NCBI GenBank assembly: GCA_014905825.1
Contig: JACGCN010000068.1
Coordinates: forward strand, 1 to 64,000
Origin: Lyophyllum atratum
Lineage: Eukaryota > Basidiomycota > Agaricomycetes > Agaricales > Lyophyllaceae
DNA: 64,000 nucleotides
Reading direction: 5' to 3'
The notes below the pieces were generated by a model. The model searched no databases. It saw only the letters and a program-made list of their open reading frames with translations, and had not been told where the DNA came from. The position numbers and the translations under genes are program-made. Below, piece after piece: positions 1 to 64,000 of the stretch (position 1 is its first letter; each line of letters starts with the position of its first letter).

Positions 1-2044
1 CCTGGGAGCGCTGAATCCCCCGAGACGAACGAAACACCGCAGATCGACGTAAGTCACAGTCGCCTCTCGCTCAATCAATTCTAACCTATTCTCAGATTCT
101 TGAAAGATTGAGAACTCCCTTCCAAGCAAGGCAGTCTAAACAGTCCCGCGGTTCGTTCAGCATCTATTTATGATTCAGCAAATATCTTACCTTGTCAAAT
201 GCAGAACAAACCGAACTTCAAAATGACCTGTTATCTACGTTATCCTCACGCGTGATTTGTATATTACATCAACGCCATTGGAGTCTCGAAAAAGCACAAG
301 AGAAGCGATCGCACTTCATGCCGTGAACCACGTTACGAAGTAAGGCTCTCATTCTCTACGATATCTCGAGCTGACATTTTTTCTTTTTTTCAGAAAGCGT
401 CGTCGTGTGCTGAAAAATAACGAGCGACTTGCTCATGCAGCGAAGGCAGACCCAAACGCCGAGCCACCAGAAGATGTGCAAGATCAAGGCTTCACCCGAC
501 CCTCCGTCCTCGTCCTCCTCCCCTTCCGCTCCGCCGCCCTGGACTGGTTCTCCGCCCTAACATCACATACCCCTCCCCCGACATTTCAAATCGAAAATCA
601 AGGACGTTTTGCGTCAGAGTACGGTCTACCCCCTGGCGCCATTGATAAGCTGGCAGAAGCTGAACCTGGGACGTACCCCCGCGATCATGTAGAAACATTC
701 AAGGGCAATGTCGATGACAACTTCAGAGTGGGCATAAAGCTGACCAGAAAGAGCGTGAAGATGTTCGCCGAGTTTTATGGATGTGATGTGATTATGGCTA
801 GCCCGCTAGGTTTGAGAAGGTCCATCGAAAAAGAAAAGTGAGCACGCTTTTTGTAGACTCCTTTTGCTGCTAATTCGTGCATCTCAGGAATGCGGACTAC
901 CTGTCTTCTATTGAAGTTCTGGTGGTGGATCAGCTGGACGCCTTAACGATGCAAAATTGGGAACACGTCAGAGTAAGCTTATCCCACATCCTGTCAGTTT
1001 CATGCCCCCTGACCATGGACCTCAGTTCGTTATGTCGCATTTGAACAAGCTGCCTAAGGAATCTCACGACACCGACTTTTCGCGTATAAAACCGTGGTAC
1101 CTCGATGGACAGTAAGCCTTTTTGTATTCTCTTATGCGCAGGTAGTTGACATTCACCCTAGCGCGGCATACCTACGCCAGTCGATCCTCCTGTCTGCATA
1201 TGAGACGTCTGAAGGCCGGACCTTGTACAACAGCTCTCTGCAGAATGTTGCTGGCAAGATCAAAACGCAGAAGCACTGGTCGCCGATAGAAGTACCCGAA
1301 GGCATTCAGCAGGTTTTATGTTTGTCAGGAAAATCCAATCATCGAATACTCACACAAGTTTTGCAGAACTTCGTTCACTTCGACTCGGTCAGCCCTAAAG
1401 ATGAAGCCGACAAACGATTCCACCATTTCACGACGCAGGTCCGCCGTGCTGTTTTTATTGGACATGTTTCCCGCGCTGACAACACTTATCAGCTTTTACC
1501 GGCCGTACTAAAATCTGCTGTTCAAAGCACCAATACCGTCGTCTTCATCCCATCCTCCTTTGACTTCATCCGTGTGCAAAATTACTTCAAAAAACACAGT
1601 GGCGTCACGTTCACCATCCTTTCAGAGTAGGCACCTACCCACCCTATCCAGTTCCTCTTTCTGACTTACTTCACAGGTACTCGACAAACCAAGACATCTC
1701 CCGCGCTCGTCAAGCGTTCTTCCAAGGCAAGAAGGCCTTCCTCCTCATCAGCGAGCGATTTCACTTCTACAAACGGCAAGCCCATTTCTATGCCCGGTCC
1801 CAAAATCCGTCATTGACCTCATATCCATGGCAGGTATAAGATTCGAGGCATTCGCAACCTGATCTTCTACGGCCCTCCCGACCATCCTCAGTTCTACACA
1901 GAACTGCTGTCTTATCCGTTCCTGGATGATGGAGTCGAGAGCTCGGACATAACATGTCGAGTGCTGTACTCCAAGTATGATTGGTTCCGATTGGAAAGAA
2001 TAGCTGGTACAGAGGCTGCTGCTGGTCTGATAAAGACTAGCTAA
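1..2044 (+). CDS. UTP25: UTP25-like U3 snoRNP / SSU processome protein (5' end outside window)
   Basis: Role by family: nucleolar UTP25 (digestive-organ-expansion-factor family), a helicase-like component of the small-subunit processome needed for 18S rRNA maturation. The family blocks run in order: [15 protein letters not shown], then [19 protein letters not shown], then [19 protein letters not shown], then [26 protein letters not shown], and near the C-terminus [20 protein letters not shown]. Exons read: <1-48, 96-150, 205-about 334, about 394-837, 888-972, 1026-1111, 1162-1312, 1367-1626, 1677-1775, 1834-2044. The intron after 1775 starts with GC instead of GT. The exon starting at 205 does not stay in one frame: the codons for LSS end at 248 and RDLY resumes at 251. 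That implies an indel, an allele or a sequence error. The 3' end faces the next gene, 166 bp away. Confidence 0.9.
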
Positions 2045-2210
2045 GGCGACATACTACGCGGAATGAAATAATGGTTTCATCTTGGTCCCACGCACTTGTA
2101 ATTCCACTGATTGTTACAAAAGCTATCCAAGTGCGAATTCGAGGAAGACATACGCACGCTGAGGAGATGAAACTGAGTCTCTTTCTCTCATCGGCTTTTG
2201 AAAAGACTTC

Positions 2211-3312
2211 CTAGGTCTGCTTGACTTTAGGGACCGCGGTCTCCTGAAGGTATGATTCCCGCCATAGCGCGGCGGCGGTTAGCGCGGCACCTGGCCCTAG
2301 GACAGGCGTAGCAATTACGTTCCACAAGGCCATTACAACCACCTCCTTCACATTGCGCGCGAACCAGAAGGTGGCAATAATCGAGGCTCCAAGGCCAAAG
2401 GCCGCATCCCACTTGAGGAAGTCCAAGACGCGGATGCCAGCCGTAGTCGTCACTTCTGGGACCGTAATAGAGGGGAGATAAACTCTTTGGATAGCGGCGA
2501 AATCCGTGATCAGGGGCCATATCGTTAAGATATGGGCGGATGAAGTGAGGATGAACATGCTGATGTAGAGGAATCGAATCGTCTTATATCCCGATTCAGA
2601 GTGCTTCGAGGCAGGTCGGAAAGCGAGATAGAGAAATTGTGCGAGGGAGACGTAGATTGGGTAAGGCTGCCAGATAGCAGTGACTTGCGGATCACTTAGC
2701 ATCAGCAGGCATACGGACGGGATGGTACCCCCAACGATGATTGCGAAAACAATCGCCTCTGCATGGGCTTGGGTGATTTTTGCCTCTGTGCGACTCGTGT
2801 TCGCTCCACCGGACAGGATAAAAATCAACCAATAGATGGGGAAGGTCATTCCGACGGTCAAGGTTTGGGAGAGGAGACCAAATATGACGGGGTATGCGAT
2901 GAATCCGCTGCGACCTGCTCTCCAACCTTCGATGGCAGGGATAGCAATCAGAGGGGCGGCAACACCGACGAAGTAGGTGAGAAAAGATAACGCGTCTGGT
3001 TCGTCAAGCGCCGCGTGGAAGAACGTAACGAGGGGACATAGGAACGCGTCTACGTGGTGGACTCCAGTGTAGGGGCGGTGGTAGGGCGTGACTGCCGCAG
3101 CTGCGGGAGTGCATGCGCCAGCAAGATGTTTCGCAAGACCAGACTCATATAGATGGCCAAAAATGAACCGTTTCGCAAGCAAGATGAGGCTTGGAAACAC
3201 GACAAGCGGTAAGATGGTATCTGTACAAGACACGGTTCAACTCTGGTTCAACTTGTGAGGTGAATGACGAGGAGAACTGCATACCTCGTAGGACTGACCG
3301 GGTTCGGGCCAT
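2211..3312 (-). CDS. Polytopic integral membrane protein, function unknown
   Basis: Two exons (3285-3312 and 2211-3220) joined over a 64 nt GT-AG intron. The start ATG at 3312 gives MARTRSVLRDTILPLVVFP, which runs into a first hydrophobic segment. The only in-frame start inside exon 2 is a GTG, which is why the upstream mini-exon was preferred. The protein is about 346 aa and has roughly seven or eight hydrophobic stretches, for example FLTYFVGVAAPLIAIPAI, TFPIYWLIFIL, AIVFAIIVGGTIPSVCLLML and FLYISMFILTSSAHIL. It resembles uncharacterised fungal multi-span proteins, but I recognise no catalytic motif and assign no function. It is convergent with UTP25. Confidence 0.75.
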
Positions 3313-3945
3313 GGTGGTATCTCTCGAGTACGTGTTGATATCAAACGCAGAAGGAGGTGGCGCTGTCAGCGGTGATGATCCCTGTCGTCACGTCAGCAGG
3401 GTAAACGCTAGCCACAAGTTGGAGTTACTTGATATCAGTGTAATAGAACATGAACCTACGCATCGATGATTGGACGCACACTGCACCGACGAGGAGTCCT
3501 TACGTCTAGGCTCTGAGGCCTGAATATTTGGATAGCGCAAGTCCACGAAATCTGAGTGCACGTGGTACGTGGACCCGCGGGCCGCGAGCACTTGTCAATG
3601 TTCTCGGAAAACCGAAGAACTTGAAACACCCTCGTCCCCTTTCCCAAATCGTTGGCTTTATTCGTCACTTCATCCTCATTACATGCAAATCCAGCATACA
3701 TAAAATTCCTTTTTCAAAGGTCGTGCACCAGGTTATGCATGGGGGAACCACCTGGGCTGTCGTCACGGGTGAACGGGTGGATTAATGCACTCCACCACAT
3801 CCTCGCCAAGACACGAAATGCCTTTCACACAATGGGAGGAAATGTAGATTCAAGTGGTTTTGCCAAACGACAAGACACGGATTTCTCCACTACTCTTGCA
3901 ACAGTCCAATTTCGAAAGGTACGATGCGAAAAAATATCTCTCATT
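3313..3945. other. Non-coding stretch with a remnant of the downstream repeat array
   Basis: No convincing gene. Around 3448-3486 a short segment matches the promoter end of the array unit (catgaacctacgcatcgat followed by gattggacgcacac, compare 4550-4580 and 6673-6705). This suggests a decayed or truncated sixth unit at the left edge. The unit proper resumes near 3850. Confidence 0.45.
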
Positions 3946-4291
3946 CTACTCGTACCAATCGCCATTAATGTCGAGGTCGATATGTTCATACCAGTCCTCA
4001 TCGTCTGTATAAATGAAGATATTCGCCCCGTCAGGTCTATACATCGCACCCTGAACTCCATATCCCTTGGCTTTGATGGACCTCAACGCGGAAATGAAGG
4101 CGTGCAGAAGTAAACGTGCTTCCCTTGGACCATCGGTACACTGCCTACCGCGTGTTTGCCCATTGTTGAAGATGAAAACACTAGGTGGGTCGTTTCTGTC
4201 AGATTGAATGGCAAGTTGCTGAGAAAATCTCGGTATAGTTGAGTTCTCGGCAAGTTGAGAACGGGAATCGATTGCTCACTTGATCAGCCAT
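3946..4291 (-). CDS. Array protein copy A, unknown function
   Basis: Exons 4280-4291 (MADQ) and 3946-4218, with a 61 nt intron. The product is 94 aa. After the intron it reads QLAIQSDRNDPPSVFIFNNG, then a DGPREARLLLHAFISALRSI block, then YRPDGANIFIYTDDEDWYEH, ending DINGDWYE. It contains no signal peptide, membrane segment or cysteine pattern, and I recognise no family. An upstream in-frame Met present in copy E is lost here through a one-base length difference, so MADQ is the likely start. Its counterpart with the same C-terminal type is copy D. Confidence 0.65.
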
Positions 4292-4856
4292 GGAGCCAAG
4301 GCTTAATTTGGATGGGGAGTAGGCTAGTAAGGCTTGGAAGATGTAGAGACCTAGAGGGATCAGCAGTCAGGTTCTACGTGTGCACATTGGGTATATGGGC
4401 ACACCTCAGTTTGCGATGTTGAGCTTACTTCTGAACAGGTGTAAGTCAAGTATAATTTGTATCTTCGCGCATCTCCGACTAGTTAATGTTTTTAAATAGG
4501 GTTTACATGCAGTCTAGATTCTAGAAAGCGTAACAGAAAGTAACAGATCATGGACCTACACATCGATGATTGGACACACATTGCAGCTTTGCTTGATTCT
4601 CTTGACCGGGTGAATTCCATCTTGCTTCTGGAAGTTCTACCCGAACACCGATGTGACTGAGCACCCACTACCTGTAGATAGCGGGAATTTCACTCACTAT
4701 GTAAAGAAATGTGGTTTTGCCCAAATTTTGCCAAGCGACAAGATGCAGATATCACCGCCGGTTGTCCGGAAATTTGAAGATACGATACGATAAAATCTCT
4801 CATATTCTACTCGTCCCTCACGGCATTGTTGCGGTCGATACGATCGCATCAATCCC

Positions 4857-5175
4857 TCACACCAATCCCTCACACCAATCCTCATCATCTGTATCAATGA
4901 AGATACTCGCCCCTTCATCTGAATATATCGCACCCTGGACTATATATCCCTTGGCTTCGATGGACTTCAACGCGGATATGAAGGCCTCTAAAAGTAAATG
5001 CGCTTCCATTGGACCATCATTCGACTCCCTGGCGCGTGTCCGCCCATGGTTGACGATGACAAGACTAACTGGGTCGTATCTAAAAAAATCATCAGTTTCT
5101 TGCTGCGAATATATGGGCAATGTTGAGTTCTGGGCAAGCTGAGAACGGGACTCGATTGCTCACTTGGTCATCCAT
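4857..5175 (-). CDS. Array protein copy B, unknown function
   Basis: Exons 5164-5175 (MDDQ) and 4857-5102, with a 61 nt intron. The product is 85 aa, including VSLVIVNHGRTRARESNDGP, FISALKSIEAKGYIVQG and ASIFIDTDDEDWCEGLV at the C-terminus. The frame is intact. An LTR element sits 41 bp upstream of its ATG, so the TATA-like box of the ancestral unit now lies about 1.2 kb further away. Expression may therefore depend on the LTR. Closest relative by eye: copy E. Confidence 0.65.
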
Positions 5176-5216
5176 GGAGACGAGGTTTCGTTTATATGGG
5201 GGAGAGGCTAGTAAGG

Positions 5217-5404
5217 TGTGGTGACTACCGATAGTCTGAGTGCGACAAAGGTGTGGATTCGAATGCCGTAAACGATAGGCCGATAGCTGAGAGTGCGTCG
5301 TTGCCTCGTCGTGAGTGAGCTAAAGAAACAGTGTCTACAACGCGTGTCCTCCTCATGTCCGTGAAATCACGTGATTCGCGGCTAGCCGTTCTCGAAACCC
5401 CACA
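5217..5404 (-). repeat. LTR (3' LTR in element orientation)
   Basis: 188 bp repeat starting TGTGG and ending CCACA, identical by eye to 6269-6456. Identity of the two LTRs implies a recent insertion. Confidence 0.85.
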
Positions 5405-5464
5405 TCTCCCCCATACTTCTGAATATCAACCGTCCCTGGTTGATCCTCAAACAGAACAAATCTT

Positions 5465-6214
5465 CTAGCCCCCATTTCCGAAATCTACACAGAATTCGCG
5501 GTAGCAGTTGACGATTGCGTCAGTCGGCGGTAGTACGAGCGCACTGTTGAAACTCCTGTGCGTTCGGCGCGTGCGACGGCGTTTTCGTGGTCTGGTACCC
5601 TCATGGTGTTGAAGTCCTCTCGTCTCTTTCCCTCTCTTCTTCTTATCCAGCCCCTGAAACCTCGCAATCTGTCCTTGCATTGCCAGGATCTCTGCAGCGG
5701 TTCGTAGGTCATACTGAGTCGGACACGGCATGGCGTTGGAATCGGAAGTCGGCAGCGGCGTAGTACATGGTGTAAGATCGTCGCGGATAAGCTGCAGACG
5801 GATTGGGGTCGGTATCGATTTGTAAACGTATTTGCAGATTGTGAGATGGCGTTGGCGGGCGTCATGATAGGCTTGTTGAGTCGTGGCGTCGTCATGAGAG
5901 GAAACATGGATGTCGAGGTGGCAAATGAAAGAATTGAATATGCGAAAGTACTCCTCGTAGTAGCGGTACTCGATATACGCGTCAATTGCGCGTGGTGATC
6001 GAGATGTTCCTGTGTCTAGTGGCACACCATTTCCTGCCCGAGCAAAGATTGTGCGCAGAATGCGCCTCGTGAACCAGACTCGATGCGGAATGCAGCCATC
6101 GTGTATCTCGATAATGTCTCGTGAATCTTCTTCTCCCCTGCCAGCTGATAAATTTCGCGCAAATCGCGAAGAACGGTACGGTCGGCGTGCGACGGATATA
6201 AATCTGATTCGCAT
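5465..6214 (-). CDS. Single ORF of the mini-LTR element, unknown protein
   Basis: Uninterrupted 249-codon ORF beginning MRIRFISVARR and ending CVDFGNGG, wholly between the two LTRs. It is rich in Arg and His, with a basic stretch KKKRGKETRG and PRKRRRTRRTHR near the C-terminal third. There is no zinc knuckle CCHC, no protease DTG in a proper context and no reverse-transcriptase motif. It could be a diverged capsid-like (gag) protein or a captured host fragment. Its position suggests it is transcribed from the 6269-6456 LTR. Confidence 0.55.
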   Translation of the reverse strand: MRIRFISVARRPYRSSRFARNLSAGRGEEDSRDIIEIHDGCIPHRVWFTRRILRTIFARAGNGVPLDTGTSRSPRAIDAYIEYRYYEEYFRIFNSFICHLDIHVSSHDDATTQQAYHDARQRHLTICKYVYKSIPTPIRLQLIRDDLTPCTTPLPTSDSNAMPCPTQYDLRTAAEILAMQGQIARFQGLDKKKRGKETRGLQHHEGTRPRKRRRTRRTHRSFNSALVLPPTDAIVNCYREFCVDFGNGG

Positions 6215-6268
6215 CGCGGTCGTGTGAAACTAACAATCCAACAACCTTCCGAAGCGGTGGGCTCCAGA

Positions 6269-6456
6269 TGTGGTGACTACCGATAGTCTGAGTGCGACAA
6301 AGGTGTGGATTCGAATGCCGTAAACGATAGGCCGATAGCTGAGAGTGCGTCGTTGCCTCGTCGTGAGTGAGCTAAAGAAACAGTGTCTACAACGCGTGTC
6401 CTCCTCATGTCCGTGAAATCACGTGATTCGCGGCTAGCCGTTCTCGAAACCCCACA
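6269..6456 (-). repeat. LTR (5' LTR in element orientation)
   Basis: 188 bp repeat, identical by eye to 5217-5404. On its right side AAGG (6457-6460) starts the resumed host unit, which continues as tttagaagaagtaaagagct. This matches cttggaagatgtagagagct of the other units. Confidence 0.85.
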
Positions 6457-6843
6457 AAGGTTTAGAAGAAGTAAAGAGCTACAGGGATCAACGGTCAGGC
6501 TCCGCGTGTGCACATTGGGTACGGGCACACCTCTCGTTGCGATGTCGACGTTGCTTCAGGAGTAAGTCAAGGATAAGTTTATACAGTATCTTCGCGTATT
6601 TCCGACTTGTTGATGACTTCTAGGGTTTAAATCCAGTCTAGAATCTAGAAAGTGCAACAGAAATTAATATATCATGGACCTACACGATGACTGGACACAC
6701 ATTCCAGCTTCTCAATCTCGAAAGGTACGATACGAGAAAACCTCTCTCATTCTACTCGTATCTTTCGGCATTGTCGCAGTCCATATGTTCACAGAACTTC
6801 ACACCAATCCTCATCATCTGTATAAATGAAGATACTCGCCCCA

Positions 6844-7100
6844 TCAGGTCCGTACATCGCACCCTGAACTATATCCCTTGGCTTCGATGGACTTCAACGT
6901 GGAGATGAAGGCGTGTAAGAGTAAACGTGCTTCATTTGGACCATCGGTACACTGCCTATCGCGTGTCCGCCCATTATTGAAGATGAAAATACTGGGTGGG
7001 TCGCATCTCTTAGGATCAAGTTGCTGAGAATACTGTATATCGGTAATGGTGAGCTTTTGGCAAGTTGAGAATGCGAATCGATGCTCACTTGATCAGCCAT
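6844..7100 (-). pseudogene. Array protein copy C, frameshifted
   Basis: Exon 7089-7100 (MADQ), a 65 nt intron, then exon 2 from 7023. It reads QLDPKRCDPPSIFIFNNGRT and then DGPNEARLLLHAFIS as in copy D. At the AKGY codons (around 6870) two bases present in every other copy are missing (ggatatagttc instead of ggatatatagttc). The frame then shifts and ends at TGA (6844-6846), so the conserved DEDW tail is lost. The remaining DNA to about 6775 still matches the unit. Confidence 0.7.
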
Positions 7101-7573
7101 GGATGCAAGGCTTCGTTCGAATGGAGAGGATGCTAGGAAGGCTTGGAAGATGTAGAGAGCTAGAGGTATCAGCGGTCAGACTCCACGTGTCCACATCGGG
7201 TATATGGGCACACCTCCGTTTACGATGTTGAGGTGGCTTCTGAACAGGTGTAAGTCAAGTATAGGTTTGTATCTTCGCATGTTTCCGACTACTTAGTTGA
7301 TGACTTTAAATAGGGTTTCCATCCAGGCCAGATTCTAGAAAGTGTAACAGCAGGTAACAGATCATGGACCTACACTTGTACACATCAATGATTGGACACA
7401 CATTGCAGCTTCCGCTAGTCATTCTGTTGGTCGGGTGAATCCCATCTTGCTTCTAGAAGTTCTACCAGAGCACCGACGCAACTGAGCACCCACTACCTAT
7501 AGATAGCGGGAATTGAACTCACAATGTAAGGAAATGTGGTTCTGCTCAAATTTTGCCAAACGACAAGATGCAG

Positions 7574-7581
7574 ATATCCAC
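7574..7581. repeat. Left target-site duplication of the KDZ transposon
   Basis: ATATCCAC lies immediately outside the left terminus. Its partner at 20129-20136 is ATATCCCC (7 of 8 identical). The flank before it (gacaagatgcag) and the flank after the right copy are both array-unit sequence, consistent with one unit split by an insertion. Confidence 0.75.
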
Positions 7582-7674
7582 CTCATGCTGACACGATTTT
7601 GCAAAACCGACTGCTATTGCAGTTAAGTCGTTTTGCACACTCGACTGAGAACTACAGCTGGGTTGTTTGCAAAC
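7582..7674 (+). repeat. Left inverted terminal repeat of the KDZ element
   Basis: Begins CTCATGC and contains ATTTTGCAAAACCGACTG, GTTTTGCACACTCGACTGA and GTTTGCAAAC. It matches the reverse complement of the right end with small gaps. The motifs TTTTGCAAAA and GTTTGCAAAC recur and could be transposase-binding sites. Confidence 0.75.
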
Positions 7675-7923
7675 CTATCTGTAGTTTCAGTGATCGCTTA
7701 TGTCAGAGTTCAGTCATTGACATTTCCGGCTGCTCTACATTCCCCGTTGCCCGACATTCCCCGCTTCCCACTCCCGCCTCCCGCCACGCGCTTCATGCCC
7801 GCTCACTCTGGCGAGTCCTCGCCGCGCCCAAATGGCTTGGCTTTAATTGTGTATTTAAATTTATTTTGATTTAAATTAAATTTATTTTGTTTCCATCATC
7901 TGTCAATGCAGCAATTTTCAAAA

Positions 7924-10900
7924 CTATACATTCGCGTCATCGTCATCAGGCTCCATTAGCTCGGGGGGTACGACATCGATATCTAGGCCTAATGCTACGT
8001 ATTCTGCTACAAATCGCCACATGTGCTTGCAGTGGTCCTTCATGGCTCGGAACTGAGACGCCTGCCGCGCCGCGTACGCTTGAAGCCCCTCACTATCAGA
8101 TGTGCTATCTTTTTGCACGAAACATGATCCCTCCGAACGCTGCTTCCACTTCGTAGCCATAGTCTCGAAGAACTGCAGGACCCGGCGCATCTCCTCCAAC
8201 AGAAGTTGCACCTCTTCTGACCATCGATCCGCGCGTGCCTTGCTTTTACACCACTCGATACGTAGTACTAAGACGGGCAAGATACAATTAGTACGAGAAC
8301 CACGATGAAGACGAAATGAACTTACTATCCTGCAAGGCCTCCCTGCCATTCAACTGAGAACCGTCCCCGAACCGCGTCCAGATCCATGAAACGGTCCTGT
8401 GCCCCTCTGACTCCTCACCATCCCCGGACAGCTGTTTAACATCACGATCATCTAGCACGGGGAAGGTAGCTTCCCAATCGACCTTGCCCAGCATGCCTGC
8501 TAGCGCAAGAATGGCGCCTCGCGCTACTCGATATCTTCGTGCCGCCGCGTCGATTCTAACTTTGACCCGGTCGATGATGCCCCGCGATCGAGTGTTGTGG
8601 TGCTGGCCACGTTGAAACCGGTCCTTGTCGATATAGAGATAGGCCTGGAGGCGCAGCGCCTCCCGAAGTTCATCGAGGGCATCATGCGCCTGGGACCGGC
8701 GCAGCTTCCACTCCATCTCACGTAGCCTCGAGTCACATGGTAGGTGTTTCACCGACGATGGCAGCATCAGCGGTATTCTCTCTGCGAGATCAACGGTATG
8801 CTCATCGGTATGATCGTTGCGAGCCATGACGAGCGCTGGCACGTACAGATGTTGAACATCAATCCATGCGGTGATTTTGCGCTTGAGGATGTTACGTCGG
8901 ACCTGGATTCGGGTGTTTTGGAGGTCGGTGGAGTGAGGTCCAAGTTCACTGGAATCAACAGTAAGGCGGCGCCTACCCGCGTGTCAGAAACCATGAAAAC
9001 ATGGATGAATGAGACTCACTGGTGTTCCTCGAGATCTAACCCCATCGTTATCAGCTGGCTGGCTGAGACTGTCTCATGAAGAACATAGGCGATTCCTTGA
9101 TCAAGATCTGCAGCATCTTGATTTGCCAGCTCACGTCGGACCGCCTCCTGAGATACCGCTGGTAGCAAGACAGTCAGAGCATGATCACCATCACAAAATC
9201 CATAAGAGAGACTTACACTTGTAACGCGCCTCGAATGGATTTGGCTTCTTGTGATCCACCAGCCAGGCCTCTAATTCAGCCTTCCAACCCTTGATGTCAG
9301 CCTCCGCGTCATCCAGCCCACTCTCAAATTGGTGATAGCGGAAGACGTGGTCACTACTCTCTGCGACGGCAATCTGGATCTTGCGTAAAAGGGATACACC
9401 TGCCGGACGTCTGAAGTTAGTGATAGAACGGAGGGCATGAAGGGAGGGGCGGCCTACCCATGAGAGTCGTCTTTTTCCAATTCCAGTCCCCGAAGTGGTC
9501 ATCAAGTGTGTCTTGACGAGCACCGGGGCCCATTTCCTTTGTGCTTGTGGCAACAGGGTTGATATGAGACCAGCCACGTTCGGGCGCTTCACCGTCTGTT
9601 CGGCCGATGCCAGCGTTGAAGTTGAAGGAGAAAACTGTTTGGCAAGCCATAATGTGGGCAGGAAGATGGAACTTCGGAATGAGAAATATAACGTGACGTC
9701 GCCCATCGAGATCGACGTGAAGGCGGCTCGGATATTTGCTCATACGTTCCCGTATGTGTATACTCCATTGACATACGATGTCGTACGAGACCACAAGCTC
9801 GGTGAGGTCGGTGTCCTCGAGACTGGAGAAAAAAAGATAGTCCATATTGACGTATCTGTCTATTTTTCAGCTCAAGGAACCTGAGATAAGGAGCTTACAC
9901 TTACCGCTCTGACCTCTGAAGGTCACCAACAGATTTTGGCCGCTTTACATCGTGACGTGCACAGTCAATAGTCCCCACACCAGTCGCAGCTAGTCCTTTG
10001 GCTGAGCGCTCGGCATCGACGGCTTTGTGGTTAGCGCATGTTGAGGGCTGATAGAAAAATAAGTTAGTATCAGAATAACAAGGTGCAAGGTACAGCTTAC
10101 CTCTTGAATGATTAGCGTCCCATACGTGTTCAGAAATCGTATATATTCGTCTTTTTGCACAAAATATGACATGCCGTCGCCCAATGCAGGATCGACTATG
10201 CTGTTTGAAACCTGCTTCCTCTTGAGACGGAAGTTGGCGTCAATTCCCAGAAAAAGTCGATAAAGCCATCTAAGAAAAGCATCAATAATGAGACGGACCA
10301 CGCATGACAAAAGACCTGCCGTTTCTCTGGAGGTGCGTCTTGCCAGCCTGGCGGCAGGTTCAACCCAGGCTGAGGGCATGCGGGGCATAGCACAGCGCAC
10401 TCCCCTGGCATTGTACCAGCTGCGCCGCTTGGAGCGTGGCCTCGCCCTGAACGTTTAAGCATCTTCATATGCCGATATTCGCGAACCATCCGCAAAAATG
10501 CTGAATAGCGATCCTACGTGGGGTGGTTAGCAACGTGCTGAATGCAGAGAAAAACAACATGTACTTTTATATTATCCATGGCCGTATTGTCCGTTAGTCG
10601 TGCCAACGCGTGGTAGAATTCGAAACATGACGCCTTGGATTCGAACGTCAAGAGGTGGAAGTGCTTGAGGACTGCGAACGTTGCAGCTGATTTGGGTTGC
10701 CCGACGGTTGCTGGAAACCAACGGTGGCGAAGGAGCTGAAGGAACGAAAATTGGGCGGCCTCACAATCACAGAAGTCAACTGCAACCTCGTGAATTCCAT
10801 TGATATGCACGACGACGAAGTCGTCGGCGAAGGCAGCCTTGGGGTTCGAACAGATTTCGCCCACTCGGTGGCCAAGCTGAATTCGGAGCCCGAGCTTTTT

Positions 10901-11613
10901 GAGCGATGTCTTCTCAAAGAAACAGCCGTTCCAAGCCTTTGAAGTAAAATGTTATGAAGACCCACATGTTTAAATCAGGAAACTCACCTTGAGTCTATGT
11001 AGACTGTTCTGACGGTGTGCCGTCAAAGTACAGCCGCGACAAAGAATCTGTCCACCCTCGCAGTCCTCGCATCTGTACGTTGGCGCGTTCAACCCGCAGA
11101 CAGGGCATACGTCCTCCGTATACTGGCCTCTCCCCTCCCATCGGATGTCCTCCGCCACGAAGGTATCACGATCTGGTATCCATTGTTTCAGTGGATTGTC
11201 CTGTGGAGCAAATGATGAGCCACCGGAGCTGCCAGGGCAAAATTCCAACTCACCGCTGCACGCCGCCGTCGTGGTGCAACCACTGTGTCCTCCAGGTGCT
11301 CAATGTAGGCAGGGTCAATCCATGACATGTCGCAAGGTGTCGAAAGATCCGAGAAAGTGTGATCATAGTCCGTGGTATTTGTTTCGAACGCGGGGCTGGA
11401 AGGCGGCCGGGAATGTTTTGAAGGCGACGCGGTCATAGGGCGGTAGCGAGTGGACCAGCCTATGTTTCCACCAGGAAGGGTGTGGTAGCGCATGACAGGG
11501 ATATGGGTAGGCTGTGGAGGAGGGGTTGAGGGCCTGCCGTCGTTTTCGCTCGACGCATGCACCTGGATGTGGAGGTTGGGCTGTTTCTTCTTGACACGTC
11601 GTCTTATTGACAT
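7924..11613 (-). CDS. KDZ transposase with CxC2 cysteine-cluster domain
   Basis: Eleven exons: 11254-11613, 10988-11200, 10565-10936, 10320-10513, 10101-10269, 9905-10047, 9458-9855, 9217-9399, 9020-9158, 8326-8948, 7924-8267. Phases agree throughout and give 1,045 aa with no internal stop. Order of parts: basic N-terminus MSIRRRVKKK; the CxC2 KDZ-associated zinc cluster (CPVCG, CEDCEG, CRGC, about residues 140-185); VVHINGIHEVAVDFCDC; CPACPQPGLNLP; WLYRLFLGIDANFRLKRK; GLAATGVGTIDCARHD; YDIVCQW; FLIPKFHLPAH; GRTDGEAPERGWS; DTLDDHFGDWNWKK; and a C-terminal helical part with LRIEWCKSKARADRWSEEV. The family catalyses cut-and-paste transposition with an RNase-H-fold core. The intron after 10320 uses a GC donor. 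No frame break was found, so it is probably functional. Confidence 0.93.
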
Positions 11614-11855
11614 TGATGGAGGGCAGCTACAAAAGAGAATTGAGCGTGGTATAGGCTGTAGAGGTATAGGACGTACCAAAGAACTTTGAAAAAAACCTTG
11701 GGGCATGGAAGACTAGTCCTAGGTGAAAAGGTCAGCAAGTGGGGGCCCAGTCGCCCTGGGTCTTCCATGAAACATCCATGTGGTCGCGAACGCCCAGGCG
11801 GAGCATGAGGAGTCTGGTGGAAAACGTTTACGAGCATATCAATTTCAGCTAATAA

Positions 11856-13582
11856 TTACATGTGGTCAAGAAGTGATGGATGAAATACTTCGCGCCGATC
11901 ACGATCCAGATTCGTGATCGTCGAAAACAAATCCAATGCCTCGCGTGTCCTCTCTGCATCGTCGCCGTCCAGCTTGCGTTTCAAAGCCTTCCCGCCCTTC
12001 TTTGACTCCAGCGATCGAGCGGTTTGGAACCCGTACTTCACCCATCGAAAAAGTCCACCAGCGCAGTACTGGCTGATTGATACTCTGCGTTCGCCGTCCT
12101 GAATTAGGCAGTTACCATGGCGGAGGATGCTGGAGGGAATTAGAATAGTCGATCCCGGTGGAAACTCAATCACCCAGCCGAGATCGAACAGGATGAGATG
12201 GCCCCCTTTCGTCGGATCGTAATTGCCGCCTGCCGTGAGGGCACACATACCATACGCGACGTTGCCGGGATCTGTGTGATCGAGGGTGACTGTGGTGGGG
12301 CCGAGGTTGAATGTCGTGGCTGGGAAGATGCTGTTGGAGAAGTTCGCGCGTAGGCCCGGTTTATGTAGCCATAGCTGCTCTAAGTTCGTTGCGTAGTCTT
12401 TGTAAACCTTGGGGGCATAATACGCAAAGGCACCTGTGAAATCAGTGGGTGGTGAGTGGGTTGGCATGTGCGAAAGAGTCGGTCGACGCACTGGATTGAA
12501 AACCTGCCAACCGTTGTATATTGGGATCATCCAATAACGAATCGAGAATCTCACCCGTCTCAGGGGAGTGAACGAGGTTTTGGGGCTCCTATATGCCAGC
12601 TTTAGGTCAGGGGGGATGGATGTGGTGCAAGGCGGATGGAGGACTGCTTACCGGTTGCCCTCCACCATGTGATACCCCGACGGCTAACGCAATGAAGCGC
12701 CCTCGACGATGGTCCATCTGATCGCTCGTGAAAGCACCACTGGCTTCTCCACGCAAACGAGCATTAGCCATCGCGTTCTCCACTGCTGCCACGACCGCCG
12801 GCCAGGAGGGATCCGAAGGCATGCCTGCAAGGATGACAGTGGCACGACCAGCGTTGTCGGTGAGCGCATGAGGAATCCTAAGTAGAATAAGCAATTAGTT
12901 TACACCTCAGAGCAAAGGCATACACGTACCGGCCTTTCCAAGGGAAGGGCTCGACCCCCTCCGCCTTCAGCTCTTCAAGGGTCCAAGGTGTTGACCTGCC
13001 GCCTTTGATGCGTCGCCCGACCCAGCGCCCCGATGCCGCTGGCAAGATTGTCGAATCGACCTGAGTAGGAATGGGAGAGACGCCGATAGCTCTCAAGGTC
13101 GGCGTGCTGCGTGGGCGGTAGCCAATGGCTGGCATCAGGGGTTGGAGGGCCTTGGCTTTGTGCTTCCGGCGCGTCTTGGACCGCGCCTTGTTTCGGGAAG
13201 CTTCGCTGCCAACGACGTGTTGGGTCACCGACGGCGGCGTTGGTTTTGAGCCATGGGTTTCGGTGAGCGGTGCAGGCGGTGGATGTGGTGGATGCGGTGG
13301 ATGTGGTGACGTGCAGCGTCTAGGGAGGGGTCGTGTTGGGCGATCCGTTGGTGGTGGTTGGGGGGACAGAGGCGCGTCTTCATCATGTCCATCGTCGCCG
13401 AGAAACTGCGCAGACTCCGCCGCCAGCGCCTGCTGTAGGAGAGGTTCCATAGATACGTGGGTTTTGAGGTCGATCAGCGCAGGTGAGAATGCGGCGAAGG
13501 TGACGCCTGAGCGTGTCTGTGTGATCAGTATAAGGGTAGTCAACATAATAGCATGCTAATGAACACGCACCTTTCTTTCCAT
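11856..13582 (-). CDS. TET/JBP-family Fe(II)/2-oxoglutarate dioxygenase
   Basis: Exons 13571-13582 (MERK), 12930-13516, 12652-12877, 12504-12588 and 11856-12433 give 495 aa with matching phases. The N-terminal 200 aa are Pro/Arg-rich and low in complexity. The dioxygenase core follows: NFSNSIFPATTFNLGP, then the HxD iron ligands in LDHTDPGN, GGHLILFDLGWVIEFPPGS, a candidate distal His in SSILRHGN, and the 2-oxoglutarate-binding Arg region GERRVSISQY. Fungal TET/JBP enzymes oxidise 5-methylcytosine (some N6-methyladenine), and their genes are often coupled to KDZ transposons. This one lies head to tail behind the transposase, within the same element. Possible role (inference): altering methylation of the element or its target. 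Confidence 0.9.
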
Positions 13583-14246
13583 AATGCTGCTAGGTTCACA
13601 GAGGCAACGAGAGCTGGAGGAAGAAGTTAGCGCCCTGTTGCAGTGAGAAATGCAACGAAAAGTTTAAAAAAAAGGGGGGGGACAACGTGAGCCGCCGTGT
13701 GCCCATGGGTGAGGCTCGCCGTGCAGCTCCCGTGTCAAGAATAGCTAAGTATTGAATTCAAATGGAAACGTACCGAGCGGACGAGACAGAACGTGTTGAA
13801 CGCGTTGAACGCGTCTGATGTGCTGAACGGGGCCAGATTTGAAGTCGAGGAAGTTGCCATCCATTGTGGTCACGGGTAATCAACAAGACCAAATCGGGAC
13901 AATCTCGATGAAATCTGTCGCTTGTGTGCAACCGACATGACGCACCTTACATTTAACCGACTGTTGCAAGTCGCGAACATCACCTAGATGGTGGCGAACG
14001 GTTGCGAACCTCGTCGCAAACATCCAGTAATCTCCCTATACCAGTACTCAGAAGGGACAGGGGGGTACAAGACTTATGGTGAGTGTTCTTGCTTATGTTT
14101 TCAACCACTTTATATACTGCTTGAGGTCCTCGCATATTCCCTCGTTAATAGGGAGCAAATCACTGCTAAAACGTCAGGATCAAACTATCAAAACAGCAAT
14201 ATGAGGCCTTCGCCTTTCTGTTCAACCACCACCACCAGCCAGAACG
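13583..14246. other. Divergent promoter region inside the transposon
   Basis: Separates the TET/JBP start (13582, minus) from the next gene (14247, plus). Between 13968 and 14023 it has a cluster of GCGAAC-type words (GGTGGCGAAC, GGTTGCGAAC, CGTCGCAAAC). The same words recur in the same orientation at 19036-19080. It also contains a run of A followed by a run of G at about 13665-13682. Confidence 0.4.
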
Positions 14247-15200
14247 ATGTCGGACCTTGAGCAGGATGGCTCTACTATTGGAGACGACATCTCAAAGCAT
14301 CAGAGATACTATGAAAAGTGCGCTTTTATCTCTTATCTCGCATTAGACATACATTGAGATCTGCTACAGGAATAAATCTAAATGCCAAGAATCCGCAAAA
14401 CTACGAATGGCGAGACTACGAGAACGAAGGTAAGCATGACGGTTCTTATAGAAACATACTAAACTTCCCATACAGGAAACAGGCGAAGATTGCGGATAAC
14501 GAACTGGGGAAGAGACGGACGCAGGAAGAAGAAAGGTACGTCATATAACACGGAAAGATCTATGGTTACAATTTGTACATCTAGTCGCCCTTCGATGGAT
14601 CCCGAATCCGATGGCGAAATAACCCTTCCGCCAGGTAACGACGTCCTCATCCTTCACGACGATTTATTTGGGTTCGACCATCACTTCGACCTTGGTACAT
14701 CCGATACACCTTTAACACCTCAGTCACGAATTGGCGAAGTCAGATTTTCGAAAGTGCCGCCCAACCCCAACGTCAGTTTCGGACACTTCGATCGTTCTGA
14801 ACCTGATGCAAGCGCCGTCGACGACACCGAGGACAGCGACCAAATCCACTTCGAGCTATTTCGGCAAATTCAATCGGATGTTCAACTCTGGGGCTGCGCA
14901 TTTGGAGGCGGGGTATCTACGTGGTCTACGGCACTCGAGGAGACGTATGCGGATGCCATCGAGGCCAACGACGTGGAGGGATGGCTAGCGAATGTCTGGG
15001 GCCACGCAGCGGAGGGGCGACACCTGCTTTCGACGCTGAGGAACATGGAGGGGGAGCTACCCTACGAGATGTGGAAGATTCGGGAGCTGTGGAGACTAGA
15101 GGTCGAGCTCGTGGAGACAGTGGTCCGAGGCATTTCTTGCCTTGAACTGCGGAGTGGTCTTGTGCAAACGGGTGGGCTAAATCTTGTTACAAGTTACTAG
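14247..15200 (+). CDS. Transposon cargo: basic-region protein of unknown function
   Basis: Exons 14247-14317, 14370-14429, 14476-14535 and 14585-15200 give 268 aa in a continuous frame. The N-terminus carries a highly charged helix, HQRYYEKNKSKCQESAKLRM and then ARLRERRKQAKI, which resembles a bZIP-like basic region or coiled coil and may bind DNA. The rest is acidic and aromatic (DVLILHDDLFGFDHHFDLG) with a helical C-terminal third (LWGCAFGGGVSTWSTALEE; MWKIRELWRLEVELVETVV). Short genes with such Arg-rich N-termini are common near transposons in agaricomycetes (recollection). No specific role is assigned. Confidence 0.7.
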
Positions 15201-15253
15201 TTATGATATAATATATTCATAACGTTTTGACATAAAAATCACGGTCTTTTCTA

Positions 15254-16100
15254 CTAAGGTGTCAATGTTGTACGTGTAGTAGCTACCGTGATCTTCTGAA
15301 CGCGACCGCCAACCAACGCTTGTTGGTAAGCTGCACGTGCAAGCGCTTCAGTACTATACCGCGAAGGATTGCCCCCAGAGATACCGCTAACATTTTCCGC
15401 GAGGCCTGCCCTATGAAACCGCATGTCTATGAGTTTCTTGCACAAGGACTTCATAGGCGATGAGACTTACGATCCGTTAAATACACCTGGTTCCCGTCCA
15501 ATAAGAACTACGTACCACCGTCCCTCAGAAGACGCTACACCACACACGTGGTTAAGAAAGGACCTGCATGATGTAAAATAAAAGCAACGAACCAGCGGGT
15601 GAGGGCGGCCGCGAAGCAGGTGAGGGCGGTCGAGAGCTTGAGGTCCAATCCTCCAAATCAGATGGCATCGAAAACGTGGCATCGGGGCTCGAGGGCACAG
15701 TAACACTGGGGCGGGCGGGTTCAGGTTGTTCCACTTGAGCAAGGGTCCCTAAAGCATCAATAAACACATCTGAAGGCAGTTGGTACGTGCTGGATGAGAA
15801 AAAAGTGGCACTCACGGATGGGTATGGGGGTGACGCGCTGGAGGGCTAGGGACAGATTCAGAGGCGACATAAGCAAGCGAAGTATCTGCAGTTGCTGAAA
15901 ACTTACTCACCTGTTTGGGCAGCGTTGATGGCAGTCTGCGCGGTGTTGAGCGAGGATGCGCATTGCGCAAGGGACTGAAGCGCAACAGCCCACGAGCACC
16001 GGCACCGCTCATGGGACTGCAGTTGAGCAGACTCCGAGCAGCGACAATGGTCACTGCCGTTGCTGTGCGGGTTTAGTGGCTCGCGAGGTTGCTGGGTCAT
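15254..16100 (-). CDS. Transposon cargo: RNase H1 N-terminal (viroplasmin-like) domain protein
   Basis: Exons 15911-16100, 15816-15837, 15593-15789, 15471-15534 and 15254-15410 give 209 aa. The C-terminal module WYVVLIGREPGVFNG followed by ENVSGISGGNPSRYSTEALA and AAYQQALVGG matches the RNase H1 N-terminal / caulimovirus viroplasmin fold (YVV..GR..GV..... V.G.SG....Y.T...A..AY). That small fold binds RNA/DNA hybrids or dsRNA. There is no RNase H catalytic domain. The N-terminal part is Ser/Pro-rich with a duplicated SRPPSPA. Exon 4 was joined at an acceptor 58 nt downstream because nearer acceptors gave impossibly short introns. Confidence 0.7.
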
Positions 16101-16465
16101 TGTGAAGAAGGGGGATGTGTGGTGCGAAACAAAAGCGCATCAGTTTATACCCCAACATCTGAGAGTATCACATGGGGCGTACCTCGATACTTTGCAAAAC
16201 TCAGTACTTTGCAAAACTTCAGTCAAAGTCCCAATGATTGGTCTCTTGATGGGCGATTGCGTTGAGATCGGCTGAATCGGTGGATGATGCTTTATCCCGA
16301 TTGCTGAAATAGATTATAGTCGAGAGAGGCGGTGGCGGGTGGGGCCTAGTGAGCGTGCAATGTGGTCCATGCACAGATTGGAATTGAGGTCGAGTATATG
16401 CTAAATGACGATCAAACTGTTGCAGAAAAAAATTGTTGTGGAACTCACCTTTTCCGTCTATTGCG
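16101..16465. other. Divergent intergenic region within the transposon
   Basis: 365 bp between the start codons of the viroplasmin-like gene (minus) and the 720 aa gene (plus). It holds a local direct repeat, ctttgcaaaactcagta / ctttgcaaaacttcagt, at about 16192-16222, which echoes the TTGCAAAAC word of the element ends. No ORF is supported. Confidence 0.4.
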
Positions 16466-18839
16466 ATGCCTCGGCGATGGACAACAGACGCCCAGGCTGC
16501 CTGGCTGGGGGATCAACTACCTGGATTCTTGGATGCTCAGAAAACTGGACAGACGGGCCGTTTCGAGCTGCTTACCGCAGAGGCTTGGTTCAAGGAGTGG
16601 CCCCTTGACGACACACTTGAAGGAACTGCAAAAAACAAAGCCGTAACGGATCGTAAACAGGTCAGTTAAAATGTCACCCGTACAAGCCATAATAATCAGC
16701 TCACCTTTTGTAGCAACTCAGGCGGTGGTTCTTTTGGCACTCGAAGCCAGCCAACCGAGCGATCTCAGCCAAGACATCAGCATTGTTCAGGAAGCCCGAA
16801 GCAGTGAAGACGCGTGTTCCCAAAGCTATTCATGCATACCAACACCTGTATAAGGAGAAGACCGTAACAGCTATACAGGCGGCGTTGCTCGAGGCCGGTA
16901 AAATTGACCCAAAGACACGGCTGGCGATTATCAAAAGAGTTCCGGAAGACATGTTGGCGGCAGAGGAAAAGAATGTGTTGGACGAGGTAGCTGCATACAT
17001 TAAAGATAAAAGGGTGACAAGGGATGAAGAGCGACGGGCTGCAGAAGATGCAGACGCGTCCGATTCTGCCTCGGAGGGTGGACGGACACCAAGCCAGTAT
17101 CACGCGTATGTTCACATGTTCAAGTCACATGTCCTTTGTAGTCTCGTGTTGACTTGCAGCATTAGCGCCATTCAACAGTTTCCGGCTGCTGCTCAAGAAT
17201 TTCTCCAAGCTGCCGCAGAGGCGACGGGATGGGTCATCCACCTGGTGGCTGCCGGGCCAAATCCCGTCCACAATGGTGACATTTCGAGTATCCAGTAGGT
17301 GGCATGGCTTCTTCTTTATTGGTACATAACTGATACACCGGCTAGGCAAAATTTCGGCCCAACATCTATAGCAGGAAACACATTTCAGCAGGCGCATGCG
17401 GGATATATAGAACACATACAAGACCCATTCCTAGCCCACGTCAAAGCAATCTTCCGTGAGTACTCGTCCCCGTTGACTCTACGCGGCAAAGCTGATCTCA
17501 CCATGCAGCCCACGACATTCGGCGTAATCGATCCCTGATCGCGGAACAGCCTCCACTCAGTGCAGTGCGCAACCACGGTGGCAACAAGACAGACTCACCC
17601 GGTCCACCCTCCGTCAACTTTGACACGCTCATACCACTCCCACCTATCACCATTCAAGACGAGATCTCACAACCGTCCGATTTTGCCGGCGACATCGAGG
17701 ATGCGCGAGGTAATGATGGCATGGAGTTTGACTGGGACTTGGACAAGTTCCTGGAGGATTGGGATGCTGAGTTCAATGGGTTGCCGAATCCCACAGGCGA
17801 GTTACTCTCGACTGCTCCGCAGGCCGGTGCCCTGCCATCTGCTGGATCCCTCTCAGCATTATTAGCTGAGGATTGGCCAGCTCAGTTCGGCCCGTTGCCA
17901 GGATCAAGTCTCGATCCAGTGTTCTCTATTCCCGCGGTTCCAACGTGTTCACCACCGCCTATAACCCCGTCCTTCCAGCAAACACTGTTGATCCCGAACT
18001 CGGTAGCGCCGTCGTCAACCCCCTTCCAGCAACTACCGTTGATATCGAGTTCAGTGCCGTTGTCGTTAACGGCTCAGCAGAGTTCTATTGCAACACAACA
18101 GCTGCCTCCGCAGACGGCTATCGTACCCTCACTCCATACACCACTCGCGCGCATGCCTCCAGCAGCAGCTATCGCATTCTCACCGCCAATCTCTGCGATT
18201 TCGCGACCCGTTGCAACACCACCGTTGATTCCGCAGGTGGCTATTGTACCCTCATCTCATACACCTCCCGCGCGCTCGCCTCCATCTCATACACCTCCCG
18301 CGCGCTCGCCACCATCACCGTCTCCCACGGCCACCAGTAGCGCAACGGCACTCCTGCCAACGGTTACGACAACGGCCTCCCCCCAGTCATCGCGTCACAT
18401 GGAACCCACGGATGGTTCGGACTACGTGGTCCTTGATGCCGCCAACCGAGTCACGCAGGAGCTCCAGAGCGGAACTGTGGAGCCAGATACCTCCAAGGGT
18501 GGTGATGCGGCAGTGGCAAAGCGCAAAGAGGCAGCGAGGAAACGAGCGGAAACGATGGAAAAGAAGAAGGCGGCCGCAGCGCAGAAGAAGGAGGCCGCAG
18601 CGCAGAAAAAGGAGGCCGCATCAAAGGAGAAGGAGGCAGGGATAGAGAAGATGAAGCGGGGATCGTCCGGGACGAAGCGGAAGGCATCGACCACGGAAGA
18701 GGTTGCTTCAAACCTGCTTCGCCCCCGCCGAAACGCTCAACCGCCTGCTAGAGCCGACCGTACCCCACCCCCACCCGCTCCTCCGGCCCCAAAGAAATTG
18801 TATGTGCCGTTTCTTTCACTACCTCCAGAACTTAACTGA
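16466..18839 (+). CDS. Transposon cargo: 720 aa protein with Lys/Ala-rich tail, unknown function
   Basis: Exons 16466-16660, 16714-17105, 17160-17294, 17346-17455 and 17509-18839; phases agree. The N-terminus reads MPRRWTTDAQAAWLGDQLPG and later LRRWFFWHSKP, an arrangement I have seen in a large family of uncharacterised agaricomycete proteins (recollection, not verified). The middle is Pro/Ser/Thr-rich with duplicated HTPPARSPP. A coiled region has three imperfect copies of AAAQKKE, followed by RGSSGTKRKAST, a likely nuclear signal. The acidic segment GMEFDWDLDKFLEDWDAEF could be an activation domain. Overall it looks like a nuclear regulatory protein, but that is inference. Confidence 0.7.
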
Positions 18840-19879
18840 TACTAGTTGTGTTCAGACGGCAGATTTAGGATATGCTAGTGAGCTTAGTCGTATCTAGGTA
18901 GTTTATGATACATAAAGTAGTTTATCGAGTGCGAAAAATGAATACAAATGATTTATGATCATAACTAGCTTCATAAGCCCAGAGATAACAACAAAGATGT
19001 AGTGTGACCGTTCGGACTTAGTGTATTTTTCATGGAGGTGGCGAACAAGTTGCGAACAGTCGCGAACATGGTCGTGAACATTTCACAAACACCGTGGCAA
19101 ATGAAACCAGGCTAAATGAGTACCTTTCCAGAGGGTAGTACATCGCGGGGGTCATACTTGTTTGAGGGGTTTTTTTGGGACCCTTGGGCGTAAATTGCCC
19201 CTCATGTCTAGAAATACCCGCTACTTTATGTAGTGGGTTTCTGTCCGACATGCCCCCTTTGGCCACTAAAGCTCACCACCGGTATAGTCAGCTGATCCTG
19301 TACTTTTTTTTCGATGTCCGCTCCTGATACCACGTCATTCGTCTGTCAGGCCCCTGCGCTTTCGTCGCTGTGCTCTTGCGGTCCTCGATTCAACTGGGTC
19401 AAAGCAAGATGTAGATACAGCGTCAATGAATAAAGATAGAACTGCCGTGGAGTCGCATTGACATCACTGTCGTAGTCCATGCCAATATGGAGGGGGCTTG
19501 CATGCACGAAATCTATTAATCTATTACATATCATTCGGCTACAAAGAAAGGGCTGAAAGTTAGCGGGCTGTGCGGCGGGACGGCGCCCTATGGTGTTATG
19601 ATGTCATGGTAGGAATTTGGGAGGGCGCAGCTGCGCCCTCCAGGCACCTTACCACATCACATGACCTTGCTCAAAGTTAACTGCTAAGTCAATAACCGCA
19701 ATTATGTTTTGCAAACCATTTCCAATAAGTGTGTGAGGCTGTGTGAAGATGTGGCGGGATCCTTGGCATTGTGCGGCACGACGACGCGAGGTCGTAGACA
19801 TGATCACCAACAGCCATCAACGTGCACGCCGCTTTTGGCCAGGACAAGCGGAGAAGCGCAGTGAAGGTACCTAAATATA
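18840..19879. other. Non-coding right arm of the transposon
   Basis: No supported gene. It holds a GCGAAC cluster (19036-19080) matching that at 13968-14023, and a perfect 22 bp palindrome at 19620-19641 with half-site GGAGGGCGCAG. Confidence 0.5.
19620..19641. repeat. Perfect 22 bp palindrome
   Basis: GGAGGGCGCAG followed directly by its reverse complement, with no loop. It lies in the non-coding right arm of the KDZ element. Possible dimeric protein-binding site or transcription/replication hairpin. Confidence 0.7.
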
Positions 19880-20128
19880 GACCAGCTAAGGATACCCGAG
19901 AGGACCGAAGCGGTTTGCAAACTTCAGTCGACTGCAATTTTCAGTCGGTTTTGCAAAACTATCAAACTGTCCGCGCGGCAAAAATTTCTAAAATTGGATC
20001 GGTTAAGAATACCCGAGAGCGCTGTAGTTTGCAAACTTCAGTCGACTGCAATTATCAGTCGAGTGTGCAAAACGCCTTAACTGTGTATCTCAGTTCTATT
20101 TTGCAAATATACCACGGTACTGCCTGAG
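19880..20128 (-). repeat. Right inverted terminal repeat and subterminal tandem repeats
   Basis: Two imperfect direct repeats (about 19886-19968 and 19999-20071). Each has atacccgagag, then tttgcaaacttcagtcgac, then tgcaatt.tcagtcg and tgcaaaac. The outer copy pairs with the left end. The outermost 20121-20128 is TGCCTGAG. Confidence 0.75.
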
Positions 20129-20136
20129 ATATCCCC
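20129..20136. repeat. Right target-site duplication of the KDZ transposon
   Basis: ATATCCCC directly outside the right terminus, one mismatch from ATATCCAC at 7574-7581. Confidence 0.75.
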
Positions 20137-20166
20137 ACTACTACTCCGATTTCAATCTCTCTCATT

Positions 20167-20503
20167 CTACTCGTACCTTTCGGCATTGTCGCAGTCGATA
20201 TGGTAATACCAATCCTCGTCATCTGTATCAATGAAGATATTCACCCCATTAGGTCCATACATCGCACCCTGTACTATATATCCCTTTGCTTCGATGGACT
20301 TCAACACGGAGATGAAGGCGTGTAAAAGTAAACGCGTTTCATTTGGACCATCATTTATTTGCCTAGAGCGGGTCCGCCCACAGTTAAAGACGAAAATACT
20401 AGGTGGGTCGTATCTCTTAGGATCAAGTTGCTAAGAATATATCGGTAATGGTGAGTTTTTGGCAAGTTGAGAATGTGAATCAATCGCTCACTTGATCAGC
20501 CAT
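20167..20503 (-). CDS. Array protein copy D, unknown function
   Basis: Exons 20492-20503 (MADQ) and 20167-20430, with a 61 nt intron. The product is 91 aa: QLDPKRYDPPSIFVFNCGRT, DGPNETRLLLHAFISVLKSI, then YGPNGVNIFIDTDDEDWYYH, ending DCDNAERYE. It is intact. The KDZ transposon starts only 31-39 bp beyond its stop codon, so the original 3' flank (and probably the polyadenylation region) has been replaced by transposon DNA. Confidence 0.65.
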
Positions 20504-21061
20504 AGAGGCAAGGCTTCGTTCGAATGGGGAGGGGGCTAGTAAGGCTTAGAAGATGTAGGAGGAATCACTGCAGCGGTCAGATCCCGCATGTGCACGTTGA
20601 GTGAATGGGCACACCTCCGTTTGCGATGTTGAGGTTGCTTCTGAACAGGTTTAAGTCTATAAGTTTGTATCTTCGCATATTTCCGACTAGTTGATGAACT
20701 AGTTGATGACTTTAAATAGGGTTTACATCCAGTATAGATTCTGGAAAGTGGTCCAGAAGGCAACAAATCGTGGACACCTCAAGGACACCTACACATCGAT
20801 GATTGGACACACATTGCAGCTTCGGCTAATTCTCTTGACCGGGTGATTTCCATCATGCTTCCTAGAAGTTCTACTCGAGCACCGACGCAACTGAGCAAAC
20901 TACCTGCAGATAGCGGGAATTTCACTCACAATGTAAAGAAATGTGGTTTTCCAAACGATAAGATGCAGATATCACCTCCACTCCTCCATTTTCGAGAGGT
21001 ACAATACGACAAAAGCCTCTCGTATTCTACTCGTACCTCACGTCAGTTGCAGTTGATATGA

Positions 21062-21413
21062 TCACACCAATCCCTGACACCAATCCTCATCTTCTGTATC
21101 AATGAAGATACTCGCCCCTTCAGGTCCATACATCGCACCCTGAACTATATATCCCTTGGCTTCGATGGACTTCAATGCGGAGGTGAAGGCGTGTATGAGT
21201 AAACTCTGTTCCATTGGACCATCATTTAAGTCCCTGGCGCGTGTCCGCCCATGATTGACGATGATAAGGCTAGGTGGGTTGGCTTCATAAGAATCAGCTG
21301 AATCATCTGAATCAGATTGCTGAGAACGTATCATTAAAGTTGATTCCTTGGCAAGTTGAGAATGTGAATCGATCGCTCACTTGATCGTCCATGGAGGCAA
21401 GACTTTGTTCCAT
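21062..21413 (-). CDS. Array protein copy E, unknown function
   Basis: Exons 21381-21413 (MEQSLASMDDQ) and 21062-21319, with a 61 nt intron. The product is 96 aa, including NPPSLIIVNHGRTRARDLND, FTSALKSIEAKGYIVQGAM and ASIFIDTEDEDWCQGLV. It has the longest N-terminus of the family. A downstream Met (codon 8) gives the MDDQ start seen in copy B. It has a complete promoter with the array TATA-like box at about 21600-21613, and appears the best preserved copy. Confidence 0.65.
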
Positions 21414-21752
21414 TGGGGAGGAAGCTAGTAAGGCTTGGAAGATGTAGAGAGCTAGAGGAATCAGCAGTCAGACTCCGCGTGCGCACATTGGGTATACGGG
21501 CACACCTCTCTACGATGTTGAGGTTACTTGAACTTCTGAAGAGGTGTAAGTCAAGTATAAGTTTGTACCTTCGCGCATATTTCCGACTTGTTGACGACTT
21601 TATGTAAATAGGGCGCATTCAGTCTATATTCTAGAAAGTGTAACGGAAGTTAATGGATCATGGACCTACACATCGATAGACATCGATGACTCGGATTGGA
21701 CACACATTGCAGCTTCGGCTAGTAATTCTGTTGACCAGGTGAGTTCCATCAA

Positions 21753-22104
21753 GGGATGGTGGAGGCAGATGGTATAACGCTTCAATTAAGCAGTGCGGGA
21801 TGAGTAATATGCGTGAAAAGAATTGACCATCCGGCTGTCGGTGTGTGACATGCAAGGTAGCATAGGGAAGGGACAGGATGATATAATGCTGCACCTGTCG
21901 CCTGTAATTGTTACTCTAGTACATTTTCTATCGACGAGATGCGCATCGCAGGACCGCGGGGTACTATGATAACAAGACTGGAAGCCCGAAAGATTGCGAT
22001 AGTGATAGTTATTGAGATGGTAGAGTCTGGAGTGTGCTATGTATAGTATAGATCCAAGCTGATGCTATGTCCGAGGTAAATACTAAAATTATACGGTTTA
22101 ACAT
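21753..22104. other. Intergenic, no gene seen
   Basis: The array homology stops near 21752 (gaccaggtgagttccatc). Beyond this I see no coding pattern before the tRNA. Confidence 0.4.
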
Positions 22105-22178
22105 GGGTCGATGGCGTAGTTGGTTATCGCATCTGTCTAACACACAGAAGGTCCTCAGTTCGAACCTGGGTCGACTCA
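22105..22178 (+). tRNA. tRNA-Val (anticodon AAC)
   Basis: Cloverleaf by eye: acceptor GGGTCGA / TCGACTC, D-arm with A box TGGCGTAGTTGG, anticodon stem TCTGT / ACAGA around loop CTAACAC (anticodon AAC, valine), T-arm CTCAG-TTCGAAC-CTGGG with a good B box. It has no intron. A short T run (22180-22183) and a longer one (22201-22206) follow as RNA polymerase III terminators. Confidence 0.93.
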
Positions 22179-22474
22179 CTTTTCTGCTCAGCAAGACATC
22201 TTTTTTGATCCCCTTGCTCCCGGGGTGTCCAGATTCACGATCTTCTTTTCCAGCACTAACGTCGTACATATATGACATGTGAAGAATATTCCCGATGACG
22301 CTGGGTAATAATATTGAAGAACAAGTACATTGATGATTGCCTACTAACGTACAAAACTGCTCCCATCATGATTGAGGTGCACAGTATTCTCTTATGCTCT
22401 AATGCACAAACGACCTAGTCCTGGGGGTATCATCCTCACTGCCGAACAGTCGACAGTGACCGTGAGTGTAGGAT
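22179..22474. other. Intergenic between tRNA and ATG3
   Basis: T runs for polymerase III termination; otherwise nothing recognisable. Confidence 0.4.
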
Positions 22475-23907
22475 CTAGAAAGACGTCGTGGAGTCGACTT
22501 CAATTGTGGGCACAATCGACGCGATGAACTTGAGGAAGACCACGAGGTAGAAGTCAACCCGCATCCCTTCAACCTCTTCTTCCTCTCCAGCAGCCTTGTC
22601 GTCTTTGATACCCCCGCTCGACTTCCTTGCGAATGGCCACTTCTTCTTGGACTCCTTGCTGTTGGGGGCCGAACCTCCCGACTTCCGCCGCGAGAGCTGT
22701 TCCTCCACGACGCTATTGTTCATGCGCTCGATGACCTTCTTCATGACGCTCGCGTGCTTGCATGGGTGCACAGACGCAGCCTGCAGCGACGTGGAGTGGA
22801 GGAATTGCTCGATCGTGACGGTCTTGTGCGCGTGGTCGGCCGAGATGTCTTGGAAGATTTGAGGTGGGGTCAGTGGTGTCCCGTTCTTCGCAGCAAGGTG
22901 ATCAGACGCTAGCTACATATAGGCTGGATGAGACGAACTCACCTCATCGTAGCCGATAAGCCAGACACGAGGCGTTTGGTAATACTTGTCATACGTTATC
23001 ATCACATCGTAGGTCCGCACTTGGAGCAAGTTCCCCTTCGCAACCTCAATGTTGCTTGAAGGGTGTGTTAGTGAGACTGGGTTAGATCATAAAGACAGGA
23101 TAATAACCTGGCGTCAATAATCCCGGACGGTTTGCTTGCTGTCGCCTCGTCCTTCTCCTCAAGGTCATCTTCTTCCATATCGGGTATATCATCAAGGTCG
23201 GGCGTCTCCTCTGCCGCCGCCGCACCAGTTCCAAGCGACAAAGCGCCAACGCCTGAAGCTAGGTTATCGTGCTCCCCGTCCAGATCAGGGATATCGTCGA
23301 TGGTCCCTGGGTTTGCGGCAGAATCCGCGTGTGACTTGCGCCCAGCATGTGTTTCGACCCATTCATCGGCCTCTCCGCTGGTCGAAGAGTCCCCAAAGTT
23401 CAATAGGCGTTCTGCGTCTTCGTCTGCATCGGTGTACGCCAGGGATGTGGCGCGGCGGAGACAGGGTACGCCGCGGGTCAGGAGGTATTGTTTATCAGCC
23501 GGCAGAAAGTCTCTAGCTTTCGATGCATCTCCTTTCTCCCTATGAAGCAAAAGGTTAAGATTTCACACCACCAGTACGAGCGTTGCGACTGACCATGTCC
23601 AGACTGGAAACTTGTACGCCAGGAAGTCGCCTGCCGCCACAAACTCCTCTGAAACCGTGAGGTAAGCTACTTGAACGCGTCCTTGACAACGATCAATACA
23701 AACCAGGTGTAATACGACCGTGTTCTTTGAACTTGCTCTCCTTGAGGACCTGGAATACTGATCGGTGAGCTGATCTCCATGCTGAACGCCGCAGGAATAT
23801 GACATACGGGACTGAGATAGTCGCGAACGCTCCAAAAATGCGACTAGGTAGATCGTGAGTAATTGTTATAGTTGTTGCTAGCGACTAAATACCTGAATTG
23901 CTTGCAT
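22475..23907 (-). CDS. ATG3: ATG3, autophagy E2-like conjugating enzyme
   Basis: Seven exons: 23893-23907, 23808-23843, 23704-23749, 23594-23648, 23108-23539, 22943-23054, 22475-22885; 368 aa with matching phases. Atg3 transfers Atg8 to phosphatidylethanolamine on the autophagosomal membrane. N-terminal helix [12 protein letters not shown], then [20 protein letters not shown] and [15 protein letters not shown]. Next comes an acidic flexible insert ([27 protein letters not shown]) that in the family binds Atg7/Atg8. The E2 fold then reads [34 protein letters not shown] and the catalytic cysteine in [13 protein letters not shown]. The last exon has a lysine/serine-rich insert before the conserved end [19 protein letters not shown]. 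It is slightly longer than yeast Atg3 because of this insert. Confidence 0.95.
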
Positions 23908-24234
23908 GGTTATGGCAGGATATGGGGAAGAGGCGAGGTTCAACTCCAAATCGATTTGCCTGCGCTTCCACACGTGCTTTGTCTAAATCAGGTATGATGA
24001 ACTGTATGATCGAGATTGTCTCGGAATGGCCAATTCAAGTTGGTCGTGCTCACAAGTACTGGGTTTTGTAGACGATAACAAGCATGCAAGATAACCACGG
24101 GAAGGTAGATATGTAGAGATACGATGGACGGCTCGTTCCATTATAAGCGGGAATCGAGTCCATAGAAAAACAGAAAGCTGGCGAAACGCAGAAAAGAGAG
24201 CGCAAACCGACTTGCTGCCACGATGTGTACCAAC

Positions 24235-25546
24235 TCACTGCTCCGTAGACGCAGATGAAGCCTGTTTAGACTTCTTTTCCTCCTTCTTCTCCTTCTTCTC
24301 GCTCTTGTCCCGTTTCTCCTTCCCCTCCTTGTTTTTCTTATCCTTCTTCTCCTTGACGACTACGGGCACGTCCGACGGATCGACGTTCATAGCGTCCTCC
24401 CCCTCGCCCTCCTGTTTCCGCTTCCGTTTCTTCGACTTTTCACTCGACTCCTTCTCCACGACGACCTCGGGCTCCCCTTCCTTCGAATTCGCCTTCTCCT
24501 TCTTGCTCTTCTTCTTCGTTCCCTCATCAGCCGGCGCACTCATCTCGACATCATCCTCCCTTTCTTTCCGACGTTTCTTCTTTTTCTCCTTCTCTCCATC
24601 TACTGCCTCACTGACCGATGTACCTTCCTCCGCTGCCTTCACCTTCGTCTTATCCTTTTTGTCCTTCTTCGACTTCTTCTCTTTTCTCTGAGCCTCGGAC
24701 GACTCGTCGTCGGGGATCTTGGCCTTTTTGCTGGGAGGTTCGCTGTCCTCATTCTATTTGAAAAATATACTTAGCCCATGATAAGGTCGTCCAATCATAA
24801 TACCGCAGCTCACCATGGTATCTTCAGCGGTCGATTTCCGCTTTTTGTCCTTCTTTTTCTTATCAGACGAAGTAGAAGGTGCCTCCGTCAGTACAGGCGC
24901 AGGGGGTTCCGGAGCTTTAACCGCCGGTGTCTTCACCTGCTGCACAACGGCAGGTTGTGGTGGCGGTGCCGGGCTTGCAACAGGAGAAGGGGCACGGGCT
25001 GGAGTGCCCAGGGGAGTATCGTTGGCACCAGTAGCCGATGTCCTTTGCTGTCCCCAGCCTCCTCTACCTCCCCGGCCTCCTCCAAATCCACCACGGCCGC
25101 CCCACTGCTGTCTCCCTGGCGGGGCGGTGGGGGCTGGCGGTAGAGGTGGATAGTTATTCCGCGGCGCAGGGGCAGCCTTTAAGAGTTCAGGGTAACTTCA
25201 TATGTTGTAGAGGCAAGCGTACTGTTTTGGGACCTTTGTATAGGCTCTTTTGGTATTTTTCCGCTTCACTGATACATTGTGTGTGGCCCTTGTAATCGGC
25301 GGGGGTATGGAATGTCGTTGAGCAGTCTATGCAGTCAAACCCACTATGGCATCTAGATCTATGTTGATCCAGCTTGGGCTTCTTCACGACGTCGCTGCAC
25401 GCTGTCCGGTTAAATGAGAATCAAGTGAGACACAGTACTTATTTAACATGGAGGGCATGGAGGGCACTGACCATGACATCTGTGGGTTCAATGGTTAAAA
25501 TTCGCGTTCGCTCGGAAAGAGGTTTCACTTACTGGAAAGAGACCAT
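24235..25546 (-). CDS. LYAR: LYAR-type nucleolar C2HC zinc-finger protein
   Basis: Exons 25533-25546, 25472-25479 (8 nt), 25223-25401, 24814-25176 and 24235-24753; 360 aa. The joined N-terminus MVSFQCHACSDVVKKPKLDQ leads into HRSRC, FDCIDCSTTFHT, DYKGHTQCISEAEKYQKSL. This is the paired LYAR zinc fingers, which bind nucleic acid and act in ribosome biogenesis and growth control. A Gly/Arg-rich patch (WGGRGGFGGGRGGRGGWG) follows, then a Pro/Ala linker, then a very long lysine-rich nucleolar tail of KKKKDKK-type repeats. The start relies on the 8 nt microexon, without which the first CxxC of the finger is lost. Confidence 0.88.
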
Positions 25547-25883
25547 GTTTGGACTGGTAGCACAGGTTGCAGGCGTGCTGAGATGAACACAGATAGACAC
25601 AGACTGAGATAGCCCGCGAACTTTTCAAATTCCAAGGCCCAAAAATAATTAACACGTGACTTGCCCGATCACCGATCGCGTACAGTTCTACACCTCAACG
25701 GTAGCACCGTCAGGGAAGGGGGGTTCCGTGCTTTTACTTCTTTCACCTCAAAATTCAAATCATCCTTATCTCTTGTGAGTACTGAGTCGCGAGCTATGTC
25801 CGTAGCTCTGAAACTGCATACCCATGTACATACTTCAAGTATACCATCATGAAGAGTATCTTCAATTTTCATGGCCTTCATCA
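25547..25883. other. Intergenic, no gene seen
   Basis: Upstream region of the LYAR-type gene and 5' flank of the tRNA. Overlapping ORFs lack any recognisable pattern. Confidence 0.35.
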
Positions 25884-25983
25884 ACACTGATGGTGAAGTG
25901 GTTATCATGCTTGCCTTCCATTCAGAATCTTCGGAGCTGAACGTATCCAGCAAGCGGCAGGGGTTCGATTCCCCTTCAGTGTA
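25884..25983 (+). tRNA. tRNA-Gly (anticodon TCC) with 28 nt intron
   Basis: Acceptor ACACTGA / TCAGTGT (seven pairs), D-arm with A box TGGTGAAGTGG, anticodon stem CTTGC / GCAAG with loop CTTCCA|A. The intron at 25921-25948 sits at the canonical position one base 3' of the anticodon. T-arm AGGGG-TTCGATT-CCCCT. A T-run (about 26009-26016) lies downstream. The mature length is about 72 nt. Confidence 0.88.
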
Positions 25984-26223
25984 TATACCTAGTAGAAGAC
26001 ATGGCACAACTTTTTTTTCTTCGGACTCCCTCCCGCACGCTACAGCACGCTGCACCCATTTACAAGCCTTGGACGTGACTCAAACATAACAAACAAAATT
26101 ACAAGTGGTATCTTCCTGACTCGTGAGTCCTGTCGCAAGAACCATAAGAAAGCCATAGATCATAGATGATCTAACACAGAAGTCCAAACCGACACGTCCG
26201 AGTCGAGTCGAAAGTCGCCATGA

Positions 26224-26925
26224 TCATGGTGTTCCCAATGAGACGACCCACGTATCCGGACATCCCTTCGTCCCCGGAAGCAGCCTCATCTTATCAAAAT
26301 CATCATCCCTATCCAAACCCTTGAACATCGTCGCCTCTCCCAAATAATCAATCCTCCTCAGCTTCACCACATCATTCCGATCCTCATCCAGCCGCTTCTT
26401 CGCCGCTTTCTCAACGACCTCTCTCTGTTTCTTGATGCTCAGTATCAACCCCCACTCCGAATCCGCAATCGGCTCCTGCAGCGCGCGGTATAAAGCCTCC
26501 CACACGGCCTCGCATGTAACGGGCACCGGAGACTCGATGTCGATGGACCAGGGGAAGGACTTAGATATGAGTCGCAGCTTCCTGACTCCAGCTTCGGTGG
26601 CCGGGACGTGTCGGTTGGAGAAATAGGTCGTGGCCTCTATCTCCTGGGGCTTTTTCTTCACATTGAACCGGAGCCTTGTGGTGTCCGATGCCAGGAGGGG
26701 GTGCAGCTTGGGGTATTTGGACGATACATATCCTGCGTGGGCGCCAATCTGGTTAGTTGCGGTAGAAAACCAGGATGATGGGCGCCATTTACGGGGAGGG
26801 TCTGGTCTGTATTGTCGTCGAGGATCTCCATACACCTGTGCCGCGCTCAAGGGTGGTGGTATGTAGACGTTGGGGTCAGGCTGATAGTAGCCGTGCCAGG
26901 GATTGGCCCAAGGTGGAGAGTTCAT
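26224..26925 (-). CDS. DUF6699-domain protein
   Basis: Single-exon ORF of 233 codons starting MNSPPWANPWHGYYQPDPN. The N-terminal 60 aa are Pro/Tyr-rich and probably disordered. The core LHPLLASDTTRLRFNVKKKP through VPVTCEAVWEALYRALQEPI and a Lys/Arg-rich helix to LPGTKGCPDTWVVSLGTP matches the basidiomycete DUF6699 arrangement (LHPLL..., then a VT..d.leaLyraL helix). No biochemical role is known. Start codon context and the lack of introns are unambiguous. Confidence 0.8.
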   Translation of the reverse strand: MNSPPWANPWHGYYQPDPNVYIPPPLSAAQVYGDPRRQYRPDPPRKWRPSSWFSTATNQIGAHAGYVSSKYPKLHPLLASDTTRLRFNVKKKPQEIEATTYFSNRHVPATEAGVRKLRLISKSFPWSIDIESPVPVTCEAVWEALYRALQEPIADSEWGLILSIKKQREVVEKAAKKRLDEDRNDVVKLRRIDYLGEATMFKGLDRDDDFDKMRLLPGTKGCPDTWVVSLGTP

Positions 26926-27099
26926 GATGGGATGTTTGAGCTTTGAGGAGGGAAGCTGATGAGCGACGTTCTGCCTTTAAGTTCCGTCGGACACGGCGAG
27001 AGAACGGAGTGATGTGGGATGCGCGTCACCAAGGGGGACCCAAGGGGGACAATGTATGAGTGGCTGCGCAAGGCAAGGCGATAGAATCATGCTTGGGCG

Positions 27100-27780
27100 C
27101 TAATCAGGACTAAGCACCCGCCTCTGCCCAGATGAAAAGATCCCGAAATGAGTCTGACATACATAAAAGGAAATGAGGCGCGTGAAGGCCGTGCCTTGTG
27201 ACAGGAGAAGGCGGCATGGGGCAGTGCTCGGGAGCTCAGAGCATAGGAATGATAGGTTGAGAAGGCAACACTGCAGCATAGTTGTAAACAGTCGCCTTCC
27301 TTTCATGTAGCCATCCTGGTCCCATTGTTGCCGAGAAGTTACAAAAGTCAGTGCTTCAGCACCGAGAACGTCAACTAGGGCGGAGAGATATGCAGCAGGT
27401 CCCGGATAGATGGGGACCTCGTCCGACTCCCTCGATTTTTTGTTGACGTGCTCGAGGAGCAAGAGCTCGAGCGTTTCGGTTAGGGGTAACAGGGGGCAAC
27501 TTGTAAAGGAGAGTGAGTCGGAACTCGGGATTGGCTACATCGCGGTCATGTGGTCTGCGTGCGGTCATGTGCCTCCGAAGTTTCTGAATCTCTAATCTTA
27601 GCGCTTGACATGTACATAAACGGTTCGAAGACTTCGCAGGGACGTTCTTCTGATGAATGCGCGACTGTGGCGCCACAGAACCTCGAGCCCGCGGTATGTA
27701 GCTCCTGGACGTCGGCGGTGGCAACAGAATGCACCTGATTCCTCCTTACTTATAAACCACGGAACGTGATTGGTTGACAA
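27100..27780 (-). other. Possible short gene, structure unresolved
   Basis: On the minus strand an acceptor-like gatgtag (about 27541) is followed by an open frame. It reads SCPLLPLTETLELLLLEHVN and then VPIYPGPAAYLSALVDVLGA EALTF. The amphipathic AAYLSALVDVLGAEAL faintly resembles a histone-fold helix, but I cannot define a start, the exons or a family. It lies between the divergently transcribed DUF6699 and CCP1 genes. Confidence 0.25.
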
Positions 27781-27891
27781 ATCTGTACCCGAGATTATCG
27801 GCTCTGCATTTCATATTTCTAGACCTTTCTCTGTTCCGGGGTCATCCATCTCTCTCCTCTCTACTAATCGCGTTGCTGCGTTATTAGCTCG

Positions 27892-29587
27892 ATGTCATTC
27901 TCTCTCCTTCGCGCTCCTCTTCGTAGGGCCGCCGTTGCTGGTTCTAGGTCTGTCCCAAAGGCTCAGTTCAGGTCGGCCTTCCGCCGTTACTCGACAGAAA
28001 CTCCCCAACCTGCCACCAAGTCGAACAAAAACCTGATATTGGGACTGGGAGCCGTTGCTGGTATTGGTGGTCTCGCGTTCTACTTCTATACCGACGCTCG
28101 CAGCGACACCGAGACCGCCATAAAGTCGGCAGTTCAGTCCGCAAAGGCTAAGACGCACTTCACACCGACGAAGGAGGACTACCAAAAGGCATGCAACGGA
28201 TGCAAAATTTACGCACCTGTCAAAGCTAATTCTATACCGACTGCAGGTCTACAACAGGATTGCTGAGCTCTTCGACGAGGCTGGCCAATCCGAATACGAC
28301 GGTGCGTGCCCCTTGCCCCGGGTGAGATGAGGAAATTGACATTTACATCAGATGGATCCTATGCCCCGGTCATCCTCCGTTTGGCATGGCACTCGTCTGG
28401 CACGTATGACAAGGACTCCAAGACTGGCGGAAGGTGAGCCGGAGCCCCTATCTACCCAGGACGCGCACTGACGGCCCTGCCTCCCCCTCCAGCAACTACG
28501 CCACCATGCGCTTCGAGCCCGAGTCCAAGCACGGTGCGAACAACGGTTTGAACATTGCCCGCGACCTCATGGAGAAGATCAAAAAGGAATTCGATTGGAT
28601 TAGTTACGGTGACTTGTGGACTCTCGGCGGTGTCGCTGCTGTTCAGGTGTGGCGCGCCACCTCTAATTTTGTCGACGCGTCAACTAATGAGGGACGTGTT
28701 AGGAAATGGCTGGACCCAAGATTCCCTGGAGGGCTGGCAGAGTCGATGGTTTCTCCGTGGATGCTACCCCCGATGGCCGCCTGCCTGACGCAACACAAGG
28801 TGGAGACCATCTCAGGAGTGTAAGGCAGCGCAGCATTCCACCTTTTTGATGTCTTGCTTACGCATGTTATAGATTTTCGGACGCATGGGGTATGCTCTGC
28901 TTAACGTCCCGATAACCTGATATCGTTTGCTGACTTTACACTCAGCTTCAATGATCAGGAAATCGTTGCTCTCTCCGGCGCACATGCTGTAGGGCGCTGC
29001 CACCCTGACAGGTACGTGATTCCTTACTTTCTTTTTCACCGTTCCATTTTTTGATGGCTAGTACCCCAGGTCCGGATTCTCCGGTCCGTGGACCTTCTCC
29101 CCGACCACCTTGACCAACGATTACTACAAACTCCTATTTGACGAGAAGTAAATCGCATTTCTCCCAGCTAGTGTTCTCCATGTGCTAAACACATCATTAG
29201 GTGGACCTGGAAGAAATGGAACGGCCCGAAGCAGCTCGAGGACAAGACCACTAAGAGCCTGATGATGCTCCCGTATGTACTACTCATTCTTGCTCCGGTA
29301 TCGCGACTCATATTATTCAAACACAGCGCCGACTACGTCCTCGTCCAAGACAAGGGCTTCAAGAAGTACGCCAAGGCCTACGCGGAGGACAGCGACCTCT
29401 TCTTCAGGGAGTAAGCCCCTCTCCCCTTCTTCCCATTCAAGAATCCAACTAATACACACACCCCATCCTCTCCAGCTTCGCCAACGTCGTCTCCCGCCTG
29501 TTCGAGCTCGGAGTCCCCACCGCGCAGTTCGTCACACCCGAGCCCTGGATCATGAAGAACCTCGACGAGCAAGAGAAGACACAGTAG
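27892..29587 (+). CDS. CCP1: Mitochondrial cytochrome c peroxidase
   Basis: About ten exons; CDS 27892-28188, 28247-..., ending TAG 29585-29587. The protein reduces H2O2 using ferrocytochrome c in the intermembrane space. The N-terminus [19 protein letters not shown] is an Arg-rich presequence and [19 protein letters not shown] a membrane/sorting segment. Distal haem side: [14 protein letters not shown] (Arg, Trp, His). Proximal side: [13 protein letters not shown]. The radical-site region is [19 protein letters not shown]. Other family blocks are [13 protein letters not shown] and [19 protein letters not shown]. The first intron (28189-28246) begins GC, not GT; reading through it ends the frame within 26 codons, while splicing restores the conserved [15 protein letters not shown]. 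Confidence 0.95.
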
Positions 29588-30331
29588 ACCAGTAGACCTT
29601 GACCTCGTAGAGATCGATCCTAGAGGTACGGCTAGACTTATATTGATAAATCACTTACAGAGGAGCCCGTGTTCTTACCCTACCCTACGACTGCGTCGCC
29701 TCTCCCCTATATTAGGATTCAGATACTTACTCTAGGTCTTGCGTTTCTCTGGACCCCGCTGGGCCATCTTGTTTACTTTCGGTTGGTAAATAATCTTTTG
29801 GTTAAATTTCTTGGCTTCAGGTGTGGCGAGGCCATCAGATGTGATCATGGTGAGAGGGGATGAGCATTAAGGTAGATACCGTATGACTTGTCTGATACAA
29901 GTTTTTTAAGATTTCACGTATCTCCTCACTAGGCATGTTCCTTTCGACTATTACTTGAACAACTTTTGTGTTCGAGATGTCGATTTTATTTTGTTATTGA
30001 GGTGATGGCGAGGTCATTAGTAGTAATTACGGATGTAGAGAAAAACGGTGCATAGGTATGGGTTGAATAAACGATTTTATTTTGTTATTGAGGTGATGGC
30101 GAGGTCATTAGTAGTAATTACGGATGTAGAGAAAAATGGTGCATAGGTATGGGTTGAATAAAACAGATGATGATATACAAGCGGCAACGGCGCGTTCTCC
30201 TGAAGTCTATATATACGTGGTCGGTAGTCAAGTCCAATGTCTAATGCAAAAGAGAGATCTATAACCAAGAGATGGGATGCAATGGAGCGGAGCGGAGTGT
30301 GGAAGAAAACCAAGAAAAACCGAAGAACAAA
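29588..30331. other. Convergent intergenic region
   Basis: 3' flanks of CCP1 and the arrestin gene, including a 91 bp tandem duplication (listed separately). No ORF is supported. Confidence 0.45.
29981..30162. repeat. Two-copy 91 bp tandem duplication
   Basis: Copies 29981-30071 and 30072-30162 begin cgattttattttgttattga. They differ at one base noticed by eye (aaaaacgg versus aaaaatgg), so the duplication is recent. Confidence 0.85.
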
Positions 30332-32779
30332 CTACAAAGCCGAGGAAGACTGGCGCACCAACGGCGGCGCCCGCGCAGGCCCCCCCGCCGAAAGCTGGGC
30401 GAACCGCCCCGCCAAATCACTCTCACTCTGCGTCCTCACGGTCTCCTCATACGACGGCAGCCCCTGCATACTCGACAACGGCGGCACACCCCCAATGAAC
30501 CCCCTCGACGCGACCGCATAGTCCGGCACCTCCGTGAACGCGCGATGCAGCAGCCCCGTCCCCGAGTGCGGGTCCGGCAGGCTGATCCCGCGCATGTACG
30601 CCGGGCGCTGTGCCGCGTCTGCTGATTCGAGCTCGCGCTCGAGCTCGGCGGCGGTTGGGACTTCGTGCGCGGGAGAGGAGCGGGAGATCCAGTGCGGGGA
30701 GAAGGTGGAGAAGGGTTTCATCGTGGCTGAGAAGAGGTTGGATATGTTCCGGCTTGCGTGCCCGCCGTGGAAGTATGTCTCGTGAGAGCCGGAGACGGGC
30801 TGGGGGACGGGATGGGGGTGAGGATGAGGATGAGGATGAGGATGAGGGTGGCCATGCTGGTGATGGTGTCCGCGCTCTGGGCTTCCGGCGCGACTCGACA
30901 AACGGCTGAGCACGCGACTGACCGACCGGCTACTCCGGCTATGTGTCCGGCTGAGCGGCTCCGAATCCGGATCCGGCTCGTCGCCACGCGTGGGGGACCG
31001 CGCACGAAGCCGCGGGGGCGCGCCATCAGAGAGGGAGAGGAGGAGCTCGGAATTGACCCAATCCAGAGGGGCGTTGGAGGCGTTGGGATCGGGTTGATGC
31101 GGGAGGTGGGTCAGGAGGTGGGCTTCGAGAGGGGTGCATCGTCCAGAACGCGTAAGTGGCCATTGCGATGGGGGTGCGTCGGCTGCGTGGACAGGACTTG
31201 CGCCTTGCGATATCCAGGGGTTTGTAACGCGCATGGTGGCTGAATCGGGAAGAAACATATTCGCGACTCTGTCGCGCACATGTTGGGTGTAGCTTGGGAG
31301 CTGGATATCCTCTTCCTCTCCCGGTGGCACTTCGGTACCTCCAAGAAGCAAGCGCCGAGTTGCAGCTGAATGTATCTTGGATTCGTTGAGGAGACGGTAG
31401 TCAAGGAGATGCAGCGGCAGAGAGCATCTGAGCTCGGAGGTATGTCCGTCCAAGTTGAGAATCAAGATACTCCAGCGCACCCGATGAGACACAATGATGG
31501 GTTCAAGGCTGTGCGTTGGTGTGATGGTCAAAGGAATATGAATGTTGAGATATGTCACCACGTCGGAGCTTCCGGCGTCAGAGGTATTTGTTTCATCGAG
31601 GAGGTCAGCTGACGACGACGCCACTGGTGCTGGTTCGCTGACCGGCGGATGTAGAGGGGTGGTAGGCGCCGAAGACGTGGAGGCATGGATGGGAGTGTGT
31701 GAAAAGTATTGCCTCCCCATACTGCTTAACGAAGTAGAGCTGCTACTGCGAGGAAGATGGAAAAAGCCTGATGAAGGGCTCGCCGGAGAAGCAGGAGAAG
31801 GCGGGTGGCTCAGAGACCGTCGCTGTCCAGTACTACTGTCTTCTACCTCGACAGCTCGACCATTGACGATTTCATGTTTCAAGGAGGCGACGAGCCGTGT
31901 TTGTTCCTGAGAGCCACTCCGAGCAAACACTTTCGTCTGCTCGTAGATCGACGTGGTCACATTGAGGACGCACACGCCTTTCGCGAGAGGAGAGAATTTC
32001 ACGAGAGCGGTGACCTTGTCGCCTGCCGCCCAAGCCTTGTGAGGAACCATAATAGAATACATGAGCTTGTCCGGCCATGTGTTCTCGATCTCCAGGGTCT
32101 GCTGGTATTCCATAGCCTCTGGGGCAAAGGAACGGATGATGTGGACCGGCAAACCAGCGGTATAGGTCTGGTTGAAGGCAAAGCCTGGTCGTACTACCTG
32201 AGCGCGCAGTTTGTAGGACACGGCTGCGCCTCCGAAAGCAGGAGACGAGATAGTTGACGGCAGAGAACCCCCGATGCGTAGCTGAAAGGGAAACAAATGA
32301 CGGCCGGCCTTCAGCGTATGGCTGCCTCTCTTTTCGCCTTCCAAGAAAGTCCAGTCATGGGTACAAACAATGTAGGTCAAAGGGGCCGAGTTCATCCTAT
32401 AGGAGCGTTGGTAGGTAGGAGAGTTGAAGAGACAAAGAGGCTAAACATACGATTCCGTGGCCGGTACTGGCAGACGCGCTTTGCCTCTGAATTGAAGCGT
32501 GATTTCTTTGATCGGCATGGACTCATTGAGATAAAGCGCAACATGACCTGAAAGGCGTGTCGGTTCTACATCGACGCCTACACCTTTCAGGAAGAGGTAG
32601 GGCGAGTCGAGGAGAATTTCGATGCGAGGCTTGTGCTCTTTCTCCTTTGCCATGTCGTGGTGGTCCGGGGTAGAAGGAGCTGTGACTGGGTTGACAGATG
32701 GCAACTGGGTGTTGTCGACGCCTATTTGAGGCCCGTCCCTCGAAAGAGGTGACGAAGTTCTTGACAACACAAAGGCCAT
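30332..32779 (-). CDS. Alpha-arrestin (ART/Rod1-like) trafficking adaptor
   Basis: Two exons, 32451-32779 and 30332-32396; 797 aa. Arrestin N-domain: PRIEILLDSPYLFLKGVGVD, LYLNESMPIKEITLQFRGKA, LKAGRHLFPFQLRIGGSLPS. Arrestin C-domain: WPDKLMYSIMVPHKAWAAGD and LEPIIVSHRVRWSILILN. Fungal alpha-arrestins recruit Rsp5-type ubiquitin ligases to plasma-membrane transporters. Here LPSYTQH and LPSYEETV are PY-like motifs. The long C-terminal tail is disordered and Ser/Pro-rich (many candidate phosphosites) and contains a (HP)n tract encoded by a GGATGA-type repeat around 30815-30850. The specific ART subtype cannot be told by eye. Confidence 0.85.
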
Positions 32780-34543
32780 CTCGTCACACCTGTTTAGGAG
32801 ATGTCAGGCGTATGCCTACAGGAGTTGTATGTGGGATAAGAACTGGATAGGGTGCAGGCAGAAGCTGGAGGGAATGGAAGATCTGTGAATTTGGGGCGTA
32901 GATGGGTGCAACCATGACTGGACTGCGGGTCTGTTATGATATAATTTGCAAGTGTGCACCACAAATTTCCAAATCCACAATCTCCTCAAGCTTCCGTCTT
33001 ACTAATCCCATCCGGCGCCGAGTCCCGACGGGAGATCTTCACCGATCTCAACAGCCGATCGGCATTGCTGCTGAACTTCCTCGTCCTCGTCCTCGTCGTG
33101 TTCCTGTTCCCTCTCCACCATTGTGCCTCCCGCCTTCCCAGTGGTGCATTCCTTTCCAGAATAGTCGTTGTTCTGCTATATTCAGGTGACAAGGCAATTT
33201 GAACCAGAACGTGCTTTATCCCAGACGAGATAACACACGCTTAAAGGCTGAAGCTTGAAGCGACGGCACGGACTTCTCGGAAGCAAAAAGCAAAATCGGT
33301 CGCCTCTGCGAGTCAAATCAAGTTCTCGCCAAAGGATGACCACCGCGGGTCTGATGAAGAAACAATCAAAAATCTTGCTAAGCTGTCTCTGAAACGTCGA
33401 CGCTGATTCAGACAGCTGATAGTATGATAACGGTAAGCCTTGCTCAAGAATCAGCGTTGTTCGCCAATTTATCCACCAGGTGCAGCAAGCGCCAAGGCGA
33501 ACGTCAGCACCTATCTTGAGCCCGTCGTTGCTATTTTTGGAATTGAAGATTTGCCTCGCGCCGGCCGAGGGCACCGTCTGATTGTCCCGATCTCTCCAGA
33601 GCTCGTTATCTTTTCCTCTGGATCTCCGAAAAAAGAAAATGGGCAAGACAACAAACGTTTCTCTTCACCTTGATGGCTCCTCCTCTCCATTCTCCCAACA
33701 TCGATGCTTGTGCTACGCTGACGATAGATGTGATGCTGAGAGGATATTCCTGGTCATTCCATTTCCCGTATATCTCCGAAGTAACTCCCAGCTGCAGTGA
33801 GTCGTCACGGACTCACGGTGACGTCTGCCGAATCTTGGCCCTCCCTCTCCGATTCCTCCTTTATGGCGCCAGGCGCACCTCTCGGCGACTAGGCTCGACT
33901 AGGACGGAACCATGTGAAATCACCTAAGCTGCCTACAAGAGCCTACAAAATATTCGACTGTCGCGATGCTATTGTCTGGCGCATGCTCATCGACATCCCC
34001 TGTCAATTGCATCATCGCCCGAGCAGTCGGATGCGATGGCATGTATGTCATCATCATGGGAAAAAGGCTGGCAATCATGAATATTGTCCATCTTATCTGG
34101 GACTAATGCGGTGCCATGTCTCGCTGACCATCCAGCTTTCTTGTCCCTAAAAGAAGCCATCAGCGACGTGCAAGGGAATGAAGTACGGAGTCAAGCTTCT
34201 GAGCGTCGACATGCGACAATCGGATGCGTGTTTTTGGCTTTAGTCTGCTTACTTTTTTCTTTCCTTAGTTTCCTTGGTCGTGAATGAAGGATAAATAAGA
34301 TACGGTACAATTACATGCGAATTCGATTGGACTCGAACTTAGCACACGATACATAGATATGAAGCTAGCTTTGGACACACTTTTGAGAGATGCTAACGAT
34401 CAACTTGGATCCATGATAGAGATGTACGTATGTAAGACAAACAAGATCGTGAGGTAACAAGTACATACTTGAGATCAAAGTTATAGTAATAGCGATGATA
34501 CATAGTGTAGGTAGAGCCCATATGAGCATTGCACATCCTCCAC
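32780..34543. other. 1.76 kb without a supportable gene
   Basis: Several short ORFs on both strands (for example 33182-33646 minus, 33670-33927 plus) show no family blocks or coherent splicing. GTTCGAGTCC on the minus strand near 34334 looks like a tRNA B box, but no cloverleaf forms around it. It may contain regulatory DNA or a short lineage-specific gene I cannot define. Confidence 0.35.
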
Positions 34544-37089
34544 TCAGGCCTTGTACATCGCATCCAAAAACGCCGTCGCCAATTGTCCCATCATCGACGG
34601 GCCCACAGCGCTCGAACTCCCAAGCCCTAAAAGATCCAACACCGAAATGGAATGGCCAGATAGGGCAGAATGGAAAGGAAGCGCGTCAGTGATCTTGATC
34701 AATGCCCAAAACATACAAGAGGAACAAGGAACACAAAAGACTGAGATAGCGAGAACCCATTCCTCGGTGACAGAAATACCGGAAAGAGATAACACGCTCG
34801 ATGGAAGGGTATAGATATAAGTAGGACAAAAGATACCGGATAACGCACCGTACAATGCCACCATCGTGCCTTTCCCAGAGGGCGCAACCTTCGCTTCCTT
34901 TACCGAGTCTTTCAGATCGGCGATAAACGTGTCCACCATGGTTACAGTCAGGCGCTATCGTCGTTCACACCGCAGATCATAGAATATGGAAGATCGGGAT
35001 CATAGAGGGTGCCCGTCAGCAAACATCCATTTCGATGGAAGGAAATGCGGACGCGACTCACCGTGCATGCAATATGGACCGCAGCAGGGCCCGTGAGCGC
35101 GTTCAAATGCCACCCCCGCTGCGCCATCGCGTCGCCGACTTCCAGCACATTGACCTTCGGGTGCTTAGAGCCGAAGGCCACGACTGAGGCTGGTGGCGAG
35201 CCGAGGACATAGAGCTCTGGAATGGACGTGGCGATCTCGTTGGCGATTGTGCGGGCGCATGTCACGATGGAGCGGCAGGACTCGAGGTAGCCCCTGGACG
35301 GCGGAGTGGGTAGGACTGTTAGATAAGAGTATTGGCGCGATAATTGCGAGGGCGCTTACTCGTCACCCATGTACTGCATCACGGCCCATGTTCCTGCGAT
35401 CAGAGCGCCAGGGCTGGGAGGCGAGCAAGGTTAGGTACGCTAGATGACCATGGTTTCACTCAATACGCACCGCGATCCGGAAAGACTGGGGCTGGCATAT
35501 ACACCGCCTTGGTATAATCTTAGGAGCGTGTCAATGGAAGAGATGATGTGGCTGCATACCGGACCAGAAGGGATTCACATAATACTGATATCTGCGGAGT
35601 TCAGTATCGCGATACATGATAACAGATGTACCCTGGAATGATTGATGAGATCCTGCACTCCGTGAAGGAGAGAAACGAACCTTGGGTGCAAATCCGTACT
35701 GGAAAAGTGGACATAAGTTTCATTTTAGAATAGCGGGAAGGCGGTAGCTTACCTTGTGCGTATCACAGCTGATACTCGTAACACCGGGAACGCGGAAATC
35801 AAAGGGTAATAGTTTGTATTTTCCATTCTCGCCATTGGCGAGGCCTGCTTTCTCGAGGTAGGGCATAATGAAGCTGCCCAAGCAACAGTCGACGTGTAGA
35901 CCGATCTTGTAGTAAGATGCAAGCTTTCCCAAGGCGGTGATGTCGTCCTGGTTTCCGTCGGGAAAGTTGATAGCGGATCCGACAAGCTGTAAAATAGTAT
36001 GGTTGAACAATGATCACTCTGCCATGCTTTGACAGAATCCTACCATAATGGTATTAGGGTTGCTAAGATGGCGTTGCGCGTGAGCATAAGTGATGCAGAA
36101 GAAGACGAGGACTAACATTGCGCGTTTTACACGCTTCATATCAACCCTGCGTGTTGAAGGGTCGACTGGGATGGTATGGACCTTGATCTTGAGGTATGCG
36201 GCTCCCTTGTCAAATGCAGCATGCGCCGAGGAGGGTATAATACTAGCATTCATCATCGAGGTCAGTCATCGCGGCCTAGAAGACATATAGCGCACATTTC
36301 AGGCTCCTTGATCCCTTTCACAGCTCGCGCCCAGTCACGGTAGGTCTTCACTGCCATGATGATGGACTCGGTGCCGCCAGACGTCATGGTTCCAGCACCA
36401 TTAGGATTGTTGTAGAGCTTGAGGCACATCGCCACGATCTCAGCCTCCATTTTTCGGATTGCAGGGAAGACATCGGGATGAAGGGGATTTGAGACGCAGT
36501 ACCGCTGATACGCTTGGACTATGACCTTCTCAAGTTCGTCCCCGCCATCTGAGGACATGGTATCGGCAATAGGGGACATGAGGTACGACGGATTTGCGTA
36601 CGATAAACAGCGCCGGACAACTTCCCCTGCCTCCAGTTGGTTTGGTTCCCAAGTTCGGTGTCCATAACGTCCATCTGCGAGAATATCCACTCCGGCGTCT
36701 TACCTTGGTCAGGTAGAGACAGATGTCGCACGACATCAGCACCCTTCGGTACGAGCTTGTTCTCGATGTCAAGTTTAGCCTTGTTCATCTGCTCTTCGAC
36801 CTTGTGAGCCGTGGCTGGTACGCGCAAGAGCAGCTGAACAACGCGCTAATCATAAAGTGAGCTAGCTCATTCGACCATTGAATTTGCCAGGTGGGCTCAC
36901 CTGCGCAACCCATGTATAGATTTCACGAGCAGAAGCGACGACCCCCCGTGCTCGCAGATGTCGTTGTGCCTTTATTGACTGAATGAGGATAACATAGAAA
37001 AAGAGAATAGTCTTCGCATTTTCGAGGTTAATTTGAGAGAGCAACGGGCCTTTTACCAGGGCCGTAGCCTTGCTGCGGATGGTGGCCAT
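34544..37089 (-). CDS. DPL1: Sphingosine-1-phosphate lyase
   Basis: Thirteen exons: 36901-37089, 36602-36845, 36296-36548, 36117-36242, 36044-36062, 35753-35986, 35681-35698, 35560-35632, 35471-35507, 35360-35413, 35062-35293, 34849-34954, 34544-34626; all phases agree, 555 aa. A PLP enzyme of the ER membrane, it cleaves phosphorylated sphingoid bases to phosphoethanolamine and a long-chain aldehyde. The N-terminal anchor includes [13 protein letters not shown]. Core: [80 protein letters not shown] and the PLP lysine in SCDTHKYGFAPKG. Two very short exons (19 and 18 nt) encode NPNTIM and YGFAPK. The last intron (222 nt) is unusually long for this genome. The gene is divergent from prefoldin 4. 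Confidence 0.95.
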
Positions 37090-37229
37090 TGGAGGTATAC
37101 AGTGGTCGACGTTCGACCCGAAGTTACAAGACGAATTCAAAATCACATGGCGATCACTGTCGCGTGTCATTGCGTCACAAAACCGCACCGTGACGCCCTG
37201 TGACACCTTACCATCTCATCCGCGTCGAC
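37090..37229. promoter_or_regulatory. 140 bp bidirectional promoter, DPL1 / prefoldin 4
   Basis: Start codons of two divergent conserved genes lie only 140 bp apart, so both promoters and 5' leaders must share this stretch. No clear TATA box. Confidence 0.6.
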
Positions 37230-37856
37230 ATGAGCTCCGGCATGCGAATGGTATGCTTCAGCGCAAATCACAAAGCCGCAGCTAACATCGGCTCTACAGC
37301 TTGCACAGGAGGAGGAGAACGACGATGCCGCAGAGGTCACCTGGGGTGCGTACACCCTCATCTCAATCATGACCTCCAGACCTAGGTGATTGACGGGCTG
37401 ATATGTAGAGGATCAGCAGCGCATTAACTCCTTCTCGAAGCTAAACACTGGTATGCGTAATCTGGAGGAAAAGCTTGAGGAACTCAAGGTGCGTCGATCT
37501 CCGATCATATTTGAGAAGATCGCGTTAATAAATTCCATACAGCAAGAGAAAGAGGCCTTGGACGACCTTACGACGGAGCTAGAGCTCGCAGATGAAGACG
37601 AACCTGTGCTGTACGCGTATACACTCCTCTTCTCTTTATTTATCTTCCAACTCTGGTCCACAGATACAAAGTCGGCGAAACCTTCCTCCACATGCCCCTT
37701 CCACGCGCCCTCAAGCGCCTCGAAAAAGACCAATCAGAGGTCGACGAGCGAATATCCTCTTTATCAGAGTCCACCGCAGAGTGCGAAAGGAAGATGAAGG
37801 AGCTGAAAGTAACGTTATACGCAAAGTTCGGACGAGCAATCAACCTCGACGATTAA
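37230..37856 (+). CDS. GIM3: Prefoldin subunit 4
   Basis: Exons 37230-37250, 37300-37345, 37409-37488, 37543-37610 and 37664-37856; 135 aa, the usual size. A beta-type subunit of the hexameric cytosolic prefoldin chaperone, which hands nascent actin and tubulin to the CCT chaperonin. N-terminal coil: TWEDQQRINSFSKLNTGM then LEEKLEELKQEKEALDDLTT ELELADEDE. Hairpin: VLYKVGETFLHMPLPRALKR. C-terminal coil: ERISSLSESTAECERKMKEL and KFGRAINLDD. The first exon encodes only MSSGMRM. Confidence 0.93.
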
Positions 37857-38645
37857 TGTACCCTTATCAAACATCGATCTACTCCTTTGAGTTGTAATCA
37901 TACCGCTCTAGTCGATGAACATCCCATTCCTTGGTGTGGCAAGACGAGGTGCGGCTTTGATAGTCCCCGCCCAAATACAGATCCTCTGACACTCACATAG
38001 CGTTTTATATTCAGTAGCAGCAAGCAGCGGCCAATGACCACATGTTATGAGACAGTGTCTCGATCTCCGCAAGGCTCGAGACTCGTAACTCAATGTCACA
38101 AACATTGGCTCCGCAAAAGCAAAAACATGAACATTGTCCTCCAACTGGTACATATACGCCATCGGGAAACATCAACCTTCACGGCGACTCCATGGCTGGT
38201 ATTGAGGTTTGGCTCGTGTCAGCGATCTAGAAAGCGCTTAGCCTCTCACTCGACATGGGCCATCTTCTGCGAAAGCCTTGCACTGACAGTCGTGGCCGAG
38301 TCCATGAAGAGTTGCCTGGACATGTTAAGAATCTGTTACCGAGATGCACAGAGTGATATCCCCAAAGTTTATAGCGTCTCGCAAAGTGTGTCGTTGTAAT
38401 AGAAGTGGCCCAGAGGCAAATTACCTATTGTTGACACGGCAAACGCGGTTTCTCAACATCGTCGTCCTGACAGGTTATGGAAGAAGTGAACCCGAGGTCG
38501 CATTCAAAAAGTTATAGAAACACTGACTTGAACGTCAATTTTCGTTGATGAAATATCTTGAATTCTTGTTCAACGATTAATAAACATATCGTACAACATA
38601 CTCCCCAGCGATACAAATACATCCATTCCATTATGATACGAAACG
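37857..38645. other. Convergent intergenic region, no gene seen
   Basis: Lies between the 3' ends of prefoldin 4 and muskelin. Short ORFs have no recognisable content. Confidence 0.4.
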
Positions 38646-41600
38646 CTACAATCCACCCTCATCCACACCAAACACATCCAACAGACTCCCCGTGGGCTGC
38701 TTCTCGCTCTCCGTCACGAACTCAAGCAAGCTCTCGAACACCTCATTGCGCTGGCTGAATCGCGCTGCCGTCAGCTTCCCCGCTCCCATCCCAACCTCCG
38801 CGTCCCTCATCTCATGTTCCAGAGGATCTTCGACCTCCTTTAGTGCTTGGGGATTGACAGCCCGCACGCCATGCGTCGCGCCAGACTCGTCCTCGTCCAG
38901 CTGATCGGTCCATGGGCCGTCGGTGTCGGTGTCAGGCGTATCGGGGCGGGAACGTTTGCGAGGGGGTGAGCCGTCTTTGTTCAGTGGTGATGACTTAAGT
39001 CGCGAGTATGGCGACGGTGCAGAGGATGGGGGCTGCAACGATGGTGAGGGGATGGATGGAGAAAGTAGATGCGTGAGGAGTGAGCGGAAGACATCGGTCT
39101 CTTCGGCATCGGTGTGGTCAACCACGGCGGATACTTCGGTCTGCAGGAAACTCAAGGCCTTGATCGGGGGTGCGTCTTCACACATCTCTTGGAACCTAGT
39201 AACGGGCCATTTGTAAAAGACGTGTATTGAAAAGAAAATCCCACTCACTGCTGCTGTCGTAGTTTGTACGTGGCCCGGCGGACAACCTCCTCTGAACCAG
39301 CCCTACAAAAGATGAGTCCCAGAATACCAACATATGAATTATGTAAGGAGACCAACCTGATCAGCGTCATCTGCCACAAATCATCCAACCTCTCTTCCTT
39401 CTGCCCCTCCTCTACCGGCACATCCGTTCTACTCCTCCCGTGCTCCATCTGTCCCACAATCCCCGCGTTTCCTCCGTGCATAAACACCGTCTTCGTGTTG
39501 GGGTTATACACCACCTGGTGCGCGTATCTGGCTACTGGTTCTTCCGCCGGCTCCCCTGCCTCGAGGTGGCGGGCCAGGCCTCTAGGAGAAGCGTACGACG
39601 GCGGCGACAGTATCTGGGTCCAGGTGCCTGGCCGCCGGCTGTACCTGAATAGCCAGTTGGGGGACTCGGATGCTAGCGTTGTTATTTCACCTCCTTGCTG
39701 GCTTCTTGTCAAGCCGCAGAACACGTAGAGCTCGCGTGAGTTGGGGTCGATGACCGCGCGCTGGCTGAAGCAGGAGTCTGGCCCGCCGGAGGCAGAGAAG
39801 TTGGAGTAGAGTTCTGTTGCTGTGTTTGTGGCGATATCGTAGGCGTACATGTCGGAGAGATATTTGTCGTCGCGTTGCCCGGCGAAGATGAAGAGAGTGC
39901 GGGTGGAAGGCTCGATAACCATCGAGTGACCTAAAATCGGGGTAGATCTTAGCAAATGAGAGTGAGGAATTTGCAGTGATTGTACCGAAGCGGGATGGTA
40001 TGATTGTCTGCGAAGAATTTGAGGAGTCGGGATGTCTGGTATGGGAGGTCATTAAGAGAAGTGGTGGCTCGAAGTTCTACTCACTGCAATAGCTTCCATT
40101 TGCTCAGCCGGACGTTATAGCTGTATAGACCAGAATATTTAACAGAATCCCAGTCGCCGTCAACTACTCTGCCGCCAAACACGTAAAGGATCTGTGTCTC
40201 GCAGTCCATGACCATCTGGTGATCAAATACTAACGGGGGCCCGCCCGATGACTATATTTATATGTGAATAAAAAGGCGTCAGATGAATTAACCCTGGCAA
40301 ACGCACTGCGGTATCGAAATACAGAAAGTCCCATTTCCCAGAATCCATCCCTCGTGTATGATACCGGTAGAACTCTGAACAGAAGGCCCGCACAGGGGGC
40401 GTTGAAGAGTCTCTGGCGGTACCTTCAGAGGATCCTGGGGTTCCACCTTCGTTGGATGCCCTGGCAGAGTCTAAATCGCTGAGTCGTCCTAATAAATATA
40501 TGCTCCCCGTTTTGGTGTCAAAAACCATCTTGTGACACGAACGCGCGCCAGGAGCGTTCTGCTCCCCAGACGTACTATGGCTGAGGACGCGCCATTTGTC
40601 CTCCTTGACGCTGTAGACCCAAAAGTCGTCTAAACTCTTTTCGCCATCCCAACCCCCGAATAGATAGATCATGTCATTGACGGGGTCTATGCACATGGCA
40701 TGGCCACCCCTCGGAGATGGGACGTCGCCATCGGGGTCCGTGCCACGGAGCTGTTTCCAGACGGCGTACGGTTGCGTACCGTGTAGGTAGGAATCGCAAA
40801 GACCCGCTTTGGAAATGATCGAGACCAATTGCTCGGCTCGTTGCCAGTTCCCTTGCAGAACTATGCTTTCGTGCAATTTTGTGATGAGAGGGTGTTCGAG
40901 TTGGAAACCAGAGCGGGACACGATGGACTCGTAGGGGGTAAGTAGTCGGCGTTGTCGTAGGTGTTTGAGTACATGTCGGAGAGCAGCAGTTTCTCGATAC
41001 TTGGGAAGCGAGTTATTTTTCGGCAGCCTGGTTGTTGAACGAGTATTGACCAACCTCGTCGTATTTCTTTCGAACTTGTTCCACGACTGCTGCATTGGTG
41101 ATGCCTGTCATCGAGACATGCCATATTGATGTGTGAAAGCTCTGTCCATGCGCACTAAAGACGATGCTTCATGGAAGTATACGTTGCCGAAGCCTTTAAT
41201 CAACTTACGACATCGGCACTATCTTTATGTATTGAGTTGGGAAAGATACGCCGGCATTATTGAGGTGCTTGATGGGAAACGTCTCCGGAATTGAATCATT
41301 CTTCAATCCGGCATGAAGGACCTCGCTCATATGTTCAGAATTGGTGCCAACATATAGTTTGAATTCCTTCATGTTGCAAGGATGGGCTAGTCGAGAGGGT
41401 CAACGCTAGATGTTTGAAGGAATACATAAACGGAGGGCATACGCTTATGAAACTAATATTACAAGTGTCAGTCCGCCTCTGTGTTAAGATGCAAGTATGA
41501 CGCACCTTCCCAAATGTCACGGTTTCTAAGCATACCAAAAACGGCGTCAATGTAAGGCAATGGGTAAAGAAGTAGTCCACGCAACTGAGAACGGCTAAAT

Positions 41601-41790
41601 TTTCCAGACGAAGGAGAATCCACTGATTCGAATTACCCTGAGAGTTTCCACTCCATCTACTTGCCTGGTCCATGCTCCTGTCAACCAGTATATTCTCTGC
41701 AGCATATCGTCCGCTATGCGCAGAAGACCGATCAATGGTGTAGGTCAATGGTACCGAGGCTTCAACATTGAGCTGGCTGCCGGAAAACAT
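38646..41790 (-). CDS. Muskelin-like kelch-repeat protein (CTLH E3 ligase-associated)
   Basis: Multi-exon gene starting MFSGSQLNVEASVPLTY. The N-terminal discoidin-like domain is recognisable from GRYAAENILVDRSMDQASRW and QWILLRLENLAVL. A helical LisH/CTLH segment follows (YRETAALRHVLKHLRQRRLL, EHPLITKLHESIVLQGNW), then kelch repeats PRGGHAMCIDPVNDMIYLFG GWDG, ARSCHKMVFDTKTGSIYLLG R and RTLFIFAGQRDDKYLSDMYA YDI. The C-terminal element FLQTEVSAVVDHTDAEET ... RFSQRNEVFESLLEFV matches the muskelin end. The family serves the CTLH/GID ubiquitin ligase and cell morphology. A low-complexity Ser/Pro insert with SPPRKRSRPDTPD, a likely nuclear signal, interrupts the C-terminal part. Exons in the middle (39.9-41.3 kb) were not all resolved. 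Confidence 0.88.
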
Positions 41791-42619
41791 CCTCCAAGTT
41801 CACCAGGAAGCGAGGGTTGTGATGATAGAATGGGCCTTGCCACCGTTGAAACCGATGATCAGACTCCAGAGTAGAGCTGTAGTGCCAAGCGTCACATGGA
41901 TTATCGTCATGGATTGTGACCAGTGTCACTGTCACTCCACGCGTGCTTGTGTTCCTGAAATTTGAAGTTGGAACAACGACTTGAGATGTTCTGGCTATTC
42001 TCGCATGCCGTACGCTTGGTGCACATGGCACAGCGTCCAATAACTCTTTCCCATCTGTTTGGCCCCTGATAAACCACACACCTTATCTCGCACAGGCACG
42101 ACAGTCCTTGGGGTAACATTAACTTTTGGAGAGACAGATTGACGATCAAAAAGGCGACTTCGACTCCGAACCCCTTCAAGGATCCTCGTGAGGAGAATAG
42201 TGGCCTAAATTAACATATATCTATAGCAATTACTTGATGGTTGGCAGTCTCATCCTGGAAATGACTGCTAACTCGGCTTCACGATGAAGAGGCATCCAAG
42301 ATTACCCAATTTGCATCATGTACGTGAACCTGGCAATCTCATTTCACGATTTATTTGACGAGTATCATGTCACCTTGGCGCCATTTTCGCAAATCATCAG
42401 TGTACTTACAGCGCTTACCGATCGAATGTGATATATGTCGGGCACGAGTGCCAAAACCTCCCATCACCATATGGTCATCTAAGTTATAGATACCGGCAGT
42501 GAGCCCAACCGACCTTTCGCAATCCGGTGTTCCTTTTATACCACATGCATGCTTCCCCTGGGATTCGTATATAAGATTTCAGCGATGTATTCCATTATTC
42601 TCATCCTTGGGAATTTGCC
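41791..42619. other. Divergent intergenic region
   Basis: Between the muskelin and subtilisin starts. Minus-strand ORFs 41762-42079 and 41907-42179 show no family and are probably leader or intronic sequence. Confidence 0.35.
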
Positions 42620-45600
42620 ATGAAGTCCCTCACATGGGTTGTTGTGCCATCCCTCTTGAGTGCGGGTTTGGCTTTTGGCGCGGTTCCCCTCTCTAGTGTC
42701 AAGAGAGTATCAAACCTACCGACGGTCCCAAACAAGTTTATTGTGGAGGTGGACACTGTTGCCAACATCCCCAACAAACGTTCACTCTCTGTAAGTCCTC
42801 GCGTCCCATACTCCCTGAGGTTCTTGAAACTGAACTCTCTCTGCAGCCTCATGAGCTTCTTTACGACTCCTTAAGGAAGCGTGCCGTCGGTTTTGAAGTT
42901 GACAAAGAATTCAACTCTCAGGGCCTATTCGTCGGTGCTGCGCTAACATTGACAGTAAGTTACATCTTCCTCTAAATGGAGACGACGTTAAGCATCTAAT
43001 CCTTTAGGACTCGAAGGTACATATAAGTCGGATGTATTCCAAGCCTCCTTCTAAAAATGTCCTAGGATGCTACCGCCTTGCAAACTACACCAGGTGTTAA
43101 GGCTATTCGTGCAGTGAGAAAATTTGAGCGTCCCGCGTGCGTATTCTTCCATACAATACTACAGCTGCTGCCGGCTCAAACTCTCTTCTGTAGGCCAGTC
43201 AAAGTTCATGTCGTGACGGGGCCCAACGATGCTGCTATCCCGCCCGACTCGCAATCTACACATATCTTGACTGTCAGTACTCATATTCCAGATAAACCAT
43301 AGGCTGAAGGCTCACTACGTATTTTATAGGGTGTCGACAAACTCCATGCTGAGGGGATCACTGGCAAGGGAATAAAAATTGGAATGTAAGACTTCCCATT
43401 GGATCCCCTGTGCTTTACTTAATCGAAGCTATTAGCATCGATACAGGTCAGCAGATCCTGCATTCTGTATGGCAACTTACCGGTCTGACCAATGATCACA
43501 TAGGTATTGACTACACTCACCCTGCTCTTGGTGGTGGTTTCGGACCAGGCCACAAAGTCATTGGTGGTTTCGACCTTGTTGGCGACGCCTATGACGGTAG
43601 ATATCCAGCCTTCTTAGAGCTAGCGTCCCACTCAACGGTGTCTTCGCAGGTACGAACACCCCCCTCCCTGATTCTGATCCCTTAGATCAGTGTGCTGGTC
43701 ACGGAACGCATGTCGCTGTAGGTTTCTCACTTGGAATGCTCGTCTATCTCACCTTATGCAATAATGCAGGGTATCATCGGCGCCAACCCTGGTAATGCGT
43801 TCAACATAAGCGGAGTCGCGTACGACGCGTCTATATCTTCCTACAGGGTGTTCGGATGCGTCGGGTTCGTTACTGACGACGGTTGGTCTCCTCAACTATC
43901 ACTTCGCCACTGAGGCTCGGTTTACTGACCGCGAGACCCCCAGTGATCGTTGACGCGCTGCTTCTCGGTGTGCAAGACGGACAGGATATCCTTTCACTCT
44001 CATTGGGCGGTGCAGACGGTTGGACAGAATCCTCAAGTTCTGTCGTTGCCAGCAGAATCGCAGCGTCAGGCAAAGTTGTCACCATCGCAGCTGGAAACGA
44101 TGTGAGTATAACCTCCGTTGCATGGCTTCTCATTTCTTATGAGTCGAATGCACTCTTTAGGGTTCCTCGGGATCATGGTATACATCTAGCCCCGGAAACG
44201 GTGTTGATGTCATATCAGCGGCCTCTCTCGACAAGTTTGTTATCCTCGTGCTGTATTCCTTATGCATTGGCTGACACTCGTGTCAGCACTGTCATTCCGC
44301 TGCAGAATCTTACAGTGGCCGGCGTTGCACATCCACCTATCACCTATTTCTCAACTTTCCCTCTACCATTCACAGGCGCATTCCCGATCTTCGCCACATC
44401 GAAGGACGCAACCGTCGTTGACGATGCCTGCAACCCGCTGCCCGACACGACGCCGGATCTATCGCCATTTGTTGTTATCGTCCGCAGAGGATCTTGCACT
44501 TTTGTGAGCTACAAAGATCATCCCTAACTGCACACGAGCTTAGACTTTACTCTTTAGGTACAGAAAGTCTCGAACATCCAGGCCAAAGGCGCAAAGGTTG
44601 CGTTGATCTATGAGTTAGTCCATCGAGGCTTGTCTATGCAACTACATTTTTTAACATTTTCTTAGCAACGGGAGCGGCTTTGCTGGAATCACTGTCGGCG
44701 ACTTTCCGGCTGTTCTCATCCAAGCGGCGGACGGCGAATTCGTATGTGTTGATATATTCCCATTATTAATTGAACTTACACCGTTCCCCGATAGCTGGTA
44801 TCGCAATTCGCGGCTGGTGTCCCCGTGACGGTCACCTTCCCTCAGACAGGCGGCTCTACCGACTTCCCTGATCCTGCTGGAGGCCTAATTTCTTCTTTCA
44901 CGAGGTACGTCTTCGAACTACTTCTTCCACCTTTTTATCTTACTGGTAAGCAGTTATGGCCCATCGAATGACTTCTTCTTCAAGCCAGCCGTCGCTGCTC
45001 CCGGAGGCAACATTTTGTCGACCCTCCCAGTCACACAGGGGTCTTTCGGTGTTGAGTCCGGAACCTCGATGGCTACGCCATTCGTGGCAGGAAGCGCTGC
45101 GCTAGTCCTCTCTGTTAAAGGGAAATCGGAAGCTGTAGCCAGAGGTCTTCGTACGCTATTCGAGACGACTGCGCAAAGGGTGCCATCCAGTCACACCGAT
45201 GGAGACCCACTGCAAACCGTCACGCAACAAGGTGCTGGTTTGATCAATGTGTTCAAAGCGATCCACACCACCACTATTGTCTCGCCTGGAGAGCTCATTC
45301 TCAACGACACTGCTCATTTCGAGAACTGGTGAGATCGTTCCTTCATTGTTGACGATACGGTAACCGATGGAGCTCCACAGGCAAACTTTCACTGTAAAGA
45401 ACACGGCGAACACTGCCAAGAAGTTCACCCTCAGTCATGTACCTGCTGGAACGGCTGTCACAGTCCAACCAGTGAGCCCATCATGTTCCCTACATCCAGC
45501 TTCGTCTTGCTGACCAAAATAATATCAGGGCACTATTTTCCCAGCAAATGGGCCAGTACCTCTCACAAGCGCTGCTGCATCAGTGTGGTTTAGTCAAAAA

Positions 45601-46331
45601 AGCTTCACTGTCGGCCCTGGAGAAACACACACCGTCACTGCGAGTTTCAGTCTGCCAAAGGGTGACGCATCGTCGTTCCCCGTCTTCTCAGGCTTCATCG
45701 AAATCACCAGCGGCTCCGAAAGCCACCACGTCACCTACATAGGCCTCGCAGCCTCTCTAAAGGACAAGCAAGTCGTCGACAACACCGATGCATTCTTCGG
45801 CGTCCCGCTTCCCGCCCTCCTCAACTCCGTCGGGGATCTCCAAGAGGGCCCGACTAATTACACCTTTGTTGGCGAAGACTTCCCAACGCTCCTATACCGC
45901 TTGGTGTTCGGCACTCCCGCATTCCGCGTGGACCTCGTGGATCCTAACATCCAACTTACGGGTACGTTGAACGCGCGCCAAGGACGGCACGCAGGTCCGT
46001 CCTTCACCTTCCCGCATGCTCATGCGGGCGGCTCGTTCGGGAGAGTCAAGATCATTGGTCCGCTCGCCGAGCTCGATTTCATCACTCGCAACAACGAGGT
46101 AATATGCATCTCGCTTGTTATTGAACTGCATTTCTAACATCCAATATCCAGGACCCGGCAGATAACGGGTTTACCACCATCGCCTTGGCTTCCCCGAGCT
46201 TTGCCAATGGAACGCAGATCGCGAACGGGTCGTACAGGGTACTTGTACGCGCCCTGAAGGTGACGGGCGATGCCCAGACGGAGGAGGACTATGAGAGTTG
46301 GCTCAGTCCTATTGTGGGGATTACGGTGTAG
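42620..46331 (+). CDS. Secreted subtilisin-like serine protease (S8, PA domain)
   Basis: Many short exons; start MKSLTWVVVPSLLSAGLAFG, a signal peptide. Propeptide: VPNKFIVEVDTVANIPNKR. Catalytic Asp in IGIIDTGIDYTHPALGGG (assembled over two introns, one with GT directly after GATACAG at 43446). His in DQCAGHGTHVAGIIGANPG. Oxyanion region: TIAAGNDGSSGSWYTSSPGN. Ser in ESGTSMATPFVAGSAALVLS (about 45057-45115). A PA domain is inserted before the Ser (FVVIVRRGSCTFVQKVSNIQ AKGAKVALIYDNGSGFAG). The C-terminus is Fn3-like (NTANTAKKFTLSHVPAGTAV, HTVTASFSLPKG), ending WLSPIVGITV. This is the minor-extracellular-protease (Vpr/pyrolysin-like) layout used for external protein breakdown. All three triad residues are present. 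Confidence 0.92.
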
Positions 46332-47160
46332 TTTTTATTGGGGTTTTATTTGTAGTTTGCTTTTATACCCGGGAATACATACACACTCACAACGGAACTG
46401 CACTCACCGGAAGTTCCTGCTTCGAACCAGATGCATCGCTCACTCGGCCGTAGAAACTGGCGCCGGTGGGATACTATCCAAAACGCGTTCTCGCTGCTAC
46501 CCGCGACGACCTACCTACCCCGTATGAAGAAAAATGACAAGACAAGTTTGAGAGATGGAAATTTCTTGTTTATCAAATGCGACGAGAGCCATACAACGTG
46601 CTACACAAACTAGACTGGAGGAATAGATGCTGATCGGATACGACACAATTGAGGGAGAGAGGGTAGGCGTGACAGCAGGAGAAGACACAAAATGACTGGT
46701 AAAAAGGAAGGAAGGTAAGGGTTGGTAGAATGAAAATTGTGAATGAAAGAAAAAAAAGAATGTTTGTGAATGTGCGTGGTGGACCTTAAAAAGACCAGGG
46801 GGACACTGGAGGGGTGAAAGGAATTTGTTATATACTATTGCGACACAAAAAAAGACATCATCACGGAAATAAAATCAAAACAAGATACACTGGAAGGCGA
46901 GGCGAGGCAGGGGGGGGGTGGGGAGGTGGTGGGGGTGGTAGTGTTGGGAGGTAGGTCGACCGATATATCATGTATGCTTTTCCAATACACGCAGAGGAAT
47001 AAGGAGAGTGTGTAAGTATGCACGGACTGCAAGTATGTACGTAGATGACATTGACGAAGGGGAAGGGAGGGAAGACTGGATTGAGACAATGAAATAGCAA
47101 GGAAGAGAGACGAGTATGAACCAATGTTCGCACACAAATAACCCAAACCAAGCGGAAGAC
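46332..47160. other. Convergent intergenic region
   Basis: 3' flanks of the subtilisin and CCR4 genes. Contains a G-rich tract at about 46904-46946. No gene seen. Confidence 0.4.
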
Positions 47161-49585
47161 CTATGAGAACGTAGGCGGTGGCGGTCTCGGCGGGTTATCT
47201 CGCGGCGGCTTCACACGGAACTCGCTCACAATGCACACATGGCTATCAAACCAACAAAAAAGGGCATGAGCACTCTCATACCACACAAAAACGAAAGCAC
47301 CACCTACTCAGAAGGGTAATGCGCATTCGGGAACCCCACCACCTTCTCCAAATACCCCTTATCCACCTCCCCAAGCACAGCATTAACCGCAAGGTTCGCA
47401 CTCGAGTACCAAACATAATCAATCGACCCCTGATAGCTCGGCGTATAGTTCGTAAGCGGGGGCCCACCCGCGCCCGGCGCCGCGTACGCGCTCTTCAGGC
47501 CGAGCCTGTGCCTCAGCCCCTCCGTCGTGTACTTGCCGTACTTGTGCGACATAAAGTCCGCATGCGTCGCCGACAGCTGACCGGTCGAGAGGAACTCGTA
47601 CACGCCCGATTCGGGGACGGAGTTGAAGTCCCCGCATATGATCAGCGGGATCTTGGTGCCGTCTGAATAATGCGGCGCGGGCCGCGGTAAAGGCGGCTTG
47701 GACGTGGACGCTGCAGACGGGTCGTCCTTGTCCCCTTCCGATTCGGCCGTGGCCGCTGCAGGCGTCGGCGGTGGGGGCGGGGGGTACTTTGCGAAGTTGC
47801 TGGCAATCTTCTCGATCTCGTCGACGAGCAGGGCGGTTTGGACGAGCTTGACGTCGCGGTATACGGGGTCCCAATGGATGTGTGCATTGGCGATGATGAA
47901 GCGTGTCCTGGTCTGCTTGTCTTCCATGAGACACACGACAGCGAGGTTGTCCTTGATGAGCACACGGTTGAACATGTCGTCCGTCTTCTCAAAGTCGGGG
48001 CGTTGCATGGCCACGGCGCTGAACTCGATGAGTTGCTTCTCCACAAGCGTATACCTGATAAACAGTCAGCGCCGTCGAGGTTATACAGAAGAAGTGACGC
48101 ACTTGGATGCCTTGTAGAATATCGCACACCCATCGACCTGCCTCCGCTCAGTGTCCTTCATAGTCTTGTACCGCGACTTGGGCCAATGAATCCCGGCATA
48201 ATCCTGTTCCTTCAGATGCTGCACGAAATAATCCTCGAATCCCGCAATATCCACCTCCTGCAAACACAGGAAATCCGCATCATGGTGCATCACCTCCGTC
48301 AAGATCAGCTCTTTGCGATAGTCCCATGTCAACGCCCATGCAGGCGTATACCCATACAGCCGCTCCGTTGCATACTTTTCGCATAGGATGTTGTAGCTGA
48401 GCACGCTAAATGTCTCCGCGTACGGGTCCGACTGCAACGCTTCTTGTTCCGCGTGCGAGAGCAGATTCTTCCATATCCGCTCAGGCGGTGGCGAGGGGAC
48501 CGGACATGAGTCCCGCAAGTACGATATCAGAGCCGGTGTGCCGTCCTTCTGCACAATAGTCTTGAGCGACGAATCTAGCGGATTCCCCTCCACCCCTATT
48601 GTCTTCAGCTGGTGCAACGTGCCGAGCTCAGGCGGGATGGTGGAAATGTGGTTGTCGAAGAGGTACAGCTCCTTCAGTTGCGTTAGCATCCCCAGTTCCG
48701 GAGCAAGGGTCGTGAGGTTGTTTCCCGAGAGGTCCAGCAGCTCCAGATGCCGAAGCTTGGATATCTCGGGAGGTATTGAGGTTAGGGCATTATGGTTGAG
48801 ATAGAGGTTGATAAGGAACTTGAAGGAGAAAAGGCCAGAGGTGGGCGGGATATTCTTGATGTTGACTCCGCCCATGTCCAGTGAGTTCCACGTATTCTCT
48901 GGCGGTCGTATGGACGTCGGCCGGGGGGCTTCGGCGATGGGCGCCACTGTGGATGAGGGATGGTTAACGGCTCCAGCACTCACGGGTGAGGAATCTGAAG
49001 GGTCGGAGGAATCGGTGTCTTTCGCTAAGCCGTTTATTTCTGGCGGTGGCTTGACAAAATTGGGATTCGTTATAGGGATGGCAGATTTGGTAACAGTCCG
49101 TGACGCCATTGCGCTTGCACGAGCACGGTGGTGTGGCGAACGTGATGACCGAATCATCTGGGGTAAATTGAGAGAATATAAGCAGTAATCCAGGTGAAAG
49201 AGCATGGCGGACGCACTTCACACTTGAGGAGCTGCTGCTGCCAATGCGGAGATATTATCTGGCTTCCGACACTTGCTGGAGAGCCCTGCGAGAGGACATG
49301 CTGCTGAAGAGAATGGCCATTCGGTGGTGAAGGATAGTGGGATAACGAGTTCTGGTGGTGATGGTGCTGCATTGGCAGTGGATGGGGGTGGTGGGGGTGG
49401 TGCTGCATTGGATTTACGTTTCCATTCGTGTAAATGGCATAGCCAGGGGACGGCGGTGGCGGGCCTACGTTGGGCTGTGAGCCTGGAGGACCGAGGACGG
49501 GGTGGTGAGGTCGCGGCCATGACGACTGGTCATGATGATTTGCTAGCTTGTGGGCAATACCAGGGGATTGCTGAGGGTAGTACAT
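47161..49585 (-). CDS. CCR4: CCR4 poly(A) deadenylase (CNOT6-type)
   Basis: Exons 49217-49585, 48103-49157, 47308-48054 and 47161-47242; 750 aa. Catalytic mRNA deadenylase of the CCR4-NOT complex. The N-terminus is Pro/His/Gln-rich (MYYPQQSPGIAHK, PMQHHPHHPHPLPMQHHHHQ). Then come a leucine-rich repeat block that binds NOT1/CAF1 (LINLYLNHNALTSIPPEISK, LELLDLSGNNLTTLAPELG, LKELYLFDNHISTIPPELG) and an EEP nuclease domain: FSVLSYNILCEKYA, FLCLQEVD, IIANAHIHWDPVYRDVKLVQ, IICGDFNSVPESGVYEFL, SIDYVWYSS and PNAHYPSDHVCIVSEF. All Mg2+/catalytic motifs are present. The ORF extends upstream of the chosen Met, but the extra sequence is unlike the family. Confidence 0.95.
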
Positions 49586-50601
49586 CGCATCAACGAGCTC
49601 TGATGCTTGTGACCGGCCACCGCTGGGCTGAAGAGCGGTTCTGGTTGGAAAAGGGAGGGAGATATGCACGGGGAAGGTGTGTTGGTCGCTGTGATGGATG
49701 GTGAGCTCGCTGTCAGTGATTGTCCTCGACGACGTTGACTCCAACAAAGACACCGCGGCTGAGCTCGATCGTGGGAACAATCGGCAAATCGCACGTGACG
49801 CCCCAGACAATTGAATTGAAATGATGATAAATTTAGCCAGGCCCAGAGGCCCAGAGCTCGTCGCCACATCCAGCGACGAGCCTCGAGCGTCTACGCCCAA
49901 AAAAAGTCATCCTTGTCTACTTGTGCCTTTTCATACCTTCTCTTGCGGCTGATCACTGATATTCCTCTTTCTGTATCCTAAAGAACGAGAAATCCATCGT
50001 AACAAGCTGCTGTTCCTTCCTTTATAACACCGATTTCAACAATATCCAGAATCAAGACAGACAAGCTCCCCCTATTCATTCGATCTATTAGAGGTGCCGC
50101 AAAAAAGTCAAACGACAGGAGAACTCGGTTGTCTGGTTTGTTCTGGGCACGCCACCCCTATTGGCGGGGAGTCAACCTCGCTAGACACTGTAGACGATGC
50201 CGCGGAAATTGCATCGCTCCGGATTCCTACCGGAGAGGCTGATCCCGCGCCAACGGGAGCAGCGGGGACACGATCTTTTAGTTATAAGTAAGGCATATAT
50301 AAGGGGCGACGTGGGTCCGCGTATGGACGACCTCTGAACCAAGTTCTTGTGCTCGATCGTGACGTGAGATCTATAGCAGCACCTGACAATTGAATCATAC
50401 CCTACTGAGCTCGCTGCTCACCGCGGCGATGAGCCCTGAATTCCGTGGCTAGGATCCACGAGTAGCATGTTATCTACTTGGGTTCTCCGCATAAATATCT
50501 ACCGCTGATCATTGTCAGGGTCCGACCATCACGTTCCCTCTAAATCGTACTATATAATTACCAGATCATTATCCCAAAACATATCTTGTCCTCGTACCAC
50601 C
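49586..50601. other. Divergent intergenic region, CCR4 / MVD1
   Basis: About 1 kb with promoters of both genes. A TATA-like tatataat lies near 50552-50560, 43 bp before the MVD1 start. No gene supported. Confidence 0.4.
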
Positions 50602-51938
50602 ATGGCCCTCTACCAAGCAACCGCGTCCGCGCCCGTCAACATTGCCTGCATAAAGTCGGTAGTCGACCGATCTCGTCGTACCTTCCATTGATCTCCTCCG
50701 CAGATACTGGGGCAAGCGCGACACAAAACTCATCCTGCCCACCAATTCCTCTCTTTCCGTGACCCTGGACCAGGATCACCTCCGATCCACCACAACCTCG
50801 CGCGCCGATCCCTCTTTCCAAAAGGACAGGCTATGGCTAAACGGTATTGAGGAAGAAGTCAAGGCTGGCGGACGGATGGCGACGTGCATCGCAGAAATGA
50901 AGCGCCTCCGGAAGGAGGAGGTCGAGGACAAACAGCCGAACGAGCCCCAGGTAAGAAACTTCCCCTCGCCAATTTACGCCGTTCTCGGATCTGAGCAGTG
51001 GATCGCAGCTATCCACATACAACGTCCACATCGCCTCCTTCAACAACTTCCCCACTGCCGCCGGGCTCGCCTCCTCCGCCTCCGGATTCGCCGCACTCGT
51101 CTCCTCCCTCGCACAGCTGTACCACCTCCCCGTCTCCCCCTCCACCCTCTCCGTCATCGCCCGCCAAGGCTCCGGCTCCGCCTGCCGCTCCCTCTTCGGC
51201 GGCTTCGTCGCCTGGGAACAAGGCACCCTCCCCGACGGCTCCGACTCCCTCGCCATCGAAGTCGCCCCACAATCCCACTGGCCCGACATCCACGCCCTCA
51301 TCTGCGTCGTCTCCGACGACAAAAAGGGCACCTCCTCCACCAGCGGCATGCAGCGCACCGTCGAGACCTCCGCGCTCCTCCAGCACCGCATCGCCCACGT
51401 CGTCCCGGAGCGCATGAAAGCCATCTCTGCGGCGATCCTGGCGCGCGACTTTGATGCGTTTGCGAAGATTACGATGGCGGATTCGAACCAGTTCCATGCT
51501 GTGGCGCTGGACACGGAGCCTCCCATCTTCTATATGAACGATGTGAGCCGCGCGATTATCGCGCTCATCGTTGAGTACAACCGCGTCAGCATGGCGAACG
51601 GTCACGGGCGCAAGGCGGCGTACACCTATGATGCGGGCCCGAACGCGGTCATTTATACCCCGAAGGAGAACGTCAAGGAGATCATGGAGCTCATCGTCAA
51701 GTACTTCCCGCAGCGGGAGGGCTCGTTCAAGGACGTGTTTGGCCTCTTCGGCGGTGCGGATGTGGCCGCGAACCAGGGTAAGGTCGTGGAGGGCTTCAAC
51801 GAGGCTGTGGCCAAAAAATTCGAGGTCGGCGCTGTGAAGGGCTTGATTCACACGAAGGTTGGCGATGGACCACGGGCATTGGGTGCAGAGGAATCACTAC
51901 TGGGCAATGATGGCTTCCCCAAGACCCTGGCGGCTTGA
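50602..51938 (+). CDS. MVD1: Diphosphomevalonate decarboxylase
   Basis: Exons 50602-50654, 50704-50950 and 51009-51938; 409 aa, near the usual 390-400. The GHMP-superfamily enzyme makes isopentenyl diphosphate from mevalonate-5-diphosphate in the sterol/isoprenoid pathway (ERG19). Motifs: SAPVNIACIKYWGKRDTKLI, LPTNSSLSVTLDQDHLRSTT, HIASFNNFPTAAGLASSASG FAAL (ATP-binding loop), ARQGSGSACRSLFGGFVAWE, CVVSDDKKGTSSTSGMQRTV, and YTYDAGPNAVIYTPKENVKE near the active-site Asp. It is intact. The third exon is strongly GC/codon-biased, suggesting good expression. Confidence 0.96.
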
Positions 51939-52234
51939 GGGCTGATATATATAAGGATTTTCAAGGAATGTAATACATAGATCTGAAGGATGTCATATGG
52001 ATTGATCTCAGATGTCTCAACCGTGTCAATCAGAACGTTTAAACTCAAGGCTCGGCCTTGGGATAGGCCTGTCTCCTAGGAAGCATCGATTGGCGTACAT
52101 CTACTCATGATGGGTATAGCTATTTTACAGATAGTCTGTCCATGATTACTAGTGGTCGTAAGAGAAGTCCATATCGTCAAAGTCCTATATGCGTAAAACG
52201 TAGGGTATAAGTGGCGAATGCATGAAAGAGTCAT

Positions 52235-53432
52235 TCAAAGGAAATGCACGGCAAGCAAAGTGGAAGATAGTAGGAACAACGTAGATACCGTCGACCGTGG
52301 ATGCAAGATCGCGGGGATCGCACCGCTGATGGTGACACCCCCACCCCCAGGAGCGTCCGGTCCATCGGCATTCCCGCTCCCGCTGGACTGTGCGGGTGCA
52401 GCACCGATATACTGCTTTCCAAGCGCATTTATCCTCCCCTCACGGTCCATCAACGCGTCTCCCTGTCAAAATGTGAGCATGACCCCGCCTAACACTGACA
52501 TCATCAAGCGTACCGGATTGACACCCTGCATATCCGTCATCGCCCCGAACCACGAATACCGCTCAACGTACGCCGCGTTGTCCATGAACGACTGCGTCTT
52601 ATTGAGGAACAGAACAATATCGTCCTGGGAGCACTGTTTACTGACGTCGTTGTAATTCTGACACGCCCATTCAGTCACCCAGAGCGGCCGTTGGAACGTG
52701 GTGTGGAAGTCCTCGATGTATTCTATGAAGCGTGTGGCATTTACATCGTACCAGTCTAGATATGGCGGATGAGTATCTAGATCGCGGGTGGCGACGAAGG
52801 AGAGGGACGTACGCAATGCGATGAAGTCGACGGTGCATCCACCAGCGCAGGCTGTGAAGAAGTCCTGGAGCCATATCTTGCCTGAAGGCGCACTAGAGGG
52901 AGCGGGGCTGCCGAGGCGGATTCCCTGAGCACGCAGTGGTTCCAGGTACGTCTTCCACATCGTCGCGCCGTCCGCAGGCGTCAGGTTAGATTGGCCGGTC
53001 TGCTGAGGCCTACACGGGTCCTTTTAGTGATACGGTATATACAACTGGTGCCGTACGTACTCGTTCATGCCCAAGACCGCCTTCACACCATGCCTCGCGA
53101 TCGTCTCATTTATGGTCGAAGTAAATTGGTCGACCGACGTCTGCCCCCAAAGCATGGGGATGTATTCGAGGTCGGTGTCGACGGAGTACGGGGACCATGA
53201 GTAGTACCTGCTGAAGTGTTAGCTTCTGGTAGTGCATCCGACGTTTGTGGACTTACCACGAGACTTTCCCCGTCGCTCGAAACTGCTCGATGTCAACACT
53301 GTTTCCATTCGGCCATGCCAGGCCAGCTTTCGAAGTATCCGTCACCTCTCGAGGGACATGGACATATGGGCGCGCGAGGGCAAGGCCAATCGGGATTACG
53401 AGAGCGAGCCTCATTTCTGTCAGAAAGACCAT
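52235..53432 (-). CDS. GH128-like beta-glucanase with GPI-anchor signal
   Basis: Five or more exons with GT-AG junctions restoring KVSWYYSWSPYSVDTDLEYI, GMNEPQQTGQSNLTP, FIALHWYDVNATRFIEYIED and WVTEWACQNYNDVSKQCSQD. The two glutamates in GMNEPQ and WVTEWACQ are the likely acid/base and nucleophile of the asl1/GH128 family, which acts on beta-1,3-glucan. The N-terminus MRLALVIPIGLALARP is a signal peptide; a Met six residues earlier (53432) is also in frame. The C-terminus has a Gly/Ser-rich spacer and a hydrophobic end TLFLLSSTLLAVHFL, typical of GPI attachment. This implies cell-wall remodelling rather than nutrition. Confidence 0.87.
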
Positions 53433-53887
53433 GATTCAAGGTGGGCGGGTGGAGAATTGGAACACTGCATCGGCCATGGTATCGGTGAAGTTATGGGAAA
53501 CAGACTTTCCCCCAATGACTACTTCGTCATAGAGACCCAGGCCACATGTATGAGGATCTTGGGTTACGAAAGTGCTTGCAGGGTGGGGGGATGACGCTCG
53601 GTGGGGCCGGCGCCTGTGAATGGGCATTGCACTGATTGCAGTGCCTAGGGATCCCCATAAGGTCTTCAGTAGTACATAGTCAGTTCGCCGTTCCAGGAGA
53701 GCTTCGTACAGTGTAGAGTGCCGGAGCTGGCTCTCTGTCGGACCGTTTGAGTGTGCAGTAGGTGTCTTCAACTTGAATAGCAAGCATGATGGCTGTGTGC
53801 AAGAAATGCTTTCGACGTGACCGTAGGACAAGCGTCCTGAGATCATCTGTCTCATTACAACCTACACGACGGCCACCTCCTCAACCG
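53433..53887. other. Divergent intergenic region
   Basis: Upstream of both the GH128 gene and the dehydratase-like gene. Nothing recognisable. Confidence 0.35.
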
Positions 53888-55008
53888 ATGGCGGCCTCTC
53901 GTGCCGTTAGATATCTAACACTCTCTCAAAGGCTTGCCCCACGTCCATTTGCCTATGCAAACCTGCCTTCACGAAAGGGCCCAATCTTCGTGCGACTCTC
54001 ATCCAATTCTTCGGAGACACTACGACCTCCCAAGGTTGAATTGGCGGGGGAACAACCCAAAGACACTGAAAGATACGATAAGCCTTCCGGGGAACCCAGT
54101 GGTAGGCGGTGGGCTCCTCAGGTGCAGCCAGATTCAATCCTTACAGCACGTTTCAACGTGTAGTGCTAGAGAACAGCACGCTTTCGCTGCCTCCTCCCGT
54201 CAAGGGCTACCCCACACCATGGTTCGGTAAAGAAGATGTCGAAACATACCTTAAGCCCCTGTACTCGCATGGCTGGGCTTTAACCTTCCAGCTTCACAAC
54301 GCTGATAGCAGCAACACTGCAATTAGCGCTGTCCTCGGTACGAAATTCCCATTCAAGACTTTCGACGATGCGATGGCTTTCATGAATGGTGTCGGTGACA
54401 TCGCAAAATCGGAAAAAGTCGGTCTGCCTTCTGCCCAATTTCGCAACGAATTGACAAAGCCTTCCCCGTAGCACCACCCTGTAAACCTATCCCTAATGTT
54501 CTACCAACACCCAACTGTCCTAGTGCAAACCAAGACTCACACCGCCTTCCGCCCAGCCTGGATCGAAGCCTCGCCTCCCGAATTGAGATTGCCTGGTGTA
54601 ACGCGCCGCGACCTCCGCCTAGCCGTCCTCATACACCAGCTCTACTCCGAGGAATACCAAGGGCGCGGACCCTGGATCGGTCCCACCCTGGTACCGAACA
54701 AGTACAGCAAGCAAGCCGACGTCGAGGTCCTTGCGACGGTCTTCAGCCTCCGTCCGAAGAGCCTCGGGAAGAATTGTCCGTTATGCGGCGGGCTCCATTC
54801 CGTGCTCAGATGTCAGACATCCACCACAGCGCAGAAACCGAAGTTCAAGTATCGCACGACTGGGGAAGCACAATTACCCGCGTCGGATGCGGAGGCGATG
54901 CGGATTCCCAGACGTGTATGTTTGTTGTGTGTCCTAGATCGTTTCTTCTTGCTGAATGATCATTTCACTCAAGCCATATACCGCCGGGGACTCGGCCAAA
55001 TTCGATGA
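53888..55008 (+). CDS. Pterin-4a-carbinolamine dehydratase-like protein with C-terminal extension
   Basis: Exons 53888-54101, 54164-54417 and 54472-55008; 334 aa. The N-terminus MAASRAVRYLTLSQRLAPRP looks mitochondrial (Arg/Ser-rich, no acids). The PCD/DCoH-type domain spans about residues 85-220: YLKPLYSHGWALTFQLHNA, FPFKTFDDAMAFMNGVGDIA, then the HHP motif HHPVNLSLMFYQHPTVLVQT and KTHTAFRPAW. That family dehydrates 4a-hydroxytetrahydropterin. A further 110 aa with KNCPLCGGLHSVLRC, two closely spaced Cys pairs, follows and is not part of known dehydratases; it may be an added zinc-binding tail or a mis-extended last exon. A 62 nt intron was needed to restore SVLENSTLSLPPPV. Confidence 0.65.
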
Positions 55009-56080
55009 AATGTTCTCATTCCTTACCTCTCAAAGACATGGACGCAGAGAACGATAACTACCACTAAAAGACTTGAGAGATATTGGAAGGATATTCCAGA
55101 TCTTCAGTATTTTCCGAATATTCTTTGGGTACGGAATATCTCTTTAACAATCCTTGTATTCTTTCAAGATCCGTTGTCCAAGAAGATCGACATTTGCATC
55201 CGTGCAAAGAGTGAATGAGGTTCGAGAAAAGGCTTATGGCAAGTGAACAGTCGATGATCGCGACGACGGTTTTTCCCCGTTTGAGACGTCAAGACCTACC
55301 CACCTCTGTCAGTGTGACTGAGACTACTTCTAGGATCGGGGACTTTTCGCGAGTTGGGACCCTGGTCAATAAGAAGCTGCTTGCAGTAAGTATAGCAAAC
55401 AAATGCTACTGGTTATTCAGCGCATCTAGCCCCTTCTTTCACGAACTGCTGGTATCTTCGTCGACACAACCTGACTTCAAATGAGCGACGGCTCCCCTTG
55501 TCTGACGTCTTTTCACATCAGAATTCGCAAGGCAAGCATAGGCCACTTCTGGAGAACCTTGACAAGCTGGTACCATGGCGCTCGCGAGCAGCTCAATATG
55601 AGATCGTCGATTCAAACATTCTCCCTGGGTCGTCCCATCCAAATTACCCACAGAGTTAAGGTAGGAGAGACAATCGCCAGAATCCCAGCGGAGTACCCGA
55701 GTACATATATGTCACCCCAAGGTGGGCTCCACCTGGACTTATGATGCCTCAACTCTCAGAGGGGCGGCCCCGCGACCCCGCTACGCTTTAGAATGCTCTG
55801 TGGCAGTCAAGGGTGGTGATCATATTTCTGCCTTTTTCTGAAGGGGCGAAGCCGACGTGTGCGGCGTTGAGTTGGATGTTCCGATGCACAGTGACACAGA
55901 GTCAGGCTTCGCTGGATTAAGACATCCACCTCTGTTCGCTGTTAAATTTACAAATAATATAAATACATACAACCTGATTCGCAATATAAAGATCGTTTCT
56001 TTCGCCCCAGGATTACGAGTGAAAACGTCTAAGATTGACATGACATGACATGACGCAACAGTGGCCTCATGGGAGCACTT
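55009..56080. other. 1.07 kb, possible short gene, otherwise nothing clear
   Basis: From 55215 an ORF (MRFEKRLMASEQSMIAT...) has a good donor gtaagtat at 55386. After an acceptor near 55523 a frame reads LLENLDKLVPWRSRAAQYE and IVDSNILPGSSHPNYPQS to TAA. This has coding character but no family I know. The remainder to 56080 is intergenic. Confidence 0.25.
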
Positions 56081-57176
56081 TCACCCCCAAAGAAACTCTC
56101 GAATAGCGTTCAGCTTATCGCTTGCGTCGGAGGGGAACTCGATCTTGTGCGCTGCGATGTCCTGCTGCATGTGGACAGTGCTCGTCGTACCAGACAGAGG
56201 AATGATTCCTTCGAGCTGCGCGAACCTGAAGACCGCCTGTTCAGGAGTACATCCCGCGGCTTGAGCGAGCGCACGGAGGGCCGGATGGGAGAGGAGCGAC
56301 GGCGACCCAGAGAGGGTCCAGAACGACCTAAGCAGAAATAGTCAGCACATCGAATCCTAGCTTCGCAATATCATGCAACGCACTGGTACATGACTCCGTT
56401 CACTTTGCAGTACTTATGCACATCCCTATCCCATCCATTCCCCTCGTACCACCTGTCCTGCACAACATCGACCTTCCGCTCCCGGCTTAATGCATGAAGA
56501 AGGTTGACATCGTACGCGTTGCTGATGCCAATCGCACGGACCTTTCCTTCCGCCTGCAACGCAATTAGCGCGCGCCACGCTTCGAGTGTTTGTTCCAGCG
56601 TCTTGAGGGGGGAGTGGAGGAGGTAAGTGTCGATATAAGTAGTTTTCAGGTTGGTGAGAGATGTCTGGAAGGAGGTTTTGATCTGATCGCCGATTGAGTC
56701 GCTAGGGTTGTATGGGATAGGGAGCTTGGTGTCCTGGCCCTGGATTGACGTGTATCTAGAAAAGGTAGAAGTCGATGGTTTCGTGGGGAAAGTATTCAAG
56801 CTCACTTGGTCTGCAAGAAGATATCTTCACGCTTTATACCGTGGTCCTTCCGGAGTATTTCAAGAGCGTCGCCAACTAGGTCCTCGCTGCGTGCCTAAGT
56901 TCAAGTTGCGTCACGCCACTCAGGTTGCAGCAACTTACCGGTAGTGCTTCGGTTGGCCCGCTAATGAGATGGTTGAGGACATATAGAATGGTTATACTGG
57001 GTGCAAAATAATCCATACCCGTGTCGATAGCGCGAAACCCTTGGAGAACGGCATTGACAACCAGGGAGGTTGTTTTCTCCTTCTTCCTGTCATCCACCAA
57101 TATTGGTTCAGACTCCAGCTATAATTCGACGACGGTACCAGGCAGTTCCATAGATAATCTTGGCTACGATATGCAT
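56081..57176 (-). CDS. Aldo/keto reductase
   Basis: Start MHIVAKIIYGTAW at 57176. Introns restore KKEKTTSLVVNAVLQGFRAI DTAGQPKHYREDLVGDALE, then IFLQTKYTSIQGQD. The catalytic set of the superfamily is visible: Asp in AIDTA, Tyr in KHYRED, Lys in QTKY and His in YLLHSP. The barrel continues WRALIALQAEGKVRAIGISN, and in the last exon FWTLSGSPSLLSHPALRALA and GIIPLSGTTSTVHMQQD (NADPH-phosphate loop). The C-terminus is IREFLWG. NADPH-dependent carbonyl reduction is expected; the substrate cannot be inferred. Confidence 0.88.
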
Positions 57177-57721
57177 TGCAAAAGCGTGTCAAATGGTCAG
57201 TGGCGTAAGTGGATGTCACCGCAGATGCGTGAGAGGTATCGCTGACTAAAGCAGAAATGCAAATTCACTTTCCGACACTCCCGAAGACTCCGCGAAACAA
57301 CTTTCAACTTGCCTTAACCATCTGTAACAATTAGGCTTCGATGCACCTAGGACGCACCTGTAGACACTGCGGCTGATCAAAGCGAACAATCCCAGTCGGA
57401 CGCGCGTTTGGACCGACTGTGCTTGGACCTGTTAGACCTGCCCATCGTAGATCGAGTCTTCTCAGAGGCCATTGCACTTCAGATATGAACACTTTTTTCC
57501 TATCCAGTCGAAGGCCGATCAGTGCCGCCTCCCCCACCGCTTTGTCCTCTATGACACCCCTGAAAGAAGATATTGGCCCGATCTCCAGTCGTCCTGCTCC
57601 TCAGTGCCAACTTTGACGGTGGGCACCTTGGACGGGCACCATTCACTGGTGGGGTGATACACAACGCCACCCATCCTCCTTCCCAGCTTTGATTTAGCAT
57701 TTGCTTTGACTCTGCTCGACT
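57177..57721. other. Divergent intergenic region
   Basis: Upstream of the aldo/keto reductase and the next gene. No gene seen. Confidence 0.35.
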
Positions 57722-58585
57722 ATGAAGTGGGAACCGTTGAAGCTCTTTATCACTTCCATAACATACACACTCATCCCGATATTTTTGAACCCCGTCATGT
57801 CATACAACGCTCTAGGTCGCCGCAATGCCATCGACATGACGGCAGGGAAGCAAATGCTCGCTGAGTACAATCTCACCAGCCTGCAGATGGCACAGCTTGT
57901 CACCGAGCAGCGCCTCCAGACTGCCCCACCTCTCGAAAACTCCCTTTATAGGATGTCCCACCCTAGCGCTAGATGCGCTCATCCTCACTCATTTGGCGGC
58001 CCATCCCTGTCCCCGCCTTCGCCTATCCAAAATTCGGCTAATGCCGTCTTCTATCCTCGATGGGGCGAAGAGGTCGGCATCCCGATTCTGCAATGCTTAG
58101 CCAATGAAGCGGAGTATATCAGCGCCGCGAAGAGCTCAATCTTACATGCATTACCCGAAGCGTTACAAATCGTCGCCATGAAGCAGCCCAAGACCCATCT
58201 TGTTATCGATGTGAGTATCCTTGAAGTTGTCCCAAAATTACTATTGATGTCATTTTTCCCAGTGGCCAGGATATAATCATCTTAACCAACATTACGAGTT
58301 CAATTTTACTAAGGGCGACGGGTGCACCTTCTTAACCGTTGGCGAGATGGCAACGCAGATTGCACAAATTTACCAGCGCTGGTATAAGGTGCGTACCCCC
58401 CGCCTTCATGTATCTTACCGCAGCGATTCATGACGCGCTTTCAGACTAACCACCGCAGATTCCGAGAGGTCAAAGGCGCTGTCCGTCTCGGTCTTGACGG
58501 TGCAGAGTATCAGAACATGCGCCTGTGCAGGCTATGCTTGGTCGAGGGAGCACACAACCTCTGGAAGGCAGACGTCATCCTATGA
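57722..58585 (+). CDS. Unknown protein, possibly DUF6699-related
   Basis: Exon 1 runs from 57722 (MKWEPLKLFITSITYTL) or from the internal Met at 57797 (MSYNALGRRNAIDM) to a GT donor at about 58211. A middle exon reads WPGYNHLNQHYEFNFTKGDG CTFLTVGEMATQIAQIYQRWY. The last exon reads FREVKGAVRLGLDGAEYQN and CRLCLVEGAHNLWKADVIL. The TVGEMATQIAQIYQRW helix recalls the DUF6699 pattern, but the rest is too diverged for certainty. With the first Met there is a hydrophobic N-terminus that could be a signal anchor. Confidence 0.55.
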
Positions 58586-58781
58586 GCCTCCGCTACCAGT
58601 GTCATCGAGGTTCAATGGTTGGCTTTTTCAATGAACGTGGATCTCGGACTCATATGTAACATGTAAATAGACGCTTCTTTCATGACTTCTCTCGATGTGA
58701 TTTTCCACGAATCACCGTTCGCTGCTAAGGACTTTATGAGAACGTGGAAATATTACGACGGGATAAGACGGGCTACAGGTT

Positions 58782-59247
58782 TCAGAGCGTGCAGAACTCG
58801 ACAGGACCAAGTCGGCGACATCTGCGAAGTATTTCGGTGAAGAAACAATAAGAGCAAGTAAGCAGCTCACGTTCCACCAACATCTCCTAGTATTGGTCCA
58901 CAACACGTATAGTTACCATGTTTCGGGCCTATGGTAGGTATAGGTAAACGTTATGCTTCGGCAAAATTCAGGACTCATTATAAGGGCTTACATTCATCCT
59001 GAGATGTCAAGGAGATGATAAATTTGGTGACGACGAGAAACAAAAGACATGGTACACACCTTTCCGTTTGCGCCTTCTCGTCGAAAGGAGTAGTACCCAT
59101 GTTAATAAACGCTCCTTGCATGCTTGTTCAGATACAATACGCACAGTGATAGACCGTTTGTTTAGGCCAGTCGTGCGGGGCTGCGACGGTAGGGGCCACG
59201 ATTGAGGCAAGTGCGAATGCAACAGCGAAGACGGTGGCTTTCAACAT
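58782..59247 (-). CDS. Small secreted cysteine-rich protein 1
   Basis: Exons 59145-59247, 59060-59073 (14 nt), 58992-58998 (7 nt), 58871-58928 and 58782-58821; 73 aa. Signal peptide MLKATVFAVAFALASIVAPT VAA. The mature part has the family pattern QTVYHC-ANGKDEC-PKHGNYTCCGPIL-GDVGGTC-RRLG-FC. Six or more cysteines including a CC pair suggest a disulfide-stabilised apoplastic protein. It is paralogous to 59796-60309 and 62939-63390, and all three share the exon plan. The function (effector, antimicrobial or wall protein) is unknown. Confidence 0.72.
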
Positions 59248-59795
59248 TGTAGTTGGTATTCCGAATTAGGGGGACTTGTTTAGGGAGACTTTTTTGTTTC
59301 TGTCGATCTGAAACTGACCCGCATTTATAGGAGGCCCAATGCATGGTGTCTCTCTCGTCTGAAGCTAGCTTGACTATGTTGATTCATGAGGTGCTCAAAC
59401 CACGCATAAAATGAAGATGGATGGAGATGGACGACATGTACGTATGGTGGCGTATCACCCTTTCAACAGCGCCCCAAGAAGTGTGGGAACCTCCATTATC
59501 GCTTTTCGAATCGGAGTGTAGTATTTTTAGAACTGTAGGAGGCACAATAAACCTGAGTTTGAGTAAATCATTCCTAATAAGTCGAGATGTCATTCGACTA
59601 ACTGGCAGGAGGGCTGCGTACTACTCGTAGTATAGGGGATAGGTGTCCCCTGAAGCCAGGAACATGAGAACTGGCAGTAAGGAGGAAAGCATAGACATGT
59701 TTACCCGTGCTCACAAGATGTTCCCAGGTGAGAGCTGTTGCAACTGTTGCATCATCGGAGAAAAATAAAAACATGGAGCTATTTAAGTTCTTGGG

Positions 59796-60309
59796 TCACA
59801 TTCCATTACTCGCCTCTGCTTCTCTCTCCATTTCATCGGGACAAGGCCGGCCAGGAAGAAGCAGGCGACAACTAGTATGAGGTAGTCAGGTGGAAAGAAA
59901 ACTTGAAAAAGCAAAGAGAGCAGGCTTACAATCCGCCCAGAAATGGCACAAATGGTCCACAGCATTTCCAGCCACCAGGTGGGCCTAGACCGCAGAAAGA
60001 GGTGAGTTACGCCTTTCGCCACTGATTAAAGATGATTACACGAGCTTACACGTCTAATGAGTCAAGTAAGAGTGAGAGTGAGCAAGTCGATGACTCGGGG
60101 ATTAGAAGGGACGACTTACCTCTCCGGGTAATCCGCCTTCGTTGCGAAAACACAATTACGACTATATCAGCAAACACCTCTTGGATGCATGAGGAATGAT
60201 ACGTACAGAAAATAAGCGTCTGCTTGGCTTCAGCGTTCGGGGCCACCACAGCGGGAGCGCCACCAGAGGCCAAGGCCAAGGCAACAGCAAAGAAGGTAGC
60301 TTTGAACAT
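59796..60309 (-). CDS. Small secreted cysteine-rich protein 2
   Basis: Exons 60207-60309, 60120-60136 (17 nt), 60050-60053 (4 nt), 59930-59984 and 59796-59871; 84 aa. Signal peptide MFKATFFAVALALASGGAPA. Mature pattern QTLIFC-GLPGETC-PPGGWKCCGPF-VPFLGGFC-RLL-PC, with an acidic tail EMEREAEASNGM. The 4 nt exon ACGT between ttag and gtaagc supplies Thr plus the first base of the conserved Cys. The C-terminal exon is longer than in the paralogues. Confidence 0.72.
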
Positions 60310-61388
60310 CGTGGATACTCCGAAAGAGTCGCGCTCTGACTCTCCTATTGGTCTGGAACCGTTCACTTTTTTTTAGGATGGCCCTAGAATAGGACTTTGC
60401 TCCGTACTAAACATTCCCGGGGTCCACACTTTGTTGGACCATTCAGAGTTCTGCGGCGCATCTAGGCGTCTGATAAATGGAGGAGTCCATCAATCAGTTG
60501 GGGTTGTACTGGGAGTCGCCCTCTCGACGCTGCCGCGTAAGTAAGTATGTCAGCAGCGCGGCCAGTAATCTCTGAATCAGTTCTGATAGGAATCGAAGAG
60601 TAACGTCGAAACGCGTCTTGGGATGCCGAAGGATACCGAAGCGAGTCATGGGAGGCGGCCAACAAGAGGTTCGAGAAACGACTCTCCGGGAGCGCATCCT
60701 AGGTGAGGAAAGGAGAAGGCGGGTATCATTCTGAAGCTTAGAGAAGTCAAAAAGAGGCACATAGTAGTACTAGTAGTAGCAAGGAGTCTTTGACTTTCCG
60801 CCCCACGCACGTGATTCCCAAAAAGGAAATTGCTTTAACTTACGCAAGTAACTCGAGCTCGTTTTCGAGTTGAGCTGATTTGATTATCACGTGCGAGGAC
60901 ATTGACGCGTTTGTTGATCAAGTCAACGCGTTTTGTTTCCGCACCACCACATCAACCACCCCTAGACCCCGTCACCCTCCTCTTTCGCCGCTGCTGCGCA
61001 GATCTCCTGGCCTGAGATAGATAGGGTTGGGTCTGTTTGAGTATACAATGTATTAGTGTATCAGATTGGCAATAAAATCCTCATTGTTCTTACTCAAACG
61101 GCTTATGTGAGATCACTCCAACATGTACAAGTGTCAACGCAACAGAAACTTCGAAGATGCTGCACAATGTCAAGTTCATCTTGGAACAATGGTGGTTTGT
61201 TCCGAAAAATGGCTCGATTGCCGTTTTGAGAAATTTCCTTTTTCGGAATTACGTGCGTGGGGCGGAAACTTGATTGAAGTTGAAAGTCGCCAACTGTCGC
61301 GAGCCGCGACCGTTGCCCGAATTGAACAACGCGTTCCACAGCATTTCCACACTACCGTCTATCACGTCCGCTTCCACCTTACTGCGAT
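60310..61388. other. Intergenic; part duplicated upstream of paralogue 3
   Basis: The segment 60400-60760 resembles 63480-63850 (shared ataggaatcgaagagtaacgt versus atagaaatcgaggagcaacgt, and gagtcatgggag). No gene is confirmed. The minus ORF 60494-60760 is homologous to a frame in the other copy and could be a decayed neighbour gene. Confidence 0.4.
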
Positions 61389-61616
61389 CAAACATGGAGG
61401 GGAAAGCGGTACGCCTTGCAACGATTCATCATGTGCCGTTCAACGCTAATTTCTTCTGGCAGATACAATGCACTCCTGCCACCCGTAACGTAGCAAGTCC
61501 CACAAACATGGAGGAGAAAGCGGTACGCCTTGCAACGATTCATCATGTGCCGTTCAACGCTAATTTCTTCTGGCAGATACAATGCACCCCTGCCACCCGT
61601 AACGTAGCAAGTCCCA
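61389..61616. repeat. 114 bp in-frame tandem duplication
   Basis: Two near-identical copies, about 61389-61502 and 61503-61616, each encoding KAVRLATIHHVPFNANFFWQ. Because 114 is divisible by three, the reading frame is kept. Differences seen: ggggaaa/gaggaaa-type changes and actcc/acccc. Confidence 0.85.
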
Positions 61617-62053
61617 GACGTAATCACAAGGCTGAAAAGAAGGGATCCACACTTCTCAGCACCACCCCTTCTCGCCTTGACAGGAACTACCTACAGTTCT
61701 ACGGCTTCGCCCTCAACGAGCCTTGGGTCATGCAATTCGCTCGAGCGAACCTTACTGGAGTCAGCGATCAGAATTATTGGTGCATTCTCTCCTGGGTGAT
61801 CCAGTATCTTCGGAGGAAAACACAGCACAGTGATATCAATGTCGAATCCGTCAAGATCGATGGTGAGACGCCGGCCAATGCCACCGTGTACGAGGGTAAA
61901 TTGAAGCACGTCACGATACTCTGCATCTGCGAATTTCATAAGGAGGCATGGCCGAGGCGACCGACGCTGGCACAGGTCAAGCAGTTGACCGAGATTATGG
62001 GGACGGAGCCTAGGTGGTGGACGGACCTTAACTCTCTTGAATTTTACGAATAG
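61394..62053 (+). CDS. Unknown protein with duplicated 38 aa N-terminal unit
   Basis: Open frame from the Met at 61394 (MEGKAVRL...) or the duplicate Met at 61508 (MEEKAVRL...) to TAG-equivalent stop at 62053. After the repeats it reads LQFYGFALNEPWVMQFARA, CILSWVIQYLRRKTQHSDIN, HVTILCICEFHKEAWPRRPT, ending DLNSLEFYE. It could be a lineage-specific gene. I see no signal peptide, membrane span or known family. The ORF extends upstream to 61274, but that part has no coding character I can judge. Confidence 0.5.
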   Translation: MEGKAVRLATIHHVPFNANFFWQIQCTPATRNVASPTNMEEKAVRLATIHHVPFNANFFWQIQCTPATRNVASPRRNHKAEKKGSTLLSTTPSRLDRNYLQFYGFALNEPWVMQFARANLTGVSDQNYWCILSWVIQYLRRKTQHSDINVESVKIDGETPANATVYEGKLKHVTILCICEFHKEAWPRRPTLAQVKQLTEIMGTEPRWWTDLNSLEFYE

Positions 62054-62561
62054 GTATGTGAGTGTATCGTCTTTTGAAGTTGTATCGCATTTTACACTCT
62101 GTTTCCAGTTCTCTCGGTCCATGTGAGCCGTGTAACAGATTTTGCGAATCGGTATGCGACCACGTTGCGTTTCTCATTCGCGCTCTGTAGGATACGAGAG
62201 CGATTGCCTTATGGTCCATTTATGGACTTCGACGAACTTCCAAGTCATCACGCATCGCATTCTTGCTCACCAGTTCCTGTATTTTCCCGTCTCCCTGCGC
62301 ATTTTCAGCCACATGTACTACTAGGATACAATACACATCATGCCCAATCTTCCCTCGAATACCATAGGTCGCATGGAGTGGCCCGCTTGATCTTCTGCTA
62401 TCTTCCACTCCAGGTATCGTGGCGATTGTTATTGTTCACCACGCCGTTCACATCGCAAGTCTTCTCTCTTCTGATGGTTCTCTCTTCTGACGACCGTTCC
62501 CCGTGAACAGTTGTGTGTGTCAGTCATAAAGACGCTGGACGATCAGAAGAACGTGACTGAC
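62054..62561. other. No gene seen
   Basis: Lies downstream of the unknown gene. It does not continue the metallo-beta-lactamase frame found next to it. Confidence 0.35.
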
Positions 62562-62693
62562 CTGAAATCGCTTTCAAGTAGGGAGCCATTGGGGTTGGCT
62601 GGATAGATATCCCTGACCGTGCCCTGTCCAACCACGAGCTCCGTAGTCGGCAGGAACTCTGACATGTCGCCTGTATGATCGAAATGGGCGTGG
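62562..62693 (-). pseudogene. Orphan metallo-beta-lactamase exon
   Basis: After an acceptor tttag (minus, 62694-62698) the frame reads HAHFDHTGDMSEFLPTTELV VGQGTVRDIYPANPNGSLLE SDF and meets a gtcagt donor. HxHxDH is the zinc-binding signature of the metallo-beta-lactamase superfamily. The preceding N-terminal strand and the following exons (second His, GD motif) are not found on either side. A secreted-protein gene occupies the upstream side from 62939. It is therefore a fragment. Confidence 0.6.
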
Positions 62694-62938
62694 CTAAACC
62701 AAAATCAGCACACCAAAAGAATATGTACAAGCAGGAGAAGTCGGGATTTCGCGAAAGCCTAGGCTGCTACATTCTCCCAGAGGCGGTTGGAGCAGAGACG
62801 GAGTCTTTTTACTCGTCGTCGCAAGATATTCGGACAACGGGAAATGATCGACGAAGCAAACGACGGGGGGACTATTTACTCGTCGATGTACATTCCAAAT
62901 CCTGTCTTGACTCCCCTCCGCCCCTTGTTCTGCGCGCT

Positions 62939-63390
62939 TCAAAGGACACAGTGCTGGCCAACACTAAGTTGCCGACAACTAATAGAAAGCAGTCAGACAT
63001 AGAAATAGACTGGAAGTATGACGGGCTTACGTTCCGCCCACATATGGATCAATCGGTCCACAGCATGTCCACCCAAGAGGGCCTAAATGAAGATGAGCAT
63101 CACTGTTCGCTACAATATCAAGATGATCATGCTAGCTTACAAGCCTAGCAAGTCAAGGCTAATGAGCAGTTGACGGGAAGATTAGAAAGGATGACTTACT
63201 AGTCCAGGCAATCCACCTTCATTGCGAAAGGAGAAGTATGCATGTCAACGAACACCTCTTGCGTACAGCCTTAGAGATAGCACGTACAGTGATAGACCGT
63301 CTGTCTAGTCTCAACGTTTGGGGCCGCGACGGCTGTGGCCACGACAGAAGCGAGGACGAGGGCAGCAGCGAGGAAGGTAGATTTGAACAT
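62939..63390 (-). CDS. Small secreted cysteine-rich protein 3
   Basis: Exons 63288-63390, 63200-63216 (17 nt), 63141-63144 (4 nt), 63031-63082 and 62939-62978; 71 aa. Signal peptide MFKSTFLAAALVLASVVATA VAA. Mature pattern QTVYHC-GLPGLAC-PLGWTCCGPI-DPYVGGTC-RQLSVGQHC-VL. The 4 nt exon GCTT is flanked by gctag and gtaagc, as in paralogue 2. Conservation of signal peptide, cysteine spacing and intron phases across the three paralogues argues that all are functional. Confidence 0.72.
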
Positions 63391-64000
63391 CGCGGATATC
63401 CTGAAAGAGGCTACTCTTGGATACTTCTCTCGATCTAAAATCTCTGAACTTTTATAACCTGAGGAAGGCGGCCCAAGCCCGACAATATGCTTGGAACCAA
63501 CCATTTTTGGAGTACGAAATTGCGCTGGATCATTCTGCGGCGGCGGTGCATTCAGGCCTGCTTTGGAATGCAGGGATATCACCCAATTGGAGTTGGGCCG
63601 TTGAGTTGGGTTGCCCTTCTGACGCTGGCGTAGGTATGCAAGCCAGCACGCCCAGCGATCCTGAAGCTGGGTTTGATAGAAATCGAGGAGCAACGTGTTG
63701 GTTCGTGTATTTGGGAGGTCGTGGGTGTTTCAGGGCGATTAGGACGCGTCATGGGAGCTGACCAGAGGGAGGTATGAGGACGGCGACCGCGGAGCACATC
63801 CGAAGTGTGAGTCGGGGCGCCGTTTGGGGAGCTCGAAGAGGCATTCCGAGCCTGAACGGCAGTAGATGTCACCGAATCCACACGGTAGGGCTGGATACAC
63901 GTGTTACAGTTCCTTGGAGCCATGTGTAAAACGAGCCCGAGTGTTCAGCTGGTGTTCAGTTTGATGATTGTCATTGTAGGGGATGACCGGGTGACTCGGG
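63391..64000. other. Upstream flank of paralogue 3
   Basis: Contains the segment related to 60400-60760. The minus frame YQTQLQDRWACWLAYLRQRQ corresponds to ELIQRLLAALLTYLLTRQRR of the other copy. No complete gene is supportable to the window end. Confidence 0.35.

What the first reader, a model, noticed from the sequence alone, without database searches (positions are those of the whole stretch)
7582..20128. Complete 12.5 kb KDZ transposon carrying a TET/JBP dioxygenase
Both ends, the inverted repeats, a near-perfect 8 bp target duplication (ATATCCAC / ATATCCCC) and an 11-exon transposase with an unbroken 1,045-codon frame are all visible. The interrupted site can be recognised because it is a tandem array. 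KDZ transposases and TET/JBP genes are known to be linked in basidiomycetes, but a fully bounded element with intact cargo gives exact ends and content. The enzyme may modify methylation of the element itself.
Basis: partly seen in the sequence, partly recalled or inferred. Interest (0 to 1): 0.88.

Follow-up and report, generated by a model that had tools for sequence, protein, structure and literature searches.

The report
Complete mushroom jumping gene carrying TET
A complete 12.5-kb mushroom transposon, present on one assembled copy of a chromosome region and missing from the other, carries its transposase, a TET-like DNA-modifying enzyme and three more genes; such elements are already known, but this one has well-supported ends and gene content.

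Summary
It spans 7579-20126 (12,548 bp, CACCT...GCCTG) between exact 7-bp duplications AGATATC. A sister family in the same genome shows the same end pattern (19 bp, then TTTGCAAA, at both tips) and exact 7-bp duplications. A matching contig carries the empty site, so the insertion is dimorphic. The host is Lyophyllum atratum. Five genes are open in my spliced models: KDZ/CxC2 transposase (11 exons, 1,053 aa), TET/JBP dioxygenase (499 aa), A, B (RNase H1 N-terminal-like) and C. The order recurs in other families. The TET model matches CcTet, NgTET1 and TET2 best, yet has Asn (41 of 41 aligned sequences) where CcTet has Gly and was not linked to CcTet by any sequence search; it does not fit the published AG-type residue rule. 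Sister copies differ mostly by CpG-type transitions (29 of 42; 17 of 64 in flanks), as if such elements are methylated. Complete TET+ Kyakuja elements with 7-bp duplications and CA..TG tips were published in December 2025 (PMC12730594): a well-bounded new member.

The parts
7579..20126 (.). Whole element, 12,548 bp, CACCTCATGCTG...GGTACTGCCTG
   Evidence: Ends from sister family and symmetric TTTGCAAA sites; empty site
7572..7578 (+). Left target site duplication AGATATC
20127..20133 (+). Right target site duplication AGATATC
7598..7605 (+). TTTGCAAA at bases 20-27 from the left tip
   Evidence: same place in the sister family
20100..20107 (+). TTTGCAAA at bases 20-27 from the right tip
   Evidence: same place in the sister family
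7620..7657 (+). Left arm of subterminal inverted repeat (partner 20046-20083, 89%)
20046..20083 (-). Right arm of subterminal inverted repeat
7924..11613 (-). KDZ transposase gene with CxC2 cluster, 11 exons, 1,053 aa, open
   Evidence: Pfam KDZ 1.1e-65 and CxC2 1.1e-44
11856..13582 (-). TET/JBP dioxygenase gene, 5 exons, 499 aa, open
   Evidence: Tet_JBP 2.1e-4, 21.0 bits, below its cut-off of 34.9; fold
14247..15200 (+). Gene A, 4 exons, 268 aa, basic N-terminal part, unknown function
   Evidence: relatives
15254..16100 (-). Gene B, 5 exons, 198 aa, RNase H1 N-terminal-like (Cauli_VI) domain at its end
   Evidence: Cauli_VI 22.5 bits for the tail, 19.8 bits for the whole protein, cut-off 21
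16191..16215 (+). Two TTTGCAAA sites between the divergent genes B and C
16466..18839 (+). Gene C, 5 exons, 720 aa in my model (702 aa in GenBank's), unknown function

Best explanation
A complete, probably autonomous cut-and-paste DNA transposon of the KDZ superfamily, best placed with Kyakuja, in the mushroom Lyophyllum atratum. Shown: exact ends, 7-bp duplication, an empty site on a matching contig, five open gene models, a TET fold with intact Fe and 2OG residues, and recurrence of the gene order in other families. Inferred: the transposase binds the subterminal TTTGCAAA sites and inserts with a 7-bp stagger; the TET enzyme oxidises 5-methylcytosine that the host lays on the element and so delays silencing; A, B and C assist in nucleic-acid or chromatin binding.
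Against: No expression, methylation or transposition data. No other copy of this exact sequence was found. One transposase intron must be GC-AG for the frame to stay open. Of 59 TET places in the genome, 34 have no KDZ match within 9 kb. The window element shows no CpG depletion (0.976 against 0.864-1.023 around it). The region is held by three contigs (C117, C108 and the end of C71, which is 99.6% like C108), so a simple two-haplotype reading is inference. Kyakuja against Zisupton was not tested by a tree.
Confidence: 0.85

Rival explanations
1. One reading: an 8-bp duplication ATATCC[A/C]C around an element CTCATGC...GCCTGAG with a short terminal inverted repeat, as in Zisupton.
For: Tips would read CTCATGC and, reversed, CTCAGGC (6 of 7 alike). 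Zisupton makes 8-bp duplications (PMC12730594), and KDZ1 of Cryptococcus too (PMC12810828 passages).
Against: Needs a mismatch in the duplication. The sister family's ends and exact 7-bp duplications align with 7579/20126, and TTTGCAAA is equally far from both tips only there.
Confidence: 0.04
2. The TET gene does not protect the element; it acts on other DNA or another base, or its oxidised marks help silencing.
For: CcTet acts on 6mA as well as 5mC (PMC11040006 passages). Oxidised cytosines also lie on retrotransposons (PMC12730594), and a repressive role is discussed for Laccaria and Coprinopsis (PMC8889193 passages). Sister copies carrying TET still show a CpG-transition excess.
Against: Asn at the CcTet Gly331 position in 41 of 41 aligned sequences; the passages of PMC11040006 say that Asn or Asp there favours 5mC and clashes with 6mA. 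Twelve of 15 gene A places have TET nearby, so the gene is kept in the cassette.
Confidence: 0.25
3. A dead or host-captured element: frames look open only because splice sites were chosen to keep them open.
For: Splice sites were chosen by consensus and frame; one intron is GC-AG; no identical second copy was found.
Against: Exact duplications and an empty site on a contig 96-99.8% alike in most blocks point to a recent insertion. Invariant catalytic residues. GenBank's model of gene C is 99% like mine over the queried part.
Confidence: 0.1

Closest known systems
TET+ Kyakuja elements of Agaricomycetes (Kojima 2025, PMC12730594; parts 1-5 of 7 and passages seen)
   Same: KDZ transposase plus TET gene; 7-bp duplications, CA..TG tips and no terminal inverted repeats, as reported there for Kyakuja-1_LB and Kyakuja-2_LB
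   Different: TET residues do not fit its AG rule (Gly or Ser at 331, Asp at 337); three further genes and symmetric TTTGCAAA sites are not described in the text that I saw; its supplements could not be opened
CcTet of Coprinopsis cinerea (8jkk, 7w5p, 7vpn; PMC11040006 passages)
   Different: 16% identity; not reached by sequence; Asn for Gly331, Cys for Asp337, Tyr for Phe391, Ala for Arg393 (offsets counted without gaps)
KDZ1 of Cryptococcus neoformans (PMC12810828 passages)
   Same: About 11-kb KDZ element with a cysteine-cluster transposase
   Different: 241-bp terminal inverted repeats, 8-bp duplications, CxC1 domain; no TET mentioned in the passages seen
Accessory genes of fungal KDZ elements (Iyer et al. 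2014, recalled and not held; general remark in PMC12477816 passages)
   Same: KDZ elements carry extra genes; a divergent HMG protein is recalled from that abstract
   Different: Whether gene C is that HMG protein was not tested; Pfam finds no family in P0121 or P0122

Membership tests
KDZ transposon superfamily | KDZ transposase domain | tested here: met
   PF18758 E 1.1e-65, 221.8 bits (cut-off 26.6), full length 1-217 of 217
KDZ transposon superfamily | Zn-binding cysteine cluster N-terminal to the KDZ domain | tested here: met
   CxC2 PF18803 E 1.1e-44
KDZ transposon superfamily | Catalytic acidic residues of the transposase | not tested
   No alignment to a transposase with proven catalytic residues was made
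Kyakuja lineage | 7-bp target site duplication | tested here: met
   AGATATC exact; CTACCAC and CCTGACG in the sister family
Kyakuja lineage | CA..TG tips without terminal inverted repeats | tested here: met
   CACCT..GCCTG tips; inverted repeats only subterminal
Kyakuja lineage | Transposase groups with named Kyakuja in a tree | not tested
   No named reference transposases were at hand
Zisupton lineage | 8-bp target site duplication | tested here: not met
   The 8-bp reading conflicts with the sister-family ends
TET/JBP dioxygenases | TET/JBP double-stranded beta-helix fold | tested here: met
TET/JBP dioxygenases | Pfam Tet_JBP above its cut-off | tested here: not met
   21.0 bits against 34.9; 18 of 41 aligned sequences match at E 0.01 or better
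TET/JBP dioxygenases | HxD...H iron site and 2OG Arg | tested here: met
   H360, D362, H413 in 41 of 41; R424 in 39 of 41
PE-type TET (PMC12730594) | HxE instead of HxD | tested here: not met
   HxD in 41 of 41
AG-type TET (PMC12730594) | Gly or Ser at the CcTet Gly331 position | tested here: not met
   Asn at His+5 in 41 of 41, by ungapped offset from HxD, not by superposition
AG-type TET (PMC12730594) | Asp at the CcTet Asp337 position | tested here: inconclusive
   Cys at His+11 in 41 of 41, but this offset may vary between TETs
AG-type TET (PMC12730594) | Close sequence relation to CcTet | tested here: inconclusive
   Five PDB sequence searches did not list CcTet; no AG-type sequence was at hand for a direct comparison

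The most novel reading that the evidence does not exclude
Kyakuja-like elements of mushrooms carry a large TET subfamily (510 proteins in one search) that is not the CcTet-like AG type. It keeps a TET2-like Asn and Tyr in the base pocket but has Cys and Ala where CcTet has Asp and Arg, so it should prefer 5mC over 6mA. It travels in a conserved five-gene cassette (transposase, TET, A, RNase H1-N-like B, C), and in this element B and C diverge around two further TTTGCAAA sites, which could let the transposase regulate its own cargo.
Probability: 0.4. Interest if true: 0.6.

Novelty: new member of a known kind. Interest (0 to 1): 0.42.

Why it matters
It gives exact ends, an insertion with its empty counterpart, and five open genes in a mushroom genome with dozens of related loci. 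Whether a transposon-borne TET enzyme protects its own element can then be tested by comparing methylation of filled and empty alleles and of TET+ with TET- relatives. If the pocket residues hold up, they also question the inference that mushroom transposon TETs act on 6mA.

Tried and rejected
An exact 8-bp reading AGATATCC (7580-20126) is possible from the window alone; rejected for the same reason. CcTet by sequence in the PDB: not listed; the rows listed were T-cell receptor chains, YIL161W, drebrin and other unrelated proteins, all at E 0.0066 or weaker, and one search gave none. Gene C as an HMG protein: Pfam found no family in P0121 or P0122; its structure job was never accepted, so this is untested. 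Foldseek itself against the PDB was not accepted; VIA-align was used instead.

Papers: one listing for KDZ with HMG, transposase and fungi gave one paper, on brown algae; passages of it mention fungal KDZ accessory genes only in general. A listing for Lyophyllum atratum with genome gave five papers, not opened. PMC8290104 (Marasmius oreades) was seen as four passages; it says terminal repeats of KDZ elements are in its supplement, not opened. Iyer et al. 2014 is not held.

Full report
WHAT IS THERE. The window is the first 64 kb of a 172,347-bp contig (C117) of a 64.76-Mb genome in 151 contigs. A protein identical to our TET exons is filed as Lyophyllum atratum FPV67DRAFT_1439646 on a contig of exactly that length. 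Between two copies of AGATATC (7572-7578, 20127-20133) lies a 12,548-bp insert that begins CACCTCATGCTG and ends GGTACTGCCTG. It sits in a tandem array with units of roughly 850 bp; the one unit frame tested has no Pfam match.

EMPTY SITE. The outer flanks match contig C108 at 97%. In a joined alignment, 500-bp blocks are 96.1-99.8% identical to C108, except 85.6% in the block just left of the site and 91.3% in a short first block of 92 aligned bases; the block that spans the site has 97.6%. The end of C71 is 99.6% identical to C108 there and is empty too, so three contigs hold this region; that C117 and C108 are the two haplotypes is inference. With one AGATATC kept, the joined flanks run through the junction of C108 without a gap at the site; a 19-bp gap begins 20 bp further right. 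Apart from overhangs at the two ends of the compared stretch, the one other gap of 30 bp or more is 1,225 bp, at about 5208-6432.

WHICH ENDS. AGATATCC is repeated exactly and ATATCCAC/ATATCCCC nearly so; the 7-bp and both 8-bp readings give joined sites of the same length, so the empty site does not decide. A sister family does. Copies at C13:879002-892388 and C65:131468-144914 share ends CACCTGATACTG...ACAGTATAGCCTG and have exact 7-bp duplications, CTACCAC and CCTGACG. With these ends TTTGCAAA occupies bases 20-27 from both tips in both families. Genome-wide, CACCT-N14-TTTGCAAA has 7 places; 5 are left ends of KDZ/TET elements (C117, C13, C65 twice, C77), and the reversed control has 2. TTTGCAAA-N14-GCCTG has 7 places; 5 are the matching right ends, and the control has 1. 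The C77 pair is 26.9 kb apart, so that element is longer or interrupted. In the window element TTTGCAAA occurs 9 times (Markov mean 0.285, at most 3 in 200 runs), 7 of them in the outer 250 + 450 bp; the other two lie at 16191-16215 between the divergent genes B and C. The sister family has 4 in the left and 3 in the right outer 800 bp, and 0 in 10,365 bp of the interior that I held.

GENES. Five spliced models are open: transposase 11 exons, 1,053 aa; TET 5 exons, 499 aa, A 4 exons, 268 aa, C 5 exons, 720 aa; B 5 exons, 198 aa. Splice sites were chosen by consensus and frame, so exact junctions are inference. GenBank's model of C (702 aa) agrees over most of its length and differs at one acceptor and at the end. 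Pfam: KDZ 1.1e-65, CxC2 1.1e-44, Tet_JBP 2.1e-4 (21.0 bits, cut-off 34.9), and the RNase H1 N-terminal domain in B at 22.5 bits for its tail (cut-off 21) but 19.8 bits for the whole protein. A and C have no accepted Pfam family.

RECURRENCE. The own genome gave 109 rows for KDZ, 65 for the TET exon, 18 for A and 17 for C. I merged them by hand to 65, 59, 15 and 13 places, dropping second fragments of one gene and further exons of the window's own A and C. Of 59 TET places, 17 have a co-oriented KDZ within 6 kb on the expected side, 12 a divergent A within 9 kb and 10 a divergent C within 12 kb; 34 have no KDZ within 9 kb. Of 15 A places, 12 have TET within 9 kb and 13 a KDZ within 12 kb. Of 13 C places, 9 have TET within 12 kb and all 13 a KDZ within 14 kb. 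By my arithmetic a random place has a listed KDZ within 14 kb about 3% of the time; no shuffled control was run. Gene B is found in the same place in the sister family. In Collybia nuda, A and TET carry locus numbers three apart and both lie on a contig of 292,743 bp; another A and C both lie on a contig of 6,230 bp (contig names are not shown, so identity of the contigs is inferred from length).

METHYLATION FOOTPRINT. Between sister copies (C13 against C65) 29 of 42 transitions are of CpG type, with 26% expected from composition. In two flank stretches (C117 against C108) it is 17 of 64, with 23-25% expected (Fisher p 2.1e-5). The nearly identical C65 pair (2 of 3) was left out of the sum. 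This suggests that such elements are or were methylated at CpG although they carry TET. The window element shows no CpG depletion (0.976; around it 1.023, 0.864 and 0.967). A young insertion, protection and weak methylation cannot be told apart here.

KNOWN OR NEW. PMC12730594 (parts 1-5 of 7 and passages) reports TET+ Kyakuja elements in five orders of Agaricomycotina and gives 7-bp duplications and CA..TG tips without terminal inverted repeats for two Laccaria bicolor families. This element meets that description. In the text that I saw I did not find the accessory cassette, the symmetric TTTGCAAA sites, an empty counterpart, the name Lyophyllum, or a Kyakuja TET outside the AG residue rule. 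The supplements could not be opened, so some of this may be there. Iyer et al. 2014 (recalled, not held) already reported extra proteins in KDZ elements. Hence: a new member of a known kind, with an open question about its TET subfamily.

Noticed in passing
window 5217-6456: A 1,240-bp insertion with identical 188-bp direct terminal repeats (TG..CA, 0 mismatches) and a 4-bp AAGG duplication, absent from C108: it looks like a small, young LTR-type (TRIM-like) element.
   Followed up: partly
G000 C65:131468-144914 and C65:145601-159050: Two nearly identical copies of the sister element (4 substitutions in 4,415 aligned bases) lie head to head 686 bp apart, suggesting an inverted duplication or two insertions.
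   Followed up: no
G000 C77:599219-626164: A left and a right end of the sister type lie 26.9 kb apart around KDZ, TET and A matches, about twice the length of the other copies; perhaps a nested insertion.
   Followed up: no
G000 C84:212268, C1:3184390, C141:717825, C2:117470 (gene C) and C108:497949, C13:63263 (gene A): Gene C or A lies near a KDZ match without a TET match in reach: possible TET- relatives, useful as controls.
   Followed up: no
G000 C75:1478460-1479193: The closest TET relative in this genome (72-79% identical in its better pieces) has several in-frame stops and no KDZ match within 9 kb: a decayed copy of a near family.
   Followed up: no
window 29981-30162 and 61389-61616: Two tandem duplications (91-bp and 114-bp units, 98% matches).
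   Followed up: no
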